Under the pieces are notes generated by a model. It saw nothing but the letters and a program-made list of their open reading frames with translations. It did no database searches and was not told the origin of the DNA. A stretch of DNA of 64,000 nt from an uncultured Pelagibacteraceae bacterium. GTDB lineage: Bacteria; Pseudomonadota; Alphaproteobacteria; Pelagibacterales; Pelagibacteraceae. The stretch covers positions 1-64,000 of the forward strand of contig CACKMG010000002.1 in NCBI GenBank assembly GCA_902601235.1. The letters are read 5' to 3'. The position numbers and the translations under genes are program-made. Shown one piece after another: positions 1-64,000 of this stretch. The first letter of the stretch is position 1. Each line of letters begins with the position of its first letter.

Positions 1-3000
1 TTCTTTGGATTTGTCATATATAAACGCCATTCCACCTGTCATACCTGCAGCAAAATTATCACCAACTGATCCTAAAATTACAGCTGTACCTCCTGTCATA
101 TATTCACATCCGTTTGAATCACAGCCTTCAACAACTGTTGTAGCGCCTGAGTTTCTAACTGCAAATCGATCACCAGCTTGCCCTGCAGCTAAGAGTTTTC
201 CAGATGTTGCTCCATATAAAACAGTATTTCCAATAATTGTATTTTCATTAGATATCAAATTACTTTCATCTGACAGTTTAATAACTATTGTTGCCCCCGA
301 TAATCCTTTACCGACATAGTCATTTGCGTCTCCTTTAAGATTTAACTTTAATCCTTTTGCTGAAAACGCTCCAAAGGATTGTCCAGCTGAACCTTTGAAA
401 CTTAAAGTAAGAAAATTTTTTTCTAATTTTTCATAACCATACTTTTTAAAGAGATAATGCGAGATTCTAGTGCCCACCGCCCTATTTGTATTTTTAATTA
501 AAAACTCCTTTTCAATCTTCTCTGATTTATCTAATGATTTTTCTATCTCAGGCCAAATTTCTTGATCTAATGTTGTAGGAACCTCATTTATTTCTTGATT
601 TTCGCAATATCTTTTATTGTTTCCTGGGTCTGCTTGAACAAAAAGAGGGTTCAAGTCTAAGTCATCTAAATTTGGTGAAGCTTTATTAACCTGCATTAAT
701 AAATCTGTTCTTCCAATTATATCATTTAAGGATTTGAACCCTAATTCAGCTAAAATTTCTCTAACTTCTGAAGCAATAAATGTGAATAAATTCACAACTT
801 TATCTGGTGATCCATTAAATTTTTCTCTTAGTTTTTCATCTTGAGTGCATACACCGACGGGACAAGTATTTGAATGACATTGTCTTACCATAATACAACC
901 CATCGCAACTAAAGCAGTCGTAGCAACACCATATTCCTCTGCTCCCATCATGGCTGCAATAACTACGTCTCTTCCTGTTTTAATACCTCCATCAGTTCTC
1001 AATGTAACTTTATGTCTAAGATTATTGAGAGTAAGAACCTGATTAGCTTCAGTTAGTCCCATTTCCCAAGGGATGCCAACATATTTAACACTTGTTTGAG
1101 GTGTTGCTCCAGTTCCCCCATTATGACCTGAAATCAATATAATATCTGCTTTTGCTTTTGCTACTCCTGCAGCAATTGTTCCTACGCCTGAAGATGCAAC
1201 TAATTTGACACCAATTCTTGCTTTTGGATTAATTTGTTTCAAATCATAAATTAATTGAGCAAGATCTTCGATTGAATAAATATCATGATGAGGTGGTGGA
1301 GAAATTAATGTTACACCTGGAGTCGAATGTCTCAAACGAGCTATCTCATCAGTAACTTTAAAACCTGGCAACTGACCACCTTCACCAGGTTTTGCTCCCT
1401 GAGCAATCTTTATTTCGATTTCATTACAATTATTTAAATAATTAACAGTTACTCCAAACCTTGCTGAAGCAATCTGTTTTACTCTTGAATTCGCACTATC
1501 TCCATTATCCATAAAATCAAATCTTTTTTCATCCTCACCACCTTCACCACTACAAGATGCACCTTTAATCCTATTCATGCCAATAGCTAAAGTTTCATGA
1601 GCTTCCTTAGATAATGCTCCATGTGACATACTTCCGCTTCCAAATCTTTTTAAAATCTTTTCTACTGGTTCAACTTCCGATAACTCTATTGAAGGGCTTA
1701 ATTTCTTTTTTCTAAAATTCACCAAATCTCTTAAATTGATTGGTGGTAAATTATAAATACCCTCAGCATATTTCTTGTAAGTATCATAAGAGTTAGAGCC
1801 TACCGCACTTTGCAACATGTGTATAAGTCTACCTTGATATTGATGAGTTTCACCATTTTTTCTGTATCTGTAAATACCACCTATTGGTAATACCGTTTCT
1901 GTACTTTCAAATGCTTCTTTGTGAATTTCTCTAATTTTTTTTTCAATACCAGTAAGACCTATTCCAGATATTTTTGAAGTTACTCCTGGAAAATAATCAT
2001 CAACAACAGTTCTACTTAGTCCAACAGTTTCAAAATTACATCCTCCTCTATAAGAACTCAAAACAGAAATTCCCATCTTAGACATTATTTTTAAAAGACC
2101 AGCATTAACCGACTTGATATATCTTTGAACACATTCATCAAAGCTAAATTGACCAAAAAGTTTTTTTGAATGTCTTTGATATAAACTATCAAAAGCTAAA
2201 TACGGATTTATTGTAGTAGCACCAACCCCAATTAGAGTTGCAAATGAATGCGTATCTAAAGCTTCTCCAGACTGAACATTGATAGAAACATATCCTCTCA
2301 ATTTTTTTTCTATTAAAAAAGTATTTATGGCTCCTACACATAACAACATTGGCATTGGTAATTTTTGAGAAGAAAGGTCTTTATCGCTAAGAATAATTTG
2401 TGTTATACCTTGTCTAACAGATATTTCTGCTTCCTTTTGAATTCTTTTAATAGCATTAGCTAAACTTTCCTCTTGAGTAAAAGTACAATCTATATTTATA
2501 GAATTTTTACCAAAAAAATTGATAAATTTATTGAATTGTGAATTAGATAAAATAGGACTGTTTAAAACATAAATATTTTCTTTTGTTAAAGTATCAAAAT
2601 CTAAGATATTTCCCAAATTTCCAAATCTTGTTTTTAAACTCATCACTTTATTTTCTCTTAATGAGTCTATTGGAGGGTTAGTGACTTGACTAAAATTTTG
2701 TCTAAAAAAATGATATAGTGGTCTATACCTATCAGATAAGACAGCTAAAGGTGTGTCATCACCCATGGAACCTATTGCCTCTTTTGCATCTTCCGCCATA
2801 GGATGTAAAATAAGTTCCAAGTCCTCCAAACTTATTCCAAAAGTATATTGTCTTCTTCTCAAATTTTCTCCCTCAAAATTATTTTGTTCATTTGAGATGT
2901 TTAATTTTTCATCTAAATCTATAATTTGCGAATTGAAATGTTTAAATTCTTTAGCCAAATAATCTTTTATTTGAGCATTAGAAAAAATTTTTCCTTTTTC

Positions 3001-4263
3001 TATTCTTACACCAATAATTTCACCCGGACCTAATCTACCTTTGGATAAAATTTTTTTTTCGTTTAATTCAATCATTCCAGTTTCAGATCCTGCAAAAAGC
3101 ATCTTATCTTTTGTAATCGCATACCTGAGAGGTCTAAGTCCATTTCTATCATTGGCAGCTATAACCCATTCATTATCCGTTGCCGCTATAGCCGCAGGTC
3201 CATCCCAAGGCTCCATAGTGCTATTTAAAAAATTAAATAATTGTTGATGGTTTCTTGGTAACGTTTTATTTTTTTTTGACCAAGCATCTGGGATTAACAT
3301 TAATTTTGCCAAAGGTGCTGGCTGGCCTGATTTGTTCAGTAATTCAAAAACGTTATCTAGTGCTGCAGAGTCAGAGACTCCTTTTTGAATAACTGGCTTT
3401 AAATTTTCTATATCCTCAAAAAGTGGACTACTCATTTCCTGTTCATGAACTCGCATCCAATTTTTATTTCCTTTATAAGTATTAATTTCTCCATTATGTG
3501 CAATTGCTCTGAATGGCTGAGCTAAACTCCAACTAGGAGCTGTATTAGTTGAAAATCTTTGATGAAATATTGCGTATCTTGAAACAAATCTTTTATCCCT
3601 TAAATCTAAATAAAAATCTGATATCGCCTGAGCTAGATATAACCCCTTGTAAATTATTGATTTTGAACTGATTGAACAAATATAAAAGTTGTTTAGTGAT
3701 AATTCGAATGCTTTATTTTCAATTTTTTTTCTTGTTTCATAAATTTTTCTCTCTAAATTTTTATCAACTAAATTTGGGTCATTGGGTTTAAATAAAACCT
3801 GAATAATTTCAGGCATAGTTTGGAATGCTTTTTCACCTAAAATTTTAGGATTTACAGGAACTTGTCTCCAACCATAAATGCTAAAATCATTCTTGGTTAA
3901 CTCACTTTCTACAATAGTTTTACAGCTCTCCTGTGAAGTATAATCATTTCTGGGTAAAAATATCATACCAACACAAATTTCTGAATTATCGTAGTCATGA
4001 CCAGTTACTTCGATTTTTTCTATAAAAAAGTCTTTTGGTATTTCAACATGTATACCTGCACCATCACCTGTTTTTCCATCAGCATCAACAGCACCTCTGT
4101 GCCAAACTGCTTTTAAAGCTTCAATACCATATTCAACAATCTTTCTAGATTTTTTTCCCTCCGTTGAAACAATCACTCCGACACCGCAAGCATCATGTTC
4201 CATATCTTTTGAATAAACATGATTTTCAGTTAAGAGTTTTAGATTTTTTTGATAATTATACAT
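1..4263 (-). CDS. gltB: Glutamate synthase (NADPH) large subunit, 3' end cut by window
   Basis: My own reverse-strand translation runs open from the ATG at 4263 to the window edge (about 1,420 codons; the family is about 1,500, so only the end of the C-terminal beta-helix domain is missing). It is absent from the ORF track because its stop lies outside. GltB channels ammonia from glutamine to 2-oxoglutarate. Visible: the N-terminal glutamine amidotransferase with the nucleophile in DACGVG (Cys26 after a short propeptide), the FMN-binding synthase barrel, and the 3Fe-4S motif C-x5-C-x4-C (CIMVRQCHSNTC). The start overlaps the gltD stop by one base (TAATG), so the two are translationally coupled, with gltD first. 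Function is certain by family. Confidence 0.97.
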   Translation of the reverse strand, partial: MYNYQKNLKLLTENHVYSKDMEHDACGVGVIVSTEGKKSRKIVEYGIEALKAVWHRGAVDADGKTGDGAGIHVEIPKDFFIEKIEVTGHDYDNSEICVGMIFLPRNDYTSQESCKTIVESELTKNDFSIYGWRQVPVNPKILGEKAFQTMPEIIQVLFKPNDPNLVDKNLERKIYETRKKIENKAFELSLNNFYICSISSKSIIYKGLYLAQAISDFYLDLRDKRFVSRYAIFHQRFSTNTAPSWSLAQPFRAIAHNGEINTYKGNKNWMRVHEQEMSSPLFEDIENLKPVIQKGVSDSAALDNVFELLNKSGQPAPLAKLMLIPDAWSKKNKTLPRNHQQLFNFLNSTMEPWDGPAAIAATDNEWVIAANDRNGLRPLRYAITKDKMLFAGSETGMIELNEKKILSKGRLGPGEIIGVRIEKGKIFSNAQIKDYLAKEFKHFNSQIIDLDEKLNISNEQNNFEGENLRRRQYTFGISLEDLELILHPMAEDAKEAIGSMGDDTPLAVLSDRYRPLYHFFRQNFSQVTNPPIDSLRENKVMSLKTRFGNLGNILDFDTLTKENIYVLNSPILSNSQFNKFINFFGKNSINIDCTFTQEESLANAIKRIQKEAEISVRQGITQIILSDKDLSSQKLPMPMLLCVGAINTFLIEKKLRGYVSINVQSGEALDTHSFATLIGVGATTINPYLAFDSLYQRHSKKLFGQFSFDECVQRYIKSVNAGLLKIMSKMGISVLSSYRGGCNFETVGLSRTVVDDYFPGVTSKISGIGLTGIEKKIREIHKEAFESTETVLPIGGIYRYRKNGETHQYQGRLIHMLQSAVGSNSYDTYKKYAEGIYNLPPINLRDLVNFRKKKLSPSIELSEVEPVEKILKRFGSGSMSHGALSKEAHETLAIGMNRIKGASCSGEGGEDEKRFDFMDNGDSANSRVKQIASARFGVTVNYLNNCNEIEIKIAQGAKPGEGGQLPGFKVTDEIARLRHSTPGVTLISPPPHHDIYSIEDLAQLIYDLKQINPKARIGVKLVASSGVGTIAAGVAKAKADIILISGHNGGTGATPQTSVKYVGIPWEMGLTEANQVLTLNNLRHKVTLRTDGGIKTGRDVVIAAMMGAEEYGVATTALVAMGCIMVRQCHSNTCPVGVCTQDEKLREKFNGSPDKVVNLFTFIASEVREILAELGFKSLNDIIGRTDLLMQVNKASPNLDDLDLNPLFVQADPGNNKRYCENQEINEVPTTLDQEIWPEIEKSLDKSEKIEKEFLIKNTNRAVGTRISHYLFKKYGYEKLEKNFLTLSFKGSAGQSFGAFSAKGLKLNLKGDANDYVGKGLSGATIVIKLSDESNLISNENTIIGNTVLYGATSGKLLAAGQAGDRFAVRNSGATTVVEGCDSNGCEYMTGGTAVILGSVGDNFAAGMTGGMAFIYDKSKE

Positions 4264-5702
4264 TAAGCTACTTTTGTTTTTTTTAATTCGTTATTTTCAA
4301 GATAATTTTTTATAGAGAAAGCTGCATCTCTACCATCCTTGATAGCCCAAACAACAAGCGATGCACCTCTAACTATATCTCCAGCAGCAAAAACTCCATT
4401 TAAGTTCGTTTCCATAGTATCAAAGTTTGTTTTTAAAGTTCCCCATTTTGTTACTTGTAGTGCTTTTGAGTCAAACAAATGTGGTAAGTCTTCAGGGTCA
4501 AATCCAAGAGCCTTGATAACCATGTCAGCTTTAATTTCAAATTCTGATCCTTCCTTTACTTGAGGTTTCCGTCTTCCTGAGTCATCAGGTTCACCAAGTT
4601 GAATTTGATCAACAATTAATTTTTCTATCTTATTAGTACCTTTGAATTCTTTTGGACTTGTTAACCAAACAAATTCAATACCTTCCTCCTCTGCATTAGC
4701 AACTTCTCTTGCAGACCCCGGCATATTTTCTCTATCTCTTCTATAAAGACACTTGACTGACTTTGCTTTTTGTCTAACGGCAGTTCTAACGCAATCCATA
4801 GCTGTGTCACCACCACCAATAACTACAACATCTTTTCCTTCTGCATTTAAAATTCCTTTATCAAATAAATCAACTTTATCGCCTAAACCTTTTTTATTCG
4901 AGGCTGTTAAAAAATCCATCGCTGGAAAAATATTTTCCAAATCATTACCCAGTAAATTTATTTCTCGTGCTTTATATACCCCCGTAGCAATCAAAATTGC
5001 ATCATGTTTTTTTCTTAATTGATCTAAAGTAGCATCTTTACCTACTTCGAAGTTTTGCACAAATTCTATACCACCATCTTTAAGAAGTTTTGTACGTCTT
5101 TCAACCACATGTTTTTCTAATTTGAAATTTGGAATACCATAAATTAATAATCCACCTGCTCGATCATAACGATCGTAGACAGTAATTTTATATCCATTCT
5201 TTCTTAATTGTTCAGCTGCGGCCAAACCTGCTGGTCCTGCTCCAATAATACCAACACTTTGATCTTTCTCATATTTTACCTCGATTGGTTTAACCCACCC
5301 TTTTTCCCATGCATTATCTGTTATATATTTTTCTACCGATCCTATTGTAACAGTCCCATGACCTGATTGTTCTATCACGCAATTACCTTCACAAAGACGA
5401 TCTTGTGGGCATATTCTTCCACAAACTTCAGGCATATTATTAGTACTTTGAGATAATTCATAAGCTTCTTTCAATCTTCCTTCCGCTGTTAATTTAAGCC
5501 AATCTGGAATGTTGTTACTTAGAGGGCAATGAACTTGGCAGAATGGCACTCCACATTGAGAGCATCTACTTGATTGTTCTTGAGCCTTTTGCTTTATGAA
5601 ATCATCATAAATCTCTTTGAAATCATCTTTTCTATTGCTAACATCTCTTTTAGGTGGAGTTTGTTGACCTATTTTTACAAATTTAAGCATTTTATCAGTC
5701 AT
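4263..5702 (-). CDS. gltD: Glutamate synthase small subunit
   Basis: The 479-residue protein is the FAD- and NADPH-binding electron-input subunit of glutamate synthase and works as a complex with GltB in the cytoplasm. The N-terminal part has two cysteine groups for 4Fe-4S clusters (CSQCGVPFCQVHC and CGRICPQDRLCEGNC), then an FAD Rossmann motif (GAGPAGLAAAEQL) and an NADPH motif (GGGDTAMDC). The length is normal for the family. It is the first gene of a gltD-gltB operon, the reverse of the usual textbook order. The upstream 180-bp divergent gap contains a perfect inverted repeat that could be an operator. Confidence 0.97.
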   Translation of the reverse strand: MTDKMLKFVKIGQQTPPKRDVSNRKDDFKEIYDDFIKQKAQEQSSRCSQCGVPFCQVHCPLSNNIPDWLKLTAEGRLKEAYELSQSTNNMPEVCGRICPQDRLCEGNCVIEQSGHGTVTIGSVEKYITDNAWEKGWVKPIEVKYEKDQSVGIIGAGPAGLAAAEQLRKNGYKITVYDRYDRAGGLLIYGIPNFKLEKHVVERRTKLLKDGGIEFVQNFEVGKDATLDQLRKKHDAILIATGVYKAREINLLGNDLENIFPAMDFLTASNKKGLGDKVDLFDKGILNAEGKDVVVIGGGDTAMDCVRTAVRQKAKSVKCLYRRDRENMPGSAREVANAEEEGIEFVWLTSPKEFKGTNKIEKLIVDQIQLGEPDDSGRRKPQVKEGSEFEIKADMVIKALGFDPEDLPHLFDSKALQVTKWGTLKTNFDTMETNLNGVFAAGDIVRGASLVVWAIKDGRDAAFSIKNYLENNELKKTKVA

Positions 5703-5757
5703 ATTTTTTTTAATTTATGGCAAAATATACATTGTTTTTATTAGTAAAAGAATTATT

Positions 5758-5778
5758 TAGGTCAGTATCTATGACCTA
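5758..5778. promoter_or_regulatory. Perfect inverted repeat between gltD and uppP
   Basis: TAGGTCA and TGACCTA flank a 7-base spacer in the divergent gap. On the minus strand it lies about 60 bases before the gltD ATG and just after a TATAAG-like -10 box. A dimeric regulator site or an mRNA leader hairpin would both fit. I do not recognise the binding protein. Confidence 0.45.
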
Positions 5779-5884
5779 TGTTTAGTAAAAATTAGCTTAT
5801 AATATAGTAATTTCAAATTTTGCATACCTACTATGATAAAATCGAATTGTTTTAAAAGGATATTTTTTAAGTTACGACACTTAT

Positions 5885-6652
5885 ATGTTTCAAGAATTTA
5901 TAGAAATTCTAATTTTATCAGCAATTCAAGGCATATCTGAATTTTTACCAATTAGTTCCTCTGCACATCTAATTATAGTTTCTAGCCTGTATGATCTTAA
6001 AGCAAGTTCACTGTTAATTGACATTAGTTTACATTTAGGTTCTTTGTTGGCAATAATATTTTTTTTTAGAAAAGATTTATTTAACCTTAAACAAAATCAA
6101 AAATTATTGAAATTAATTATAATTGGCTCAATACCACTTATTACTTTTGGATACATACTATATTCGACTGAATTAATAAGTTATTTAAGAAATATTAAAG
6201 TTATAGCATGGACTACATTATCTTTTGGGATCATTTTATACTTTGCTGATAAGAGCAAAATTAATCAAAATATTTCTTCCAACCTAAACATAAAATCTAT
6301 TTTATTAATTGGAATATTTCAAATACTTGCTCTAATACCTGGTGTTAGTAGAGCAGGAATTACTATAACTGCCGCAAGGTTTTTAAAATTCAATAGAGTA
6401 GACTCAGGTAAAATTTCATTTTTACTATCTATACCTGCCTTAGCCGGAGCGAGTTTTCTCGGATTAAAGGATTTACAGAATGAATCTTTAGAAATAAATA
6501 TATTAACAATTATTGCTGTAATTTTATCTTTTCTATTTTCTTATGTAACAGTAAAATATTTTTTAGATTATTTAAATAAATTTTCATTAAATATTTTTGT
6601 AATATATAGATTAATAATTGCTTTTGTTTTATTCTCAATAATTTATTTTTAA
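5885..6652 (+). CDS. uppP: Undecaprenyl-diphosphate phosphatase
   Basis: The 255-residue polytopic membrane protein recycles undecaprenyl diphosphate to the monophosphate lipid carrier for peptidoglycan and other surface polymers. Both BacA/UppP signatures are present: the glutamate-rich EFLPISSSAH near residue 20 and PGVSRAGITI around residue 154. About eight hydrophobic segments are visible and the length is normal. It is a single gene; its stop overlaps the stop of the convergent DMT transporter by about four bases. Confidence 0.95.
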   Translation: MFQEFIEILILSAIQGISEFLPISSSAHLIIVSSLYDLKASSLLIDISLHLGSLLAIIFFFRKDLFNLKQNQKLLKLIIIGSIPLITFGYILYSTELISYLRNIKVIAWTTLSFGIILYFADKSKINQNISSNLNIKSILLIGIFQILALIPGVSRAGITITAARFLKFNRVDSGKISFLLSIPALAGASFLGLKDLQNESLEINILTIIAVILSFLFSYVTVKYFLDYLNKFSLNIFVIYRLIIAFVLFSIIYF

Positions 6653-7539
6653 GCTGGCCGTTTTATCAAAGGTAGTAGTTGGGATAATAAAACACCACAT
6701 AATATAAAGAAACAACCTAATAAATTATTAAATCCTAATATTTGATTTAATAAAAACCAAGCTGCAATTGTTGCAAAAACACCCTCTAATGAAAAAATTA
6801 TTGCTGCCGGTGCAGGGGTAATATTTTTTTGAGCATAAATTTGTAAAACAAATGCAAATCCTCCCGAAAGAATTCCTGCGTATAAAATTGAGTCTATTTC
6901 ATTTAAAATATTTTCAATTATAAATTCTTCATAAATAAATCCAATTATAAAAGAAAATAAGGCTACTAATAAAGTCTGAATAGCACCTAAGGTTAAAGGC
7001 AAATCATATTTAGTAACTATTATTCCAGTAAAAATGATATGAGTACTCCAAAATAAAGCTCCTAATACCACAAGTGTATCGCCAAGTCTTACTGTTGCGT
7101 CGTGAAAATTAGTAAGAAGATAACCACCAATTAAACATAGAACCACAGAAGGCCATACACTCCAATGTATTGATTTTCTTTTAAATAAAAAAATTATTAT
7201 TGGTACCATGGGGACATAGAAAATTGTAAAAAAGGCTGCATTTGCTACATCAGTATAAAGAAGAGCCAACTGTTGTAATGCAGAACCTAAAAAAAGTGAT
7301 AAGCCTATTAAAAAAGACAAAAAAACAAATGTTTTAATATCTAATTTAAATTCTGATTTGAATTTTTTTAACTCAAATAAAAATGCCAGAGGAACAATCG
7401 CTAAAAAGCCTACAAAAAATCTAACAGCATTAAAAGTAAAAGGTCCTATGTTATCCATGCCAGTATCTTGTGCGATAAAAGTAGTTCCCCAAATAAATGT
7501 ACATAATAATGCACTGATTAATGAGACTGTTTTTGACAT
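6649..7539 (-). CDS. EamA/DMT-family inner-membrane transporter
   Basis: The 296-residue protein has ten hydrophobic segments in two repeated EamA halves. The first contains the typical FIWGTTFIAQD and the second ends in the family-like AWFLLNQILGFNNLLGC. This is the drug/metabolite transporter superfamily, whose members export or import small metabolites such as amino acids and nucleosides. The substrate cannot be read from sequence. It follows aceF by only nine bases on the same strand, so it may be cotranscribed with the pyruvate dehydrogenase genes without implying a shared function. Confidence 0.85.
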   Translation of the reverse strand: MSKTVSLISALLCTFIWGTTFIAQDTGMDNIGPFTFNAVRFFVGFLAIVPLAFLFELKKFKSEFKLDIKTFVFLSFLIGLSLFLGSALQQLALLYTDVANAAFFTIFYVPMVPIIIFLFKRKSIHWSVWPSVVLCLIGGYLLTNFHDATVRLGDTLVVLGALFWSTHIIFTGIIVTKYDLPLTLGAIQTLLVALFSFIIGFIYEEFIIENILNEIDSILYAGILSGGFAFVLQIYAQKNITPAPAAIIFSLEGVFATIAAWFLLNQILGFNNLLGCFFILCGVLLSQLLPLIKRPA

Positions 7540-7548
7540 AATCTTTAA

Positions 7549-8808
7549 TTAGATAGCTAACTTATATGCAAAGTTTTTTCCTAAATTTTCTTTTAACTCA
7601 TTATTAAAACGTGCTGCTTCTGCGCCATCGATGATTCTATGATCATAAGATAATGATAAAGGCAAAATAGTTCTTGTAACGAATTTTCCATCTAAGAAAA
7701 CTTGTTTTTTTTCAGATCTTCCGATTCCCAAAATTGCAACTTCAGGAAAATTTATAATAGGTGTGAAAAATGATCCACCAATCCCTCCTAAGCTTGTTAT
7801 TGTCATAGATCCACCAAACAATTCTTTTTTATCAATTTTAAGATTTCTGCATTGATCACTTAAATTTTTAAGTTCAGAACTTATCAAATTAATATTCTTA
7901 TTATCAGCATTCCTTAGTTTTGGGACCATCAAACCATGAGGAGTATCAACAGCTATTCCAATATGATAATATTTTTTAACAGTCATTTTTCCCCCGTCAA
8001 TATCATCAATAGAGCTATTAAAATTTGGGAATTTTTTTAATGATGCAGTCAAAGCTTTAACAATAAAAGCTAGAGGTGTGATCTTTTTTTTTTCTCCTGT
8101 GTATATGTCAGTCAGTGATGTTCTAAATTCTTCTAGTTCAGTGATATCCGCTTCATCATGATTAGTCACATGTGGAATATTTGTCCAAGAATTCATTAGA
8201 TATTTTGAAGATAATTTTTTAATTCTAGGTATATCTTTTATTTCTACCTTTCCAAATTCTGAGTGAGCAAATTCCTGTTTTATTTTTTCACTACTTTTAT
8301 TTTCATTGTTAACTAAATTTTTAGATTTCGAAGCAACAAATAATTTTATATCTTTCTCGATAACTCTACCTTTGCGTTCACTACCTACAACTTGATCAAT
8401 ATCTACCCCAAGTTCTCTAGCAAATTTTCGAACTTTTGGACTTGCAGATGATATACTGAGAACTTTATTTTGATCGATTGAAGTCTTTTGAGCCGCTGGT
8501 TTTATTTCATGAGTTTTTTTTGGTTTTTTTTCAATAGCTGGTTTTTCACTTGTTTTTTTCTGTTCTTCATTGATACTTTCTAGAATTAAAATTAAGTCAC
8601 CCTCTGAAACTTTATCTCCTACCTTTATTTTTAAAGTTTTAATTTTTCCATCAAAAGCTGAAGGAATTTCTACGCTAGATTTGTCACTCTCTATTGTTAT
8701 TAAAGGATCATTTTTTTTTAGAGTTTGACCTTCAGACACTAAAACTTCTATCACCTCTACATCTTTGAAATCTCCAATATTGGGAATTTTAATTTCTATT
8801 TCTGACAT
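7549..8808 (-). CDS. aceF: Pyruvate dehydrogenase E2, dihydrolipoyllysine acetyltransferase
   Basis: The 419-residue E2 core transfers the acetyl group to CoA. Order: one lipoyl domain (residues 1-75, lipoyl lysine 43 in IESDKSS), a charged Lys/Pro linker, a peripheral subunit-binding domain (SASPKVRKFARELG, about 115-152), and the catalytic domain ending in the active-site LSYDHRIIDGAEAARF. There is a single lipoyl domain here, and a second one sits on the E1 encoded just upstream. Its ATG overlaps the stop of the E1 gene. No E3 gene (lpd) is visible in the window. Confidence 0.95.
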   Translation of the reverse strand: MSEIEIKIPNIGDFKDVEVIEVLVSEGQTLKKNDPLITIESDKSSVEIPSAFDGKIKTLKIKVGDKVSEGDLILILESINEEQKKTSEKPAIEKKPKKTHEIKPAAQKTSIDQNKVLSISSASPKVRKFARELGVDIDQVVGSERKGRVIEKDIKLFVASKSKNLVNNENKSSEKIKQEFAHSEFGKVEIKDIPRIKKLSSKYLMNSWTNIPHVTNHDEADITELEEFRTSLTDIYTGEKKKITPLAFIVKALTASLKKFPNFNSSIDDIDGGKMTVKKYYHIGIAVDTPHGLMVPKLRNADNKNINLISSELKNLSDQCRNLKIDKKELFGGSMTITSLGGIGGSFFTPIINFPEVAILGIGRSEKKQVFLDGKFVTRTILPLSLSYDHRIIDGAEAARFNNELKENLGKNFAYKLAI

Positions 8809-11800
8809 TATAATTTGGTTGGCATTGGTTTATTACTATCAATTTTGTATTTTTTAATTGCTTCTTTGGCATACTTGGATGCAATTAGTTGTTCTTTTGC
8901 TAATACACTTAATCCATATGTGACTACATGCTCCTTATCAACTTCAAAGAAATTTCTTAAGTTTTTTCTTGTATCACTTCGCCCAAACCCATCTGTTCCT
9001 AGTGAATAAAAGCTTTTATTAATGTATGGTCTAATTTGATCTGAATTCATTCTCATGTAATCTGAAGCAGCCAAAATAGGTCCTTCTGTTTTACTCAAAC
9101 ATTTTTCAACATAAGACTTCTTTGGTTCCTTATCTGGATTTAAAAGATTATATCTTTCTACTTCTAAACCGTCTCTTCTTAACTCATTAAAGCTTGTTAC
9201 GCTCCAAATCTCACTATCTATCTGATATTCTCTCTGTAATATTTCAGCACCTGCTATCATTTCTCTTAAAATTGTACCAGATCCCAAAAATTGAATTTTA
9301 GTTTTTTTATATTTATTGAACTCTTTAATTTTATACATACCTTTTAAAATTCCCTCTTCACAAGATTTATCTTTAGGCATAGCTGGATGAGGATAATTTT
9401 CATTCATTGTTGTAATGTAGTAGAAGATATTCTCTTTTTTTTCATGCATCCTTTTTAATCCATCTCTAAAAATAACTGCTAGTTCATAATGAAAAGTTGG
9501 ATCATATGATACACAGTTTGGAATTGTTGATGCAGTAAGATGACTGTGACCGTCTTGATGCTGTAAACCTTCACCTGCTAAAGTTGTTCTTCCAGCTGTA
9601 GCTCCAATTAAAAATCCCCTAGACTGACTATCTGCACCTGCCCATGCGAGGTCTCCTATTCTTTGAAATCCAAACATTGAGTAAAAAAGATAAATAGGTA
9701 TCATCTCAATATCGTGATTTGTGTATGAAGTTCCTGCAGCAATCCATGAGGACATTGCTCCAGCTTCTGTAATTCCTTCCTCTAAAACTTGACCACTTTT
9801 TTCCTCCCTGTATGAGCTTAATTGAGCAGAGTCTTCGGGTTCATATTTTTGTCCTTCATGAGCGTAAATCCCTACTTTTTGAAAGAAACCCTCCATACCA
9901 AATGTTCTAGCCTCATCAGGTATAATAGGGACTAATCGGGGCGCAACATTTTTGTCTCTTAGTAGATTTGTAAGCATTCTAACTAATGCCATGGTGGTAG
10001 ACATTTCTTTTTCACCAGTTGAAAGTTTCATATTGTCAAAAATATCCTTCGGGGGGGCTTTAATTGATTTTGCATAAGTAGTTCTTTCTGGAATAAACCC
10101 ACCTAATTGAAGTCTTCTTTCTTTAATGTATTTAATCTCAGGAGAATTTTGATCAGGTTTATAATATTCAATATTCTTTACCTGTTGGTCGGTTAAAGGA
10201 ACATCAAATCTATCTCTGTAATACATTAAATCATCAACATCTAATTTTTTTGTTTGATGAGTAGTATTTACACTTTCTCCACTTTTACCCATACCATAAC
10301 CTTTGATAGTTTTTGCAATTACAACAGTTGGGCTTCCAATATTTTTAGATGCTTTGTCGTATGCGGCAAATACTTTATGAGGATCATGGCCACCTCTATT
10401 TAATCTCCAGATATCTTTATCTGAAAGACTAGAAACTAATTCTTTAGTTTCTGGATATTTTCCAAAAAATTTTTCTCTTACATAAGCTCCATCTCTTGCT
10501 TTCATTGCTTGATATTCACCGTCGACTGTTTCGTTCATTGTTTTCACCAAATGACCTGTTTTATCATTTGCTAACAATTGATCCCAATAAGACCCCCATA
10601 TCACTTTAATAACATTCCAACCTGCACCTCTAAAAATTCCCTCTAATTCTTGTATAATTTTTCCATTACCTCGTACAGGTCCATCTAATCTTTGAAGATT
10701 ACAATTTACAACAAATATAAGATTATCTAATTTTTCCCTTGCAGCTAAACCTATTGCTCCAAGAGACTCTGGCTCATCCATTTCTCCATCACCCAAAAAT
10801 GCCCAAACCTTTCTGCCTTCATCTTTAATTAGGCCTCTATTAATTAAATATTTCATATATCTAGCTTGATATATAGCTAGCATGGGTCCTAATCCCATTG
10901 AAACAGTTGGAAATTGCCAAAAGTTTGGCATTAACCATGGATGAGGGTATGAGGACAATCCACCTGGTTTTACCTCTTGTCTAAAACTGTCTAATTGTTT
11001 TTCATCCAGTCTTCCCTCGAGAAATGCTCTCGCATACATACCAGGTGCACTATGTCCTTGAAAATAAACTAAATCTCCTCCAAATTTATTATTCTTAGCT
11101 CTCCAAAAATGATTCATTCCAACATCATATAATGTAGCAGCAGATGCAAATGTTCCTATATGACCTCCAAGTTCAGGAAATTTTTTATTTGCCCTCACTA
11201 CCATCGCAGCAGCATTCCATCTAATTAAAGATCTTATTCTTCTCTCAATATTTTGATCACCATTAGATTTTTTTTCATCAGCTACAGGGATCGTATTTAT
11301 ATAAGGAGTGTTTTGTGTGTATGGGATATTAGCTCCTTCCATATACGCTTTATTAATTAATTCCTTAATTAAATAATGAGCTCTCTGATTTCCATCTTTC
11401 TCTATGACATCTGAAAGAGATTCCAACCATTCACTTGTCTCTAATGGATCAATATCTCCTTCATTTACAACCTTAATTATTTCGGATTTCTCTTTTTCAT
11501 TTCTTAGAATTGGTTTTTTTTGTTCTTGATTTTTTTTTAAAGAATTTTCTGCTTCTTGAATTAAATTTTCAGTATTTTTTGGAACATCTTCTAAAGAGGA
11601 AAGATTTTGATCAATACTGGATATATTTAAAATTAAATCACCCTTTGAAACTTTATCACCAACTTTTACAGCTATAGATTGGATTTTTCCTGAAAAAATT
11701 GACGGTATTTCAACACTGGATTTATCACTTTCTATTGTTACTACAGGATCATTCTTTTTAATTTCTTGACCTTCTTTAACCAATAATTCTATCACTTCAA

Positions 11801-11846
11801 CATTTTCAAAATCACCAATGTCAGGAACTATTAATTTTTCAGTCAT
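8808..11846 (-). CDS. aceE: Pyruvate dehydrogenase E1 (homodimeric type) with N-terminal lipoyl domain
   Basis: The protein has 1,012 residues, against about 890 for ordinary homodimeric AceE. Residues 1 to about 75 are a complete lipoyl domain (lysine 42 in IESDKSSVEIPS, the same local sequence as in the neighbouring E2), followed by a charged linker to about residue 130. The rest is a full AceE-type thiamin-diphosphate decarboxylase; GDGEMDEPES and the downstream VVNCNLQRLDGP form the TPP/Mg motif. It decarboxylates pyruvate and acetylates lipoyl groups. It is the first gene of aceE-aceF. The extra lipoyl domain is directly visible and in frame; its use for acetyl transfer is inference. Confidence 0.95.
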   Translation of the reverse strand: MTEKLIVPDIGDFENVEVIELLVKEGQEIKKNDPVVTIESDKSSVEIPSIFSGKIQSIAVKVGDKVSKGDLILNISSIDQNLSSLEDVPKNTENLIQEAENSLKKNQEQKKPILRNEKEKSEIIKVVNEGDIDPLETSEWLESLSDVIEKDGNQRAHYLIKELINKAYMEGANIPYTQNTPYINTIPVADEKKSNGDQNIERRIRSLIRWNAAAMVVRANKKFPELGGHIGTFASAATLYDVGMNHFWRAKNNKFGGDLVYFQGHSAPGMYARAFLEGRLDEKQLDSFRQEVKPGGLSSYPHPWLMPNFWQFPTVSMGLGPMLAIYQARYMKYLINRGLIKDEGRKVWAFLGDGEMDEPESLGAIGLAAREKLDNLIFVVNCNLQRLDGPVRGNGKIIQELEGIFRGAGWNVIKVIWGSYWDQLLANDKTGHLVKTMNETVDGEYQAMKARDGAYVREKFFGKYPETKELVSSLSDKDIWRLNRGGHDPHKVFAAYDKASKNIGSPTVVIAKTIKGYGMGKSGESVNTTHQTKKLDVDDLMYYRDRFDVPLTDQQVKNIEYYKPDQNSPEIKYIKERRLQLGGFIPERTTYAKSIKAPPKDIFDNMKLSTGEKEMSTTMALVRMLTNLLRDKNVAPRLVPIIPDEARTFGMEGFFQKVGIYAHEGQKYEPEDSAQLSSYREEKSGQVLEEGITEAGAMSSWIAAGTSYTNHDIEMIPIYLFYSMFGFQRIGDLAWAGADSQSRGFLIGATAGRTTLAGEGLQHQDGHSHLTASTIPNCVSYDPTFHYELAVIFRDGLKRMHEKKENIFYYITTMNENYPHPAMPKDKSCEEGILKGMYKIKEFNKYKKTKIQFLGSGTILREMIAGAEILQREYQIDSEIWSVTSFNELRRDGLEVERYNLLNPDKEPKKSYVEKCLSKTEGPILAASDYMRMNSDQIRPYINKSFYSLGTDGFGRSDTRKNLRNFFEVDKEHVVTYGLSVLAKEQLIASKYAKEAIKKYKIDSNKPMPTKL

Positions 11847-11880
11847 TTTTTACGTCTTATACACTATAAAAAGTTGTTAA

Positions 11881-12057
11881 ATGCAAATCTTAACACATTC
11901 TGCTCAATTTTTTGACACTCTTTATGTACATGCTTCAAAAATGATTAAAAAGTTATTAAAAACACTTATTCAGCCAAAAGTAAGCACTTATCTGGATGCT
12001 AAAATATGGATACAAAAAATTTTGTTAGAAGAAAAATATAGAAAAATTAATTTCTAA
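11881..12057 (+). CDS. Possible 58-residue protein of unknown function
   Basis: An open frame of 58 codons on the plus strand fills most of the gap between aceE and the thiolase and is too short for the supplied track. It is rich in Lys, Ile and Leu, has no long hydrophobic segment and no recognised domain. The end (KIWIQKILLEEKYRK) looks like an amphipathic helix. The stop overlaps the convergent thiolase stop by four bases, a common arrangement for real genes in this genome. I see no good Shine-Dalgarno before the first ATG; an internal ATG at 11941 is an alternative start. It may be spurious. Confidence 0.35.
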   Translation: MQILTHSAQFFDTLYVHASKMIKKLLKTLIQPKVSTYLDAKIWIQKILLEEKYRKINF

Positions 12058-13229
12058 ATTCTCTCCACACACAAAGCGATACCCATCCCCCCGCCTATAC
12101 ATAGAGTTGCACAACCTTTATTTTTTTTTTGTCTTTTCATTTCATGTATCAATGTTACGAGTATTCTTGCACCTGAGGCACCAATAGGATGGCCAAGAGC
12201 TATGGCTCCACCATTAACATTTACTTTATTTCTATCAATACCCAATTCACGAATTACTGCAATACTTTGAGATGCAAAAGCCTCATTTATTTCAAATAAA
12301 TCAATTTCATCTAAATTCCACTTTGCTTTTTTAATTGCTTCACGAACAGCCTCAATTGGTCCTAAGCCCATTAGAGACGGATCTACTCCAACAGAAGACC
12401 ATGATATAATTTTTACTAAAGGCTCTATCGATTTTTTTTCTGCCTCCTCTAAAGATGTTAATAATAAAGCTGCAGCTCCATCGTTTATACCTGAGGAATT
12501 TCCTGCTGTAATAGTTCCGTCATCTTGAAAGACAGTTTTAAGTTTTTCTAAATCTGACATTTTTAATCCTACTCTAGGGTGTTCATCAAATTCTAAAACT
12601 TTTCCATTATGATTTATTTTAACCAGCTCTTCATTAAATTTATTATTAATAATAGCTAATTCTGTTTTTTTTTGAGAATTTAAAGCAAATTCGTCCTGTT
12701 CTTGTCTTGTTATATTCAACTTTTTAGCAACATTCTCTGCTGTTACACCCATATGATAGTTATTGAATGCATCTATCAGTCCGTCATGAACCATCGTATC
12801 TAATAATTTGTTTTCAGAAATTTTTTTTTCATCTCTATAAAAAATTGAATGTGGGGCTAAAGACATGCTTTCTTGACCTCCAGAAATAACATTCTTTGAT
12901 TCTCCTAACTTGATCGATTGATAACCTGATATAACTGCTCTAAGCCCAGATCCACAAACTTGATTAATAATATGAGCTGGTTTTAAAATTGGTATACCAG
13001 CATTTATTGCAGCTTGTCTTGCAGGGTTCTGACCAGCACCCGCAGTCAATACCTGACCCATAATTACTTCATCAATCTCATCATTAACAATTTTAGATTT
13101 TTTTAAAACTTCATTTATGACCACAGATCCAAGTTGATCAGATCTCATGTCCTTTAATGAACCTCTGTAACTTCCTATTGGTGTTCTAATTGCGCTAACA
13201 ATAACTACTTCTTTTAATTTATTTTTCAT
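12054..13229 (-). CDS. Acetyl-CoA C-acetyltransferase (thiolase)
   Basis: The 391-residue thiolase has all three active-site regions: the acyl-accepting cysteine in [12 protein letters not shown] (near residue 90), NEAFA plus the [16 protein letters not shown] histidine region, and the C-terminal CIGGGMG cysteine. Length and motifs match the AtoB/PhaA/BktB biosynthetic type, which condenses two acetyl-CoA or cleaves acetoacetyl-CoA. No PHA or ketone-body genes are adjacent, so the direction of use is open and I give no symbol. It is transcribed alone. Confidence 0.92.
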
Positions 13230-13278
13230 AAAATTTTAAATTTATGTTATCATTAAAATACACTAAAAATTAGTATAC

Positions 13279-13284
13279 TATAAT
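13279..13284 (+). promoter_or_regulatory. Likely -10 box for the tRNA-Arg transcript
   Basis: A perfect TATAAT lies 18 bases before the tRNA-Arg 5' end in an otherwise empty 73-bp gap. The -35 region is not clear. Confidence 0.5.
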
Positions 13285-13302
13285 GAAATAAAAACTAAAA
13301 TT

Positions 13303-13379
13303 GCGCCTGTAGCTCAACTGGATAGAGCGCTTGGCTACGGACCAGGAGGTTCTGGGTTCGACTCCTAGCAGGCGCACCA
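13303..13379 (+). tRNA. tRNA-Arg(ACG), CCA encoded
   Basis: The cloverleaf is complete: a 7-bp acceptor stem GCGCCTG/CAGGCGC, D arm GCTC..GAGC, anticodon stem CTTGG/CCAGG with loop CTACGGA (anticodon ACG, normally edited to ICG by TadA), a T arm with TTCGACT loop, and a genomic ACCA end. It reads CGN codons. Confidence 0.97.
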
Positions 13380-13392
13380 AAAAAGGATTAAT

Positions 13393-13491
13393 ATGTTTAA
13401 ATGGTTTACAAAAGCTTCTCTTCAAATGTCAGTAATATATTTCTTTCTGATCATATTAATAATTTTATTAATTCTAACTTTTGTACTATAA
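13393..13491 (+). CDS. Possible 32-residue single-helix membrane protein
   Basis: A 32-codon ORF begins 13 bases after the tRNA-Arg CCA end and stops six bases before the thioesterase ATG. A polar start (MFKWFTKASLQM) is followed by about 20 uninterrupted hydrophobic residues rich in Ile and Leu, a clear transmembrane helix. An AAAGGA Shine-Dalgarno sits six bases before the ATG. It would be read on the tRNA transcript and may be coupled to the thioesterase gene. I recognise no family. It is too short for the track; the good ribosome site and tight spacing argue that it is real. Confidence 0.5.
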   Translation: MFKWFTKASLQMSVIYFFLIILIILLILTFVL

Positions 13492-13497
13492 AAAATT

Positions 13498-13908
13498 ATG
13501 TCTGAAAAATTTGAACAAATTAGCTTAAAACCAGGATTTATGAAACATAATGGTGGTGTTTTATTTAGAAATATATCTCAAACAGAGTATGAATTTAAAT
13601 CAATTATAAATGAAAATCATTTAAATGCTGCTGGTATTACTCATGGAGGATATTTATCAGCTTTAGTTGATGCGGGAGCCGGCACAGCTGCACATCGTTC
13701 TGCAGATAATGCTCCATGCGTAACTATTTCATTAGACCTAAAATTTATTGGAGCATCAAAAATAGGTGATGAAATAATCGGTAAAGTAAAAATTTTAAAA
13801 AAAACAAAAACATTAGTATTTTTATTTTGTGAGTTAAAATGTAATGAAAAAACTATTACATCCGCTTCAGGTGTTTGGAAAATTCTAAAAGTTAAACCAT
13901 CAGTTTAA
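13498..13908 (+). CDS. PaaI/hotdog-fold acyl-CoA thioesterase
   Basis: The 136-residue hotdog-fold protein has the 4HBT/PaaI signature HGGYLSALVDAGAGTAA around residues 49-65, where His-Gly and the following Asp form the active site. Such enzymes hydrolyse acyl- or aryl-CoA thioesters in the cytosol. The exact substrate is unknown. The length is normal. It follows the 32-residue membrane ORF after six bases, so the two probably share a transcript. Confidence 0.85.
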   Translation: MSEKFEQISLKPGFMKHNGGVLFRNISQTEYEFKSIINENHLNAAGITHGGYLSALVDAGAGTAAHRSADNAPCVTISLDLKFIGASKIGDEIIGKVKILKKTKTLVFLFCELKCNEKTITSASGVWKILKVKPSV

Positions 13909-14096
13909 GGTTTAGGTGGTATAAATACTTATTCTAAGATTAATTATTATAAAATTTATTAATTTGTGATAAACTTCTAAATATAGTTTAAAATGAGAAC
14001 TTTTATCAGTCCGATTCGATCATGTTTTAGTCTATTTTTGTTCTTTAGGACTAACAATATCTGGTAGGTAAAAAAAAAGATATACCAAAGATAGAA

Positions 14097-16574
14097 ATGA
14101 CAAAAAATAAAATTACAGCAATATTAGGACCTACAAATACAGGCAAAACTCATTTAGCAATCGAAACTATGCTGTCCTTTGAAACTGGAATGATTGGTTT
14201 TCCTTTAAGATTATTGGCTAGAGAAATTTATGACAAAGTTATTAAAAAAATTGGTTTAGATAAAGTTGCGTTAATCACAGGTGAAGAAAAAATTATACCA
14301 TCTAATGCAAAATATTTTCTTTGTACTGTTGAGTCTATGCCTATTGATAAACAATTAGATTTTGTTGGAGTGGATGAAATTCAAATGTGTGCTGATCATG
14401 AGCGTGGACACATTTTTACTGACAGATTACTAAATTTGAGAGGAAATAAATTAACCATGTTAATGGGTTCTAACACTATTAGAAGTATTATTTCAAAATT
14501 GAACGATGATATTGAATTCATAAATAGAAATCGTTTGTCAAAACTTACTTATTCAGGTCATAAAAAAATTTCAAGAATTAACAGAAAAACAGCAATTATT
14601 GCTTTTTCAGCAGAGGAAGTTTATGCAATTGCAGAATTAATTAGAAGACAAAAAGGTGGTGCAGCGATTGTAATGGGATCTCTTAGCCCAAAAACAAGAA
14701 ATGCTCAAGTTGAATTATATCAATCAGGAGATGTTGATTTTTTAGTTGCTACAGATGCAATCGGTATGGGCATCAACATGGATTTAGATAATGTTTATTT
14801 TTCTAATCTGAAAAAATTTGATGGAAAAAAATTAAGACGATTAAACTTATCAGAAATAGGACAAATTGCCGGAAGGGCAGGAAGATATTTAAATGATGGC
14901 AGTTTTGGAATTACCGGACAGTGTAGAGAGATAAGTGCTGAAGAGGTTGATTTACTTGAAAGTCATCAATTTGAAGAAATTCAATCTTTATTTTGGAGAA
15001 ATTCTGACTTAAATTTTAATAATCCTTTATCACTTATTAAATCTTTGGAAGAAAAACCATCCAAAAACTGGTTAAGAAAGATAAATGAGTGTGAAGATGA
15101 AAAAGCTCTTAGATATTTTTTAAGAGAAAAAAATTTTCAAAACATTATATTTGATGAGGAAAAGTTAAAACTTTTATGGGAGTGTTGCCAAATACCTGAT
15201 TTTGTGAAAAAAACATTTGGAAATCATTATGAGGTAATTAGCAATGTTTTTAAGTATCTTAACAGTCAAAAGGGTAAAATTACTGATGATTATATGCGTC
15301 TTCAACTAATGAAATTTGATAAACTAGAGGGAAATGTAGACTCTTTATCAAATAGAATTGCAAATGTGCGAACTTGGTCTTATGTTTCAAATAAAAATAA
15401 TTGGGTAGAAAATCAAAACTATTGGATTGAAAAAACAAAATTATTAGAGGATAAACTTTCAGATAGACTTCATGAAGAACTCACTAAGACATTTATTGAT
15501 AAACGTGCAAGCGTACTCGCTAGAGGTTTAAAGCAAGATATGGAATTTGAGATGAAAATTAATAATAATAATGAAGTGATAATTGATAATCAGTTCATTG
15601 GTAGAATTAATGGTTTAAAGTTAGAACTAGATCTAAAAAAAGGAGCACTCGAAACTGATATCAAATCTTTAAAAAAAGCAGCAAGGCAAACAGTAGGTCC
15701 AGAACTTGAAAAAAGAATTCAAATTATAATTGAGTCAGCTCTAATAGAACTTAAAGATGATTTTAAAATTTACTGGAATAATTCTCCAATTGCTAAATTA
15801 GTGTCAGGTAAAGATTACTTAAATCCTAACTTTGAATTAATTGTAGATGATATTTTAGAACAAAATCAAAAACGAAAATTGATAATATTTATTGATAAAT
15901 GGATTAAAGGAAAAGTTGATACAGTGTTAAAGAGTCTTGTCGATTTAAAAAATCTTAAAGATAAAAATTCATCAATAAAAGCTTTGGCTTATAGGCTTTA
16001 TGAAAATAATGGGGTAATTAAAAGAAAAAGTGTTACCGAATATGTAAAAAATTTAGAGCAAAATGACAGAAAAATTTTGAGAGAACTTGGGGTAAAATTT
16101 GGAAGGTATCATATTTTTTTGTTTAAACTAATTAAGCCGGACGCAGTGTCACTTAGAACTTTACTTTGGAAAAATTATCATCAAAAATACTTTGATATGA
16201 AACCCCCGAAATTTGGTTTAAATTTTATAGATGACAAAAAATTAAATAGAAATTTCATGCTTCTTTGTGGTTTTGAAAAATTTAATGATCTTTTTGTAAG
16301 AATAGATATTCTTGAAAGACTATTTGTGCAAATAATAAATTCTGACAAAAAAGAAAGTAAAGAAATTAAGATGATACCAGAGATGCTAAACCTATTGGGT
16401 TGTAATAAAGAAAACTTTAAAAAGCTTTTAAAAAGTATGGATTACAGGATTACAGAAAAAGAGGAAAATACATATTTTAAATATTCTCCGAAAAAAGTTT
16501 TCAAAAAATCTTTTGATAAAAGAAACAAAAAAGAAAGCCCTTTTGGTATTTTAAAAGATCTACAATTGAACTAA
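14097..16574 (+). CDS. Suv3-like superfamily 2 RNA helicase
   Basis: The 825-residue protein resembles the alphaproteobacterial homologues of mitochondrial Suv3. Helicase motifs: Walker A GPTNTGKTH at residues 11-19, DEIQ as motif II (VGVDEIQMCADHERG), TDAIGMGIN as motif V and QIAGRAGRY as motif VI. A long, lysine-rich C-terminal half has no motif I can name. Family members unwind RNA with ATP in RNA decay. It starts a run of tightly spaced genes (two bases to the TerB-like gene, then fdxA and carD). The 188-bp leader has competing short hairpins. Confidence 0.9.
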   Translation: MTKNKITAILGPTNTGKTHLAIETMLSFETGMIGFPLRLLAREIYDKVIKKIGLDKVALITGEEKIIPSNAKYFLCTVESMPIDKQLDFVGVDEIQMCADHERGHIFTDRLLNLRGNKLTMLMGSNTIRSIISKLNDDIEFINRNRLSKLTYSGHKKISRINRKTAIIAFSAEEVYAIAELIRRQKGGAAIVMGSLSPKTRNAQVELYQSGDVDFLVATDAIGMGINMDLDNVYFSNLKKFDGKKLRRLNLSEIGQIAGRAGRYLNDGSFGITGQCREISAEEVDLLESHQFEEIQSLFWRNSDLNFNNPLSLIKSLEEKPSKNWLRKINECEDEKALRYFLREKNFQNIIFDEEKLKLLWECCQIPDFVKKTFGNHYEVISNVFKYLNSQKGKITDDYMRLQLMKFDKLEGNVDSLSNRIANVRTWSYVSNKNNWVENQNYWIEKTKLLEDKLSDRLHEELTKTFIDKRASVLARGLKQDMEFEMKINNNNEVIIDNQFIGRINGLKLELDLKKGALETDIKSLKKAARQTVGPELEKRIQIIIESALIELKDDFKIYWNNSPIAKLVSGKDYLNPNFELIVDDILEQNQKRKLIIFIDKWIKGKVDTVLKSLVDLKNLKDKNSSIKALAYRLYENNGVIKRKSVTEYVKNLEQNDRKILRELGVKFGRYHIFLFKLIKPDAVSLRTLLWKNYHQKYFDMKPPKFGLNFIDDKKLNRNFMLLCGFEKFNDLFVRIDILERLFVQIINSDKKESKEIKMIPEMLNLLGCNKENFKKLLKSMDYRITEKEENTYFKYSPKKVFKKSFDKRNKKESPFGILKDLQLN

Positions 16575-16576
16575 TT

Positions 16577-16987
16577 ATGTTCTTCAAAAATAAAGAAAAT
16601 GATATAAATGGAAATTTTATTAAAGTTGCAGCATTGTTGATTCACGCAGCAAAAATTGATCAAGATTACTCAGAAAATGAAGAAAAAATTATTATACAAG
16701 CACTTTTAGAATTTGGTATTGACCAAGACAATATTCAACAAATTATTTCTGAAGGAAAAAAAATAGAATCAAACTCGAATCAAATTTTAGAGTTTACAAA
16801 AGAAGTAAAGAAAATGAACAACGATAAAAAAATAAAGATTGTTGAAACTTTGTGGAGAATTATTTATTCAAATAAAGAAGCTGATGTTTATGAAGCAAGC
16901 TTAATGAGACGACTCGCCGGATTATTATATATTGACAGTAAAGTAATGGGGGATATTAAGAAGAAAATAATTAGAGAAATTAAATAA
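16577..16987 (+). CDS. TerB-like domain protein
   Basis: The 136-residue all-helical protein begins with a hydrophobic helix followed by acidic D/E residues ([16 protein letters not shown]), the pattern of the TerB tellurite-resistance/COG4103-like family. Its biochemical role is unknown in general, and tellurite resistance should not be assumed. It sits between the helicase and fdxA and overlaps the fdxA start by one base. In other alphaproteobacteria, as I recall, an S4-domain RNA-binding protein often sits in this slot; no S4 motif is visible here. Confidence 0.75.
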
Positions 16988-17313
16988 TGACTTATATTGT
17001 TAATGAGAAATGCATCAAATGTAAATTAATGGATTGTGTAGAAGTTTGTCCTGTGGATTGTTTCTATGAAGGAAAAAATATGCTTGTAATTAAACCAGAT
17101 GAGTGTATAGATTGTGGCGTTTGCGAGCCAGAATGTCCTGTCGATGCTATTAAAGCTGATACTGAGCCTGGCAGTGAAAAATGGTTAGAAATAAATAAGC
17201 AATATTCAGAAATCTGGCCTAATATAAGTGAAAAAAAAGATCCCCCTGAGGATCATCAAAGATATAAAGATGAGCAAGATAAGTTTGAGAAATATTTTAA
17301 AGAAAACATTTAA
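16987..17313 (+). CDS. fdxA: 7Fe ferredoxin, FdxA type
   Basis: The 108-residue cytosolic electron carrier has the seven-iron pattern: C-x7-C...CP near the N-terminus ([17 protein letters not shown]) for the 3Fe-4S and part of the 4Fe-4S ligands, then [12 protein letters not shown]. The acidic C-terminal tail is typical of the FdxA group. It is conserved next to carD in alphaproteobacteria, as here. Its 3' end overlaps the likely carD start by 44 bases in another frame. Confidence 0.93.
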
Positions 17314-18121
17314 GAAAAAAATCAAAAAGTCAGTAAAAAAAAAAGTTTCTAAAAAAAAAATTATTAAAGTAAAAAAAGTAAAAAAAAAATCAAAAAAAAT
17401 TATTAAATCAAAAATCAAAGAGGCCCCTAAAAAAGATAGAAAAAAAATAGAACAAAAAAACGATAATTTAAGAATTCCTAAAAGTAATGAAATAAAACCT
17501 GAAATCAAAAAAGTAAAAAAACAAAACACAGAAAAAAGAGAATATAAAGTCAAAGACTATGTGGTTTACCCAAAACATGGGGTTGGTCAAATTTCTGAAT
17601 TTAAAAAAATTAGTATCGGTGGAATAGATGTAGAAACCTATGTAATAAAGTTTGAAAAAGATAAAGCTAACGGGATGGTCCCAGTAAATAAACAATCTCA
17701 TCTTCGTCCTTTGGCTACAATTAACCAGGTTAATAAATGTATTTCTATTTTAAAAAGTAAACCAAAAATTAAAAGATCAATGTGGAGTAGAAGAGCTCAA
17801 GAATATGAAGCTAAAATTTCATCTGGTAAAATTTATGAACTGGCTGAAGTTGTAAGAGACTTGAATAAAGGTGATGACCTAATGGTAGATCAATCCTACA
17901 GTGAAAGACAACTTTTTGAAAAAGCCTATGAAAGAATATTATCTGAATTTCAAATTATATTAAATTTCTCTCTTGAAGATACTCAAAAAAAATTAGATAA
18001 AGCCCTAAAAAGAAATTTAGAAAACCAATCTAAATCTAAATCAGAGGTGACAAAAACTTCTAGTGCTTCAGTTTCGGAAGATGAACCGGTATCTGATAAT
18101 GATGAGACTTTAGAGGAATAA
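17270..18121 (+). CDS. CarD-family transcription regulator with lysine-rich N-terminal extension
   Basis: The CarD/TRCF RNA-polymerase-interacting domain begins at [16 protein letters not shown] and continues through a helical DNA-binding part ([13 protein letters not shown]). CarD proteins stabilise the open complex at promoters. The frame also carries about 90 residues of almost pure Lys with Ile, Val and Ser before the domain, and an acidic Ser/Asp/Glu tail. The track starts at a GTG (17228); I prefer the ATG at 17270, still 44 bases inside fdxA. No other ATG precedes the CarD domain, so a non-ATG start that shortens the extension is possible. The gene ends at a strong terminator. Confidence 0.88.
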
Positions 18122-18122
18122 A

Positions 18123-18161
18123 AAAACGCCTCTCACACGTTATCGTTATGAGAAGCGTTTT
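18123..18161. terminator. Bidirectional rho-independent terminator
   Basis: AAAACGCCTCTCA pairs with TGAGAAGCGTTTT over 13 positions with one C-A mismatch. A U-run follows on either strand. It lies two bases after the carD stop and 20 bases after the stop of the convergent mini-gene, so it can end both transcripts. Confidence 0.85.
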
Positions 18162-18181
18162 TAATAAAGAATACTAAGTGA

Positions 18182-18259
18182 TTATCTTCTTCTTCTTTTC
18201 TTAGCTTTTTTCTTAGCTTTTTTCTTAGCCTTCTTTGCTTTTTTTCTTCTTTTAGCCAT
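18182..18259 (-). CDS. 25-residue Lys/Arg/Ala peptide
   Basis: This ORF is far too short for the track. The peptide uses only four amino acids: one Met, five Ala, thirteen Lys and six Arg. It begins MAKRRKKAKK, continues with repeated AKKK units and ends in RRRR. Alanines at positions 8, 11, 15 and 19 would line one face of a helix. Everything expected of a real gene surrounds it: Shine-Dalgarno GGGAG, a TTGACA promoter, a 21-bp inverted repeat in the leader and a terminator. I cannot name a family; composition recalls histone-H1-like tails and tiny basic ribosomal proteins such as bTHX, without sequence identity. A nucleic-acid-binding role is inference. Confidence 0.72.
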   Translation of the reverse strand: MAKRRKKAKKAKKKAKKKAKKRRRR

Positions 18260-18280
18260 CTTTAGCTCCCTTTTAAGTTA

Positions 18281-18301
18281 AACGAATCAAATTGATTCGT
18301 T
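18281..18301 (-). promoter_or_regulatory. Perfect 10-bp inverted repeat in the leader of the Lys/Arg/Ala mini-gene
   Basis: AACGAATCAA and TTGATTCGTT flank a single central base. It lies between the predicted transcription start and the Shine-Dalgarno of the mini-gene. A one-base centre is too tight to fold fully as RNA without opening the inner pairs, so a protein operator is as likely as a 5' protective hairpin. Confidence 0.6.
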
Positions 18302-18310
18302 ATTACACTA

Positions 18311-18339
18311 TTTTTATTTTTTTATAATAGTTATGTCAA
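18311..18339 (-). promoter_or_regulatory. Promoter of the Lys/Arg/Ala mini-gene
   Basis: On the minus strand a perfect TTGACA (18334-18339) is followed after 17 bases by TAAAAA. Long A/T tracts upstream of the -35 resemble an UP element. A consensus -35 stands out in this A+T-rich sequence. Confidence 0.55.
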
Positions 18340-18453
18340 TTCTTAAATTAATTTAAAATTTTTAAAAAAAATAAAAAATTATTTTTTTTTAATTTAATCA
18401 GGATATTAAAAAAGTTAGTGTTTATGCGTATTATAATCAATTTTTCAAACTAA

Positions 18454-20154
18454 TTAATAAAGTTTTTCCAAATTATTTTTATATTTTTCTAAAATTTTAT
18501 TTCTTTTTAGTTTTAAAGTTGGAGTTAGCATTCCATTTTCAATTGTAAATTCTTCTTTAATTAAGATAAATTTTTTAACTTTTTCTGCTAAAGATAAACT
18601 TTTATTTAAATTTTCTAAATAAAATTCAATTTCTTTTTTATTTTCATCACTTTCGCTTACAATTAATGCAACTAGATAAGTTTTTTTATCCCCATAAACA
18701 AAACTTTGTTTAATATTTTCATTTAGACATAACAAATTTTCAATTTTAGATGGCGAAATATTATCACCGCCTAAATTTACTATAATTTCTTTTTTCCTAT
18801 CTGTTATTTTTAGATTTCCGTTTTTTGTTATTTCTCCTATATCACCGGTGTGTAACCAGCCATTTTTTATCGTACTTTCTGTTTCTTTTTTCATATTCCA
18901 ATAACCAAGCATAACATTTTCACCCTTAACTAAAATTTCACCATCATCAGCAATTCTTACTTGATTTGTTTTAAAAGGTGGGCCAACAGTCTCTATTTCA
19001 ATTTTTCCTGGAATATTACAGCTAACAACTGGTGAAGTTTCTGTTAATCCATATCCTTGTAAAGTTGGCAAACCAATAGAGTTCAAAAATTCACCTATTT
19101 CCTTATCTAGAGCTCCACCCCCAGAAACGAAGGCTTTTAATTTACCACCAAATTGATTTTTGATCTTTTTCCTAACTAATAATTCACAAAAAAAATTAAT
19201 CAATTTTTGCTTAAAATTAAGTTTCTCATTATTCAAAATTTTTGTTCCTAATAAAATGGTAGATTCAATCAAATTTTTTTTAAAACCTTTTTGTTTAGAA
19301 AAATTGATTGAAATTTTGTTATATAAATTTTGATAAAATCTTGGAACTGCTGTCATAATTGTTGGTTTTGCAATTAACATATTAGGCAATAATTTTTCCA
19401 AACTTTCAGCATAAAAAACTTTTGCTCCAAGGGTGATTTGTACGTATTGAACTGTATGCTCATATGAGTGTGATAATGGAAGCCAAGTTAAAAAAACAGG
19501 TGGTTCGTTTCTAGTTAATGAATCTAAAATCTCTTTTGCACCCTCGCAATTTGATAAAATTCCTCCATGGCTAAGCATTACACCTTTAGGATTTCCAGTA
19601 GTACCTGATGTATAAATAATACAAGCGAGATCTTTTCTTGTTATTTCATTATTGTAATAATCTAAAATATATGATGCTTCTTGATAGATACTTTTTTCTA
19701 AAATTTTTCTGATATTTTCAATATTCTGATTAAAATTTTCAAATGAAATAATTTTAGTTTCATTTGAAATAAATTTCTCAATTTTTTTATACTGGATATG
19801 ATTTGAAACTATGCATATCTTGGGTTTACAATCATTTATTATATACTTATAGTCATCTTCTGAATACGTTGTAAATAATGGAACTGTTACCCCTCCTGCA
19901 TTCATAATTGCTAAATCTGCAATGAGCCATTCAGGTCGATTTTCAGATAACAATACGCATCTATCTCCCTTAGATAATCTTTCTGATAAATACTCAGAAA
20001 ATAAACAAATATTATTTTTTACTTGTTCCCATGTTAAAAAATCACCATTACTTATTTTTAACCATTTTAAAAATGGCTGATTTTTTATTTCTTTTTTTTC
20101 TTCATACTTTCTAAAAAAAAGCTCTACCAGACTATTAATCTTATTTAATTCCAT
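18454..20154 (-). CDS. Long-chain fatty-acid-CoA ligase (AMP-forming)
   Basis: The 566-residue adenylate-forming enzyme activates fatty acids with ATP and CoA. Motifs: P-loop-like YTSGTTGNPKGVMLSHGG near residue 183, the GYGLTETSPVV adenine-binding motif, and TGDIGEITKNGNLKITDRKKE near the C-terminal hinge. It resembles the FadD/FAA1-like group that lacks a membrane anchor. It is a single gene between the mini-gene region and tRNA-Leu. The chain length of its substrate cannot be read. Confidence 0.9.
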   Translation of the reverse strand: MELNKINSLVELFFRKYEEKKEIKNQPFLKWLKISNGDFLTWEQVKNNICLFSEYLSERLSKGDRCVLLSENRPEWLIADLAIMNAGGVTVPLFTTYSEDDYKYIINDCKPKICIVSNHIQYKKIEKFISNETKIISFENFNQNIENIRKILEKSIYQEASYILDYYNNEITRKDLACIIYTSGTTGNPKGVMLSHGGILSNCEGAKEILDSLTRNEPPVFLTWLPLSHSYEHTVQYVQITLGAKVFYAESLEKLLPNMLIAKPTIMTAVPRFYQNLYNKISINFSKQKGFKKNLIESTILLGTKILNNEKLNFKQKLINFFCELLVRKKIKNQFGGKLKAFVSGGGALDKEIGEFLNSIGLPTLQGYGLTETSPVVSCNIPGKIEIETVGPPFKTNQVRIADDGEILVKGENVMLGYWNMKKETESTIKNGWLHTGDIGEITKNGNLKITDRKKEIIVNLGGDNISPSKIENLLCLNENIKQSFVYGDKKTYLVALIVSESDENKKEIEFYLENLNKSLSLAEKVKKFILIKEEFTIENGMLTPTLKLKRNKILEKYKNNLEKLY

Positions 20155-20158
20155 AATT

Positions 20159-20243
20159 TGGTGGGCGAAGAGAGAATCGAACTCTCACTTCTTGCGAAAC
20201 ACGATTTTGAGTCGTGCGCGTCTACCAGTTCCGCCATTCGCCC
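20159..20243 (-). tRNA. tRNA-Leu(CAA), CCA encoded
   Basis: A class II tRNA on the minus strand: acceptor GGGCGAA/TTCGCCC with discriminator A and encoded CCA, D arm with CTGGTAG, anticodon stem CACGA/TCGTG and loop CTCAAAA (anticodon CAA), a long variable arm (TTTCGCAAGAAGT) and T loop TTCGATT. It reads UUG. Confidence 0.96.
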
Positions 20244-20302
20244 TTAATTGTTTAATAATTTAATAAATAGTATAAGAACTAAAATTATATTAAAACCAAA
20301 AA

Positions 20303-20908
20303 ATGTTTAATAAACTTTATAGGAAATGTTTAGATTTAGCGTCACATAAAAGCTCTAAATATTACCTAGCGTTAGTATCTTTTATTGAAAGTTCTTTTTT
20401 CCCAATACCCCCCGACGTGATGGTAATTCCAATGGTAATATCAAAAAAAAATGATTTTATAAAAATTTTTTTTATTTCTACAATATTTTCAGTTATGGGA
20501 GGTATATTGGGCTATTTCATAGGGGCATTTTTTTTTGATATTGGAATGCAAATAATGAACTTTTACGGCTATGAGGCAAAACTGATAGAATTCAAAAATA
20601 ACCTTTTAAATAGAGAGGGTTTTTATGCTTGGCTTAGCATTCTTTTTCTAGCTGGATTTACACCTTTGCCTTATAAAGTTTTTACAATTGCCAGTGGTTT
20701 AATTAATTTTAATATTTTTATTTTCATTTTGATAAGCTTTATCTCCAGAGGATTACGTTTTTTTATAGTGTCTTATCTTTCATACAAATTTGGTGATCTC
20801 TTTACAGAATTTATGAACAAACATGGATCCAAATGGTTTACAATAATTGGAATATTAATTGTCATATTTGGATTTATCATTTATTTAATATTAAAATATT
20901 ATGCCTAA
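20303..20908 (+). CDS. YqaA/DedA-like (VTT domain) membrane protein
   Basis: The 201-residue membrane protein contains the SNARE-associated/VTT pattern: ESSFFPIPPDVMVIPMV near residue 30 and FTPLPYKVFTIASG near 115, where Pro and charged residues sit inside hydrophobic segments. Related proteins act in lipid-carrier or phospholipid flipping and membrane homeostasis. It overlaps the dsbB start by eight bases, and dsbB overlaps coq7, forming a three-gene operon. Confidence 0.87.
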   Translation: MFNKLYRKCLDLASHKSSKYYLALVSFIESSFFPIPPDVMVIPMVISKKNDFIKIFFISTIFSVMGGILGYFIGAFFFDIGMQIMNFYGYEAKLIEFKNNLLNREGFYAWLSILFLAGFTPLPYKVFTIASGLINFNIFIFILISFISRGLRFFIVSYLSYKFGDLFTEFMNKHGSKWFTIIGILIVIFGFIIYLILKYYA

Positions 20909-21389
20909 TTCCCAAATAGATTCATACTTAAAGATAATTTTCTTTATTAGTTTAATTTCATTAATCTCAGCTTTTTACATAGAATATGTGCTTGGACACC
21001 AGCCTTGCAATTTGTGCTTAATACAAAGAGTTCCTTATGCATTGTGCACTATTTTATTGATTTTGAACTATTTTCACAGAAAAGATGAAAAATTTATAAT
21101 TTTATTGTTAACATTAATATTCTCTTTTTCTTTTCTAGTCTCATTTTATCACTTTGGAATTGAGCAAGGTTTTTTTAATGAATCAGCCGTTTGTGCAATG
21201 AAAAATATTTCAGATATTATTTCTAAGGAAGAATTATTAAAACAACTTCAGTTAAAAACTATAAGTTGTAAGGATGTGACATTTAGATTATTTGGATTTT
21301 CATTAACTACATTTAATATAATTATAAGTTTAATTTTTTTTACTTTATTATTAAAAATCTTTAAAAATTATGAAAAGCTCAAAAAATAA
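20901..21389 (+). CDS. dsbB: Disulfide bond formation protein B
   Basis: The 162-residue four-helix membrane protein passes electrons from periplasmic DsbA to quinone. The first redox pair is visible in QPCNLCLIQRVPYA (Cys-x2-Cys with the quinone-proximal Arg). The second pair is in the periplasmic loop, Cys in SAVCAMK and in TISCKD. The length is normal. It overlaps the next gene, which makes ubiquinone, by 20 bases, a fitting neighbour for a quinone-reducing enzyme. Confidence 0.92.
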   Translation: MPNSQIDSYLKIIFFISLISLISAFYIEYVLGHQPCNLCLIQRVPYALCTILLILNYFHRKDEKFIILLLTLIFSFSFLVSFYHFGIEQGFFNESAVCAMKNISDIISKEELLKQLQLKTISCKDVTFRLFGFSLTTFNIIISLIFFTLLLKIFKNYEKLKK

Positions 21390-21900
21390 AATTGAAGAAT
21401 TCATTAGAGTTGATCATGCTGGAGAACGAGGAGCAGTTAAAATATATGAAGGTCAATTATTAGCATTAAACACTTTAGTAAAAGACGAAAATTTAAAAAA
21501 AACAATTGAAGAAATGAAAATTCATGAAAAAGAACATTGCGAATTTTTTGAAAAAGAAATTAAAAAAAGAAAGATCAAACCAACTAAATTTCTCCCCTTA
21601 TGGGATTTATTAGGTGTTGGACTAGGATTTGGCTCTACTATTTTAGGAAAAAAGGCAGCAATGCTATGTACTGCATCTGTTGAGGAGGTAATTGATGAGC
21701 ATTATCAGAGTCAGATAAACCAACTTGGTTCTGATGAAAAAAATCTAAAAAAAAAAATTATTAAATTTAGAGAAGATGAATTGCATCACAAAGATATAGC
21801 TTATAATAAAGGTGCTACTAAGAAAGGTCTATATTCAATAATGGATAAAATTATTAAAACTGGATCAAAATTTGCAATAAATATTTCTGAAAAGATTTAG
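21370..21900 (+). CDS. coq7: 3-demethoxyubiquinol 3-hydroxylase (Coq7 family)
   Basis: The 176-residue di-iron monooxygenase catalyses a late ring hydroxylation in ubiquinone synthesis. Iron ligands follow the family pattern: RVDHAGERGAVKIYEGQ (Glu), the E-x2-H of MKIHEKEHCEFFE, then VEEVIDEHY and FREDELHHKD. The length matches bacterial and mitochondrial Coq7. It is the last gene of the YqaA-dsbB-coq7 operon, convergent with the HNH gene. Confidence 0.93.
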   Translation: MKSSKNKIEEFIRVDHAGERGAVKIYEGQLLALNTLVKDENLKKTIEEMKIHEKEHCEFFEKEIKKRKIKPTKFLPLWDLLGVGLGFGSTILGKKAAMLCTASVEEVIDEHYQSQINQLGSDEKNLKKKIIKFREDELHHKDIAYNKGATKKGLYSIMDKIIKTGSKFAINISEKI

Positions 21901-21902
21901 TG

Positions 21903-22475
21903 TTAGGCTTCTAGTTCCACATCCCAATATAAATAATCCATCCAACTTTTGTGTAAATAATTTGGAGGGAAGTTTTTTCCATTTTTGTGTAAATCCTCAG
22001 TAGAGGGTTGATAAGGATATTGATTGAGTTTCATACCTGAGGATTTTAACAATTTTCCTCCTTTTCTAACATTACATTCAGAGCAGGCTGTAACAACATT
22101 ATCCCAATTCGTTTCCCCACCTTTTGATCTTGGTAAAAGATGATCAAAAGTTAGTTCATCGTTACTTCCGCAATATTGGCAGGAAAATTTGTCTCTCAAA
22201 AAGACATTAAATCTTGTAAAACTTGGCTTTGATTGTGGAACGATATAACTTTTTAAAGCTATTACACTTGGTAATTGCATGTCAAAAGAAGGACTTCTAA
22301 TAATTCTATCGTAAGTGCTTACGATAATTACTCTATCTAAAAAAACTGACTTTACTGTATCTTGCCATGACCACAACGACAATGGATAATAACTCAAAGG
22401 TCTATAATCTGCATTTAAAACTAATGCTGGACATTTTTCTAACGAAACTTCTCTTTCTAAAAAATTATTCATCAA
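21903..22475 (-). CDS. HNH endonuclease family protein
   Basis: The 190-residue protein has the C-terminal HNH zinc module: C-x2-C in FSCQYCGS, the TFDHLLPRSKGG active-site segment, and a second C-x2-C in ACSECNVRKG. The N-terminal half (ALVLNADYRPLSYYPL) is the extra region typical of a widely conserved alphaproteobacterial and cyanobacterial HNH group. Its cellular role is unknown; it need not be mobile or defensive, since it sits among housekeeping genes with no mobile element nearby. Confidence 0.9.
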   Translation of the reverse strand: MMNNFLEREVSLEKCPALVLNADYRPLSYYPLSLWSWQDTVKSVFLDRVIIVSTYDRIIRSPSFDMQLPSVIALKSYIVPQSKPSFTRFNVFLRDKFSCQYCGSNDELTFDHLLPRSKGGETNWDNVVTACSECNVRKGGKLLKSSGMKLNQYPYQPSTEDLHKNGKNFPPNYLHKSWMDYLYWDVELEA

Positions 22476-22511
22476 ATAATTTTAGCTTAAATAAAAAAAT
22501 AATTCAATAAA

Positions 22512-23171
22512 TTAGAGATGATTAAATTTTTTTGAAATATAATTTAATGCTATACTTGATGCTTCTATAGGAATATGATGACCACAATTTTTTACTAAAT
22601 ATGTATCTATTTTTAAATCATTTCTTAAAAAAAAATCTTTTGCCTCTAGCATAAAATTAGGTGAGACAATTTCATCTGAGTCTCCATGTATCAAAAGAGT
22701 GCTTGTTGAGACTTTTTTTTCTTTTTTCAAATACTCTTGGTCAATTATTTTTCCTGAAAAACCAACGATACAATTATATTCATTATCTGAAATAAAACCT
22801 AAATTTAAAGACATCATGCAACCTTGGCTAAATCCTGACAAACAGATTTTTTCATTCTCTAGATCAAATTCTTTTTTGACTTCATCAATAAATTGATTCA
22901 ATTTCTTTTCGGCCTTTTTAGCTTCAGCTAAGACATATTTTGGATCCTCTTTAGTTAAGTCAAACCATTGATAACCTGATGGATTTACATGGCACCGTTC
23001 ATGTCCATTTGGACTTAAAAAAATTGTATTCGGCAAATGTCTTTTCCAATTAAGTGATAATATACTTATATCTTTACCGTCTCCTCCATAACCATGAAGA
23101 AGAATGATTGCATTTTTTATTTTCGCATCATTTTCAGGTTTTATAATTGTTGTATTAAGGCAAAATGTCAT
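22512..23171 (-). CDS. Alpha/beta-hydrolase, carboxylesterase/phospholipase family
   Basis: The 219-residue cytosolic esterase has ILLHGYGGDGKDI at the oxyanion region, the nucleophile in GFSQGCMMSL, and Asp and His in HGDSDEIVSP and CGHHIP. It matches the YpfH/acyl-protein-thioesterase-like family, which cleaves short acyl esters. There is no signal peptide. Its physiological substrate is unknown. Confidence 0.9.
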   Translation of the reverse strand: MTFCLNTTIIKPENDAKIKNAIILLHGYGGDGKDISILSLNWKRHLPNTIFLSPNGHERCHVNPSGYQWFDLTKEDPKYVLAEAKKAEKKLNQFIDEVKKEFDLENEKICLSGFSQGCMMSLNLGFISDNEYNCIVGFSGKIIDQEYLKKEKKVSTSTLLIHGDSDEIVSPNFMLEAKDFFLRNDLKIDTYLVKNCGHHIPIEASSIALNYISKKFNHL

Positions 23172-23220
23172 ACTTAATAATTTATGTTTTTTTATTTTTA
23201 AAACAACCTAGAATAACACT

Positions 23221-23424
23221 ATGTTCTCTGGAATATTAATAAAAATTTTTTCAATAGTTTTATTAATTGCTGTAGGTATAGTTTTGATTCTTGGTATTGG
23301 AACTTTATTTAAAGGTGGTGAGACAAGTAAAAAATACTCTAATAAGTTAATGCAATTAAGAGTCTTGTTACAATTCATTGCAATTATTGCTTTGGTAGTA
23401 TTTGCGTATTTTTTTAAAGATTAA
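23221..23424 (+). CDS. HIG1-domain twin-helix membrane protein
   Basis: The 67-residue protein has two hydrophobic helices joined by a loop with GGETSKKYSNKLMQLRVLLQ, which is the HIG1 pattern. In mitochondria and alphaproteobacteria HIG1 proteins associate with respiratory complexes, especially cytochrome oxidase. The stop overlaps that of the convergent thioredoxin-like gene by four bases. Short but convincing. Confidence 0.82.
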   Translation: MFSGILIKIFSIVLLIAVGIVLILGIGTLFKGGETSKKYSNKLMQLRVLLQFIAIIALVVFAYFFKD

Positions 23425-23930
23425 TTATAAATACTCAGCCAATCGATAAACTTTTTATCTTCAAAATCAATTGAGCCTATAATTCTTGCAAATTCTTCTC
23501 CTTCTTTGTTTAAAATAATTGAAGTCGGAATTCCTCTTAATGATAATTTTTTTGCCAATGTTGATGGAGAATCAAAATATATTTCTAAATTATTAATATC
23601 AAGGTCTTTAAAAAATGATTCAGATTTTTCAAGATTATCTTTTCCTACATTAATTGGAAAAATTTTAAGATTATTTAGTCTATCGTTATTTAATAAAGCG
23701 TCTAAAGAGGGCATTTCCTCTTTACAGGGTGCGCACCAAGTTGCCCAAAAATTTAATATAATTAAATTTCCCTTATAACTATTTAAGTTTATTTTTTGAT
23801 TTTTAGCATTTAAAAACGTTAAACTATCATACTTTTTATATTCTTTATTTATTATTAGGTTTTTTATATCAGAAACTTCATTTGCAAAAGAATTAGATAT
23901 TAAAAAAATAAATATTATTAAAAATCTCAT
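23421..23930 (-). CDS. TlpA-like periplasmic thioredoxin
   Basis: The 169-residue protein starts with a signal peptide (MRFLIIFIFLISNSFA) and has a thioredoxin fold with the active site WATWCAPCKEEMPSL. The cis-proline region is LRGIPTSIILNKEG. TlpA-type proteins keep cysteines of exported proteins reduced, for example in cytochrome c or oxidase assembly. It is divergent from argH with a 24-bp gap, the usual alphaproteobacterial arrangement of tlpA and argH. Confidence 0.9.
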   Translation of the reverse strand: MRFLIIFIFLISNSFANEVSDIKNLIINKEYKKYDSLTFLNAKNQKINLNSYKGNLIILNFWATWCAPCKEEMPSLDALLNNDRLNNLKIFPINVGKDNLEKSESFFKDLDINNLEIYFDSPSTLAKKLSLRGIPTSIILNKEGEEFARIIGSIDFEDKKFIDWLSIYN

Positions 23931-23954
23931 GGTAAATAGGTATAAATAATTATC

Positions 23955-25346
23955 ATGGGAAAAAATAAAAACAACAAAGCAATTTGGACCACACGAATAA
24001 AAGGAAATTCCTCATCTCTTTTTCAAAGATTTGGAAGTTCAATAAATATAGATAAACGACTTTATAAAGAAGATATTACAGCATCTATCATTCATGTTGA
24101 AATGCTTTTCAAACAAAAAATAATCTCTTTTAAGATTAAAAATAAAATTGTTTATGGATTAGGTAAGATTGAAAAAGAAATATCAAAAAATAAATTTCAG
24201 TTTAATCAGAGATATGAAGATATACATATGAACATAGAAAAAAGACTTTTTGAAATAATAGGAGAAGAGGCAGGATATATACATACAGCTAGATCAAGAA
24301 ATGATCAAGTTTTAACTGATTTTAAGATTTGGATACGATCAGCATCAAAAGAAATTAATAAAAATTTGAATAAATTGATGAAAACAACTTTAAAAATAGC
24401 TGACAAAAATATTAAAACAATCATGCCAGGTTTCACACATTTAAAAAATGCTCAAGCAGTATCTTTTGGTCACTATCTAATGGCTTATGTTGAAATGTTT
24501 TATAGAGATAAGAAAAGATTTTTGAATAATATGAATAGTTTATATGAGTGTCCACTTGGAGTATCTGCTCTTACCGGCACATCATTTAACATTGATAGAG
24601 AATATACTGCAAAAAAATTAGGTTTTAAAAATCCTACAAAAAATTCAATAGATACAGTATCAGATAGAGATTTTGTTTTAGATTTTTTATATAATTGTTC
24701 AGTGTGTTCAATGCATATATCAAGAATTGCTGAAGAGATGATTATATGGAACTCAGATGGTTATAAGATAATTAAATTGTCAGATAAAGTTGTAACAGGT
24801 TCATCCATTATGCCACAAAAAAAAAATCCTGATCATCTTGAATTTTTGAGAGGAAAATCTGGACAAGTCTACGGCAATTTATTTTCAATGCTCACTATTC
24901 TTAAGGGTCTACCTCTATCTTATTTTAAAGATCTTCAAGATGACAAAGAAATTGTTTTTAGGACTAATGATATTTTAGTAAATTCACTCAAAATATTAAA
25001 TGAAGTTTTAATCAACTTTCATCCTGATCATAAAAAAATGTTAAAACTTGCTAAAACTGGTTTCATTACAGCAACTGATTTAGCAGATTATTTAGTGAAA
25101 AATCATTCAATTTCATTTAGAGATGCTTATAAAAAAACAGCAACGATAGTAAATTATGCAGAAAAAAATAAGAAAGAACTTGATGATTTGACTTTGCAAG
25201 AACTCAGAAAAGTTGAACCTAAATTAACTTCTGAAGTTTTAAAAGTATTTAATCTTAATAATTCTGTAAATTCAAAAAAATCATATGGAGGAACAGCTTT
25301 TTATAATATAAAAAAAATGATAAGAAAATACCAAAAACTAATATGA
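23955..25346 (+). CDS. argH: Argininosuccinate lyase
   Basis: The 463-residue fumarase-superfamily enzyme splits argininosuccinate into arginine and fumarate. Signatures: HTARSRNDQV near residue 113 and the mobile loop GSSIMPQKKNPD near residue 287, which carries the catalytic serine. The length is normal. It is the first gene of argH-lptM-lysA, each joined to the next by an ATGA overlap, so arginine and lysine synthesis share a transcript. Confidence 0.96.
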   Translation: MGKNKNNKAIWTTRIKGNSSSLFQRFGSSINIDKRLYKEDITASIIHVEMLFKQKIISFKIKNKIVYGLGKIEKEISKNKFQFNQRYEDIHMNIEKRLFEIIGEEAGYIHTARSRNDQVLTDFKIWIRSASKEINKNLNKLMKTTLKIADKNIKTIMPGFTHLKNAQAVSFGHYLMAYVEMFYRDKKRFLNNMNSLYECPLGVSALTGTSFNIDREYTAKKLGFKNPTKNSIDTVSDRDFVLDFLYNCSVCSMHISRIAEEMIIWNSDGYKIIKLSDKVVTGSSIMPQKKNPDHLEFLRGKSGQVYGNLFSMLTILKGLPLSYFKDLQDDKEIVFRTNDILVNSLKILNEVLINFHPDHKKMLKLAKTGFITATDLADYLVKNHSISFRDAYKKTATIVNYAEKNKKELDDLTLQELRKVEPKLTSEVLKVFNLNNSVNSKKSYGGTAFYNIKKMIRKYQKLI

Positions 25347-25471
25347 TCAAAAAAATTTATTTAATTTTTTTTATAGCTTTATTTGTGATTTCATGCGGCA
25401 AGAAAGGTGACCCTATATACAAAGATAAAAACTCAAAAATATTAAGCACCCAATTTGTAAGGGTGTTATGA
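25343..25471 (+). CDS. lptM: LptM-like small lipoprotein
   Basis: A 42-residue ORF, too short for the track, lies between argH and lysA and overlaps both by ATGA. A lysine and hydrophobic signal segment (MIKKIYLIFFIALFVIS) leads to a lipobox cysteine and CGKKGDP, very close to the CGxKGPL start of mature LptM (formerly YifL). LptM helps assemble the LptD outer-membrane LPS translocon. The argH-lptM-lysA order is conserved in proteobacteria, which supports the call. Confidence 0.85.
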   Translation: MIKKIYLIFFIALFVISCGKKGDPIYKDKNSKILSTQFVRVL

Positions 25472-26682
25472 AATATTCATCAAAAGAACTTAAAATCGAT
25501 GGCTACAAAGCTAAAATTTTAGTTCAAAAGTACTCAACACCTCTTTATTGTTATTCATTTAAAAAAATTAAAGCAAATATTGATAATTTTAAAAAAAATT
25601 TTAAAGAACTAAATCCTCTTATATGTTTTTCAGTAAAATCCAATTCAAATAAAATTTTATTAAAAGAGATCGGAAAGATGGGTTTGGGTGCTGATGTAGT
25701 TTCAATTGGTGAATTAGTACGAGCTTTAAAATCAGGAATAAGATCTAACAAAATTGTTTTTTCTGGAGTTGGTAAAACTGCAAATGAAATACACTATGCT
25801 ATCAAAAAAAAAATTTTACTTATAAATACAGAGTCTAAAAGTGAAATTTTGGAAATTGAAAAAATAGCAAAATATCAAAAAAAAACTGTAGATATTGGTA
25901 TTAGATTAAATCCCAATATAGATGCAGAAACTTTAAATCAAATTTCAACAGGAAAAAAAGAAAACAAATTTGGTGTTCTAGAAAAATCTTTCATAAATTT
26001 AGTAAATTATTGTAAAAAATCAAAATATTTAAATTTAAAATGCTTAAGTGTCCACATAGGAAGTCAAATACTTAATATAAAACCTTATCAGAAAATGCTC
26101 AGTGTTTTAGAAAAAATAATTAAAAAAACTAAATATCATTTTGAATATATAGATTTAGGTGGTGGAATGGGAATAGATTACAAAAATAATAACAAAGAAT
26201 TAGACTTAATAAAATATTCATCTCTAATTAAAAATTTTCAAATTAAAAATAATTCAAAAATTATTTTTGAACCTGGAAGATCAATTATTGGAAATAGTGG
26301 TTTTTTAATATCAAAAATTGTTTATATCAAAGAAGGGCACAAAAAAGATTTTATTATTCTGGATGCAGCTATGAACGATCTAATGAGACCTGCTTTATAC
26401 AAAGCTACTCATCGGATAATTCCTGTACATAAAAAAAATAATAAAACTAAAAAAATTTATGAGTTTGTTGGGCCTATTTGTGAAAGCACAGATAAATTTT
26501 TAACCATTAAAAATTTTCAAAAACTTTATGAAAAAGATCTTATTGCTATTTGCGATGTTGGCGCGTATGGAATGTCATTAAGTTCAAATTACAATTTAAG
26601 ACCTAAAGCAATGGAAATTCTTATTAAAAACTCTGAAATTAAAATTATAAGTAAAAGACAAACGCTCAATGATTTGATTTAA
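25468..26682 (+). CDS. lysA: Diaminopimelate decarboxylase
   Basis: The 404-residue PLP enzyme makes lysine from meso-diaminopimelate. Visible: the PLP lysine in CFSVKSNSN, GGGMGIDY phosphate loop, EPGRSIIG, and the C-terminal GPICESTDKF and CDVGAYGMSLSS substrate segments. The length is normal. Translation is coupled to lptM by ATGA. plsC follows after 14 bases. Confidence 0.96.
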   Translation: MKYSSKELKIDGYKAKILVQKYSTPLYCYSFKKIKANIDNFKKNFKELNPLICFSVKSNSNKILLKEIGKMGLGADVVSIGELVRALKSGIRSNKIVFSGVGKTANEIHYAIKKKILLINTESKSEILEIEKIAKYQKKTVDIGIRLNPNIDAETLNQISTGKKENKFGVLEKSFINLVNYCKKSKYLNLKCLSVHIGSQILNIKPYQKMLSVLEKIIKKTKYHFEYIDLGGGMGIDYKNNNKELDLIKYSSLIKNFQIKNNSKIIFEPGRSIIGNSGFLISKIVYIKEGHKKDFIILDAAMNDLMRPALYKATHRIIPVHKKNNKTKKIYEFVGPICESTDKFLTIKNFQKLYEKDLIAICDVGAYGMSLSSNYNLRPKAMEILIKNSEIKIISKRQTLNDLI

Positions 26683-26696
26683 CTTGTAATAATAAA

Positions 26697-27398
26697 ATGA
26701 TTAAAAATTATATATTTTCATTATTTTTTTTTACAGGAATCATATTTATTTCTTTTATTTTTCTTCCAGCACTTTTGTTACCACGACAAGTTACATTATT
26801 TGGTGGTAAAATTATGGGTTATTGGTCAAGTTTATGTTTAAAGATATTTCTTTCCACTAAAATTAAAATTAAAGGTGAAAAAAATATCATTAGAGATAAA
26901 AAATTTTTTATAGCATCCTCTCACCAATCGATGTTTGAGACTTTTTTTCTTCAAACATTATTTAATTCACCAGTATTTATTCTTAAAAAAGAACTTTTAT
27001 TAATTCCTATATTTGGTTGGTATCTAAAAAAAATTGGATCTATATCAATAAGTAGAAATAAAATAACAAGAGAAAATTTAACTTTTTTTGATAATATAAA
27101 AAAAATCGTAAATAATTCAAACAGACCACTTATTATTTTTCCACAAGCTACAAGGGTTTTACCAAATGAAAGACCTCCTTTTAAAAAAGGTGCAGGGAGA
27201 ATTTATGAAGAATTAAAAATCCATTGCCAACCAATTGCTATAAATTCTGGATATGTTTGGCCCAAAACCGGTGAAAAAAAACCTAATAAAGAGATAACAA
27301 TTTCTATACTCAAACCTATAAATCCTGGTTTAACAAGAGAAGAATTTATCTTAACACTTGAAAATAATATATACTCTGAGCTAGATTTTTTAAATTAG
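26697..27398 (+). CDS. plsC: 1-acyl-sn-glycerol-3-phosphate acyltransferase
   Basis: The 233-residue membrane-bound acyltransferase converts lysophosphatidate to phosphatidate. An N-terminal hydrophobic helix is followed by the catalytic block SSHQSMFET (H-x4-E, the form common in alphaproteobacteria) and the acceptor-binding FPQATRVLPNE. It is the last gene of the argH cluster and is convergent with dnaN, overlapping by four bases. Confidence 0.9.
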   Translation: MIKNYIFSLFFFTGIIFISFIFLPALLLPRQVTLFGGKIMGYWSSLCLKIFLSTKIKIKGEKNIIRDKKFFIASSHQSMFETFFLQTLFNSPVFILKKELLLIPIFGWYLKKIGSISISRNKITRENLTFFDNIKKIVNNSNRPLIIFPQATRVLPNERPPFKKGAGRIYEELKIHCQPIAINSGYVWPKTGEKKPNKEITISILKPINPGLTREEFILTLENNIYSELDFLN

Positions 27399-28507
27399 CC
27401 TTTCATAGGCATTACAACAAATATGCTGTCAAAATCTCCTGGGTCTTTAATTAAAACTGGAGAACCAGTATCATTAAAATACAATTCTATCATTTCTCCA
27501 TCAATTTGAGAAGCAACATCAATTAAATATCTAGAATTAAAACTTATTTCTAAATCACTATCAAATTTTACAGACAACGTTTCTTTGCCATCACCACTAT
27601 TTGAGTTATTTACTGATAAATTTAAAGTATCTTTTGTTAAATTGAATTTTACTCCATCTTTTTTATCTAGAGACACAGACGCAACTCTGTCTACCGAGTT
27701 TAAAAAAGGTTTTAAACCTAATTCTAACTTCTTTTGGTTATTTTTAGGAATTACTTGAATGTAATTTGGAAATTTTCCATCTATTAATTTTGAAATTAAA
27801 ATACTGTCGCTTAATTCAAATTTAATTTTTGATTTAACATTTGAAATTTTAACTTCTCCATCATAGTTATCTAATAAAGAGCATAATTGAAATATAGTCT
27901 TTTTTGGTAAAATAACAGGTTCAAAGTCAATTTTGTCCTCTAATCTTGTTTTTGAAATTGACATACGATGACTATCAGTAGCCACAGCTGTCAAATAAAT
28001 TTTATCATCAACTTCATTCTGATGAAGGTAAATTCCACTTAAGTAATGTCTGGTTTCATCATTTGAGATTGAAAATTTACATTTATTTAATAACTTTAAA
28101 AGATCCTTCGATTTAATTCTAAATTCATTATTAGTAAAATTTTCATCAGTCAAAGGAAATTCACTAGCACTAAGACAATTTAAATTAAAATAAGATTTTT
28201 CAGACTCTAAATGTAATTTATTTGTATCATTAAGGTTAACATTAATCTTCATCCCAGATGTAAATTTTCTAATGATATCGTAGAACAATGAGGAAATAGT
28301 TGTAATTTTTCCTTCCTCAAAAACTTCAATATTATTTATCCGGTGAATAAAAATCAAATCTAAATCAGTGGCTGTAATTGTAAGTTTAGTTTTTTGAACA
28401 TCTAATAATACATTTGATAAAATTGGAAGAGTACTTCTTTTTTCGATTACTCCTTGGCAATAATTTAATGCTTGCTGCAAATCTTGCTGATTGACACTAA
28501 ATTTCAT
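27395..28507 (-). CDS. dnaN: DNA polymerase III beta subunit (sliding clamp)
   Basis: The 370-residue protein has the three repeated clamp domains, beginning MKFSVNQQDLQQAL and ending with the conserved PGDFDSIFVVMPMKG-type tail. Dimers encircle DNA and tether polymerase III. Its start overlaps the dnaA stop by 11 bases, giving the classic dnaA-dnaN pair. Confidence 0.96.
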   Translation of the reverse strand: MKFSVNQQDLQQALNYCQGVIEKRSTLPILSNVLLDVQKTKLTITATDLDLIFIHRINNIEVFEEGKITTISSLFYDIIRKFTSGMKINVNLNDTNKLHLESEKSYFNLNCLSASEFPLTDENFTNNEFRIKSKDLLKLLNKCKFSISNDETRHYLSGIYLHQNEVDDKIYLTAVATDSHRMSISKTRLEDKIDFEPVILPKKTIFQLCSLLDNYDGEVKISNVKSKIKFELSDSILISKLIDGKFPNYIQVIPKNNQKKLELGLKPFLNSVDRVASVSLDKKDGVKFNLTKDTLNLSVNNSNSGDGKETLSVKFDSDLEISFNSRYLIDVASQIDGEMIELYFNDTGSPVLIKDPGDFDSIFVVMPMKG

Positions 28508-29924
28508 TTTCTCTTTTATTATAGAGTATTTGATTCTTTAATTTATTTATATTCTCAACCATTTCTGGATTTTTTTCTTTTAATTTTTCTATAGTTTTAA
28601 CTGAATGTATTATTGTCGTATGATCCCTGTTTGAGAATTCACGTCCGATTTCAGGCAATGATTTCGAGGTTAGTAATTTAGATAAATAAATTGCTGCTTG
28701 ACGAGGTCTGACTAAATATCTTGACCTTCGAGAGGACAACATTTCATTTTTACTTATTTTAAAAAACTTACATACTAAAGTTTGAATTAAATCAATTGAG
28801 ACTTTATTTTCATTTAAATTTAATAGATCTTTTAAAACAACTTTTGTTTCAGCTAAATTGGGCAATTTATTATAAATTCTTGAAAATGAAACTACCCTGT
28901 TAACCGCACCTACTAATTCTCTAATGCTACCTGTGATTTCTGTTCCAATAAAATTTTCTACTTCTTTTGAAATTTTTGTTTGTTCAGGATATAAATTTTT
29001 CAATTCCTCAACTTTTTTTTCTACAATTTTTTTTCTTAAATCATAATCAGGTTTCTGGATATCAACTACTAATCCACCGGAAAATCTTGATTTAATTCTT
29101 TCTTGAATTCTAGACAACTTATTTGGAGCTCGATCTGCTGATAGAATTATTTGAGATCCTTTATCAAGCAAAGCATTGAATGTATGAAAAAATTCTTCCT
29201 GCATTGCTTCTTTACCGTTCATAAATTGAATATCATCTATTAACAATATATCTGTGTTTCTAAAATATTCTTTAAATTTAACCATATCATTTGCTTTTAT
29301 TGATTTAACAAACTGATACATAAATCGTTCAGCTGAAATAAACATTACTTTATTATTTTTCTTAAGCTCAAAACCAATTGAATTTAATAAATGAGTTTTA
29401 CCCATGCCCACTCCACCATATATGTATAAAGGATTGTAGTGAGAAATATTTTCTGAAACTTTTAAAGAAGCTTCAAAGGCAAGTTTATTGCTGGAACCAG
29501 TTATAAAGTTATCAAATCTTTTGTTAGGGTCTATGCGATTATACTGAAGATATGAGTCTTTGATAAATGATACATTTTCTTTATTATCCAAATACTCTAA
29601 ATTATCTATTTTAACCTGAGAATAATTCTTATTTGAATTTTGTTCTTCAATTTTAAATTCAATTCTAATTATATCCTTTTTAAAACTTCTTATTACCTGT
29701 AAAATCTGATCAAGATATCTCGATACAATCCAATCACGAATGAATCTTGTTGGAACTGATAAAAGAATATAATTATTAAATTCCTCAACAAAAATAATTT
29801 TTTTGAGCCAACTTTCAAAAATATCTTTACCAAACTTATTTTTCATCTCAAGTTGAATAGTTTTCCAATCTAAGATCTGAGTTTTAAAATTGCTAAATTT
29901 ATTATTATTTAATTTATTGTTCAT
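28497..29924 (-). CDS. dnaA: Chromosomal replication initiator DnaA
   Basis: DnaA binds DnaA boxes at oriC and loads helicase. The track starts at a TTG (29990); I prefer the ATG at 29924 (475 residues), since the 22 extra residues are hydrophobic and unlike the family. Domain I (WLKKIIFVEEFNNYILLSVP) is followed by a short linker, an AAA+ domain with Walker A GGVGMGKTHLL and Walker B ILLIDDIQFM, and domain IV with the DnaA signature GREFSNRDHTTIIHSVKTI. It lies downstream of rpsT, as in many alphaproteobacteria. Confidence 0.96.
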   Translation of the reverse strand: MNNKLNNNKFSNFKTQILDWKTIQLEMKNKFGKDIFESWLKKIIFVEEFNNYILLSVPTRFIRDWIVSRYLDQILQVIRSFKKDIIRIEFKIEEQNSNKNYSQVKIDNLEYLDNKENVSFIKDSYLQYNRIDPNKRFDNFITGSSNKLAFEASLKVSENISHYNPLYIYGGVGMGKTHLLNSIGFELKKNNKVMFISAERFMYQFVKSIKANDMVKFKEYFRNTDILLIDDIQFMNGKEAMQEEFFHTFNALLDKGSQIILSADRAPNKLSRIQERIKSRFSGGLVVDIQKPDYDLRKKIVEKKVEELKNLYPEQTKISKEVENFIGTEITGSIRELVGAVNRVVSFSRIYNKLPNLAETKVVLKDLLNLNENKVSIDLIQTLVCKFFKISKNEMLSSRRSRYLVRPRQAAIYLSKLLTSKSLPEIGREFSNRDHTTIIHSVKTIEKLKEKNPEMVENINKLKNQILYNKRENEI

Positions 29925-30184
29925 AAAAATTGGGAGACCTTCAGTTAGAACCAATACAAAATTATTGCAACAAATAATTTCTAATTCCAAAAAAAAAATT
30001 AAATCTACGATTGTGCAATCAGCCGTCGTATAAAAAATTATAATTAAATAATATAAATAAAATTTTTAATTGAATAATTTAGAAAAGATTATTTACTAAA
30101 TCTAAATATTGTATTGTAAATTAATTTTATTATAGATTTTGTAGTCCCTGAGGTTGAATTGAAAGAACAACCTTAAGTATATTT
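29925..30184. other. dnaA-rpsT intergenic region
   Basis: This 260-bp extremely A+T-rich gap is where a dnaA promoter, or an origin, could sit. I find no cluster of TTATCCACA-like boxes; the best is a weak TGTGCAATC near 30013. An 8-bp hairpin (TGAGGTTG/CAACCTTA, 30149-30175) lies soon after the rpsT stop but lacks a U-run on the rpsT strand. No ORF or RNA gene is recognised. Confidence 0.4.
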
Positions 30185-30445
30185 TTACAATGATGTTATT
30201 TTTTTAGTTACTCTGGAGACATTTCTTGAAGCATTTTGTTTTTTTATAATCCCTGTCTTAGCAACTTTCATTAATTCAGAATTCAACTTAGGTAAGAATT
30301 TAAGTGCTTCATTTTTCTTTTTATTTGCAATTAAACTATTCATTTTTTTTAAAGCATTTCTATATCTACTTTTTCTTGCTTTATTTACCGTAGTTTGTTT
30401 AGAAATTCTTCTTATTCTTTTAATTGCAGATTTTGTATTTGCCAT
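30185..30445 (-). CDS. rpsT: 30S ribosomal protein bS20
   Basis: The 86-residue basic helical protein has the S20 start MANTKSAIKRIRRI and KARKSRYRNALKKM. It binds 16S rRNA early in 30S assembly. The length is normal. It sits between mutM and dnaA on the same strand, a conserved alphaproteobacterial order. Confidence 0.96.
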   Translation of the reverse strand: MANTKSAIKRIRRISKQTTVNKARKSRYRNALKKMNSLIANKKKNEALKFLPKLNSELMKVAKTGIIKKQNASRNVSRVTKKITSL

Positions 30446-30491
30446 TTGGCCAGGGGTATAGCTTGAGTTTTAATATCGGTCAATCAAATAA

Positions 30492-31358
30492 TTAATGTTT
30501 TTGACACAAATTACAAAAAAAAGTAGATCTATTTGAAATATTTTTTTTTTTTATAATTCCTTCACAATTAAATCTTTTACACTTCAAGCCAGCTCTCTGG
30601 TATACTTTAAAATCTTTTTGATATTCTCCCTCTAATCCAGAGATATTTTTAAAATCTTTAATACTTGAACCACCTTTATTTATTGCATTAGAAAGAACTT
30701 TTTTTGAATTAATTAAAATTTTTTTAAGCTCCTTTTTTGTTAAATTTTTTGCTTTTTTATCTGGTTTAATTTTACTTAAATATAGAATTTCACTTGCATA
30801 TATATTTCCAATACCTGAAACAAATCTTTGATCCAATAAAAAATTTTTAATATTTTTTTCTTTATTTTTTAAAAATGAATGAAGATAATCAAAATTAAAT
30901 TTTGCACTGAATGGTTCTGGACCAAATTTATTAATTTTATTTTTAAGTAATTCAAAATTTTGAATTATCTCAAAATACCCAAATCGTCTAGGATCATTGT
31001 AAATAAATTTCAGATCATCAAAAAAAATTTCTACATGATTGTGTTTTTTTGGTAATGTTGGAGAATGGTAGAAGCTTGTATTTGTAATAAAATTCTTTCT
31101 CTTTTTATTTACTAAATGGATAGTTCCAGACATCCCAAGATGAATAAGACAAACATGGTCATTTGATAAAAATATAATAAGATATTTTGAAAATCTATCA
31201 ACTTTGATTATTCTTTTATTTTTTAAAATACTGGTAAAATTTAGAGGTATTTTAAATCTTAGATTTCTATTTTTAACTATTACTTTTTTAATGATTTTAC
31301 CATTTATTTTTTTGTTTAAGGATTGTCTTACTATTTCTACTTCTGGTAATTCTGGCAT
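30492..31358 (-). CDS. mutM: Formamidopyrimidine-DNA glycosylase
   Basis: The 288-residue base-excision repair enzyme removes 8-oxoguanine and nicks the site. The catalytic N-terminus PELPEVEIVR is exposed after Met removal. H2TH elements are visible (RFVSGIGNIYASEILY), and the C-terminal zinc finger is CKRFNC...FFCNLC; the first knuckle is C-x4-C rather than the E. coli C-x2-C. It is divergent from ubiE with a 31-bp gap. Confidence 0.94.
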   Translation of the reverse strand: MPELPEVEIVRQSLNKKINGKIIKKVIVKNRNLRFKIPLNFTSILKNKRIIKVDRFSKYLIIFLSNDHVCLIHLGMSGTIHLVNKKRKNFITNTSFYHSPTLPKKHNHVEIFFDDLKFIYNDPRRFGYFEIIQNFELLKNKINKFGPEPFSAKFNFDYLHSFLKNKEKNIKNFLLDQRFVSGIGNIYASEILYLSKIKPDKKAKNLTKKELKKILINSKKVLSNAINKGGSSIKDFKNISGLEGEYQKDFKVYQRAGLKCKRFNCEGIIKKKNISNRSTFFCNLCQKH

Positions 31359-31389
31359 TTGATATTATATTGAACGTATATATTTTTTT

Positions 31390-32097
31390 ATGCAACAATA
31401 TCTTCAAAATAAAAAAGGGCTTGTTCAAGGAGTATTTGATAAAGTCTATAATAAATACGACTTAATGAACGATGTAATGTCACTAGGCATTCACAGGGCA
31501 TGGAAAAAAAATCTTATAAATATGATGAACCCTTCTATTAATCAAAATTTAATTGATGTTGCTTGTGGTACTGGTGATGTAGCAAAATTGTTTTTAAAGT
31601 CCGTCAATCAAAATTCTCATGTTACTTGTGTAGATCCAAATAAGGGCATGATAACAAAATGCAAAGAAAAATTAAAACAATATAAAAATTTAAATTGGGT
31701 AATTTCTTCTGCAGAAAATTTACCAATTGAGAGTAGTAAATTTGATTTTTATACTATTAGTTTTGGTCTTAGAAATACCAAAGATATAGATAAAACTTTA
31801 AAAGAAGCCTATCGAGTTTTAAAACCTGGAGGTCGATTTTTATGTCTTGAGTTTTCAAAAATACATAATTCAAACTTAGAATTTGTTTACAAGACTTATT
31901 CTAAAATCATACCTGATATTGGAAAAATCATTGTGGGTGAAAAAGAACCATACGAATATTTGATTCAAAGTATCGAGAATTTTATCAATCAAGATGAATT
32001 AATCGATCTTATGAAAAAAAATAATTTTGAAAAATGCAATTATAGAAATTTATCTGGTGGTATTGTCTCAATTCATAGTGGCTGGAAAATTTCATGA
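31390..32097 (+). CDS. ubiE: Ubiquinone/menaquinone biosynthesis C-methyltransferase
   Basis: The 235-residue SAM-dependent methyltransferase has the UbiE signatures YDLMNDVMSLGIHRAWK and motif I DVACGTGDVA, with LKPGGRFLCLEFSK as the later motif. It C-methylates the quinone ring. It overlaps ubiB by four bases, so two ubiquinone genes are coupled, and coaBC follows. Confidence 0.95.
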   Translation: MQQYLQNKKGLVQGVFDKVYNKYDLMNDVMSLGIHRAWKKNLINMMNPSINQNLIDVACGTGDVAKLFLKSVNQNSHVTCVDPNKGMITKCKEKLKQYKNLNWVISSAENLPIESSKFDFYTISFGLRNTKDIDKTLKEAYRVLKPGGRFLCLEFSKIHNSNLEFVYKTYSKIIPDIGKIIVGEKEPYEYLIQSIENFINQDELIDLMKKNNFEKCNYRNLSGGIVSIHSGWKIS

Positions 32098-33662
32098 TTT
32101 CTAAATTAATCACATTATTTAAACTTGGAAGAAAAGTTGCGAAATCAGATATACTTGAAATTACTTCAAAATTTCAAGAACCACCTTTGACAGTAAAAAT
32201 ATTATTCAAAATTTTATCGTTTTCCTTTTTAACAAAAGAACAAAAAAAAATAAATCAAGATATAGGGGAAAGATTATCAAATTCTCTAGAGTCAATGGGA
32301 ACTACTTTTATCAAACTTGGTCAATTTTTAGCAACCAGACCAGATATAATTGGAGAAGAGCTATCTAAAAAACTTGAAAATTTGCAAGATAAATTACCTC
32401 CATTTTCATTACTTGAGGCAAAAGAAATAATAAAAAATGATTTGGGAGAAGACACTTATAATTCAATAATTAATTTAAGTAATCCTGTTGCTGCAGCTTC
32501 TATTGCTCAAGTTCACAAAGCGCAAATAAATGACAACGGTACAATAAAAGATGTTGCTATTAAAATTTTGAGACCAAATATTAAAAAAATTTTCAACGAA
32601 GAAATAGATGCAATGATGTTATTTGCATTTTTAATTGAGTCACTCGTTAAAAAAACAAAAAGACTAAAACTAGTTGAGGTGGTTTTTCTTTTAAAAGAAA
32701 TTACAAACCTTGAAATGGATCTTAGATTTGAAGCTGCTGCTGCTAATGAATATTCTGAAAATACTAAAAACGATGTTGGTTTTAGAGTTCCTCATATATA
32801 TTGGAATTTTACTAGTGAAAATGTAATGACACTTGATTGGGTTGAGGGAATTTCAATAAGAGAAACTGAAGAATTAAAAAAGAGAAATTTCAATACTAAA
32901 AAAATTGCGGAAGATATAATTCAAAACTTTCTAAGACACGCAGTAAGAGATGGTTTTTTTCATGCAGATATGCATCAAGGAAATATATTCATAGATGATA
33001 ATGGCCATATAGTTCCGATTGATTTTGGAATAATGGGTAGGCTAGATAAAATGAGTAAACAATTTCTAGCGGAAATATTATTTGGTTTTATTCAAAGAGA
33101 TTATCGTAAAGTTGCAGAAGTACATTTGATCGCAGGCCTTGTCCCCAAAGAAGTGCCTATAGATGATCTTGCTCAAGCTTTACGATCTATTGGAGAGCCA
33201 ATATTTGGCCAAGCTGTAAAAGATATTTCTGGTGGAAAATTGTTAAAACAATTATTTGATGTTACAGAAAAATTTAATATGCAAACACAACCTCAGCTTC
33301 TGATGTTACAAAAAACAATGGTTGTGGTTGAAGGTGTTGCGAGAAAATTAAATCCAAACACTAACATTTGGACTACTTCAAAACCTGTCCTTGAGAATTG
33401 GCTAAAAGAAACAAAAGACCCTATGACTAAGATAAACGAAACAATTCAAACTACATCTGAAGTAATAAAGAGACTACCTGAGTTTCCAGAAATAATGGAT
33501 AAAGCAAATCAAGCACTTACATATTTGGCGAGTGGTCAAATTCCGCAAAATTCAAATTCTTATACAGCTTTAAATACAAAAAAAATGGAAATGATTTCTT
33601 TTAGAAACCAATCTATTATTGGTTTATTAATCCTTGTAATTTTTGGTCTATTGGTATTTTAA
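32094..33662 (+). CDS. ubiB: UbiB-family atypical kinase/ATPase for ubiquinone synthesis
   Basis: The 522-residue protein has the ADCK/UbiB hallmarks: KLGQFLATRPD (KxGQ motif), AAASIAQVHKA as the Ala-rich nucleotide loop, and HADMHQGNIF...PIDFGIMG as the catalytic and metal motifs. A C-terminal hydrophobic hairpin anchors it in the membrane. UbiB supports ubiquinone synthesis, probably by extracting lipid intermediates with ATP. It is coupled to ubiE. Confidence 0.95.
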   Translation: MISKLITLFKLGRKVAKSDILEITSKFQEPPLTVKILFKILSFSFLTKEQKKINQDIGERLSNSLESMGTTFIKLGQFLATRPDIIGEELSKKLENLQDKLPPFSLLEAKEIIKNDLGEDTYNSIINLSNPVAAASIAQVHKAQINDNGTIKDVAIKILRPNIKKIFNEEIDAMMLFAFLIESLVKKTKRLKLVEVVFLLKEITNLEMDLRFEAAAANEYSENTKNDVGFRVPHIYWNFTSENVMTLDWVEGISIRETEELKKRNFNTKKIAEDIIQNFLRHAVRDGFFHADMHQGNIFIDDNGHIVPIDFGIMGRLDKMSKQFLAEILFGFIQRDYRKVAEVHLIAGLVPKEVPIDDLAQALRSIGEPIFGQAVKDISGGKLLKQLFDVTEKFNMQTQPQLLMLQKTMVVVEGVARKLNPNTNIWTTSKPVLENWLKETKDPMTKINETIQTTSEVIKRLPEFPEIMDKANQALTYLASGQIPQNSNSYTALNTKKMEMISFRNQSIIGLLILVIFGLLVF

Positions 33663-33670
33663 TTCAAACG

Positions 33671-34870
33671 ATGAATAATCTGAACAAAAAAAAAATTTTA
33701 CTAATAATTTGTGGTGGAATTTCTGCTTATAAAAGTCTGGAAATAATAAGACTTCTTAAAAAATGTGGTGTAGATATAAAAACAATTCTAACCAAAAATG
33801 GTGCGGAGTTTGTGACTCCTCTTTCAATTTCTTCATTGTCTCAATCAAAAGTTTATCAAAATCTTTTTAGCATAGAAAATGAGACTGAAATGGATCATAT
33901 CAGCCTTTCAAGATGGGCGGATCTAATCCTAATTGCACCTGCAACAGCTAATACAATTTCAAAGCTTGCAAATGGAAATTCTGATGACCTAGCGTCTACA
34001 GTTGCTCTTGCTTCAAATAAAAAAATTTTTATTGCTCCTGCAATGAATGTAAGAATGTGGGATCATCAATCTACTAAACAAAATATAGCTAAACTAAAAA
34101 CTTATAACTATAGATTAATTGGTCCTGAAACTGGAGATATGGCTTGTGGTGAATATGGTGAGGGAAAAATGTCAGAACCAATAGAAATAATAAACGAATT
34201 AGAAAACTATTTTAAAAATCTAAAAAAAAACAATAAATTAAAAGCGATAGTAACTTCAGGACCTACTAATGAGTATATTGATCCAGTGCGATTTATTACA
34301 AATAAATCGAGTGGAAAACAAGGATATGAAATTGCAAAATCTTTATCAAACAAAGGTTTTGATACAACCTTAATCTCTGGGCCAACAAATTTAAAAATAA
34401 ATGACGATATTAATTTAATAAATGTTGAAACCGCTGAAGAAATGTTTCAAGTAACACTAAATAACTTGCCTGCTGATGTTGCAATATTTTCTGCAGCAGT
34501 TGGTGATTATAAAGTAAAAAACATTTCTAAAGAAAAAATTAAAAAAGTAAGTAATCTAAATTTAGAATTAGAGAAAAATGTAGATATTCTAAATTATATT
34601 TCTAATCATAATTCTTTGAGACCTAAACTTGTAATTGGATTTGCTGCAGAAACTAATAATTTAGAAAAATATGCTAATGAAAAATTAAATGAAAAAAATT
34701 GTGATTGGATAATTGCAAATGATGTATCAAATAAAAAGATTGGATTTAACTCAGATTTTAATGAAGTATCAATTTTTTATAAAAATGATAATTTTGAAAA
34801 ACTCAAATATAAACCTAAATCTGAAATTTCAGATGAAATCGTAGATAGAATTGTTAATCATTTAAATTAA
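33671..34870 (+). CDS. coaBC: Bifunctional phosphopantothenoylcysteine decarboxylase/synthase
   Basis: The 399-residue fusion makes 4'-phosphopantetheine for CoA. The N-terminal flavoprotein CoaC half has GGISAYKSLE, the PAMNVRMW motif and the CGEYGEGKM loop. The CoaB half begins near residue 190 with VTSGPTNEYIDPVRFI and NKSSGKQG. The stop overlaps the dut start by one base; ubiB-coaBC-dut is a common alphaproteobacterial order. Confidence 0.95.
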   Translation: MNNLNKKKILLIICGGISAYKSLEIIRLLKKCGVDIKTILTKNGAEFVTPLSISSLSQSKVYQNLFSIENETEMDHISLSRWADLILIAPATANTISKLANGNSDDLASTVALASNKKIFIAPAMNVRMWDHQSTKQNIAKLKTYNYRLIGPETGDMACGEYGEGKMSEPIEIINELENYFKNLKKNNKLKAIVTSGPTNEYIDPVRFITNKSSGKQGYEIAKSLSNKGFDTTLISGPTNLKINDDINLINVETAEEMFQVTLNNLPADVAIFSAAVGDYKVKNISKEKIKKVSNLNLELEKNVDILNYISNHNSLRPKLVIGFAAETNNLEKYANEKLNEKNCDWIIANDVSNKKIGFNSDFNEVSIFYKNDNFEKLKYKPKSEISDEIVDRIVNHLN

Positions 34871-35307
34871 TGGTTAAAGTTTTAGTAAAAAAATTAAATC
34901 CAAATGTACAATTACCCACATATAAAACTGATGGTGCATCAGGCATGGATTTGATGGCTTTTATAGATAAGCCAATAAATTTAGAACCAAGCAAATCTTG
35001 TATTATTCCAACTGGCTTGTCAATTGCATTCCCAAACAAATATGAAATTCAAATTAGACCAAGATCAGGATTAGCTGCAAAAAATAATATTAGTGTTTTA
35101 AATACACCAGGAACTATTGATAGTGATTATAGAGGAGAAATTAAAATTATTTTATTTAATCACGGTAATAAAAATTTTATAATTAACAATAAAGACAGAG
35201 TTGCTCAAATGGTATTAACTCCAATTATAAAAATAGAACTAGAGGAAACAAATGAACTTCCAGAGTCTTTTAGAGGTGAGGGAGGTTTTGGGTCAACTGG
35301 TAAATGA
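34870..35307 (+). CDS. dut: dUTP diphosphatase
   Basis: The 145-residue trimeric dUTPase hydrolyses dUTP to dUMP, keeping uracil out of DNA. The five family motifs are visible: DGASGMDLMA, RPRSGLAAKN, GTIDSDYRGEI with the catalytic Asp, RVAQMVL, and the C-terminal RGEGGFGSTG lid. It overlaps the ThiF/MoeB gene by four bases. Confidence 0.96.
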   Translation: MVKVLVKKLNPNVQLPTYKTDGASGMDLMAFIDKPINLEPSKSCIIPTGLSIAFPNKYEIQIRPRSGLAAKNNISVLNTPGTIDSDYRGEIKIILFNHGNKNFIINNKDRVAQMVLTPIIKIELEETNELPESFRGEGGFGSTGK

Positions 35308-36035
35308 AAAACAATTTAAATAAGAATCAAATAGAAAGATTTTCAAGACAATTAGTTTTAAAAAACATAGGTGCCAAAGGACAAAAAAAAATTTTATCCT
35401 CTAAGATTTTGATAGTAGGTGTTGGTGGCTTAGGATGTCCAGCTGCTGAAAACCTTGTAAGAGCTGGTATTGGAACTATTGGACTAATAGACAATGATAT
35501 TGTTAATCTATCAAATATTCATAGACAAAGTTTATTTAGTTCTAAAGATTTAAAAAAGCTAAAAGTTAATGTTGCAGCAAAAAAATTAAAAGAAATCAAT
35601 CCATTTACAAAGATTAAGATTTATAAATCAAGACTTAACCAAAAAAATATAAAAAATATAATTAAAAATTATGAAGTTATTATTGATGGTTCAGATAATT
35701 TTAAGACAAAATTTTTGATTAATGATTACTGTATTAAATTAAAGAAAAAACTAATAACTGGTGCTATTAGCAAATTTGACGGTCATATATTCACTTTTGA
35801 TTTTAAAGATAAAAAAACTGTATCTTTAAAAAATTTTTATCAAGAAAAGGAAATATCCGATGATATCTTAAACTGTGAGTTCGAAGGAGTACTTGGTACA
35901 ACTGCTTCAATAGTAGGTGCAACTCAAGCAAATGAGGCTTTAAAATTGATAATGGAAATTGGCCAAAACTTGAAAAATCAAATATTAATAATAGATTTAT
36001 TAAATCTTAATTTTAGAAAAGTTAAATTTAAATAA
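35304..36035 (+). CDS. ThiF/MoeB/HesA-family adenylyltransferase
   Basis: The 243-residue E1-like enzyme adenylates the C-terminus of a ubiquitin-like sulfur carrier (MoaD or ThiS). ATP-binding GVGGLGCPAAENLVRAG and the SNIHRQ motif are clear. The CxxC zinc pairs of E. coli MoeB are not visible in my reading. Without its partner gene I cannot decide between molybdopterin and thiamin roles. It is coupled to dut. Confidence 0.87.
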   Translation: MKNNLNKNQIERFSRQLVLKNIGAKGQKKILSSKILIVGVGGLGCPAAENLVRAGIGTIGLIDNDIVNLSNIHRQSLFSSKDLKKLKVNVAAKKLKEINPFTKIKIYKSRLNQKNIKNIIKNYEVIIDGSDNFKTKFLINDYCIKLKKKLITGAISKFDGHIFTFDFKDKKTVSLKNFYQEKEISDDILNCEFEGVLGTTASIVGATQANEALKLIMEIGQNLKNQILIIDLLNLNFRKVKFK

Positions 36036-36054
36036 GATAAGATTTAATTTAGTA

Positions 36055-36498
36055 ATGAAAAAATTTTTCTATTTAATATTAATTTGTTTTTTTTTCCCAG
36101 TTATAGTTTTTTCAGAAGAAAAATTTTTTTCGCTAAAAAAAGATAGGGTTAATGTGAGATACGGTCCAGGCTTTGAGTCACCTATAAAATATGTATATAA
36201 AAGAATAAACTTCCCAATTAAGCAAATTGATAAAAAAGAAAACTGGAGAAGAATAATTGACTTTAAAAACAATAGCGGTTGGATTCATTGGTCACAATTA
36301 AAAAAAATAAATTCAATAATTCCCCTTGAAGATAAAATTTTATTTAAAAAACCATCAAACTTTTCAAAACCTTTGGCAATGATTAAAAAGGGAAGAATTT
36401 TAATTTTACAGAAATGCGACGGATCATGGTGTAAAGTTAAATCTGAAAATTTTAAAGGTTGGATTAAAAATAAAAATATTTGGGGAAACACTAATTAA
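36055..36498 (+). CDS. Exported SH3-domain protein
   Basis: The 147-residue protein has a signal peptide (MKKFFYLILICFFFPVIVFS) and two SH3-like beta units: DRVNVRYGPGFESP and a second with KKGRILILQKCDGSWCKV. This DUF1058-like family is common in alphaproteobacteria; its function is unknown but presumably periplasmic, possibly peptidoglycan-binding. The stop overlaps that of the convergent DUF3501 gene by eight bases. Confidence 0.85.
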   Translation: MKKFFYLILICFFFPVIVFSEEKFFSLKKDRVNVRYGPGFESPIKYVYKRINFPIKQIDKKENWRRIIDFKNNSGWIHWSQLKKINSIIPLEDKILFKKPSNFSKPLAMIKKGRILILQKCDGSWCKVKSENFKGWIKNKNIWGNTN

Positions 36499-37090
36499 AG
36501 TCTGATATTAATGAATTAATCGTTAATTCATTAAGCTTTGTTGAATGAGAATATTCCTCATGATCAATACCTAATTCTATCTGACTTGAGTTTGATTTAA
36601 ATTTTTTAATTTGATCATCATTAAATTTAAAATGAATAAATTGAACCGATGAGGCTTTGCCTTCTGCCGAAGTTCTATCAACATCTTCCTCCGGTACTGC
36701 TTTAATCAGTTCTCCATTAATTTTCATATAAACTTTTTCCTCGATACCACCAACTTTTCCTAAAAAAGCCGCTCTCGAAACTGGATTGTCTATTTCAAAC
36801 ATTAAAGTTGCTGTTAATTCTTTTCCGTTTGGTACTAATGGATTATAAGCTACAAGCTCATCTTTTAACTGTTCATCTCCACCTTTTTCAATATATAACA
36901 TTTCTTGAACTTGAGCCAACATTGTCTCATAACTCTCAAAATAAAATGTTGCATATGGTCCAAGGGGTATTCTTCTATTTTTTTTAAAATCAACAATTTT
37001 TTTTCTTAATTCTTTTCTTTTACTTGTATAAATTTCTAGAGGTATAATATCTTCTTTTTGTATTACTCTTTTCTCTTTAGGCATAATCAT
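36491..37090 (-). CDS. DUF3501 family protein
   Basis: The 199-residue protein matches my recollection of DUF3501, with features such as RRIPLGPYATFYFESYETM and a cytosolic charged composition; no catalytic motif is known to me. It is regularly found with the GlpC-like Fe-S protein and rubrerythrin, as here, so a role in peroxide or iron handling is inferred from context. Its start overlaps the GlpC-like stop by four bases. An internal ATG two codons in is an equal start. Confidence 0.8.
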   Translation of the reverse strand: MIMPKEKRVIQKEDIIPLEIYTSKRKELRKKIVDFKKNRRIPLGPYATFYFESYETMLAQVQEMLYIEKGGDEQLKDELVAYNPLVPNGKELTATLMFEIDNPVSRAAFLGKVGGIEEKVYMKINGELIKAVPEEDVDRTSAEGKASSVQFIHFKFNDDQIKKFKSNSSQIELGIDHEEYSHSTKLNELTINSLISDFN

Positions 37091-38418
37091 AACCTATAAC
37101 TTTTTGCTAACAGTTCGATAGGATGTAGTGCCTCATCATTTGAAATATTTGTGTCCGCCTCCAATTGTTTTAAATGTTTTCCAGCTAGAGGACAATCAGA
37201 TGCCATATACTTGTTATTTTTAGTTTTAATTTGTCTAGCTGTTGGCCTTCCCACTTTAATAGCTAAATCATGCGTTTCTTTCATTACACCAAAAGTTCCG
37301 CCATGACCAGCACACCTCTCAACAACATCTATCTTAACATTTGGTATTAGTTTTAACATGTCTCTTGCTTTAATTCCCATATTTTGGGCTCTAGCGTGAC
37401 ACGCGTGATGGACTGTAACTCCACCATCGATTTCTTGAAGTCCCTCTGCAAGTCCCTCCTTATTAGCTATATCAACTACATATTCATCAATATCCATAAC
37501 ATTTGAAGATAATTTTTTAATGTTTTCGTCGTTTGGTAACAATAATGGCCACTCAAACTTAAGCATCAAACCACAACTTGCTGTCAGTGTTATAACTTTA
37601 TAACCTTTTTCGATCCATTCCAAAAGATCTTTTGAAACCTTTTTTGCTTGCTGAACGACTTTTGGTAAATCAGCTTGTTCTAAAAATGGCATACCACAAC
37701 AACCTGGATAAGATTCTTTTACTTCTACTCCATTTTTTTTTAATACTTTTAAAGCAGCAATACCTGTATCTTTTTTATTAAAATTAACAAAACACGTAGT
37801 GTAAATAACAACTTTTCTTTCTTTATTAATTTTTTCAAAATTTATTTTACTTTTATTTTTTTTAAAAAAGTTTGAAAAAGTTTCCGAATTATACTTCGGT
37901 AATTGAACTCTTATATCTATTCCAGCAATTATTTCTAAAATCTTTCTTGTAATTTTATTTTTTATACTTGATGCCCAATTTATTAACTTTGCAAACATTA
38001 CTCCTATTTTTCCATTCCTATCAATTTCAGCTAATTGTCTAGGGATCATAGGTAGTTTATTTTGTTTTTTTTGAGCAGTTCTATACCTCAACATTAAATG
38101 GGGAAAATCTAAATCAAAATCATGAGGTGGTACATAAGGACATTTAGTCATAAAACACATGTCACATAATGTACAAGCATCAACCACAGGAGCAAATTGC
38201 TCACTTGATAAACTCTCAACATCCTCATTTTTTGACTCGTCAATCATATCGAAAAGTTTTGGGAATGAGTCACAAAGATTGAAACACCTTCTGCATCCAT
38301 GGCATATATCAAATACCCTTCTCATTTCATCATCTAATTTTTTTGGATCTAAAAAATCTGGATGCTCAAAATTTAATGGATGACGTATAGGTGCTTCTGT
38401 GCTTCCTTCTTTACTCAT
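37087..38418 (-). CDS. GlpC/heterodisulfide-reductase-like Fe-S oxidoreductase
   Basis: I place the start at the ATG at 38418 (443 residues), since the track start (GTG 38463) would translate a perfect hairpin. The N-terminal part has 4Fe-4S ferredoxin ligands (CHGCRRCFNLCDSFP and CTLCDMCFMTKCPYVPP). Two CCG-type domains follow: YPGCCGMPFLEQ and VERCAGHGGTFG, the cluster-binding motifs of GlpC/HdrB. It probably moves electrons in a pathway with rubrerythrin. It is not true GlpC, since no glpAB is present. Confidence 0.87.
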   Translation of the reverse strand: MSKEGSTEAPIRHPLNFEHPDFLDPKKLDDEMRRVFDICHGCRRCFNLCDSFPKLFDMIDESKNEDVESLSSEQFAPVVDACTLCDMCFMTKCPYVPPHDFDLDFPHLMLRYRTAQKKQNKLPMIPRQLAEIDRNGKIGVMFAKLINWASSIKNKITRKILEIIAGIDIRVQLPKYNSETFSNFFKKNKSKINFEKINKERKVVIYTTCFVNFNKKDTGIAALKVLKKNGVEVKESYPGCCGMPFLEQADLPKVVQQAKKVSKDLLEWIEKGYKVITLTASCGLMLKFEWPLLLPNDENIKKLSSNVMDIDEYVVDIANKEGLAEGLQEIDGGVTVHHACHARAQNMGIKARDMLKLIPNVKIDVVERCAGHGGTFGVMKETHDLAIKVGRPTARQIKTKNNKYMASDCPLAGKHLKQLEADTNISNDEALHPIELLAKSYRL

Positions 38419-38440
38419 ATTTGATGGTTTAATTATGAAT

Positions 38441-38467
38441 TTTAGTGGGCATAAACCGCCCACTAAA
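38441..38467 (-). terminator. Intercistronic hairpin between rubrerythrin and the GlpC-like gene
   Basis: TTTAGTGGGC and GCCCACTAAA form a perfect 10-bp stem around a 7-base loop, starting ten bases after the rubrerythrin stop. On the minus strand it is followed by ATTCATAATT, a poor U-run, so it may be a partial terminator or an mRNA 3' stabiliser that leaves more rubrerythrin message than downstream message. Confidence 0.65.
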
Positions 38468-38476
38468 TAATTTCTA

Positions 38477-38893
38477 TTAGCTAATAGATTCTAAAGTTTT
38501 TTGGAATTTACCAGCATGTGATTTTTCAGCTTTTGCTAATGTTTCAAACCAATCAGCAATTTCCTCAAAACCTTCTTCTCTGGCAGTTTTTGCCATACCT
38601 GGGTACATATCTGTATATTCATGTGTTTCTCCAGCTACCGCAGACTCTAGATTTGCTTTAGTTTCACCTATTGGTTTACCTGTTGCTGGGTCACCAACTT
38701 GCTCTAGATACTCAAGATGTCCATGCGCGTGTCCAGTTTCACCTTCGGCTGTTGATCTAAAAACTGTAGCTACATCGTTATAACCTTCAATGTCAGCTTT
38801 TTGAGCGAAATATAAATATCTTCTATTTGCTTGACTCTCGCCCGCGAATGCTGCTTTAAGGTTTTCCTCTGTTTTTGTTCCTTTTAATGACAT
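38477..38893 (-). CDS. Rubrerythrin
   Basis: The 138-residue ferritin-like di-iron protein reduces hydrogen peroxide. It begins with [18 protein letters not shown] and carries the E-x2-H iron ligands in [16 protein letters not shown] and the later [10 protein letters not shown] and [11 protein letters not shown]. It ends at the di-iron domain with no C-terminal rubredoxin, so electrons must come from a partner, possibly the Fe-S protein downstream. A good AAGGAG Shine-Dalgarno and a TTGACA promoter precede it, with an Irr-type palindrome just upstream. Confidence 0.93.
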
Positions 38894-38919
38894 TTTTAAC
38901 TCCTTAATTAGTGTTATTT

Positions 38920-38949
38920 AATATATAGTTTTAAAAACAAAGATGTCAA
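38920..38949 (-). promoter_or_regulatory. Rubrerythrin promoter
   Basis: On the minus strand TTGACA (38944-38949) is followed after 18 bases by TATATT. The -35 directly abuts the palindromic operator upstream. The first gene downstream is rubrerythrin. Confidence 0.6.
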
Positions 38950-38987
38950 TAGTTTAGAATAATTATAATATATTATTTAAACTATTG
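38947..38987. promoter_or_regulatory. Irr-box-like operator inside a long inverted repeat
   Basis: CAATAGTTTA and TAAACTATTG are perfect 10-bp outer arms. Inside lies TTTAGAATAATTATAAT (38953-38969), close to the Irr-box palindrome TTAGAAnnnTTCTAA that I recall for alphaproteobacteria (one mismatch in the core). Position just above the rubrerythrin -35 box suits regulation by the product of the adjacent irr gene. Confidence 0.55.
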
Positions 38988-38998
38988 AAATTATTATA

Positions 38999-39427
38999 TT
39001 ATTTTTGATTTTGATTATCAGTTGCAACTTTCACCAAAACTTCAACTGAATTTATTTTTTTTCCTGAGATATTTTTTTTAATCTTAGGTGTTTCTATAAT
39101 TCCATCGTCACAATCAATTAATTCATTTGTGTCTTCATCAAAAAAATGATGGTGATTTGTGGTGTTGGTATCAAAATAACTTTTATCACTATTAATGGAA
39201 ATTTCTTTTAAGTAACCCTTTTTTTTGAATGCATGAACAGTGTTGTAAACTGTTGCTAAAGATATCCTTTCGTTCAACACTTTAGAAATATTTTTCGCTA
39301 AATCATTAATTGTAAAGTGAAAAGTATTATCCCTATTAAACAATACCTCACAGATTTTTAACCTTTGTTTTGTAGGTCTTAATCCTGAAGAACGTAATTT
39401 GTCAGTAAATTCAGCGTTTTTAAGCAT
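38999..39427 (-). CDS. irr: Fur-family iron response regulator Irr
   Basis: The 142-residue winged-helix regulator has the Fur start (LRSSGLRPTKQRLKI), the recognition region ISLATVYNTVHAFKKKGYL, and the run HHH in NTTNHHHFFDE that marks Irr and binds haem/metal in characterised members. There are no CxxC zinc pairs. Irr senses haem status and controls iron genes in alphaproteobacteria. It lies just upstream of rubrerythrin and is divergent from fabA. A palindrome like the rubrerythrin operator lies six bases before its ATG, suggesting autoregulation. Confidence 0.88.
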   Translation of the reverse strand: MLKNAEFTDKLRSSGLRPTKQRLKICEVLFNRDNTFHFTINDLAKNISKVLNERISLATVYNTVHAFKKKGYLKEISINSDKSYFDTNTTNHHHFFDEDTNELIDCDDGIIETPKIKKNISGKKINSVEVLVKVATDNQNQK

Positions 39428-39432
39428 AGTTG

Positions 39433-39449
39433 TTTATAATAATTCTAAA
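39433..39449. promoter_or_regulatory. Irr-box-like palindrome upstream of irr
   Basis: TTTATAATAATTCTAAA is a palindrome around TAA with one mismatch. On the minus strand it reads TTTAGAATTATTATAAA, sharing TTTAGAAT and the TTATAA half with the site upstream of rubrerythrin. It lies between the start codons of irr and fabA; autoregulation of irr is the simplest reading. Confidence 0.55.
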
Positions 39450-39501
39450 CTTTATGTATATTATAATTCTGCAAAATCAAGTATTAAGATGTTCAAATCT
39501 T

Positions 39502-40002
39502 ATGAAAAAAAACTCCTACTCATATGATGAGCTAATAAGTTGTGGAAATGGTGGACTTTTTGGACCTGGAAATGCCAAATTACCACTTCCACCAATGCTA
39601 ATGTTTGATAGAATTACAGAGATTAATGATAATAATGGAGCTTTTAAAAAGGGATCACTTAAAGCTGAACTAGACATTAAAAAAGATATGTGGTTTTTTG
39701 ATTGTCATTTTAAGGAAGACCCTGTAATGCCTGGTTGTCTTGGTCTTGATGCGATGTGGCAGCTGGTAGGCTTTTATTTGGGTTGGATTGGAAATCCTGG
39801 AAAAGGAAGAGCTTTAGGAGTTGGAACAGTAAAATTTACAGGTGAAGTTTTGCAAGATGTAAAATTAGTTAAATATGAAATTGATATGAAAAAAATAATG
39901 TCTCCAGGAGGGACGACTGTGGGACTTGCCAATGGAGTTGTTTCGGCAGATGGTAAAAAGATTTATTCTGCAGAAAGTTTAAAGGTTGGATTGTTTAAAT
40001 AA
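39502..40002 (+). CDS. fabA: 3-hydroxydecanoyl-ACP dehydratase/isomerase
   Basis: The 166-residue hotdog enzyme dehydrates and isomerises the C10 intermediate, opening the anaerobic route to unsaturated fatty acids. The active-site His is in [20 protein letters not shown], where the Asp follows in the second half-site. The track start (TTG 39430) adds 24 odd residues and crosses the Irr-like site; the ATG at 39502 gives the family length. fabB overlaps by one base and fabI follows. Confidence 0.95.
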
Positions 40003-41213
40003 TGAGAAGAGTTGTAATAACAGGTCTTGGGATTGTTTCATGCTTAGGTAATAATCAAGAAGAAGTCTATCAGTCATTAAAAAATTCTAAATCAGGAATT
40101 TCTTACTCTGAAGAATACAAAGAGCATAACCTTAAAAGTCATGTTCACGGAAAACCAAAAATTAAATTAGAAGACCATATCGATAGAAAAACAATAAGAT
40201 TTATGGGTTCAGGATCAGCCTATAATTACATTGCAATGAAAGAAGCAATTAAAGATTCTGGGTTGGAAGAAAATGAAGTTAGCAACTTCAAAACTGGAAT
40301 TGTAATGGGTTCTGGAGGTCCTTCTATAGAAAATGTAATTTTAGCAGCGGATAAAACAAGAGCAAAAACTCCAAAATTAATGGGTCCTTTTATCGTTCCA
40401 AGAACAATGGCAAGTACAGCCTCTGCAACTCTCGCTGTGCCTTTTAAAATAAAAGGAACAAATTATACAATGAGTTCTGCCTGTGCTACTAGTGGACACT
40501 GCATCGGCAATTCTATGGAATTAATTCAAATGGGTAAACAGGATGTTATATTTGCAGGAGGTAGTGAAGAAATTCATTGGGCAATGACTGCAATGTTTGA
40601 TGCGATGACTGCTTTATCATCAAAATATAATGATCAGCCAGAAACAGCATCAAGAGCATATGATAAATCAAGAGATGGATTTGTAATTGCAGGTGGTGGT
40701 GGTGTCTTAGTACTTGAAGAATATGAACATGCTAAAGCTAGAGGAGCTAAAATATACGCAGAATTAACAGGATACGGTGCAACTTCAGATGGATATGATA
40801 TGGTTGCACCATCAGGCGAAGGAGCTGTTAGATGCATGAAAATGGCAATGGCTACAGCTAAAAATAAAATTGATTATATAAATACTCATGGAACTTCTAC
40901 ACCGGTTGGAGATATTACAGAACTAAATGCAGTAAAAAATACTTTTGGAGATAATATTCCAAAAATTAGTTCAACAAAATCTTTATCGGGTCATCCTTTA
41001 GGTGCTGCATCTGTCCATGAGGCTATTTATTGCTTGATAATGATGAAAAATAATTTCATCACTGGATCGGCTAACATTTCAGAAATGGATGAAGAAGCTA
41101 AAAAATTTCCAATAATATCTAAGACAGAAACTGGAGCAACTTTAAATACAGTTATGTCTAATAGTTTTGGTTTTGGTGGAACCAATGCCGCTTTAATTTT
41201 TGAAAAGGTTTAA
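40002..41213 (+). CDS. fabB: 3-oxoacyl-ACP synthase I
   Basis: The 403-residue condensing enzyme elongates acyl-ACP with malonyl-ACP. The Cys-His-His triad is visible: [22 protein letters not shown] and [11 protein letters not shown]. Pairing directly with fabA indicates the FabB branch that elongates cis-3-decenoyl-ACP. It is translationally coupled to fabA and three bases from fabI. Confidence 0.95.
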
Positions 41214-41215
41214 TT

Positions 41216-42001
41216 ATGGGTTTAATGAAGGGTAAAAAAGGATTAATTATGGGAGTTGCTAATGAAAGATCTATTGCCTGGGGTATTTCACAAAAATTAG
41301 CTGAAGCAGGGGCTGAATTAGCATTCACATATTTAGGTGACGCTCTTAAGAAAAGAGTTGTACCTTTAGCTGAAAAATTGAACTCAAAGGTGACATTTAG
41401 TTGCGATGTTGAGAAAAAAGAAGAGGTTGTTAAGTTATTTGAGGATATCAAGTCCAAATGGGGAGAAATAGATTTTGTAGTACATGCAGTTGCTTTTTCG
41501 GACAAGTCAGAATTATCAGGAGAATATTTAAACACAACAAGGGAAAACTTTTTAAGAAGTATGTTGATTTCTTGTTTTTCATTCACAGAAGTTGCAAAAG
41601 AAGCATCAAAAGTAATGAAACAAAGTGGAAGTCTTCTTACATTAACTTACGAGTCTACTAAAGCCATTCCAAATTATAATGTAATGGGTGTTTGTAAATC
41701 AGCATTAGAAGCTAGCGTCAAATACTTGGCTAGAGATTTGGGTGCCAAAGGCGTAAGAGTAAATGCAATAAGTGCAGGGCCTATTAAAACATTGGCTGCT
41801 TCTGCAATTGGTGATGCAAAATTCTTATATAAATGGAATGAAGATCATTCGTTCTTGAAGAGAAATGTGGATATCCATGACGTTGGAAATTCAGCTCTTT
41901 ATCTATTGAGCGATCTTGCTAATGGCGTAACAGGTGAAATCCACTATGTAGATGCTGGATATAACAAAGTTGGAATGCCAGATCCTAAAAATATCAACTA
42001 A
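41216..42001 (+). CDS. fabI: Enoyl-ACP reductase (NADH)
   Basis: The 261-residue short-chain reductase has the FabI-type NAD motif GVANERSIAWGIS, the catalytic Tyr-x6-Lys in NYNVMGVCKSALEA, and RVNAISAGPIKTLAA. It reduces the enoyl-ACP double bond, completing the fatty-acid elongation cycle. It is the last of fabA-fabB-fabI. Confidence 0.95.
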   Translation: MGLMKGKKGLIMGVANERSIAWGISQKLAEAGAELAFTYLGDALKKRVVPLAEKLNSKVTFSCDVEKKEEVVKLFEDIKSKWGEIDFVVHAVAFSDKSELSGEYLNTTRENFLRSMLISCFSFTEVAKEASKVMKQSGSLLTLTYESTKAIPNYNVMGVCKSALEASVKYLARDLGAKGVRVNAISAGPIKTLAASAIGDAKFLYKWNEDHSFLKRNVDIHDVGNSALYLLSDLANGVTGEIHYVDAGYNKVGMPDPKNIN

Positions 42002-42015
42002 TATTTATCAAAGTT

Positions 42016-42135
42016 ATGGAAATACTCATATTTTTTATTTGTATAATATTTGTAATTTATTATTTATTTAGACCCACCTCTAAAAAAGAAAAAGACCAAT
42101 TTAATGATAAAAATAATTGGCGAGGTGGATTTTAA
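42016..42135 (+). CDS. Possible 39-residue single-helix membrane protein
   Basis: A 39-codon ORF, too short for the track, fills the space between fabI and the convergent pnp stop. It has an N-terminal transmembrane helix (MEILIFFICIIFVIYYLF) and a charged tail ending NNWRGGF. It stops two bases before the pnp stop. No family is recognised and the Shine-Dalgarno is weak, but its position and clean TM-plus-tail layout are plausible. Confidence 0.5.
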   Translation: MEILIFFICIIFVIYYLFRPTSKKEKDQFNDKNNWRGGF

Positions 42136-42137
42136 TT

Positions 42138-44210
42138 TTATTCAACAGCTTGTTTCATAGAAAGTTTCACTTTACCTCTATCAAAACCGATCACTTTTAC
42201 TTTTACTTCGTCACCTTCTTTTACAACATCAGTCACCTTAACTACTCTTTTATTTGCAAGTTCTGATATATGAACAAGTCCATCTTGTTTTCCTAAAAAA
42301 TTCACAAATGCACCAAACTCCATTATTTTCATTACTTTACCTGAATAAATTTTATTTAATTCAGCCTTTGCAGTGATATCTTTGATCATTTGCATAGCGA
42401 TATTTCTAGACTCTTCATCAGGAGCAGCGACTGTCACAACCCCTTCATCATTTACATCTACTTTTGCACCTGATTTTTCAACTATCTCTCTTATCGTTGC
42501 TCCACCTTTTCCAATCACAGCAGCAATATCTTTTTTATCAACATTAATTTTTTCCATTTTTGGAGTGTGTTTTCCAACATCTGCTCTTGAAGCTGATAAT
42601 GCTTTATTCATTTCACCTAAAATATGAACCCTTCCATCTTTAGCTTGGCTTAAAGCTTGCTCCATGATTTCAAATGTAATACCAGTAATTTTTATATCCA
42701 TTTGAAGTGAAGTAATTCCATTCTTAGTTCCAGCTACTTTAAAGTCCATATCACCTAAGTGGTCCTCATCTCCTAAAATATCTGATAAAACACTAAAATC
42801 ATTACCCTCTTTAATTAATCCCATCGCAATACCTGCTACTGGTTCTTTAATCGGCACACCAGCATCCATTAGTGCTAATGATGTTCCACAAACAGTAGCC
42901 ATTGAAGATGAACCATTTGACTCTGTAATTTCGGAGACAACTCTAAAAGTATAAGGAAAAGCCTCTTTTGATGGTAATGAAGAATGAATAGCTCTCCAAG
43001 CTAATTTACCATGCCCTATTTCTCTTCTACCAGTTCCTATTCTTCCTGTTTCTCCAACCGAAAATGGTGGAAAATTATAATGAAGCATAAATCTTTCTCT
43101 TTGTAGTCCATCTAAACTCTCAATTCTTTGCTCGTCGTCAGATGTACCCAAAGTGGCTGTAACTATTGCCTGAGTTTCTCCTCTAGTAAATAAAGCAGAA
43201 CCATGAGTTCTTGGTAAAATACCAACCTCACAAGAAATAGGTCTTACATCAGATAATCCTCTACCATCAATTCTGTTTTTATTTTTTAGAATATCTGTTC
43301 TCACAATTAATTTTTCTATTTTTTTAAGCTCAGAATTTATATCTAGATCTGTATAATTTTCATCTTCCTCATAAAGTTTTTTGGCTTTATCAGTAATTTC
43401 TGAAATTTGATTTGATCTATCTTGTTTATCCCTTGTTGCAAAAGCTTTTTTAAGATCTTCTGTAAAAGTTTTCTCAAGTTTTTTCTTTACTTCAGATAGA
43501 TCTTTTTTTTCAACATTCCACTCAGGTTTTCTACATTCCTTTGCGAGTTCCTCTATCATTTTGATTACGGGTACAAAACCTTCGTGACCAAATTTGACTG
43601 CATTTAACATTTCTTCTTCAGTTAAACAATCTGCTTCGGACTCAACCATAAGCACAGCTTCTTTTGTACCTGCTACAACTAAATCTAATTTCGATTTTTC
43701 CAAATCTGCCTTAGAAGGATTTAAAACATATTTTCCATTAATAAATCCAACTCTAGAAGCACCGACTGGACCCATAAATGGCATTCCCGATATAGCCAAT
43801 GCTGCAGATGAAGCTATAATTGATAAAATATCTGCTTCGTTTTCTTTATCATAAGAAATTACAGTCGGTAATAACTGAACTTCATTTTTAAATTCATCAG
43901 GAAACAAAGGTCTAATTGGTCTATCAATTAATCTAGAGATTAATGTTTCACTCTCAGTTGGTCTTGCTTCTCTTTTAAAATATCCACCTGGGATTTTTCC
44001 AGCTGCATAGTATTTTTCCTGGTAATTTACAGATAATGGAAAGTAATCCACATCAGGATTTACTTTCTTAGCTCCCACTACTGTTGCTAAAACAACTGTT
44101 TCTCCACATGTTGCGATTATTGAGCCGTCTGCTTGTCTTGCTACTTTGCCTGTTTCTAAACTTATTTTCTTTCCTGCTACTTCAATTTCCTTCTTATATT
44201 CTTTAAACAT
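42138..44210 (-). CDS. pnp: Polyribonucleotide nucleotidyltransferase
   Basis: The 690-residue PNPase degrades RNA 3' to 5' using phosphate. Two RNase PH domains are visible (first with [20 protein letters not shown], second with [16 protein letters not shown]), then KH ([20 protein letters not shown]) and S1 ([19 protein letters not shown]). It is the last gene of the nusA-infB-rbfA-rpsO-pnp series, 57 bases after rpsO. Confidence 0.97.
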
Positions 44211-44267
44211 TTCATTTCCATTTCTTTTCGTTCGTTTCGTCCCATTCCGTTCTATCTGTCTTGATTT

Positions 44268-44516
44268 TTACTTTCTTAAATTCAATTTTGACAGTACATT
44301 TTTGTAAGAGACCATCTTGTTTTTTTTAAGATAGTCTAACAATTTTTTTCTTCTATTTACTGCTTTCAACAATCCAACTGATGAATGTTTGTCCTTTTTG
44401 AATTGTTTTATGTGTTTAGAGAGATACTCGATCTTCTCTGTTAGCAATGCTATCTGTATTTCAGATGACCCTGTATCTTTATCGTGCATTGCCAATTCTT
44501 TTACATTTTTACTCAT
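44268..44516 (-). CDS. rpsO: 30S ribosomal protein uS15
   Basis: The 82-residue protein is slightly shorter than the usual 89 at its N-terminus but has the S15 core DTGSSEIQIALLTEKI and LLKAVNRRKKLLDYL. It binds the 16S central domain. It lies directly after rbfA; the truB gene that usually sits between them is absent. Confidence 0.95.
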   Translation of the reverse strand: MSKNVKELAMHDKDTGSSEIQIALLTEKIEYLSKHIKQFKKDKHSSVGLLKAVNRRKKLLDYLKKNKMVSYKNVLSKLNLRK

Positions 44517-44525
44517 GTGTTTTTC

Positions 44526-44894
44526 CTATTTATTTGTTTGTTTTATTAAATTCTCTATTTTTTCTGCATATTCAAAAGATTCATCTTTTCTAAAAAGTAA
44601 TTTAGGTAAAAATTTTATTATAACTTTTTTAGATAAAATTTTTCTTATCAAAAAAGAATATTCTTTTAATCTGACTATAACTTCATCAGCATTTTTGCCA
44701 CCTAATGGAAGCACATATGCCTTTGCTATTTTTAAATCCTGGCTCATTCTTACTTCTGTAACTGTAATAGTGTTTGTTTCTAAATTAGGAACCTTAGCCT
44801 CATTTCTCAAAAAAATCATACTTAAAGATTGTTTAATCATTTCACCAACTCTAAGTTGACGCTGTGATAAAGATTTTCCAATTCTATCAGCCAT
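44526..44894 (-). CDS. rbfA: Ribosome-binding factor A
   Basis: The 122-residue KH-like protein helps mature the 16S 5' end of the 30S subunit. Features such as SQRQLRVGEMIKQSLS and ITVTEVRMSQDLKIAKAYV match the family. The start shares one base with the infB stop. Confidence 0.93.
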   Translation of the reverse strand: MADRIGKSLSQRQLRVGEMIKQSLSMIFLRNEAKVPNLETNTITVTEVRMSQDLKIAKAYVLPLGGKNADEVIVRLKEYSFLIRKILSKKVIIKFLPKLLFRKDESFEYAEKIENLIKQTNK

Positions 44895-47104
44895 TATATT
44901 GATCTTTCTTTTGAGACTTTATTAAATGCTTCAATTGTATCATTCTTTTGAAAATCCATATAATCTTTTACTGTTATTCCACATTCTTGACCATTATTAA
45001 CCTGTTTTACTTGATTTTTTTCCCTAAAAATAGATCCAATTTTTCCAGTAAATATAATCGTTCCATCTCTAATTATCCTTATATTTGAGCTGCTTGAAAT
45101 TTCTCCTTCAATGACTTTAGAGCCAGCAACTTTACCCGCACCCGAAACTTTAAAAATTTCTAAAATCTGAGCAGTACCAGTAATATTTTCTTGAATGTCT
45201 GGAGTAAGTAGTCCAGACATTTTGCTTTTAATATAATCTAAAACTTCATAAATAATATTGTATGTTGAAATTTTAATTTTTTCTTGCTCTGCCAGTTTTT
45301 TTGCCTCCTTGCTTGGCTTCACATTAAAAGCTATCAATACAGCATTCGATGCTTTTGCCAAAGAAACATCAGTTTCTGTTACCATCCCAATATCGGCTAG
45401 AATTATTTTTGGTGATACTTCATCATGTTTAATTTGGCTAATAGCATTTTTTATTGCTTCCGATGATCCGTGTACATCTGATTTTATTATTAAATTAAGT
45501 TCTTCTGAAAATTTATCAGAAAATGCAGATTCTTGAGTAACGAATGATAGTGGATTTTTATTTACTTTACTTTCTTGTACTCTAGTTTCGCTTAGTGTTT
45601 TAACTTCTTTTTCGCTTTCTAACACAACGAAATCATCTCCAGCTCTTGCTGCGCCATTTATTCCCAAAATTTCTACAGGTGTAGAAGGTAGAGCATTTTG
45701 GACATTTTGTCCTTTATCATTTATGATAGCTCTCACTTTACCCCATTTTAAACCACTCACAAAAAAATCACCTTTCTTAAGTGTTCCTGATGTTACAATT
45801 ATGTTAGCTACTGGTCCTCTACCTGTGTCAATTTTTGATTCTAAAACAATTCCAGTTGCTTTTGAATCAAAGTCAGTTTTTAAATCTAAAATTTCAGCTT
45901 GAAGTGATATAGCTTCTATTAACTTATCTAAGTTGAGTTTTGTTTTAGCTGAAATTTCTACCATTAAAGTATCTCCTGATAAATCTTCAGCAATTAATTC
46001 ATGTTCTAACAATTGGTTTTTAATTTTCTTGGGGTCAGCATCAGGTAAATCACATTTATTAATGGCGACTACTATTGGAACATTGGCAGCTTTAGCATGT
46101 TTAATGGACTCAACAGTTTGAGGTTTTACTCCATCATCAGCAGCAACAACAAGAACGACTAAGTCTGTTAATTTTGATCCTCTGGCTCTCATTTCTGTAA
46201 AAGCAGCGTGTCCTGGAGTATCAATAAATGTTAGCTTATTAGAATTTTTTTCAATTTGATACGCACCAATATGTTGGGTGATGCCACCAAATTCTCCTGA
46301 TACAACATTCGCACTTCTCAGCACGTCTAGTACTGATGTTTTTCCGTGATCCACATGACCCATCACAGTAATTATTGGTGCCCTATTTTTTAAATTTTCT
46401 GATCTAGAATCCTTTATTTTTTTAATTATTTCATCAGCTTTTTCTTCTCTGATAGGGTTATGTCCAAACTCCTTAACTAAATATTCAGCAGTATCTGCCG
46501 CAAGTGTTTGATTGATTGTAACTGAAACTCCCATTCCAAATAAATGTTTAATTACGTTACTTGATTGCTCGGCCATTCTATTCGCAAGTTCTCTTACTGT
46601 TATAGCTTCAGGAATATTGATATCTTTTTTTAGAGGTTTTGAGCTTTCCCTATTTTCTAACTTTTGAGCATTCTTAAGCTCTTTTTGTCTTGCTCTCTTT
46701 ACTGACGCCAAACTTCTTTGTCGAGTTTCAATTTCATCACTTAGGGCCCTAGATACTGTTAATTTTAATTCTCTTTTTTTTGATGTTGATTTAGATTTTT
46801 TATCTTTATCCTCGTCAGTTTTTAATCTCTTTGTGGCTCTTTGTTCCGCAAGTTTACGTTTTTCAAAATCACTATGAGCTGAGGATGTCTTAATTCCAAA
46901 ATTAGGATTAAAGCCACTAGTACGTTTAAGGTTTGAAAATGATTTCTTATTGTCCAAATTTTTGTTAAAAAAACCTTTACCTTGTGCTTTTGTTCTTTTA
47001 TCAATAACTACTGTTTTATTTCCTTTTGCTTTTGGTGAGTCAAAATTTTTGAATGATTTCTTGGAACTTCCAGAAATAGTTAATTTTGTTTTTTTGTTTT
47101 CCAT
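44894..47104 (-). CDS. infB: Translation initiation factor IF-2
   Basis: The 736-residue GTPase brings initiator tRNA to the ribosome. A Lys/Ser-rich N-terminal region (about 1-160) is followed by an IF2_N element (PEAITVRELANRMAEQ), then the G domain with GHVDHGKTSVLDV, DTPGHAAF and NKCD, and the C-terminal domains. It is compact compared with about 890 residues in E. coli. The ylxR gene normally between nusA and infB is missing; the gap to nusA is ten bases. Confidence 0.97.
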   Translation of the reverse strand: MENKKTKLTISGSSKKSFKNFDSPKAKGNKTVVIDKRTKAQGKGFFNKNLDNKKSFSNLKRTSGFNPNFGIKTSSAHSDFEKRKLAEQRATKRLKTDEDKDKKSKSTSKKRELKLTVSRALSDEIETRQRSLASVKRARQKELKNAQKLENRESSKPLKKDINIPEAITVRELANRMAEQSSNVIKHLFGMGVSVTINQTLAADTAEYLVKEFGHNPIREEKADEIIKKIKDSRSENLKNRAPIITVMGHVDHGKTSVLDVLRSANVVSGEFGGITQHIGAYQIEKNSNKLTFIDTPGHAAFTEMRARGSKLTDLVVLVVAADDGVKPQTVESIKHAKAANVPIVVAINKCDLPDADPKKIKNQLLEHELIAEDLSGDTLMVEISAKTKLNLDKLIEAISLQAEILDLKTDFDSKATGIVLESKIDTGRGPVANIIVTSGTLKKGDFFVSGLKWGKVRAIINDKGQNVQNALPSTPVEILGINGAARAGDDFVVLESEKEVKTLSETRVQESKVNKNPLSFVTQESAFSDKFSEELNLIIKSDVHGSSEAIKNAISQIKHDEVSPKIILADIGMVTETDVSLAKASNAVLIAFNVKPSKEAKKLAEQEKIKISTYNIIYEVLDYIKSKMSGLLTPDIQENITGTAQILEIFKVSGAGKVAGSKVIEGEISSSSNIRIIRDGTIIFTGKIGSIFREKNQVKQVNNGQECGITVKDYMDFQKNDTIEAFNKVSKERSI

Positions 47105-47114
47105 TTCTCATCCC

Positions 47115-48668
47115 TCAATCTTTATAAACAATATTTCTTGCAGACATTATTAATTCATCTGCTTCATCTTTTGATAATGCAAAATCCTCTAAATAACCTT
47201 GAATTTTTATTTTTTCACCTTTAACAACATCAAAGCTACCAGTTAGTTCATCTGAGGCTAAATCTGCAAAATCTTCTAATTTCAAAATTTTTTGTTCTCC
47301 CAAAGTAACAAGCATACCTGGGGTTAAACCTTTTAAACTAATTAAGTCATCAGATACGCCTAATTCTTTAATTCTTTGTGATATATCCTCTTTATCTTTC
47401 TCGTGAAATTCTTTTGCTCTTTCAATTAATGCTTCAGCAGTTTCTTTTTCAATTCCCTCAATTTTAGTCAAATTTTCAACTGAACTATCTTTAATATCAT
47501 CTATTGTTGAAAACCCTTCTGCAACTAGAAGCTGCCCAAGAGTTTCGTCTAACTCTAAATTTTTGACGAAGTTATCAGTTTTTTCTTTAAATTCTAATTG
47601 CCTTCTTTCAGAGTCCTCTTGGTCAGTCATAATATTGATTTCATAATTAAGTAATTTTGTAGCTAATCTCACATTTTGACCTCGTCTTCCAATTGCTTTA
47701 CTTAAATTTTCCTCTGTAAGTATGACATCAAGTTTTTTTCTTTCCATATCAACATTGACCCTTTGAACTTCAGCAGGTGATAATGCATTAGAAACCAAGA
47801 TTGCTGGATCTTCCGACCAATTAACAATATCAATCTTTTCACCTTGAAGTTCATTCACAACAGCTTGAACTCTTGATCCTCTCATACCAACACAAGCACC
47901 AACTGGGTCTAAAGAAGTATCAACAGCTTTTACACAAATTTTTGCTCTACTTCCTGGATCTCGCGATGAAGATTTTATATCTATTAAACCATCATAAATT
48001 TCAGGAACTTCCTGGAGAAATAACTTTTCCATAAATTTAGGGTGCGCTCTTGAAAGAAATATTTGTTGACCTCTTGGTTCCCTTCTTACGTCATAACAGT
48101 ATGCTTTAATTCTGTCTCCAGCTTTAATATTTTCTCTTGGGATAAGTTCATTCTTTTGAATTATTGCTTCTGTTCTTCCAAGATCAACAATTACATTTCC
48201 AAACTCTAGCCTTTTAACTATTCCACTCAATATTGTATCTTTTTTATCTATAAAATCATTGAACTGTCTTTCGCGCTCTGCTTCTCTTACATTAGAATTT
48301 ATTACTTGTTTAGCTGTTTGAGCGGCAATTCTACCAAAATCAAATGATGGTAATGGTTGTAAAACTTCATCACCAATCTTTTTATCTTTATTAAGTTCAT
48401 TTAAATTAATTGCATCCTCTAATTTAATTTCAGTATTCGCATTTTCAGGATTTTCTGAAATTACTAACTTTCTAAAAATTTCTATATCTCCATTGTCTCT
48501 ATTTATTAACACTTTTATTTCGTTGTCTTGACCAAATTTTGACTTAGCTGCTTTTGCGATACCAGTTTCCATTGAGCTTATTATTAAATCTTTATCGATT
48601 GATTTTTCTAAAGCTACTGCTTCTGCAATTCTTAGTAATTCAAGTTTGTCAGCTCTTTTATTTAACAT
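47115..48668 (-). CDS. nusA: Transcription termination/antitermination protein NusA
   Basis: The 517-residue protein binds RNA polymerase and modulates pausing and termination. Order: N-terminal polymerase-binding domain (1-130), S1 (SGIVKRLEFGNVIVDLG), two KH domains with VGMRGSRVQAVVNEL and IGRRGQNVRLATKLL, then two acidic C-terminal repeats (ETLGQLLVAEGFSTIDD). Its leader has a terminator-like hairpin directly before the Shine-Dalgarno. The usual upstream rimP is absent. Confidence 0.96.
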   Translation of the reverse strand: MLNKRADKLELLRIAEAVALEKSIDKDLIISSMETGIAKAAKSKFGQDNEIKVLINRDNGDIEIFRKLVISENPENANTEIKLEDAINLNELNKDKKIGDEVLQPLPSFDFGRIAAQTAKQVINSNVREAERERQFNDFIDKKDTILSGIVKRLEFGNVIVDLGRTEAIIQKNELIPRENIKAGDRIKAYCYDVRREPRGQQIFLSRAHPKFMEKLFLQEVPEIYDGLIDIKSSSRDPGSRAKICVKAVDTSLDPVGACVGMRGSRVQAVVNELQGEKIDIVNWSEDPAILVSNALSPAEVQRVNVDMERKKLDVILTEENLSKAIGRRGQNVRLATKLLNYEINIMTDQEDSERRQLEFKEKTDNFVKNLELDETLGQLLVAEGFSTIDDIKDSSVENLTKIEGIEKETAEALIERAKEFHEKDKEDISQRIKELGVSDDLISLKGLTPGMLVTLGEQKILKLEDFADLASDELTGSFDVVKGEKIKIQGYLEDFALSKDEADELIMSARNIVYKD

Positions 48669-48681
48669 TTATTTTTTAACT

Positions 48682-48708
48682 CCAAAAAAAAATGGGCTTA
48701 CGCCCATT
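48682..48708 (-). terminator. Terminator-like hairpin in the metK-nusA gap
   Basis: On the minus strand AATGGGC-GTAA-GCCCATT is followed at once by a run of T and then GGAG, the nusA Shine-Dalgarno. It can terminate metK transcription, or attenuate a transcript that begins upstream of it and continues into nusA. Confidence 0.75.
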
Positions 48709-48732
48709 ATGATAATTCAACAATGTATGCCG

Positions 48733-48762
48733 TATATATATTAGAGTTTTTTAATTATTCAA
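48733..48762 (-). promoter_or_regulatory. Possible nusA promoter
   Basis: On the minus strand TTGAAT (48757-48762) and TATATA about 16-18 bases downstream lie immediately after the metK stop. Transcription from here would pass through the hairpin before nusA. Confidence 0.4.
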
Positions 48763-48768
48763 TATAAA

Positions 48769-49938
48769 CTATTTATTAAATAACGTTGATTTATCTGTTT
48801 TTTCCCAAGAAAATGCTCCGTCTTGCTCAGGTTCTCTTCCAAAATGTCCATAGGCAGAAGTTTTTTCATAAATTGGTTTATTCAATTTAAGCATTTCTCT
48901 TATTCCTCTTGGGCTCAAGTCAAAATTATCTTTTATTTTTTCCTCCACAAATTTATTTTTATCTAAATCATTATCAAAAAGATTTACGTAAATTGATAGA
49001 GGTTTTGATACTCCGATGGCATAAGCTAATTGAATTAAACATTTATCTGCAATTTTTGAAGCAACAACATTTTTTGAAATATATCTTGCTGCATATGCAG
49101 CCGATCTATCAACCTTAGTTGGATCTTTGCCAGAAAATGCTCCACCCCCATGTGGAGCTGCACCTCCATACGTGTCTACAATTATTTTTCTTCCAGTAAG
49201 TCCACAATCTCCATCCGGACCACCTATAACAAAATTACCTGTAGGGTTTACATAAAATTCCTTATCATCAAAGCCCTCTAAAAAGGAATCTGGTATAGAA
49301 TTAATCATATAAGGTCTTAACAACTCTCTAACTTGCTCTTGATTTACATCAGCTGAATGTTGTGAGGATATTACGACAGATTTAACTTTAATGGGTTTTC
49401 CATCAAAATATTCAAAAGTTACTTGGCTTTTGGAATCCGGTTCAATGTTTTTTAATTTTCCAGATTTTCTATCTTCCGCCATTAATCTTAAAATTTTATG
49501 TGAGTAATGAATTGGAGCTGGCATTAAAACATCTGTTTCATTACATGCATAACCAAACATAATTCCTTGGTCTCCAGCACCTTCATCTTTGTTTCCAGCA
49601 GAGTCCACTCCCATTGCAATATCAGCTGATTGTGAATGAAGATGGCTTTCTATTTTAGTAGCTTCTTTCCAAGTAAATCCATCTTGGTCATATCCAATAT
49701 CTTTTATACATTCTCTCACCTTTTTTATTAAATCTTCTTTTTTAATTTCAGGACCTCTTACTTCACCTGCCAATACAACTTTGTTAGTAGTTGTAAGTGT
49801 TTCACATGCAACTCTTGAAAAAGGATCTCCAGAGAGATAAGTATCAACAACCATATCAGAGATTCTATCAGATACTTTGTCAGGATGACCCTCGGAAACA
49901 GACTCACTAGTAAAAAGAAAATTTTTTAAATTACTCAT
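48769..49938 (-). CDS. metK: S-adenosylmethionine synthetase
   Basis: The 389-residue enzyme makes SAM from methionine and ATP. Signatures: [19 protein letters not shown] at the start, [12 protein letters not shown], and [19 protein letters not shown]. The length is normal. The start overlaps the lnt stop by eight bases, so metK is the end of the fur-miaB-phoH-ybeY-lnt run before the nusA leader. Confidence 0.97.
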
Positions 49939-51475
49939 TTTTGATCCTATTAAATGAAAAAATTAAGAAAATATACAACAAAATTAATATTACAAATATT
50001 TTGTTTCCATAAAGAGAAAATATTGTCGGTTCTAGATATCTTCTATCTATTAAATCAATAAAACCATCTTTTTCATAATCAATTTTTTTTTCAATCTCTC
50101 CTAAAGGATTTATAATTACAGTCATTCCATTGTTAGCAGATCTAATTACATATTTTCCACTCTCTATTGCTCTAAAAATACTATGTGCTAAATGTTGTTT
50201 TGGTCCGATAGAAGATCCAAACCACCCATCTTCAGAAATGTTAAATATATAATCATAATTTAAATCTTGTGAAAGTTGTCCACTATAAATTATTTCATAA
50301 CAAATAAGTGGCAAAAAGGAAAAATTTTGAAAATTTTTTTTTAGTTTAATTATTTTTCTTTTCTCGCCTCGATGAAAAGATCCAAAATTATTTGTTATTG
50401 ATCTTAGACCAAATTTTTGAAAAAAATTTTCAAAAGGTAAAAATTCACCAAATGGAACCAAATTTATTTTATAATAATTTTCAATCAAATTTAATTTGTT
50501 ATCGACAACTGAAAATGAATTAAAATATTTATATTGTCTATTATTTAACAATCTACTTGTTGTTCCAAGACCAATTAAATGATTTTCTGTAAAATTTTTT
50601 TTAAATATGTCATTATATAAAATCAATTGATCTTGATATATGCCGGGTATAATTCCCTCTGGCCATAAAAAAAATATTTTTTTTTCAGGCTCAGGAGCAC
50701 TAATTTTTATTAATTCACTCAAAACCTCTTCAGTCTCTATATCTTCATAAAATCGATCTAGACTTATGTTTGAACTTATAACTCTTATTATGTATGGATT
50801 TTTTTTCAATTCTTTACTCAAAAAATTTTTTTTATATTCATTCCCATAAGTTAAAAATAAAATTGGAAGCAATAATAGAACACTCAACAATACAATTTCT
50901 TTTTTTGATTTTCTCAGAATATAAATTGCAGGTGCAGTAAAAAAAGTAATTACCAAAAGATTAAATGAATAAGTTCCAATAATTGAGAGAAAACTTAGAA
51001 AATTAATATTTTCTGAAAAACTATAAACTATCAAATTCCACGGGAAACCGGTTAATATATTTCCTCTTAAATATTCTATTAATCCAAATAGAAGTGAAAA
51101 AAGAAAAAAAGAACTTATTATATTTTTAAAATTAAAAATATAAAAAATTAAAGTAACAATTCCATAAAATAAAGATAAAAAAGCAGGAATCAAAAAAATA
51201 GCAATTGGTATCAAAAAATTAAAATCTTGTTCAAACGTTAGAGAAATTGTTATCCAATATATGTTTGATAAAAAATAACCAAAACCAAATAACCAGCCAT
51301 AAAAAAAGAAAATTTTCTTTTGAAATTGAATATTCAGTTTTTTAAATAAGAAAATAAAAAATATGCTAAAAGTAAAAAAATTAATAAAAAAAAAGTTAAA
51401 TGGTGGAAGACTTAAAGAGCTTAGCGCCCCTAATATTAACAATAAAAAAACTTCTATTATAATTTTCTTTTTCAA
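49931..51475 (-). CDS. lnt: Apolipoprotein N-acyltransferase
   Basis: The 514-residue inner-membrane enzyme adds the third acyl chain to lipoproteins. Six or so N-terminal helices carry the [11 protein letters not shown] and GFPWNL motifs. The periplasmic nitrilase-like domain shows the catalytic Glu in WPEGIIPG, Lys in [12 protein letters not shown] and Cys in [11 protein letters not shown]. It overlaps ybeY by four bases; the corC gene often found between them is absent. Confidence 0.94.
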
Positions 51476-51939
51476 TTTAATTTTATAAATTTATGAACTG
51501 ACTCATATATTTTTTGCTCTTCTTTAAGCATCTTTAAATAATCTTTTTTTCTTATATGATCGAAATTCAGTAGATGTAAAAAACCATGTATAAAAATTTT
51601 GACTAGTTTTTCTTTGAATTCATATAAACTTAAATTTTTAGGTTTATTTATATAATTAATACTTATTATAATATCTCCTAAGTAAATTTCTTTTATTGCT
51701 TTAGATTTTTGATGAAATGGAAATGATAAAATATCAGTATGTTTGTTTATATTTCTAAATTTTTTATTTAATTTTTTAATATTTTCATTATTAGAAAGTA
51801 ACAAGGTAATGAGTATTTTTTTTTGTTTAAATTGAAATTTTTTTGGAAAAAATTTACAAAGGTTGTTAAAAAAAAATTCTTTTTTTTTTAATTTTTTTGA
51901 CCAGGTTTTACCCTCTGTGAGAACATTAACTTTTATCAT
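51472..51939 (-). CDS. ybeY: Endoribonuclease YbeY
   Basis: I place the start at the ATG at 51939 (155 residues); the track start adds 22 residues translated from the end of phoH in another frame. The metal-binding motif is HGFLHLLNFDH (the family H-G-x-L-H-L-x-x-x-D-H). YbeY acts in 16S rRNA 3' maturation and ribosome quality control. It overlaps phoH by 14 bases; the phoH-ybeY pair is near universal. Confidence 0.93.
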   Translation of the reverse strand: MIKVNVLTEGKTWSKKLKKKEFFFNNLCKFFPKKFQFKQKKILITLLLSNNENIKKLNKKFRNINKHTDILSFPFHQKSKAIKEIYLGDIIISINYINKPKNLSLYEFKEKLVKIFIHGFLHLLNFDHIRKKDYLKMLKEEQKIYESVHKFIKLN

Positions 51940-52930
51940 TATTGTTAGAATATGCTTTAACAATTTTGGAAACCAAAGGATGTCTAACAACATCAGAATG
52001 ATCAAAATCTACAACTGAAATTTCATTTAAATGAAATAATAATTTCTTTGATCTTTCTAGGCCTGAGGCTTGTTTGTTGGGTAAATCAATTTGAGAGGGA
52101 TCACCATTTACTATAATTTTTGAATTTTCTCCAATTCTAGTTAAAAACATTTTAATTTGAGTATCAGTAGCATTTTGAGCCTCGTCTAAAATTGCAAAAG
52201 AATTTTTTAAAGTCCTTCCTCTCATAAATGCTAGAGGAGCTATCTCTATATCTCCGATTTCAATCATTCTTTGAATTTTTTCAAAATGGAATAAATCATA
52301 TAAAGAATCGTACAAAGGTCTTAAGTATGGATCGACTTTTTCTTTCATATCACCTGGTAAAAAACCAAGTCTCTCACCTGCTTCAACTGCAGGGCGGGAT
52401 AAAATTATTCTTTCAATTTTTTTTTCTAATAACATAGTTAAACCAACAGCAACTGCTAAAAATGTTTTACCTGTTCCAGCTGGACCAGCAGAAATTATAA
52501 TATCTTTTTCCCTTAATGCTCTAACGTATTCTTTTTGCTTTTCTGATCTTGGAATTATTGATTTTTTTGGGGTCTTAATTATATCGGTTACATTTGAATT
52601 TTTTACTTTTTCATTAATCATAAACTGATCGACCGAAGATAAAATATCTTTGTTTTCAATGCTGCCATTATTTATAAATTGATTAACTAAAAATTGAATT
52701 GCATTTTTAACTAATTCATTTTTTTCCTGTGAAGATTTTATCAAAATTGAGTTTCCTCTTGAATATAAACTAGCACCAGTAATTTTTTCTAAATCTTTCA
52801 AATTTTTATTAAATTCTCCAGCGACACCCATTAACAAATCGTTGCTATTAAAGATAACACTTAAAGTGTTATTATCGGAATAAACAATTTTAAGAGAAGA
52901 TTGTATATTTTTTTTTATTGAATTTTTCAA
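51926..52930 (-). CDS. phoH: PhoH-like ATPase
   Basis: The 334-residue protein has an N-terminal KH-like part and a P-loop ATPase core: GPAGTGKTFLAVAVG (Walker A) and FAILDEAQNATDTQIKMFL (Walker B). The PhoH/YbeZ family is linked to RNA processing with YbeY. It lies two bases after miaB and overlaps ybeY. Confidence 0.93.
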   Translation of the reverse strand: MKNSIKKNIQSSLKIVYSDNNTLSVIFNSNDLLMGVAGEFNKNLKDLEKITGASLYSRGNSILIKSSQEKNELVKNAIQFLVNQFINNGSIENKDILSSVDQFMINEKVKNSNVTDIIKTPKKSIIPRSEKQKEYVRALREKDIIISAGPAGTGKTFLAVAVGLTMLLEKKIERIILSRPAVEAGERLGFLPGDMKEKVDPYLRPLYDSLYDLFHFEKIQRMIEIGDIEIAPLAFMRGRTLKNSFAILDEAQNATDTQIKMFLTRIGENSKIIVNGDPSQIDLPNKQASGLERSKKLLFHLNEISVVDFDHSDVVRHPLVSKIVKAYSNNNDKS

Positions 52931-52932
52931 AT

Positions 52933-54261
52933 TTATGCTACTTTTAATTTAGATTTATGAACTTTCTTTCCAAATAACGTATTTTGATTACTACTAATAA
53001 TCTTTATACTAATAATTTTTCCAACATCTTCATCATTAGCATCAAAAATAGTTGAAGTCATATATTCAGTTCTTCCAAAAAATTTATTATCTTTTTTATT
53101 TTTATTTTCTACCAAAACATCTACGATTTTATTCTCTAAAGATTTATTCATGTTTATTTGATTATTAAATAATGCTTTTTGAATAATTTGAAGTCTTTTT
53201 AGAGATATTTTATTATCAATAGTTTTCAACTTTGAAGCTATTGTACCAGGCCTTGGACTAAAGATAAACGAAAATGAATTAACAAATCTTAATTTTTTGA
53301 TTAATTCTAATGTTCTATTAAAATCATTTTCATCCTCTCCTGGATAAGCAATAATGAAATCGCTCGAAAATTTAATCATTGGATTAATATTTACAAGTTT
53401 TTTATAAATATTTAAATAATCCTGAATATTATGATTCCTATTCATTAATTTGAGCATTTTATTAGAGCCACTTTGTAAAGGTAAATGAACTAAAGGCATT
53501 AATTTTTTTGAAATTCCATAAACATCTATTAATTCATCTGTCATGTCCTTCGGATGCGAGGTTGTATATCTTATTCTTTTGATTTCATTAATCTTTTCTA
53601 TTTCAAGTATTAAATCTGACAATTTATAATTTTCATAGTTATATGCATTTACATTTTGTCCTAATAAAGTAATTTCTTTGACTCCATTTTTTGCTAGTAT
53701 TTTTGCCTCTTTTATAATTTCATCAAATGATCTTGAGTATTCAGGTCCTCTTGTATATGGAACAACACAAAAATGACAAAACTTATCGCATCCTTCTTGA
53801 ATAGTTAAAAATGAAGAAACTTTACTTGAGGAATTTTCAAACTTATTCAAATAATCAAATTTTAAATTAGCTTCAAATTCTGTCTCATCTATTTTTTTTT
53901 GTTTTTCCAAAAACTCCTCTATCTTGTAATTAATATTATGGTATGACTGAGGTCCTATTACTATATCTATATAAGGTTCCCTTTTTAACATTTGCTCGTT
54001 TTCTGCTTGAGCAACACATCCCGCAACAATTACTAATGGTTTCTTTTTTGACTTAAAAGTTTGCTTCACCCTGCCAATTTCGTGATAAACTTTTTCTTTT
54101 GCTTTATCTCTTATATGGCAAGTATTTAATAAATAACAATTTGCATCATCTATAATATTTGTTTTTTTAAATCCAATTTCTTTAACAGTGTCAAATATAC
54201 GATTTGAGTCGTATTCATTCATTTGACAACCAAATGTTTTAATAAAAATTTTTTTACTCAT
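52933..54261 (-). CDS. miaB: tRNA-2-methylthio-N6-dimethylallyladenosine synthase
   Basis: The 442-residue radical-SAM methylthiotransferase modifies A37 of tRNAs. The N-terminal UPF0004 cluster cysteines (TFGCQMNEYD, LNTCHIRDKA, VAGCVAQ) are followed by the radical SAM motif CDKFCHFC and a C-terminal TRAM domain. It overlaps fur by eight bases. Confidence 0.95.
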   Translation of the reverse strand: MSKKIFIKTFGCQMNEYDSNRIFDTVKEIGFKKTNIIDDANCYLLNTCHIRDKAKEKVYHEIGRVKQTFKSKKKPLVIVAGCVAQAENEQMLKREPYIDIVIGPQSYHNINYKIEEFLEKQKKIDETEFEANLKFDYLNKFENSSSKVSSFLTIQEGCDKFCHFCVVPYTRGPEYSRSFDEIIKEAKILAKNGVKEITLLGQNVNAYNYENYKLSDLILEIEKINEIKRIRYTTSHPKDMTDELIDVYGISKKLMPLVHLPLQSGSNKMLKLMNRNHNIQDYLNIYKKLVNINPMIKFSSDFIIAYPGEDENDFNRTLELIKKLRFVNSFSFIFSPRPGTIASKLKTIDNKISLKRLQIIQKALFNNQINMNKSLENKIVDVLVENKNKKDNKFFGRTEYMTSTIFDANDEDVGKIISIKIISSNQNTLFGKKVHKSKLKVA

Positions 54262-54673
54262 CTTTTGAATTTAATTTAACGCCATATAATTCTAGCTTAT
54301 GATCAACAAGTTTGTATCCATGTTTTTCTGCAACTTTTTTTTGTAATTTTTCAATCTCTTCATCAACAAATTCAATAATTTCACCTGTTTTCACATCAAT
54401 TAAATGATCGTGATGACCTTCGTTTAATTCCTCATATCTAGCTTTGCCACCTTTAAATTCATGTTTAGTTAAAATTCCTGACTCCTCAAAAAGTTTTACT
54501 GTTCTATAAACAGTAGCGATACTAATTTTAGGATCTACTTTAGATACTCTCATATAAAGCTCATCTACATTGGGATGATCCGTGGATTCTGACATAATTT
54601 TAGCAATTATTTTTCTTTGATCTGTAAGCTTAACACCCTTAGATAAGCATTTTTGTTCTATTGTTTCTGACAT
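54254..54673 (-). CDS. fur: Fur-family metalloregulator (Fur/Mur)
   Basis: The 139-residue winged-helix regulator has the Fur start (GVKLTDQRKIIAKI), recognition helix region ISIATVYRTVKLFEESG and metal-site GHHDHLIDVKTGEIIEF. There are no zinc CxxC pairs, as in many alphaproteobacterial Fur/Mur proteins that respond to Mn or Fe. It is the second Fur-family gene in the window (the other is irr). It is cotranscribed with tsaB upstream and miaB downstream. Confidence 0.9.
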   Translation of the reverse strand: MSETIEQKCLSKGVKLTDQRKIIAKIMSESTDHPNVDELYMRVSKVDPKISIATVYRTVKLFEESGILTKHEFKGGKARYEELNEGHHDHLIDVKTGEIIEFVDEEIEKLQKKVAEKHGYKLVDHKLELYGVKLNSKDE

Positions 54674-54681
54674 AATTAATT

Positions 54682-55068
54682 TTAACTCATATAAATGGGG
54701 TTAATCAAATTTTTTTTCACCTTAAATTTTTCGCATAATTGAGGAATAATTTCATATTTAACTTCGTTTTCTCCATTAAAATCTTTAAAACTAAAACAAA
54801 AATAATTAATTTTATTTGCTAAATGAATTGCTTTTACTACAGATAAAGAATTTCTTATTCCTGCAAAACTACCAGGGCCTCTATTTACGTATATTTCAGA
54901 AATTTTTTTTAAATCCAAATTTTTAGAAACTAAAAATTCATTAATTAATAATATCAATTTTTCATAATTAGTTTTACTATTTTGATAGGAAATATTATAA
55001 CTAGAGTTGTTATCAATGATCATTAAAAATATTTTCTCTCTTGCAGCATCTAAAATTAGTTTTGTCAT
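54682..55068 (-). CDS. tsaB: Short TsaB-like protein (tRNA t6A synthesis)
   Basis: TsaB pairs with TsaD in making t6A37. From the ATG at 55068 the protein has 128 residues, against about 200-230 for the family. The N-terminal ASKHA half is recognisable by ISEIYVNRGPGSFAGIRNSLSVVKA (quoted here as the GPGSFAGIR motif region) and a degenerate start LILDAAREK. The second half is missing. The position before fur-miaB supports tsaB. The track start (55119) adds 17 residues. The 5' end overlaps the divergent deacetylase gene. Confidence 0.72.
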   Translation of the reverse strand: MTKLILDAAREKIFLMIIDNNSSYNISYQNSKTNYEKLILLINEFLVSKNLDLKKISEIYVNRGPGSFAGIRNSLSVVKAIHLANKINYFCFSFKDFNGENEVKYEIIPQLCEKFKVKKNLINPIYMS

Positions 55069-56080
55069 TATAATATTAATTTTTATATCTAATTCTAATT
55101 CAGAAGAAAATAATATCAAATACTATTCAAATGATAATGGAATTTTATCATTAATGTATCATCGATTTAATGAAAATAAATATCCATCAACAAATATTAA
55201 AATGGATATCTTTATAGAACATTTAAAAATTATAAAGGAGAATGGATATAATTTTTATGATCCAAGACTATTTGTTAATGAATTTGATGAACCAAAAAAT
55301 GAAAAAAAAATTTTAATCACTATTGATGATGGATTTAAATCTTTTTATACTGAGGCTTGGCCATATTTAAAATCGAATAAAATTCCATTTATCCTTTTTG
55401 TATCAACAGAACCAGTTGGTAGAATTGGATATATGAATTGGGATCAAATTAAAGAAATTGAACAATCTGAATTTGGATATATTGGCCATCATTCACATAC
55501 TCACGAGTATCTCATTGACATGAATGAAGAAGATTTTATTAATGATATAGAAACTGCAACTCAAATTTTTAAAGATAACTTGGGATATGTTCCATCAATA
55601 TTTTCGTATCCTTTTGGTGAGTATTCGCTATTTATGAAAAAATATATTTCTGAAAATTTTAAAATTGGTTTCGGTCAACATTCAGGGGTTATTGATATAA
55701 ACAAAGATAAGTTTGAATTGCCAAGATTTCCAATTAATGAAAAATATGGAGATTTAAAACGATTTAAATCTTTAATTAATTATAATCCTTTAGAGTATAA
55801 AAATTTAAAACCTGAGGAAAAAAAAATAAATGATTATGAAAATCCTCCTAAGTTGAAAATTGAATTTTTTAATGAACAAAAAAATATTGAAAATATTACC
55901 TGCTACTCAAATGATGGGGGAAATTGGAAAAAATCAAATTTAAATTTCCAAAACAAAACTCTAACGATCAATTTTGAGGAGAAATTTTTACCTAGAAGGG
56001 GTAGAATTAATTGTTCATTAAATGATAATGGAAAATGGCGATGGTTTGGGACTCAATTTACTATTATCAAAAAAAATTAA
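55016..56080 (+). CDS. Exported polysaccharide deacetylase-family protein
   Basis: The 354-residue protein (ATG at 55016; the track uses a TTG nine bases earlier) has a signal peptide or anchor (KISFVIIILIFISNSNS) and a NodB fold: LITIDDGFKSF with the metal and base aspartates, HHSHTHEYL with the metal histidines, and SYPFGEYS. A C-terminal beta-rich region (about 270-354) resembles none I know. It would remove acyl groups from an envelope or imported sugar polymer; the substrate is unknown. Its start lies within antisense tsaB. Confidence 0.85.
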   Translation: MIIKNIFSLAASKISFVIIILIFISNSNSEENNIKYYSNDNGILSLMYHRFNENKYPSTNIKMDIFIEHLKIIKENGYNFYDPRLFVNEFDEPKNEKKILITIDDGFKSFYTEAWPYLKSNKIPFILFVSTEPVGRIGYMNWDQIKEIEQSEFGYIGHHSHTHEYLIDMNEEDFINDIETATQIFKDNLGYVPSIFSYPFGEYSLFMKKYISENFKIGFGQHSGVIDINKDKFELPRFPINEKYGDLKRFKSLINYNPLEYKNLKPEEKKINDYENPPKLKIEFFNEQKNIENITCYSNDGGNWKKSNLNFQNKTLTINFEEKFLPRRGRINCSLNDNGKWRWFGTQFTIIKKN

Positions 56081-57150
56081 ATCAAACTTTCTAATTCTAT
56101 ACTTGAAGGTAGCAATTTTGCATCGTCAAAATCTTTTAAATTATTCTGTTTAATAATTTGTTGTAAAACCTCTACATATTTTTCACCAGTCTCTGCGTAG
56201 GTATTTAAAAATTTTGATAATATAAGACTATCTAAAGATTTTCCTGCATCCCTAAACTGTGCTCTAGCTTGTCTAAAACCTTTATAAGAAGAATGAGTAT
56301 TCAAATTTCTTTGATAAGCTCTTACCGAAGCTTGTAATACGTTAAACCTCATTACTTTGTGACCTGTGTTCTTATCAGAGTCTTTTGGTTTTAAACCTTC
56401 TCCTGACCATGTCCATTGTCCGAATAATGCATTTCCTTCAAGAGCAAATCTAGATGTTCCCCATCCTGTTTCTTTTGCGGCTTGAGCAATAGCTAATGAA
56501 ACCGGTATTTCATCCATTCTTATTTTTAAAATTGATAAATCTTTAGACAAAACACCATATTGTTTATATTTCTTATCAAGCCATTTTTTTTCTATTTTCG
56601 TATTATTACTTTTATTGATTATGCTAAAAAGTCTTTTTCTATCCAATCTTATATTATTATTTTCCTGTAAAACTAAAGGTAAAACTATTTGGATAAAAAA
56701 TTCCTTTCTTTTTTTTGTATTTTCAATTTTTTTAATTTCATTTGGTAATAAAGTTAATGCCACAGGTTTTACTAATTTTTTTTCTCTTACATCACTTAAG
56801 GTATAATTTGTATCCTCAAATAATTGTTTTATAGTAGATGCATTAAGTCTAACTGTATCTGTATCCAAATCATTCAAACTAAAAATGTCAACTAAAAGGT
56901 CTTTTTCATCTAAAATTTGATTATCATCGTTAATATTATTTTCTTTATTTAATGTATAGGCAAGAACGGCTTTTGAATTATTTTGAAATTCGTTATTGCT
57001 TTTATCAACTGAATTAATGATTGCTGGTGAAATATAAAATAATGTTACTATTACAATTGAACTTACAAAAACTCTTGGTAGTGAACCTATTCCTTTTTTA
57101 TCAAAAAATTTAAATAATCTTAAATTAGAAAAAAAAAGTTTTTTTTTCAT
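56077..57150 (-). CDS. Bax-like glucosaminidase-domain protein
   Basis: The 357-residue protein has one N-terminal transmembrane helix (VFVSSIVIVTLFYISPAII) and a periplasmic region ending in a glucosaminidase domain: LAIAQAAKETGWGTSRFA with the catalytic Glu, then LEGNALFGQWTW. The family (E. coli Bax, FlgJ-like) cleaves peptidoglycan glycan strands. It is convergent with the deacetylase gene and overlaps it by four bases. It is three bases from the NfuA-like gene on its own strand. Confidence 0.88.
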   Translation of the reverse strand: MKKKLFFSNLRLFKFFDKKGIGSLPRVFVSSIVIVTLFYISPAIINSVDKSNNEFQNNSKAVLAYTLNKENNINDDNQILDEKDLLVDIFSLNDLDTDTVRLNASTIKQLFEDTNYTLSDVREKKLVKPVALTLLPNEIKKIENTKKRKEFFIQIVLPLVLQENNNIRLDRKRLFSIINKSNNTKIEKKWLDKKYKQYGVLSKDLSILKIRMDEIPVSLAIAQAAKETGWGTSRFALEGNALFGQWTWSGEGLKPKDSDKNTGHKVMRFNVLQASVRAYQRNLNTHSSYKGFRQARAQFRDAGKSLDSLILSKFLNTYAETGEKYVEVLQQIIKQNNLKDFDDAKLLPSSIELESLI

Positions 57151-57153
57151 AAA

Positions 57154-57693
57154 CTAAATTGCTTCTACTTTTTGCACTTCAGGTATGTAGTGACATAAAA
57201 GATTCTGCACTCCTTGTTTTAGGGTCATTGTTGAACTTGGGCAACCTGAGCAACTGCCTTGAAGTTGAACTCTAACAATTCCATTCTTAAATTCCTTAAA
57301 TTTGATATCTCCACCATCTTTAGCTACAGCAGGCCTTATTTTATCATCTAGAATCTTAATAATTTTGTTCTCTATCTCTGAATAATCTTTATTTTCCTCC
57401 TTTAAACTTTTATTAATAACATAATCATTACCATTAGAATAAAAATCATTAATTAGAGAAATAACAATATGCTTAATCTCTTCCCATGAAATATGATCAT
57501 ATTTGTTTACTGATATAAAATCTTTTCCCAAAAAGATTCCTTCAACACCATTTACTGATAATAAATTTCTTATTAAATCATTTTTTGTTTCATCTTTAGA
57601 ATTAATTTCAATAGATCCTATATTTGAAACAGTTTTTCCAGGCAAAAACTTTAATGAATTAGGATTTGGTGTAATTTCTGTTTGAATGAACAT
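57154..57693 (-). CDS. NfuA/NifU-like iron-sulfur scaffold protein
   Basis: The 179-residue protein has the alphaproteobacterial/mitochondrial Nfu1 layout: an N-terminal Nfu_N domain (MFIQTEITPNPNSLKFLPG) and a C-terminal NifU domain with the cluster motif SCSGCPSSTMTLKQG. It delivers 4Fe-4S clusters to targets such as lipoyl synthase. It lies between trpS and the glucosaminidase gene, in the same direction. Confidence 0.93.
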   Translation of the reverse strand: MFIQTEITPNPNSLKFLPGKTVSNIGSIEINSKDETKNDLIRNLLSVNGVEGIFLGKDFISVNKYDHISWEEIKHIVISLINDFYSNGNDYVINKSLKEENKDYSEIENKIIKILDDKIRPAVAKDGGDIKFKEFKNGIVRVQLQGSCSGCPSSTMTLKQGVQNLLCHYIPEVQKVEAI

Positions 57694-57745
57694 GATTTAT
57701 ATATAGTTTAAAAAAAAAAAATTTAAACTTGTAAAAAAGATTTTT

Positions 57746-58747
57746 TTAAAAACCTATTATTTCATGAATTTTCTTAACCTTTTGAGATGCTATTTCTTGG
57801 GCTTTTTTGACTCCTTCAGAAAGAATTTGATCTAAATAATCGCTATCATCTAATAATTTTCTAATTTCAAGTGAAATTGGATCAATTTTATCAACCATCA
57901 ATTGTGATAAACTATTTTTAAAATCAGAGAAATTTTTTCCTGAAAAATTTTTAATTGTTTCTTCTAGTGAAGAATTATTTAAACTTGAATAAATTCCGAT
58001 TAAATTTAATGCTTCTGGTCTTTTATTTAGTTCTTCAACATTAGATGGTAGTGGGAGAGAGTCTGTTTTGGCTTTTTTGATTTTATTAATTATTTGATCT
58101 TTTGTATCTGTTAAATTAATTCTACTTAAATCAGACTCATCTGACTTACTCATTTTTTTTAAACCATCTTTAAGACTCATTATTCTTGAAAATTCTTTTT
58201 GAATTAAAGGTTCTGGAATAACAAAAAAATCCTCTACTTCAAAATCATTATTAAATTTTTGAGCAATATCTCTACAAAGTTCTAGATGTTGTTTTTGATC
58301 ATCACCTACAGGCACATGAGTTGCATCATAAAGTAATATATCAGCTGCCATCAATATAGGATAAGAATAAAGTCCAACGCTTGCTTTTTCTTTATCTTTT
58401 CCAGCCTTTTCCTTAAATTGCGTCATTCTATTTAGCCAACCCATTCTTGCAACACAACTTAATATCCAAGCTATTTCAGAATGGGCAGTAACTTTAGATT
58501 GATTGAAGATTATACTTTTTGATGGATCAATACCACTTGCAATAAATGTAGCTACAGTTTCTCTAATATTATTTCTTAATTCTTTTGGATCTTGCTTTAC
58601 AGTTATGGCATGTAAATCTACTACACAAAAAACACATTTATTTTGATTATCATTATTTAACTCCACAAAGTTTTTTATTGCTCCTAAATAATTACCTAAA
58701 TGCAAATTACCAGTAGGCTGAACTCCAGAAAAAATTTTTTTTACCAT
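57746..58747 (-). CDS. trpS: Tryptophanyl-tRNA synthetase
   Basis: The 333-residue class I synthetase charges tRNA-Trp. The HIGH motif is in [14 protein letters not shown] and the KMSKS motif in [26 protein letters not shown] is the tryptophan-site segment. The length is normal. It lies three bases after murJ. Confidence 0.96.
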
Positions 58748-58750
58748 AAT

Positions 58751-60280
58751 CTAATACTTTAATTTAAGATCTTTATAATTGAAAGCTTTGATAAAGATAG
58801 ATACTAACAAATAGAGAATTAATACTAATAATACAAACAATGTTAGATAAAACAATTTAAAATTATAATCATAAGCTAATAAATTTTCGAAACTCGAAAT
58901 TAAATATTTGAAAAATAAACATGTAATTACTGATACAAAACTTATCTTAGAAAACTTAATAATAAAATATTTACTGAAACTAAATAGATTTCTTTTTTTA
59001 AGGTAAATAAATAGAACTACTGAATTAAACCATGAAGATATAGATGTTGCAATAGGTATTATTATAAATCCAACAGTTTTAAAATAATAAAAACTTATAA
59101 ATACGTTTAATAAAACTGATATGAAAGAAATATAAAATGGCGTTTTCGTATCATGGTTTGCAAAGAAAAAACTAGAAAAAACTTTTATAAAAGCAAATGC
59201 GGGTAAACCAAAACTAAAATAATAAAGCGCTAATGCTGAATTTTTAACTGCAAACTCATTAAATGAACCATATCCAAATAATGCAGAAATAATTTCTTCA
59301 GATCCAACCAACAAAGCTAAAGTAGCCGGGAAGCTCAAAAATATACTTAATTCCAAAGCTTTATTTTGAACTAATAAAATCTTATCTTTTTTTTTTAATT
59401 GAACATATTTTGAAAGTTGCGGTAAAATTACTACACCTATTGCTATACCAGCTATAGCTAAATTAATTTGATAAATCCTATCTGCGTAATAAAGATAGGA
59501 AACTGCACTTGCTTGAAAAGATGCAATAATTGTTCCTACAAGAATATTTATTTGTGTTACACCAGAAGAAAAAATACTAGGCAAGAGTTTTTTAAAAAAA
59601 ATTTTAACTTGTTTTGTAATTCTAAATCTAAAATCAAACTTTACTGAGTAAAAATTAACAACAAATTTATATAAGAAAATAATTTGTAAAAAACCTGCAA
59701 TAGAAACTCCATAAGAAAGATAATAAACCAACTGATCATTGAGTACTTTTCCAAATGACAAGATACCTATCAAAATAAGATTTAAAATAATCGGTGCTGC
59801 AGATGCAGCGGCAAATTTATTGTGAGAATTTAAAATTGCCGCAAAAAAAGAAGCTAAACAAACAAACATTAGGAAAGGAAATGTTATTCTTGTTAAAGTG
59901 ATAGCTAATTCAATTTTCTTACCATCACCGACAAACCCTGGAGCGATTAAGCTTATGAAAATTGGCATAAAAAGTTCAATGATCAAAACTAAAAATAACA
60001 AACTTATAAATAATAAATTAAAAATTTGACCTGCAAATTTGTGTGCTTTTGATTTACCTTTTGTAAATTCTGATGTGTAACTTGGAACAAAAGCTGCATT
60101 AAATGTTCCTTCTGCAAATAAACGTCTAAAGGTATTTGGTATTCTAAAGGCTACAAAAAAAACATCTGCGAGAAGACTAGTGCCAAGAAATATGGCAATT
60201 AAAATATCTCTTAAATAACCAAGTAATCTACTGATTATAGTATAAAATCCAAAAGTCCCTGTTGACTTAATTAAATTCAT
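58751..60280 (-). CDS. murJ: Lipid II flippase MurJ
   Basis: The 509-residue MOP-superfamily protein has about 14 hydrophobic segments. The start with GFYTIISRLLGYLRDILIA and RRLFAEGTFNAAFVPSY is the MviN/MurJ signature. It flips lipid II to the periplasm for peptidoglycan synthesis, complementing uppP in this window. It is divergent from the malic enzyme with a 50-bp gap. Confidence 0.95.
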   Translation of the reverse strand: MNLIKSTGTFGFYTIISRLLGYLRDILIAIFLGTSLLADVFFVAFRIPNTFRRLFAEGTFNAAFVPSYTSEFTKGKSKAHKFAGQIFNLLFISLLFLVLIIELFMPIFISLIAPGFVGDGKKIELAITLTRITFPFLMFVCLASFFAAILNSHNKFAAASAAPIILNLILIGILSFGKVLNDQLVYYLSYGVSIAGFLQIIFLYKFVVNFYSVKFDFRFRITKQVKIFFKKLLPSIFSSGVTQINILVGTIIASFQASAVSYLYYADRIYQINLAIAGIAIGVVILPQLSKYVQLKKKDKILLVQNKALELSIFLSFPATLALLVGSEEIISALFGYGSFNEFAVKNSALALYYFSFGLPAFAFIKVFSSFFFANHDTKTPFYISFISVLLNVFISFYYFKTVGFIIIPIATSISSWFNSVVLFIYLKKRNLFSFSKYFIIKFSKISFVSVITCLFFKYLISSFENLLAYDYNFKLFYLTLFVLLVLILYLLVSIFIKAFNYKDLKLKY

Positions 60281-60330
60281 AAATCATATTAGTCTTAATT
60301 TTACCCCATTTGTACATCTAATTAGCATAA

Positions 60331-62613
60331 ATGAAAAAAACAAAAATAGATCATTATACTGATAAAGAAGCTTTGGAATTTCATAGCCATAAAAAACCTG
60401 GCAAGATTGAGATAAGAGCCTCAAAAAGTATGATTACTAAAAGAGATCTAGCTTTGGCATATTCGCCTGGTGTTGCAGTTCCTGTCAAAAAAATTAGTGA
60501 AGACTCGAACGCTGCATACGACTACACAAGTAAAGGAAACCTTGTAGCTGTAATTAGTAACGGCTCCGCTATTCTTGGCTTAGGCAACCTTGGTGCACTT
60601 GCTTCAAAACCTGTCATGGAAGGAAAAGCTGTGTTATTTAAAAGATTTGCCGATATTGACTCTATAGATCTTGAAATTGACTCAAATGATACAAATGAAA
60701 TTATTACTTCTATAAAAAATTTTGCACCAAGTTTTGGTGGTATTAATTTAGAAGATATTGCAGCACCTGATTGTTTTATAATTGAGGAAAAACTAAAAGA
60801 AATTTTAGATATACCTGTATTTCATGACGATCAACACGGAACAGCAATTATTACAACAGCAGCTTTAATCAATGCTTTAGATATCAATGGAAAATCAATT
60901 GAAAAAGTAAAAATAGTAGTTAACGGCGCAGGTGCATCAGCAATGGCCTGTGCTAATTTATTTAAAAAAAGTGGTGTTCCTCAAAAAAATATTAAAATGG
61001 TGGATAGAACAGGAGTAATTTTTAGAGGTAGGGATAATTTAAACCAATGGAAATCTGCTCATGCAATAGAAACTAAAGATAGAACTTTAAATGATGCCAT
61101 TAAAGATGCAGATGTTTTTTTAGGTTTGTCTGCAAAAGGCGCTTTGACGAAAGAAATGGTAAAAAAAATGTCAAAAAATCCGATAATTTTTGCATGTGCT
61201 AACCCAGATCCAGAAATTAAACCTGAGGAAATTGAGGAAGTAAGAGATGATGCAATTATTGCTACTGGAAGATCAGATTACCCAAATCAAGTAAATAATC
61301 TGATTGGTTTTCCATATATTTTTAGAGGAGCTTTGGATGTAAGATCTAAAACAATAAATGAAGAAATGAAAATTGCTGCAGCGCATGCAATAGCAAAACT
61401 CGCGAGAGAGGATGTACCTGATGAGGTAGTGGCTGCAATGGGTGGTGAAAGACCCCATTATGGAAAAAACTATATAATTCCATCTACTTTTGACCCAAGA
61501 TTAATAAGTATAATTCCATCAGCTGTTGCAAAAGCTGCTATAGACACTGGAGTAGCTAGAAAAAAAATTGAAAATTTTGAAATTTATCAAGATCAACTTA
61601 AACAAAGATTAGATCCAACAGTTACAATAATGCAGGGTATAAATACTTACATAAAAAAGAAACCAAAAAAAATTGTTTTCGCAGACGGAGAGGATGAAAA
61701 CACTCTTAAGGCTGCGATAGCTTTTAAAAATTCAAAACTTGGTACTCCAATTCTTATTGGTAAAGAGGAAAAAATAAAGGAACAAATTAAAAAAATTGGT
61801 TACAGTGATAATTTTGACATCGAAATTACCAACTCAAAAGATACTCCAAAAAGAGAAAAATATGTCAAATATTTATTTGAAAAACTGCAAAGAGAACAAG
61901 GTTTATTAGAGTGGGATTGTGATCGTATGGTAAGAAATGATAGAGTTATTTGGGCATCATGTATGGTTGCATGCGGTGATGCAGATGGTGCTGTAACAGG
62001 CAATACAAGAAGATTTGGGGCTTCATTAGATAAAATTAAACAAGTGGTAGATGCTAGACAAGGAGAAATAATGTTTGGACTTAACTTAGTCGTTCATAAA
62101 GGTAAAACAATTTTTGTTGGCGATACAAGTGTACATGAATATCCTAGTTCTGAACAAATGGCTGATATGGCAATCTCAGCTGCGCGTGTAGTAAGATTAT
62201 TTGGTTTTGATCCTAAAGTTGCTTTCGTTTCACACTCAACATTTGGTCAACCCAGTACAAGTAGAACGAAACATATAAAAAATGCTGTAGAAATTTTAAA
62301 AGATAGAAATGTAAATTTTGAATTTGATGGAGATATGCAGCCAGATGTTGCTTTAAATGAAGAATATAAAGAACTTTATCCTTTTTCAAAAATTGTAGGT
62401 AATGCAAATATTTTAATTATGCCCGGTCAACACAGTGCAGCTATTTCTTATAAGATGATGAAAACTTTTGGAGACGCTAAAGTGATTGGACCTTTACTAA
62501 TTGGATTAGGATTACCAATAGAAATAGCTCCGTTAAGAAGCTCCACATCTGAAATTATAAATTTAGCTTCTATAGCTGCTTATTCTGCTGACGTGATAAA
62601 TTATAAAAAATAA
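60331..62613 (+). CDS. maeB: NADP-dependent malic enzyme with phosphotransacetylase-like C-terminus
   Basis: The 760-residue MaeB-type enzyme decarboxylates malate to pyruvate. The N-terminal malic domain shows AYSPGVAVPV and FHDDQHGTAI with metal ligands; the NAD(P) motif is VVNGAGASAMACANL. From about residue 440 the PTA-like domain begins (PKKIVFADGEDENTLKAA); in this family it is regulatory, without known transacetylase activity. It supplies pyruvate for the aceEF complex. Confidence 0.95.
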   Translation: MKKTKIDHYTDKEALEFHSHKKPGKIEIRASKSMITKRDLALAYSPGVAVPVKKISEDSNAAYDYTSKGNLVAVISNGSAILGLGNLGALASKPVMEGKAVLFKRFADIDSIDLEIDSNDTNEIITSIKNFAPSFGGINLEDIAAPDCFIIEEKLKEILDIPVFHDDQHGTAIITTAALINALDINGKSIEKVKIVVNGAGASAMACANLFKKSGVPQKNIKMVDRTGVIFRGRDNLNQWKSAHAIETKDRTLNDAIKDADVFLGLSAKGALTKEMVKKMSKNPIIFACANPDPEIKPEEIEEVRDDAIIATGRSDYPNQVNNLIGFPYIFRGALDVRSKTINEEMKIAAAHAIAKLAREDVPDEVVAAMGGERPHYGKNYIIPSTFDPRLISIIPSAVAKAAIDTGVARKKIENFEIYQDQLKQRLDPTVTIMQGINTYIKKKPKKIVFADGEDENTLKAAIAFKNSKLGTPILIGKEEKIKEQIKKIGYSDNFDIEITNSKDTPKREKYVKYLFEKLQREQGLLEWDCDRMVRNDRVIWASCMVACGDADGAVTGNTRRFGASLDKIKQVVDARQGEIMFGLNLVVHKGKTIFVGDTSVHEYPSSEQMADMAISAARVVRLFGFDPKVAFVSHSTFGQPSTSRTKHIKNAVEILKDRNVNFEFDGDMQPDVALNEEYKELYPFSKIVGNANILIMPGQHSAAISYKMMKTFGDAKVIGPLLIGLGLPIEIAPLRSSTSEIINLASIAAYSADVINYKK

Positions 62614-62614
62614 A

Positions 62615-63208
62615 TTAATTTTTTTGTATCCTTAAATTTTCTACAAGTAGTATACTCGCTATAACATCTCTAACATCCAAAATTTCTCTTGCTTCATTTA
62701 TTACTAATTCTTTTTCATCAGCATTCATTGCAATTCCGTATATGTAAATTTTCTTTTGATATGTATCTATTTGATAATTTGTTGCTTTAATTGATTTACT
62801 CAACACTAATGCTGTTCTTAATTGTGAGGTTATTAAAAGATCTTTAGCAGACTCTTGTAGATTGAACTTATCTTTAATCTTTATATCATTTCTAACAGAT
62901 CGCACACCTTCGGTTTCCCAAGCTAATTTTGTTAATTTTAATTTTTCTTCTGGGTCATCAACTTTTCCTGTCAAAAATATCCTTCCATCTAAAACTTTTG
63001 ATTTAACAGATAAAAAATAACTTTTATCTAATAGAATTATTCTAGCAGATAAATTTTTTTGCATAATCGAGTCATCAATTTGAGTACCGACCGATCTTGG
63101 ATCAAAAGCCACACTGACACCAGTTCCGAAAAGACCTTTTGATGAAACACCTACACAATTGGACAAAGTCAAAATTAGAAATAAAGATAAAAGCAATCTA
63201 CTTTTCAT
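62615..63208 (-). CDS. BON-domain outer-membrane lipoprotein (DolP/YraP-like)
   Basis: I prefer the ATG at 63208 (197 residues) over the track GTG at 63223. A signal peptide with lipobox LTLSNC is followed by two BON domains (VKSKVLDGRIFLTGKVDD and YQKKIYIYGIAMNADEKE). DolP-like proteins bind anionic lipids and protect outer-membrane integrity. Its position directly after rsmI matches the rsmI-dolP neighbourhood of other proteobacteria. It overlaps rsmI by 11 bases. Confidence 0.88.
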   Translation of the reverse strand: MKSRLLLSLFLILTLSNCVGVSSKGLFGTGVSVAFDPRSVGTQIDDSIMQKNLSARIILLDKSYFLSVKSKVLDGRIFLTGKVDDPEEKLKLTKLAWETEGVRSVRNDIKIKDKFNLQESAKDLLITSQLRTALVLSKSIKATNYQIDTYQKKIYIYGIAMNADEKELVINEAREILDVRDVIASILLVENLRIQKN

Positions 63209-64000
63209 TTTTTTTTTTAACACAATAACTATATATCTCTTTTTTTGAAATTTTACTGTTTCTCTGAACTATATTTATAATATCTTTAATACTAATTTTA
63301 TTTATCATTTGATTTATTATCTTTTTATCTGATTCATCTAAAGTTTGTGAAGTATTTTTATCTATTATTTTTTGAGAAATTACTATTGTAAATTCACCTT
63401 TCAATTCAAATTGAAGAGTTTCAATCTTTTCGACATCTGTTCTTATAAATTCTTCAAAGTGCTTGGTCATTTCTCTACAAATCAAAATTTTTCTTCCAGT
63501 AAAATTTTTTTTTATTATTGGTAGTATTTTCATAATCTTATTTGGAGAAACAAAAAAAACTATTGAGGAGTTTAAGTTTGATAATTGAATAAAATCTTCA
63601 TCAATTTTATTTTTTTTATTTGGAATAAAACCGTAGAAAAAAAATTTTTCCGAAAATCCACTAATAGATACAGCTAATGTAACTGACGAAGCACCAGGTA
63701 AAGGAATTACCTCTATATTATTCTCAATACACTCATTGATTATTACTGATCCAGGATCAGAAATTCCTGGTGTGCCAGCATCTGAAACTAGTGAGATGAT
63801 TAACCCATTTTTTAGCAATTCAATTACTTTTGATAGATTCTTTTTTTCATTAAATTTATGGTTAGATATTAATTTTGATTTAATTTGATATTTATTCAAT
63901 AAAATTTTAGACACTCTGGTGTCTTCACATAAGATATAATCAGATTTTTTAAGAATATCTATCGCTCTTAAAGTAATGTCACCTAAATTTCCTACAGGAG
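63198..64000 (-). CDS. rsmI: 16S rRNA 2'-O-ribose methyltransferase RsmI, 5' end cut by window
   Basis: The track gives 238 residues from a GTG at 63914, but the frame stays open to the window edge and the added codons read PVGNLGDITLRAIDIL and CEDTRV, the conserved RsmI start. The true start codon is just outside. The protein also shows SDAGTPGISDPG and PLPGASSVTLAVS, the SAM-binding loops of the tetrapyrrole-methylase fold. It methylates C1402 of 16S rRNA. BON lipoprotein gene overlaps the stop. Confidence 0.95.
   Translation of the reverse strand, partial: PVGNLGDITLRAIDILKKSDYILCEDTRVSKILLNKYQIKSKLISNHKFNEKKNLSKVIELLKNGLIISLVSDAGTPGISDPGSVIINECIENNIEVIPLPGASSVTLAVSISGFSEKFFFYGFIPNKKNKIDEDFIQLSNLNSSIVFFVSPNKIMKILPIIKKNFTGRKILICREMTKHFEEFIRTDVEKIETLQFELKGEFTIVISQKIIDKNTSQTLDESDKKIINQMINKISIKDIINIVQRNSKISKKEIYSYCVKKKNEK

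Follow-up and report, generated by a model that had tools for sequence, protein, structure and literature searches.

The window, as we call the whole stretch of DNA analysed in the present study, comprises 64,000 nucleotides of an uncultured Pelagibacteraceae genome and carries on its minus strand a gene for a very small basic peptide, flanked by carD and a fadD-like gene (Table 1). The peptide consists of 13 lysines, six arginines, five alanines and one methionine, giving 19 basic residues, so that the window copy contains only lysine, arginine and alanine after the initial methionine and no proline. Among the ATG-initiated open reading frames (ORFs) of 18–101 aa in the 64-kb window it is the sole case with at least 70% lysine plus arginine, and no such ORF arose in 20 Markov simulations of the window. 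An earlier description of this DNA, made from its letters alone (hereafter the sequence-only reading), had reported the 25-residue ORF with its 19 basic residues, a GGGAG Shine-Dalgarno sequence, a TTGACA element preceded by A/T-rich DNA, a 10-bp inverted repeat and a terminator, all of which were located on the minus strand, as was its plausible −10 element, which is present but weak. The unit as a whole folds better than all 200 of its shuffled versions (z −4.85), and an Rfam search over the window returned tRNAs only.

Table 1 Features of the peptide locus, with positions numbered along the window
Feature	Position	Strand	Remarks
carD (CarD-type transcription factor, lysine-rich N-terminal extension)	17228..18121	+	Convergent; constant synteny marker
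Bidirectional intrinsic terminator	18121..18163 (approx.)		Strong hairpin, T-runs on both sides; common to convergent carD
Peptide ORF	18182..18259	−	25 aa, MAKRRKKAKKAKKKAKKKAKKRRRR, plus stop; basic, H1-tail-like; frame conserved
Shine-Dalgarno GGGAG	18266..18270	−	Just 5′ of ATG; sequence
Leader hairpin	18281..18301	−	Perfect 10-bp inverted repeat (18281..18290 / 18292..18301), 1-nt centre; predicted mRNA 5′ end
Second, inverted CGAATCA	18283..18289	+	Sequence, window leader
CGAATCA (reverse complement TGATTCG)	18293..18299	−	GANTC site, ~+6 from predicted start; matches extended GcrA motif
−10-like TAAAAA	18311..18316	−	17 bp after −35; predicted position
−35 TTGACA	18334..18339	−	Sequence
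fadD-like AMP-forming acyl-CoA ligase	18454..20154	−	Upstream neighbour

Conservation and coding evidence

Below, the family refers to the Pelagibacteraceae, to which the window belongs, and the sister family is another family of the same order. A DNA search with the unit gave matches in 135 of 147 genomes of the family (E up to 0.001); because the weakest of these are chance hits to A/T-rich DNA, we preferred a reading of the loci themselves to this count. The peptide ORF was found in all genera among those loci read in which carD and fadD are both retained, with one copy frameshifted, and in 28 of 29 loci of the window's genus for which carD was the only anchor. Its place is between carD and fadD in the family and next to carD in the sister family; nearly all SAR11 examined carry one such very small Lys/Arg/Ala peptide gene (19–91 aa). 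The whole unit, comprising ORF, promoter, leader and terminator, is kept across the order: the Shine-Dalgarno sequence is (A)GGGAG in nearly all relatives and GGGGGGAG or GGGAGGAG in the sister family, and 81 of 83 relatives have a hairpin with a T-run 3′ of the ORF. The recurrence that the sequence-only reading had proposed as a check, namely the same ORF with synonymous changes and the same promoter and repeat beside carD, was thus found in other SAR11 genomes.

Among copies whose proteins are identical or almost so, 22 columns vary: 18 of them fall at third codon positions (binomial P = 4e-6 under an even spread), and the remaining four are exchanges between Ala and Pro or between Lys and Arg; this tally was made separately for each group of such proteins, so as not to mix differently gapped ones. 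Peptide length in the family ranges from 19 to 58 aa through in-frame insertion of AKK, TKK and KPA-like units, with most copies in the window's genus having 21–35 residues, and despite these changes the MAK, MPK or MAT start and the basic C-terminal end persist. Acidic residues are absent from all 83 peptide copies of the family. The refuting condition set by the sequence-only reading, an RNA conserved without its frame, did not hold: the frame is kept with synonymous and in-frame changes. The ORF is thus a genuine, conserved protein-coding gene, and its translation is almost certain. In one locus (L045; G006:C5:40207-43407, ~1480–1880) the peptide gene is frameshifted by one base at a homopolymer near its 3′ end; its promoter, leader hairpin and terminator are intact, and the frameshift is probably an assembly error.

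The peptide gene was not found downstream of carD in 40 loci from other Alphaproteobacteria. When 76 genomes of the class were searched at the protein level nothing matched, the sensitivity of that search to such a composition not being established. At the carD locus the gene is thus confined to the order in our sample; its restriction to the order as a whole is likely, though it could lie elsewhere in other genomes. Searches of Pfam, NCBIfam and the PDB with the peptide gave no match, and those with a long orthologue gave one insignificant ribosomal match only; filtering for low complexity and composition suppresses such sequences, which makes these null results uninformative. The literature, the supplementary tables of PMC2704228 and PMC5069720 aside, yielded no earlier description of the gene or published data on it, and it is apparently undescribed. 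Such a gene is easily missed, since its shortness and low complexity put it out of reach of gene finders, family models and trypsin-based proteomics.

Promoter, CGAATCA site and leader hairpin

Motif evidence was drawn from 83 leaders fetched without use of the motif, either through carD or because the complete unit was similar; to avoid circularity, no locus retrieved by a CGAATCA-bearing pattern was used, nor any tally that included such loci. The −35 sequence TTGAC was present in 81 of the 83 relatives, the other two leaders being truncated at contig ends. CGAATC occurs in every leader and CGAATCA in 82 of them. In all 81 leaders with enough sequence, the distance from TTGAC to CGAATC is 41 ± 1 bp (s.d. 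0.7), whereas that from CGAATC to the ATG spans a range of 24 bp (s.d. 6). The same TTGAC/CGAATCA module, spacing included, is found in the sister family. A search for the spaced module in 12 complete or near-complete genomes recovered the peptide locus in 11, together with one further site in one genome, and in 150 genomes of the phylum it gave, outside the window's genome, two matches that look like chance occurrences in GC-rich DNA. The second, inverted copy of the motif is kept in most of the window's genus, reads GATTC in the sister family and is lost in several other genera. The sequence-only reading had correctly seen a perfect inverted repeat here; it had overlooked that the repeat contains an invariant GANTC (TGATTCG) site phased to the promoter.

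A further CGAATCA heptamer lies at position 16776 of the window, within a terB-like coding region, and a further GcrA-type heptamer, CGATTCG, at 14012, which together illustrate the rarity of the motif across 64 kb. Leaders of one genus (g9; L047, L049, L051, L054 and L068–L070) carry between the −35 and −10 a second element, (A)CGAATTMG, which resembles CGAATCA but has no GANTC.

GcrA activates transcription in a methylation-dependent way, binding both sigma-70 and GANTC sites that are methylated. For methylated promoters under GcrA activation an extended GANTC motif, TGATTCG, has been proposed (PMC7987155), and this extended form (TGATTCG / YGAKTCK) is present here at a conserved sigma-70-type promoter. 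GcrA (PF07750) was found in 15 of 16 genomes tested, the sole absence being the window genome (G000), which is 62.5% complete, and the CcrM-type RAMA domain (PF18755) was found in all 16. GANTC sites are almost fully methylated genome-wide in cultured Pelagibacter (PMC9516812). Counting against GcrA control, GcrA of Brevundimonas showed no preference for the extended motif and few likely GcrA targets were reported in P. ubique (PMC7987155); a search of the literature gave no example of a working GcrA position just downstream of the start. The SAR11 promoter is like the GcrA/CcrM-regulated sigma-70 promoters of Caulobacter in its extended TGATTCG GANTC site and in the occurrence of both regulators in the order, but differs from them in the predicted ~+6 position of the site, in having a tiny basic peptide as its target and in belonging to a lineage without CtrA, as reported for P. 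ubique (PMC2877005). The promoter is strongly suggestive of methylation-dependent cell-cycle control, and we consider the chances that it is under the control of GcrA and CcrM in particular to be about even.

The site coincides with the leader hairpin, and a tentative alternative is that CGAATCA acts only as RNA, forming one arm of a stabilising or protein-binding 5′ hairpin rather than methylated DNA, a reading with which any peptide function would be compatible. A hairpin touching the CGAATCA region is predicted in all 83 leaders (mean −8.2 kcal/mol), at the 5′ end near the predicted start, and this would fit an RNA element. Its 3′ arm is usually GATTCG in the window's genus and there provides the second GANTC site; other genera have GATTTG, still pairing via G-U, or an entirely different arm, for example TTAAGTGAT, which pairs with sequence at and just inside CGAATCA. 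Were pairing the only requirement, the 5′ arm should drift along with the 3′ arm, yet CGAATC is invariant, is spaced to the −35 and not to the ATG, and belongs to a heptamer, CGAATCA, that reads on the opposite strand exactly as the published TGATTCG motif of GcrA (PMC7987155). An invariant 5′ arm facing a drifting 3′ arm that keeps pairing therefore points to sequence-specific recognition of CGAATCA in addition to the hairpin, and not to pairing alone. DNA site and RNA hairpin both appear to be under selection; CcrM/GcrA is a candidate recogniser, of which the pattern is no proof. That the unit is instead a conserved small regulatory RNA with an incidental ORF, as its compactness, its own promoter, two hairpins and terminator might suggest, is highly improbable given the third-position bias, the in-frame insertions and deletions, and the start, Shine-Dalgarno sequence and protein ends conserved across two families; with the reading frame itself conserved, we rejected this identity.

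Longer orthologues and proposed function

In the sister family the same slot and strand next to carD holds a longer protein, MEELKVIFAKARKKAKKKAAPKKKRKAAKRKPAKKK..., of 40–91 aa with AAPKKK/KPAKKK repeats characteristic of histone H1 tails. The two families agree in position, strand, promoter, motif, spacing, hairpin and Shine-Dalgarno sequence, so that the link between them does not rest on a low-complexity protein alone. Sister-family and genus g12 proteins contain AAPKKK, KPAAKK and KPAKKK motifs, one g12 copy reading MAKKRKKAAKKKVAKKPAKRKVAKKKPAAKKRKPAAKKK...; both groups have the acid-free, low-complexity Lys/Ala/Pro-rich composition, proline included, in the sister family from beyond the first few residues. 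The number of short basic repeats varies between relatives, within the family as well as in the sister family. AlphaFold2 modelled the long form (pLDDT 66) as a 17-residue N-terminal helix followed by a low-confidence remainder, which is probably disordered. By its sequence the SAR11 peptide belongs in kind with the histone H1-tail-like proteins, as a tail alone. The sequence-only reading had known of no named family and had overlooked the longer orthologues that tie the peptide to this kind; the nucleic-acid-binding role it had put forward gains support from the composition and from the H1-tail-like orthologues of the sister family and g12, and the abundance it had also suggested is an inference.

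Among known proteins, the H1-like KPAA C-terminal tails of AlgP and PhaF from Pseudomonas are a close likeness, since the sister-family orthologues likewise have Lys/Ala/Pro repeats in variable number, and tails of this composition are DNA-binding in AlgP and probably so in PhaF (PMC9239181). In AlgP, however, a 124-aa putative alpha-helical N-terminal domain precedes the tail (PMC9239181), and the SAR11 peptide, reduced in the family to about 25 residues, is almost free of proline. AlgP proper was rejected as an identity, the window protein having 25 aa in all and the sister-family form only a 17-residue helix before its repeats. The chlamydial proteins Hc1 and Hc2 are also small and lysine-rich, but are far longer, and their DNA binding is only predicted for the SAR11 peptide, which has no Pfam match; Hc2 varies in length by lysine-rich pentamers (165–237 aa; PMC2848022). 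A small RNA and the developmental cycle govern HctA (PMC8343073), whereas the SAR11 peptide gene has a GANTC promoter.

Taken together, our overall explanation, to which we assign a probability of roughly one half, is that the gene encodes a minimal H1-tail-like, polyanion-binding and probably nucleoid peptide expressed from a GcrA/CcrM-type promoter. GcrA would recruit or stabilise sigma-70 polymerase at the methylated TGATTCG/CGAATCA site just downstream of the start, and promoter output would follow the methylation state of that site and hence the passage of the replication fork. The gene would be transcribed alone from its sigma-70-type promoter into a short mRNA that is protected by a hairpin at its 5′ end, has a good Shine-Dalgarno sequence and ends at the terminator common to carD. 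The acid-free Lys/Arg/Ala peptide would bind polyanions by charge, mainly chromosomal DNA, which it may neutralise and help to compact alongside HU. Binding of nucleic acid or another polyanion is very probable from the composition; nucleoid DNA as the main target is somewhat favoured. HU (hupA) is among the strongest in a main-text table of active SAR11 promoters (PMC5069720), and the peptide gene is absent from that table, which covers annotated genes only.

Two other targets would suit such a peptide. The eukaryotic ribosomal protein eL41 has about 25 residues, nearly all basic, with a fixed length and place in the ribosome, and the window peptide resembles it in size and composition. A stand-alone ribosomal peptide of this type, or an RNA chaperone, would also accord with the strong Shine-Dalgarno sequence and leader hairpin, as befits a highly made protein, and with the arginine-rich C-terminus, which suits RNA. 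Lengths of 19–91 aa, variable repeats and prolines in the orthologues nevertheless fit a bulk polycation better and disfavour a fixed ribosomal place, and a GcrA-type site would be unusual at a ribosomal gene, making ribosome or RNA an unlikely main target. eL41 itself was rejected on the lengths of the orthologues and on finding no PDB match up to E = 10, in a search that is weak for such a composition. AlgP, with its H1-like KPAA-repeat tail, associates with polyphosphate granules in Pseudomonas (PMC9239181), and the AAPKKK/KPAKKK repeats of the sister family recall that tail; the peptide has no AlgP-like N-terminal domain, and no linkage to polyphosphate genes was seen, so condensation of polyphosphate or another such polyanion is very unlikely.

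SAR11 are among the most numerous cell groups in the ocean, and to our knowledge little is known of how they pack their chromosome or run a cell cycle without CtrA. An order-wide basic peptide with a conserved promoter offers a concrete candidate in both respects; it may rank among the smallest known nucleoid proteins, and its gene is a candidate conserved GcrA target in SAR11. SAR11 may time the production of a DNA-packing peptide to DNA replication. A bolder proposal, that in the absence of CtrA they couple a protamine-sized, histone-tail-like peptide of as few as 19 residues to replication through a GcrA/CcrM clock, as a counterpart of S-phase histone supply, is doubtful at present.

Lysine-rich sequence was also observed around carD itself. 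The extension of the window's CarD places about 100 residues ahead of the CarD domain, and carD open frames of ~270–325 aa in the genus suggest that the extension is general there. At a locus from another alphaproteobacterium (L123), a Lys/Ala/Pro-rich ORF lies between a ferredoxin gene and carD.
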